Source: Acidobacteriota bacterium | GTDB lineage: Bacteria > Acidobacteriota > Terriglobia > Bryobacterales > Bryobacteraceae | DNA length: 6,299 nt | Reading direction: 5' to 3' | Assembly (NCBI GenBank): GCA_947505565.1 | Contig: CANNLB010000180.1 | Location: 1 to 6,299, forward strand | Part shown: positions 1-6,299 of the stretch, piece after piece | Numbering within the stretch: position 1 is the first letter of the stretch | Layout of the letters: each line of letters opens with the position of its first letter | Notes under the pieces: generated by a model | Told to the model about the DNA's origin: nothing | The model's input: the letters and a program-made list of their open reading frames with translations, nothing else | Databases searched by the model: none | Position numbers and translations under genes: made by a program

Positions 1-678
1 GGCCTCATCATCGATGTCATGCGGAACACCGGCGGCAGCGCCTGCTACAACGAGGAGGTCGTTCGCCGCCTCGTCCCTTACAACTTCCGCGTCCTGGGCC
101 GCGAGATTCGCGCCAACCGAAGCTGGCTGAACAGCTTCTCCAGTGCCTACGAATCCGCCCGCTTCAACAACGCCGAAACCTGGGTTATTCAAACCTACGA
201 AGTCCTACTCGCCGAAATGAAACTCGCCTTCTCGGAAAACCGCGCCCGCACCGGCCCCCTCCCCATCTGCACGCCCAGCCTCGATCGCCTCCCCGCCGCG
301 GTCACCTACAACAAACCGCTCATGCTGATGACCGACGAGTTCTCCACCTCGGCCGCCGACGGCTTCCCAGCCATGCTGCAAGACGCCCGCCGAGGACCCA
401 TCTTCGGTTTCCGCACCAATGGCGCCGGCGGTACCGTGCAAAACTTCTCCACAGGACTTTACTCCGAAGCGACGACCCGCTCAACCATTGCCCTCCAACA
501 CCGCCAGCGTCCCATCGTCGTCGAAGGCTATCCTACCTCCAATTATGTCGAAAACGTCGGCGTCCAACCCGACCTCCCCTACGACTATATGACCCTCGAG
601 AACCTGCTAACTCAAGGCCGCCCCTTTGTCGAAGCCTTCTCGAAAGCCATCGCCGAGCATATCCGGAGTAACCCCTAG
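1..678 (+). CDS. S41 family peptidase, C-terminal part (5' end outside window)
   Basis: This frame is open from the first base and ends at TAG 676-678; the ATG at 19 is internal, not the start. It begins with GLIIDVMRNTGG, the S41 (tail-specific/C-terminal-processing) signature strand that usually reads DxRxNxGG. A helical insert follows, then DEFSTSAADGF at about 334-363, which aligns with the nucleophile motif (E-x-S-A-S-A-x-E); the Ser codon at 349-351 is the likely nucleophile. The motif that in CtpA/Tsp carries the catalytic Lys (GxxTxGKG) reads GFRTNGAGG (406-432), with Ala in the Lys position. That resembles S41 members related to tricorn protease, which use a Ser/His/Glu arrangement; the His-bearing region would lie upstream of the window. 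Near the end, ENVGVQPD is a usual S41 C-terminal element. The likely role is an envelope or periplasmic serine peptidase. It lies 67 bp before the receptor gene on the same strand. Family call is firm; substrate unknown. Confidence 0.87.
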   Translation, partial: GLIIDVMRNTGGSACYNEEVVRRLVPYNFRVLGREIRANRSWLNSFSSAYESARFNNAETWVIQTYEVLLAEMKLAFSENRARTGPLPICTPSLDRLPAAVTYNKPLMLMTDEFSTSAADGFPAMLQDARRGPIFGFRTNGAGGTVQNFSTGLYSEATTRSTIALQHRQRPIVVEGYPTSNYVENVGVQPDLPYDYMTLENLLTQGRPFVEAFSKAIAEHIRSNP

Positions 679-731
679 CCCGCTTACATTCGAGCAAGCT
701 TTGTGATAGAGTTCCCCCGATCACTCGGTCG

Positions 732-737
732 AAAGGA
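732..737 (+). promoter_or_regulatory. Shine-Dalgarno site of the TonB-dependent receptor gene
   Basis: AAAGGA at 732-737 lies 8 nt before the ATG at 746. It fixes this start over any downstream candidate, together with the signal peptide that the ATG produces. No convincing -35/-10 pair is visible in the 67-bp gap after the S41 stop codon, so transcription could come from a promoter upstream of the window. Confidence 0.75.
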
Positions 738-745
738 AACTCACC

Positions 746-3700
746 ATGCTGGCTCGCGTCTACTTACTAGCCCTCTGCGCCCTCACCCCCGCCCTCGCCC
801 AAGACTCGGGCACCCTCACCGGCACCGTCACCGACTCCAGCGGCGCCGTCGTCGTCGGTGCCCAAGTCTCCGCCATCAACGTCGCCAACAACTTCGAAGC
901 CACCACCGCCTCAAACGCCGAGGGCCTCTACCGTCTCCCCTTCCTCCGACCCGGAACCTACCGCCTCACCTTCACCGCCCCCGGCTTCAAAAGCTTCCTC
1001 CGCGACGGCGTCGAACTCCGCGTCGGCGCCATCCTCCCCATCAATGCCGCCATGCAACTCGGCGCCGTCAGCGAGTCCGTCCAGGTCTCCGCCGCCTCCC
1101 CCCTCCTCGAAACCGAAACCTCCTCCACCGGCACCGCCATCACCGGCGAGTTCTTCCAACGCATGCCCCTCTATCAACGCCACGTCCGCGCCGTCCTCTA
1201 TCTCACCCCCGGCGTCAACACTGGCGGCCTCGCCTACGCCGGCTCCCTCGGCGGCTTCTCCATCAACGGCGGCGCTACCGGCAATATCGGCTACTTCGAA
1301 GACGGCATGTACGGCGTCCAACCCAGCGGCACCAACACCACCGACACCATCCTCAGCACCATCGCCGAAGCGAAGGTCATCACCACCGTCCTCCCCGCCG
1401 AATACGGCCACTCCGCCGGCGGGGCCATCGTCATCGTCAAGAAAAGCGGCACCAATCAGCCCCACGGCGGAGCCGGCCTCCTCTTCCGCGAAGGCCCCAT
1501 GCAACACCGCCGCTTCATGCAACCCGCCCGCTTCGAACAAACCGGCAACAGTCTCCACTTCTACCAGCCAGACTTCAACCTCTCCGGCCCCGTCTTCATC
1601 CCCAAACTCTACGACGGCCGCAACAAAAGCTTCTTCATGGTCGCCGGCCAATACCTCAAGGAACGCCAAGGCGAACAGATCTCCTGGAGCGTCCCCACCC
1701 CCGAAGAACTCAACGGCAACTTCAACTACGGCGGTCGCCCCGGCGTCAACGCCATCTTCGATCCCCGCACCACTTCCGTCGCCAACGGCGTCTGGTCCCG
1801 CACCCCCTTCCCCGGCAACATCATTCCCAAAGCCCAGTGGGACCCCGTCGCCACCAAGTTCCTCAGCCAGAAAACATGGGAACTCCCCAACCTCCCCGGC
1901 TCCCCCATCGCCAACGGCGTCACCGGCAATCTCCAACTCCCCCGCCAAAAAACCGTCGACTGGGTCAACTACAGCGTCCGCATGGACCAGCAATTCTCCA
2001 GCCGCTTCAAGATGTTCTTCAACTGGAGCTTCAACACCCGCACCTCCTTCACCCCCAATCTCGACGTCGTCGACCCCGTCTACAACGCCTCCCAACGCAT
2101 CTCCACCGACGCCCAAACCACCAGCGGCATCGGCACCACTTACACCCTCAGCCCCTCCATGATCAGCGAAACCCGCCTCAACTACTACCGCTTTCGCAAC
2201 GACACCACCTGGCCCGGCTTCGGTGCCGACTTCGGCAAACTCCTCGGCATCCCCAACATCGGCGTCGGCAGTATGCCCGTCATCAACGGCATCCCCAATG
2301 TCGCCAACCCCAGTCTCAACGTCGAAGAAACCCTCAACTTCCGCCAGGATTTAAGCAAGCTCTCCGGCAAGCACGCCTTCAAAGTCGGCTACGACCTCAT
2401 GCGCCTCCGCCGCAACAGCTACAGCACCGACAACAACGCCGGAACCTTCAACCTCGCCGGCACCGGCGGCCTCCTCCCCAACGGCACCGGCATGCCCAAC
2501 ACCGGCGGCAACGCCCTCAGCCAGTTACTGACTGGCGCCGTCTCCAGCTACGCCATCACCGGCAACCTCCTCAGCAACCTACCCCGCAACTGGATCAACT
2601 CTTTCTATTTCCAGGACGATTGGAAGGTAACCTCCAACCTAACCCTGAACCTTGGCGTCCGCTACCAGTTCCAAAGCACCCAGAACAATAAATACAGCCA
2701 AATCTCCAGCTTCGACCCCACCGGCCCCGACAACGTCGTCCCCGGCGGCATCGGCGTCATCACCCATCCCACCCAGCTCCACCGCAAGGATTGGAACAAC
2801 TTCCAGCCCCGCATCGGCCTCGCCTATTCCCTGCCCCGCCGCTTCGTCCTCCGCGCCGGCTTCGCCATCTCTTCGATCGACGAACGCCTCCCCGTCGCTC
2901 CCACCGAAGAGTACGGCACCTCCACGAGTCGGATCGATACCCCCAACGGAGACTTCCGTCCGCGCTTCCAACTCGCCCAGGGCCCCCTCTCCGGTCTCCT
3001 CCTCCGACCCGTTCTCCGCTCGGACGGCACCATCCCGTTCGCAGGCACCAACTACGCCGGCCGCGGCGCCAGTTGGGTCGACCCCAGCCGCAAGTCCCCC
3101 TACTCCATGAACTGGAACTTCGGCCTCCAACACAGCTTCTCTTCGAACTACTTACTCGAACTCACCTACACCGCCAACGCCTCCGTCAACGGCTTCGAAA
3201 ACCGCGAAATCAACAACGTCTCTTACGATTGGGCCAACAACCTCCGCCTCTCGAACCCCGCCCAGTTCAGCGCCTTCCAAACCAACTCCCAACCCTTCCG
3301 CCCCTTCCCCAACTTCGGTAGCATCCTCTTCCGCACGAATGGAGCCCGGTCCAACTATCACGCCGGCACCGTCAAACTAGACAAGCGCATCTCCCACGGC
3401 CTCTCCTTCCTCACCTTCTACACCTACTCCAAAGTCATCGATTCCAGCAGCAGTAACAATCTCCTCTCCCGCGACATGGACCGTGCCGAAAGCAGTAACA
3501 ACCGCACCCACCAATACACCGGCAGCATGAACTATCAACTCCCCTTCGGCAAAGGCCGCAAGTGGCTAAACTCCGGCAAGTGGATTAACGCCATGCTCGG
3601 CGGCTTCGACATGGTCTATCTCTACCGCATCCAAAGCGGCGACGCCCTCACCTTCGGTTTCGCCGGCAGCCCCTTCCAGTACATGCCCGGCGTCGTCGCC

Positions 3701-4129
3701 ACCCGCGCCGGTCGACCCAACTCCACGGGCGAACGAGCCATCCTCCGCGACAACTGGCAGGACATCGGCCCCAATCGCTTCGTCCAGGCCGCTCAAAATG
3801 GCCTCATCGAGTCGATGAGCTACTTCTCCTACCCCGCCGCCTTCACCCAAGGCAACGTCGGCCGCAACACCTTTGACCGGCAACGCTTCATCGACACCCA
3901 ATTCTCCGCCTCGAAAGACTGGCAGATCAAGGAACGGCTAACCGCCACCTTCCGCTTCGACTTCCAAAACCCGTTCAAGTGGTACAACCTCTCCGCCCCC
4001 AACACAACTGTGAACTTCACCAACCCGGCCGTCTTCGGTAAGGTCTCCACCAGCACCTCCGACGAAGGCACCACCGCCAACGCCGGCGGCCAAGGACTCA
4101 TGAACATCACCGTCTCGTTCCGCTTCTAG
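746..4129 (+). CDS. TonB-dependent receptor, Oar-like, with carboxypeptidase regulatory-like domain
   Basis: A complete 1127-residue outer-membrane protein. Residues 1-18 form a signal peptide (MLARVYLLALCALTPALA, cleavage before Q19). About residues 23-105 form a carboxypeptidase-regulatory-like beta-sandwich, shown by GTLTGTVTDSSGAVVVGAQV and by GLYRLPFLRPGTYRLTFTAPG (split as GLYRLPF then LRPGTYRLTF). A plug domain follows at about 118-245 (FFQRMPLYQR near 136, then EYGHSAGGAIVIVKKSGTN). The rest is a long barrel rich in alternating aromatic strands and Asn/Ser/Tyr-rich loops, ending in VSFRF; a terminal Phe is the usual sorting signal for outer-membrane barrels. The length fits the 1000-1200 residue Oar/CarboxypepD_reg receptors expanded in Acidobacteria, thought to import large or complex substrates using TonB energy. 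No SusD-like lipoprotein is next to it and no clear TonB box is visible. Codons end overwhelmingly in C. Family is firm; the ligand cannot be read from sequence. Confidence 0.95.
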   Translation: MLARVYLLALCALTPALAQDSGTLTGTVTDSSGAVVVGAQVSAINVANNFEATTASNAEGLYRLPFLRPGTYRLTFTAPGFKSFLRDGVELRVGAILPINAAMQLGAVSESVQVSAASPLLETETSSTGTAITGEFFQRMPLYQRHVRAVLYLTPGVNTGGLAYAGSLGGFSINGGATGNIGYFEDGMYGVQPSGTNTTDTILSTIAEAKVITTVLPAEYGHSAGGAIVIVKKSGTNQPHGGAGLLFREGPMQHRRFMQPARFEQTGNSLHFYQPDFNLSGPVFIPKLYDGRNKSFFMVAGQYLKERQGEQISWSVPTPEELNGNFNYGGRPGVNAIFDPRTTSVANGVWSRTPFPGNIIPKAQWDPVATKFLSQKTWELPNLPGSPIANGVTGNLQLPRQKTVDWVNYSVRMDQQFSSRFKMFFNWSFNTRTSFTPNLDVVDPVYNASQRISTDAQTTSGIGTTYTLSPSMISETRLNYYRFRNDTTWPGFGADFGKLLGIPNIGVGSMPVINGIPNVANPSLNVEETLNFRQDLSKLSGKHAFKVGYDLMRLRRNSYSTDNNAGTFNLAGTGGLLPNGTGMPNTGGNALSQLLTGAVSSYAITGNLLSNLPRNWINSFYFQDDWKVTSNLTLNLGVRYQFQSTQNNKYSQISSFDPTGPDNVVPGGIGVITHPTQLHRKDWNNFQPRIGLAYSLPRRFVLRAGFAISSIDERLPVAPTEEYGTSTSRIDTPNGDFRPRFQLAQGPLSGLLLRPVLRSDGTIPFAGTNYAGRGASWVDPSRKSPYSMNWNFGLQHSFSSNYLLELTYTANASVNGFENREINNVSYDWANNLRLSNPAQFSAFQTNSQPFRPFPNFGSILFRTNGARSNYHAGTVKLDKRISHGLSFLTFYTYSKVIDSSSSNNLLSRDMDRAESSNNRTHQYTGSMNYQLPFGKGRKWLNSGKWINAMLGGFDMVYLYRIQSGDALTFGFAGSPFQYMPGVVATRAGRPNSTGERAILRDNWQDIGPNRFVQAAQNGLIESMSYFSYPAAFTQGNVGRNTFDRQRFIDTQFSASKDWQIKERLTATFRFDFQNPFKWYNLSAPNTTVNFTNPAVFGKVSTSTSDEGTTANAGGQGLMNITVSFRF

Positions 4130-4159
4130 CCGACTTCCAATTCGTTATATACTTCCGCC

Positions 4160-4591
4160 ATGATTGCGGTATCCAGGAACAACGAATCCATTCCCACGAT
4201 GGAGGAAAAACGAGCCGCCGTCGACGAGATCGTCTCCAGTCAAACCCTCGGCCGCTCCGACCAACTCAAAGCGTTTCTTCACTTCGTCTGCGAATCCGAA
4301 ATAAACGGCAGCGGGGCCGAGCTGAATGAATACTTAATCGGCGTGCAAGTTCTTGGTCGCCCAGAGGGCTACTCAACCTCGGACGACGCCACCGTCCGCA
4401 CTCGCGCCCACGCCCGTATGGCCCGAAAACTCGATCCGCCGCATCCCAAGTTCAACCAAGGGTTACATCTCCGTCCGAAACTTCGGGATGTGCGAGTCGG
4501 CGAGTGCCCCGGAAACTCCACGGATCAAACAGGAGACGCCAAAATCGTGGACACGGCGCATACCTCCGGCGCGCCAGCCGTTCATGACTGA
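4160..4591 (+). pseudogene. N-terminal domain of an acidobacterial-type regulator, interrupted after codon 85
   Basis: The ORF would encode 143 residues, but only residues ~15-85 look like a protein family: SDQLKAFLHFVCESEI, ELNEYLIGVQVLGRPEGY and DDATVRTRAHA. This matches the conserved N-terminal domain that I recall from many large acidobacterial winged-helix or sensor-like regulators (pattern FLRYVCE...EYLIG.EVLGR...D..VR.RAH.LR.KL...Y...LPKGSY). The expected continuation LRxKLxxxY...LPKGSYxPxF is missing. Family likeness ends at Ala85 (4412-4414), and the next base, 4415, is the first base of a 22-bp inverted repeat. Residues 86-143 are therefore encoded by the inserted element, not by the original gene. 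The start at 4160 has no clear Shine-Dalgarno; ATG 4199 is an alternative with none either. It follows the receptor stop by 30 bp, so it may have been a receptor-linked regulator. A genuine short protein cannot be ruled out. Confidence 0.6.
4415..4436 (+). repeat. Left copy of 22-bp perfect inverted repeat
   Basis: It begins cgtatggcccgaaaactcg and ends atc at 4436. The exact reverse complement is at 4768-4789. The match stops sharply on both sides: outward bases (gcc versus aggcct read in reverse) and inward bases (cgccgc versus tatctg) do not agree. A 22-base match within 400 bp is not expected by chance. Confidence 0.93.
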
Positions 4592-4648
4592 TGCCAGCGT
4601 GGCTGCGGTCATGACTGCGTGGCTTGATCGGGCGGGTGAGGTCGGCCA

Positions 4649-4714
4649 TTGCTGGTTCATCCAGACCGCCAGAGAGATCAGCAGAAAGCGGAACGGGTCC
4701 AGGCACTTCGACAT
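4649..4714 (-). pseudogene. Transposase N-terminal fragment (integrase-core/DDE type), about 22 codons
   Basis: On the minus strand from ATG 4714-4712 the translation begins MSK and then CLDPFRFLLISLAVWMNQQ. From memory this matches the opening of integrase-core (rve, DDE) transposases that are frequent in Acidobacteria and often start xLDPFRFLLIxLAGWMNQ followed by an EENRVLREQLG helix. That helix does not follow here: after the second Gln (4649) the sequence becomes WPTSPARSS, unlike the family, though the frame stays open to 4463. The fragment is thus a 5' remnant joined to unrelated or decayed DNA inside the 375-bp element. It encodes no catalytic residue. Its position next to the right inverted repeat fits the 5' end of a former IS. 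The family name is recalled, not searched. Confidence 0.5.
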
Positions 4715-4767
4715 CGGGTCGTCTCATTATCGACGACGCCAGGGATTATCTCCCGCTGTTTCAGATA

Positions 4768-4789
4768 GATCGAGTTTTCGGGCCATACG
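4768..4789 (-). repeat. Right copy of 22-bp perfect inverted repeat
   Basis: It reads gatcgagttttcgggccat and then acg on the + strand, the exact reverse complement of 4415-4436. It lies 53 bp upstream of the minus-strand transposase-like ATG (4712-4714), a usual distance between an IS end and its transposase start. Confidence 0.93.
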
Positions 4790-4846
4790 AGGAAGCCTAG
4801 GTCCGCAACCGGCAGCAGAACCCCGACGCCCTCACCGAGCCCCCCG

Positions 4847-5692
4847 CTACTGCGCTTTGTTCAGAATCTCCCCGTACAACTCCGGCCGCCGCCGTTCGAG
4901 CAGGTCCCGCCGCCGCTTCCCCGGATTCACCCGCCCCAGCACCACCTGGTCCTGTTCGCCCTGATTGGCGGCCACCACCTTCCCGCCCGGGTCGATAATC
5001 AGGCACCGCCGCGGATGCACAAACGCCAGCCACACCCCGTTCTCGTAGGCCCGCACCCGCATCATCATGTCATTCATCTCGCCATAGGAGCCCCACGCCG
5101 GCACCAGCAGAAACTGCGCCCCCTTCAACGCCAGAATCCGCGCCGGCTCCGTCATCTGCCGGTCGTAGCAGATCAGCGTCCCCCACCGTCCGAACCGCGT
5201 CGTCACCACGGGAAAGCTGGTGCCCTTGGTGTTGAACGGTTCGTCATCCGCAGTATGGCTCTTCGAGTAGTGGGCCGCCAACTCTCCCTCGGGCGAGAAG
5301 ACGGCGACCGAGTTAAACATCTCCTCCCCGCGTCGCTCGGCAAAACCGATCGAGAGATAGATCTTCAACTCCCGCGCCAGCCCCGCGATGCGCCCGAGCA
5401 GCGGACCATCGATCCGTTCACCGGCAGCCAGATACCGCTCCCGCGTCAATCCCGGCGTCCGCTTCTCGTTGCCCACGTAGCCCTCAAGAAAACCTTCGGG
5501 CGAGATCACCACCTGCGCTCCCCGCCCCGCGGCCTCCCGCGTGTACCGTTCCAGTTTCTGATAATTGCCCTCTTTGTTCCAGGGCTCCGGCATCACACTC
5601 AGCCCGGCCACGACAAACGACCCGCCCGCCGGCGGCGGAGCCGCCACCACCGTCCCGGCCACGAAAAGAGAAACGAACCAACGAAGCACCAT
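4847..5692 (-). CDS. Carbon-nitrogen hydrolase (nitrilase superfamily), probably exported
   Basis: A complete 281-residue protein. The nitrilase-superfamily catalytic set is present: Glu66 in VVISPEGF, Lys144 in HYSKSH, Cys175 in GTLICYDRQMTEPAR, and a further conserved Glu151 (DDEPF). RAYENGVWLAF and IIDPGGKVV are other usual family elements. Such enzymes hydrolyse amides (or N-carbamoyl groups/nitriles) through a Cys thioester; the ICYD...EP form is closer to amidase/carbamoylase branches than to true nitrilases. Residues 1-18 (MVLRWFVSLFVAGTVVAA) look like a signal peptide, followed by a Pro/Gly linker and the domain from about residue 25, so it probably acts outside the cytoplasm; a lipobox is absent. 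The ATG is supported because an in-frame TAA lies just upstream (5711-5713, minus) and a weak GGGCGGA (5699-5705) precedes it by 6 nt. It converges on the receptor block. Codons end mostly in G, the reverse of the + genes. Substrate unknown. Confidence 0.92.
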   Translation of the reverse strand: MVLRWFVSLFVAGTVVAAPPPAGGSFVVAGLSVMPEPWNKEGNYQKLERYTREAAGRGAQVVISPEGFLEGYVGNEKRTPGLTRERYLAAGERIDGPLLGRIAGLARELKIYLSIGFAERRGEEMFNSVAVFSPEGELAAHYSKSHTADDEPFNTKGTSFPVVTTRFGRWGTLICYDRQMTEPARILALKGAQFLLVPAWGSYGEMNDMMMRVRAYENGVWLAFVHPRRCLIIDPGGKVVAANQGEQDQVVLGRVNPGKRRRDLLERRRPELYGEILNKAQ

Positions 5693-5769
5693 GAGAGTTC
5701 CGCCCTGAGCTTATCAGATTCAATCCCGGATCACCCCGGCCCCCAACCCAAACTAGCCCCCCGGCACAG

Positions 5770-6111
5770 TTCATGGATTTGATTGTCACCTCGCTGGAAC
5801 GGCGGCCCGCGATCCTCCTGAATACGGCAACCGGCGGCGGACACTGGTTGACGCTATCCGTGGTTGGCAGGTAGGCAAACCGGGATTCGATCGGCGCGCG
5901 CATCATCGTGACTACACCGGCCGGTCGCACCATGCATTAGTGGGTGAGCCCGAGCGTGGGTTTTCTCTCCTCAAGCGATCCGCGCGTGCATATTGGACTT
6001 GGACCAGAAACGAGGGCGGCTTCCATTGAGGTCCGCCGGCCGGGGGGCGGTACGATCACACTGAAAGACGTGGCGGCGGACCAGTTTTTAACGATTCGCG
6101 AGCCGATTTAG
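5770..6111 (+). pseudogene. ASPIC/UnbV domain, C-terminal relic of a CRTAC1-like FG-GAP protein, with two in-frame TAG codons
   Basis: Reading frame 1 from about 5770 gives FMDLIVTSLERRPAILLN, GGGHWLTLSVVGR, stop, ANRDSIGARIIV, AGRTMH, stop, WVSPSVGFLSSSDPRVHIGLG, IEVRRPGG and DVAADQFLTIREPI, ending at TAG 6109-6111. This is the ASPIC/UnbV domain in order: the HWL strand, the KSNRDGIGAR motif (its Lys position is TAG at 5872-5874), the SYLSSSDPRVHFGLG motif, the WPSG-like turn (here RRPGG), and the closing NVxADQxxTIREP. The second TAG is at 5938-5940. There is no frameshift over 113 codons. The family's FG-GAP/VCBS propeller repeats, normally several hundred residues upstream, are missing; the divergent hydrolase gene lies there instead. 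Such proteins are exported and of poorly known function. I judge it a decayed gene end; no start codon context or Shine-Dalgarno is evident at ATG 5773. Confidence 0.82.
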
Positions 6112-6299
6112 GGGTGATGACGGCCCGGTTGAAATGCAACTTCCCGCACCTGCATCGATAAATATTCTCTCGACATCAAGCGGTCGGCGCGGAAGGATTG
6201 GATGCGCCCGCGCTCCCGCCGGGAACGGGCCCAATTTGATTGTCGTTCTCGGAAACCTGATCTTAACGCCTGATCGGCCGGGATTCACAGCTTTTGGGG
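6112..6299. other. No recognisable gene up to the window edge
   Basis: After the ASPIC/UnbV stop, two more stops follow at once in that frame (TGA TGA at 6115-6120). A + strand frame stays open from ATG 6134 to the edge (about 55 codons, including GPNLIVVLGNLILTPD) and a minus-strand frame is open at 6088-6288, but neither resembles a family I know and neither has a good ribosome binding site. The AT-rich spot near 6166-6176 (gataaatattc) stands out from the GC-rich surroundings without a clear role. Confidence 0.4.

Follow-up and report, generated by a model that had tools for sequence, protein, structure and literature searches.

How does a 375-bp segment with perfect inverted ends and no intact gene come to stand between a truncated reading frame and a carbon-nitrogen hydrolase gene in a member of the Acidobacteriota, and does it belong to a mobile family? 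The window, which here means the whole stretch of DNA that was analyzed (6,299 nucleotides), is the complete contig C180 of a genome assembly of 640 contigs that is 59% complete. The segment very probably represents a repeated, transposase-less element that shares its ends with an insertion sequence (IS) of approximately 1.37 kb, and it is likely to have arisen by internal loss and to have been moved in trans, in the manner of a MITE.

Borders and parts of the element

The two 22-bp arms of the inverted repeat are 100% complementary and are separated by 331 nt, while the longest perfect inverted repeat in shuffled versions of the window (n=100, dinucleotide-preserving) was of 10–15 bp. The preliminary description, which was made from the sequence alone, had claimed perfect 22-bp inverted ends, the lack of an intact gene between them and a transposase-like 5′ remnant near one end, and all three points were borne out. 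Shuffled sequences reach 15 bp at most, and no intact transposase is present inside the 375 bp, where residues 1–22 are all that is found of this protein (91% identity, E 5.1e-6). The coordinates of the features are given in Table 1.

Table 1. Features of the window at and around the 375-bp element
Feature	Position	Strand	Remarks
5′ part of the host gene, first 85 codons, cut short by the element	4160..4414	+	Intact 421-aa gene in G006:C286
MITE-like non-autonomous element, 375 bp	4415..4789	.	Dispersed repeat of this genome and its relatives; G008:C19 and G004:C161 carry the same form
Left 22-bp terminal inverted repeat (TIR), CGTATGGCCCGAAAACTCGATC	4415..4436	+	
Left segment, ~208 bp, matching the non-coding end of the full-length IS beyond its transposase stop	4415..4622	+	
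Filler at the internal joint, ~28 bp	4623..4650	.	Common to G008:C19, G004:C161 and G006:C195
Right segment, 139 bp, corresponding to the transposase-start end of the IS	4651..4789	+	
Remnant of transposase codons 1–22 (MSKCLDPFRFLLISLAVWMNQQ)	4649..4714	-	Within ORF 4463–4714, minus strand
Right 22-bp TIR	4768..4789	-	
Right flank with carbon-nitrogen hydrolase gene (4847–5692)	4794..5692	-	On another G006 contig than the left flank

The element is built of two segments, both of which can be aligned with a full-length IS copy in the related genome G006 (contig C252): the left segment is 93% identical to the left end of that copy over approximately 200 bases and the right segment is 93% identical to its last 139 bases. 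The filler between them resembles, in inverted orientation, the 3′ end of the transposase gene of a second full-length copy (G004:C92) together with the bases that follow it, and the joint is therefore not a plain deletion. On these alignments the element derives from an rve-type IS and is MITE-like. Its short form would have been made once, by an internal loss of about 1 kb that left the filler of about 28 bp at the joint, and a DDE-type IS transposase would then have bound the ends of about 20 bp and moved the short form in trans.

Copies in the own genome and in relatives

The search of the same genome returned 13 other contigs that match the 375 bp, each with one end, left or right. With the window counted there are 8 left and 7 right ends, a count that pools IS and short form and is drawn from a 59%-complete assembly. 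TIR sites with up to 3 mismatches numbered 15 against 0 for a reversed control pattern, and the immediate flanks differ among all copies of the own genome. The case that the preliminary description had named against itself, that no other copy of the ends would be found, does not apply. Eleven of the 13 contigs break off within the element or no more than 9 bases from the last matching position, and the remaining two (C276 and C291) run on; this is the pattern expected where a short-read assembler fails to resolve repeats. One of the copies, on C439, is apparently a still shorter version of the short form.

Some of these ends belong to longer elements. On contig C276 the left end is followed by IS sequence up to the end of the contig (96% to the G006:C252 copy over 369 bases), and the right ends on C195 and C196 resemble the IS more than the short form, so that full-length IS copies are likely to be present in the own genome too. 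No complete transposase gene of the parental kind is assembled in it; the closest matches there are the 22 residues of the window and, on C276, a C-terminal piece of 52 residues (75%), and four further matches are just 28–36% identical.

At least 10 of 100 relatives match the element, nine of the same genus and one of the same family, and such counts are lower bounds since at most six candidates were scored per genome. Lake Baikal and Lac Pavin are named in records of relatives. The form seen in the window recurs in other species, in line with the search in related Acidobacteria that had been proposed: a 375-bp copy is present in G008:C19 (97% identity) and a 373-bp copy in G004:C161 (94%), the filler of the latter being 2 bases shorter than that of the window, and in G006:C195 the right part with the joint is cut by the contig end. 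The flanks of these copies and of the window copy are unrelated to one another. The internal joint was found in at least 4 of 101 genomes, and the filler of about 28 bp that these short copies have in common, placed after the left 208 bp and before the right 139 bp, points to one founding event. Short forms with other breakpoints also occur, of 296 bp in stretch L116 and of 688 bp in G026:C319.

Among stretches of named genomes the TIR pattern was present in 49. In 29 of them the match to the element exceeds 24 bases; for L098 and L128 it covers just 26–34 bases. The titles of all 29 name Acidobacteria, Bryobacterales or Ca. Sulfopaludibacter. One of the remaining 20, L113 (Ca. Solibacter), matches the full-length IS.

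The left 208 bp, non-coding as they are, keep approximately 80% identity in other species, as might be expected if the segment were a conserved regulatory RNA or some other functional element of the host and not a mobile one. The element lies at different positions, has TIRs as its borders, truncates a coding gene and has full-length copies that encode a transposase, which makes a host function highly improbable.

The full-length IS and its transposase

A full-length IS with these termini, another item that the preliminary description had proposed to look for, was found with the same or related ends in two relatives. The copy in G006:C252 has 1368 bp, a transposase frame with one stop and changes in the first four bases of the left TIR; the copy in G004:C92 has 1376 bp, an intact 359-aa transposase (PF13683) and more diverged ends. 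Read in the orientation of the element, the transposase lies on the minus strand, starting near the right end and stopping about 213 bp from the left end, which is why the short form is non-coding over its left 208 bp. The dispersed ends, the recurrent 375-bp form and the full-length copies, whose ends are the same or related, together support the earlier reading of a MITE derived from an IS.

The parental transposase was compared with curated families of NCBIfam, along with ten of its 120 listed relatives, which makes 11 members in all. Its scores were 91.5 bits for IS481 (cut-off 224), 67.7 for IS3 (cut-off 160) and 46.8 for IS630 (cut-off 100), and the ten relatives gave 86.8–97.2, 66.3–80.9 and 42.8–54.3 bits, respectively. 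All 11 thus fall short of half the IS481 cut-off and attain no more than about half of the other two. Assignment of the parent to IS481, IS3 or IS630 was tried and rejected, as the equivalog cut-offs are not reached for any of the three, and the parent is accordingly not filed under these families. Judged by the protein, it would work like an rve-type DDE IS near IS481 and IS3.

The likeness to IS481 consists in the best NCBIfam match and in residues D246 and E281, which stand 35 residues apart, if they are the catalytic pair as we read them. The ends of IS481 elements start with TGT, whereas those of the present group start with CGTAWGG and show no flanking direct repeat of at least 3 bp, and all 11 members remain below half of the 224-bit cut-off. 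IS3 is the second-best match, but here too the score is under the 160-bit cut-off, no duplication of 3–5 bp was seen and the G004:C92 copy carries a single ORF of 359 codons. IS630 comes third, and differs in the 100-bit cut-off not being reached and in the absence of a TA duplication at the ends and flanks. According to one account, target duplications of IS481 are of 2–15 bp and mostly of 6 bp, and in one host the IS481EU elements have TGT...ACA termini (PMC10045372); neither the mostly 6-bp duplication nor the TGT...ACA ends, as given there, are seen in the present group. Elements that match the IS481 profile together with the IS3 and/or IS630 profiles are frequent in metagenomes, as stated in PMC3852290, and the mixed matches, being known from there, make the transposase less novel.

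The clade to which the transposase belongs is abundant, with at least 7999 protein matches to the query (L088 2217–3296). Matches at E 0.001 were obtained in 23 of 61 genomes, the own genome included, and in 70 of 297 genomes drawn from the phylum, many of them only 25–35% identical. Inverted-repeat scripts found few clear inverted-repeat ends beside transposase relatives in other genomes; CGTAWGG-like ends adjoin several transposases of 50–73% identity in a pattern scan that was taken alone, with no chance comparison. Solved structures gave no sequence match to the transposase. The element thereby points to an abundant clade, of at least 7999 matches, whose 11 tested members fall short of the curated IS family cut-offs.

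A 63-bp repeat was also seen, the start of which coincides with the right terminus of the full-length IS (L077 from 3241, which is G006:C252 from 4740). It recurs in seven contigs of G012 and in contig C17 of the own genome (G000), and may mark the border of a further sequence that is mobile or duplicated.

Host gene, target sites and possible rearrangement

The sequence of the left flank is present in G006:C286 with 99.7% identity over 300 bp, and there it forms part of an uninterrupted gene of 421 aa, which has no Pfam match. In the window this gene is truncated after codon 85, by insertion or by insertion followed by recombination. The 375 bp had been considered open to refutation as part of a syntenic coding gene, and the comparison speaks against this, since the element shortens a gene that is whole in G006:C286. 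A transposase-like reading of ORF 4160–4591 was also set aside: no Pfam match (E 0.1) and no NCBIfam match were found for it, and the frame is the start of the host gene. Close to the end of the contig (5934–6299) no convincing gene was found, just short overlapping ORFs being listed.

The right flank, from 4794 onwards, is located on contig C428 of G006 (98%) and the left flank on C286 of the same genome. In addition, the own genome bin contains the right flank in a version that lacks the element (G000:C350, positions 1–124; L168), and this second version could reflect a strain mixture or a rearrangement. Together, the separate G006 contigs and the element-free right flank indicate a rearrangement or a mis-join at the window copy: loci that are non-adjacent in G006 are joined in it, whether by rearrangement at the element, by faulty assembly or by a mixture of strains. 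For the copies in G008:C19 and G004:C161 the flanks were likewise not found contiguous in relatives; the left flank of the latter is a truncated gene that looks DNA methylase-like when judged by eye.

These flanks raise the possibility that the 375-bp copy of the window is an assembly chimera made of the halves of two repeat copies, the family itself being real. The separate location of its flanks in G006 and the element-free right flank in G000:C350 fit such an origin, as do the 640-contig, 59%-complete assembly and the fact that most copies break inside the element. Against it, the same short form with the same filler was assembled in G008 and in G004, which apparently belong to two different projects (SHUN01, Baikal, and CANIVU01, RH-18aug17), a single copy of the short form was seen in G004 (6 of 28 candidates scored), and a mis-join accounts for the flanks of the window copy and not for the element. 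A chimera deserves serious weight, and we consider it somewhat less probable than not.

Nine copies with both ends were available for direct comparison of the flanks: five short ones and four of full length, of which two come from distant genomes. In none of the nine does a direct repeat reach 3 bp. A flank match of 2 bp occurs in three of the nine, all three among the four full-length copies. A target duplication of 2 bp was nevertheless set aside, because the flanks at 29 left and 17 right ends are mirror-like, with C, and not equal. C stands two positions outside the TIR at 24 of the 29 left and 14 of the 17 right ends (46 distinct ends with the TIR pattern), and a base mirrored in this way at both ends looks like a preference at the target or an outward continuation of the TIR rather than a duplication.

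The search for empty sites covered six joined flanks in relatives and, in 8 genomes of which the own genome was one, 17 flanks of single ends. Empty sites that break sharply at the TIR were obtained, for example for C439, C450, C454, C474 and the left end of the window, and a pair in which both flanks are contiguous was found for no copy. No palindromic or fixed-length target duplication could be derived from the flank comparisons and flank searches. The comparison of empty sites, by which the preliminary description had hoped to define target duplications, was therefore successful in part: it provided empty sites for several single ends, but neither a target duplication nor a simple pair of filled and empty site.

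Both the mixed flanks and the absent target duplications would also be accounted for if the short form were barely able to move by itself and spread mainly by homologous recombination among its copies and the full-length ISs. The lack of a duplication of 3 bp or more in the nine two-ended copies is compatible with this, and so are the three two-ended copies of the 375-bp type whose flanks were not found contiguous in relatives. The sharp boundary at the TIR in the empty sites listed above is, on the other hand, the mark of an insertion, with the limit that the ends having empty sites cannot always be separated into IS and short form. Spread mainly by recombination is regarded as unlikely, and we infer that the short form moved by transposition.

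Placed beside other MITEs, the element has the same short length, the lack of an intact transposase, TIRs in common with a full-length IS, many copies and a remnant of the transposase start. It differs in that no target duplication was found and in the inverted filler of about 28 bp at the joint, which stands in place of a plain internal deletion. No MITEs of this IS group in Acidobacteria are described in the literature searched, which was that outside subscription journals and ISfinder; in PMC8841776 the term MITE occurs within a cited title on plants. The element is an ordinary kind of genetic element, a MITE-like parasite, in a little-annotated host, and is worth naming. With it, the Acidobacteria gain a family of mobile, gene-less repeats of a sort that gene-based annotation would miss, and such repeats are seen here to truncate a host gene and to coincide with contig breaks and changed gene order. 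A wider and rather doubtful proposal is that the parent represents an unnamed and very large IS group, defined by CGTAWGG ends, a 359-aa rve-type transposase and a long non-coding 3′ end, which would make no target duplication and insert at sites with C two bases outside its ends, and whose short derivatives would accumulate at points of genome rearrangement.

Two further arrangements were observed near copies of the element. At L129 7114–7176 two left ends stand 43 bp apart, as if one copy had been inserted into another copy's left end. In L078 (G008:C19), at about 2572–2766 (query 901–1095), a different dispersed repeat was noticed, which measures approximately 110–195 bp and contains TTATCAGCAACTTCGAAGTTTGCGAGAACC; it is present in many genomes of the same genus and on several contigs of the own genome, and it sometimes adjoins the present element.
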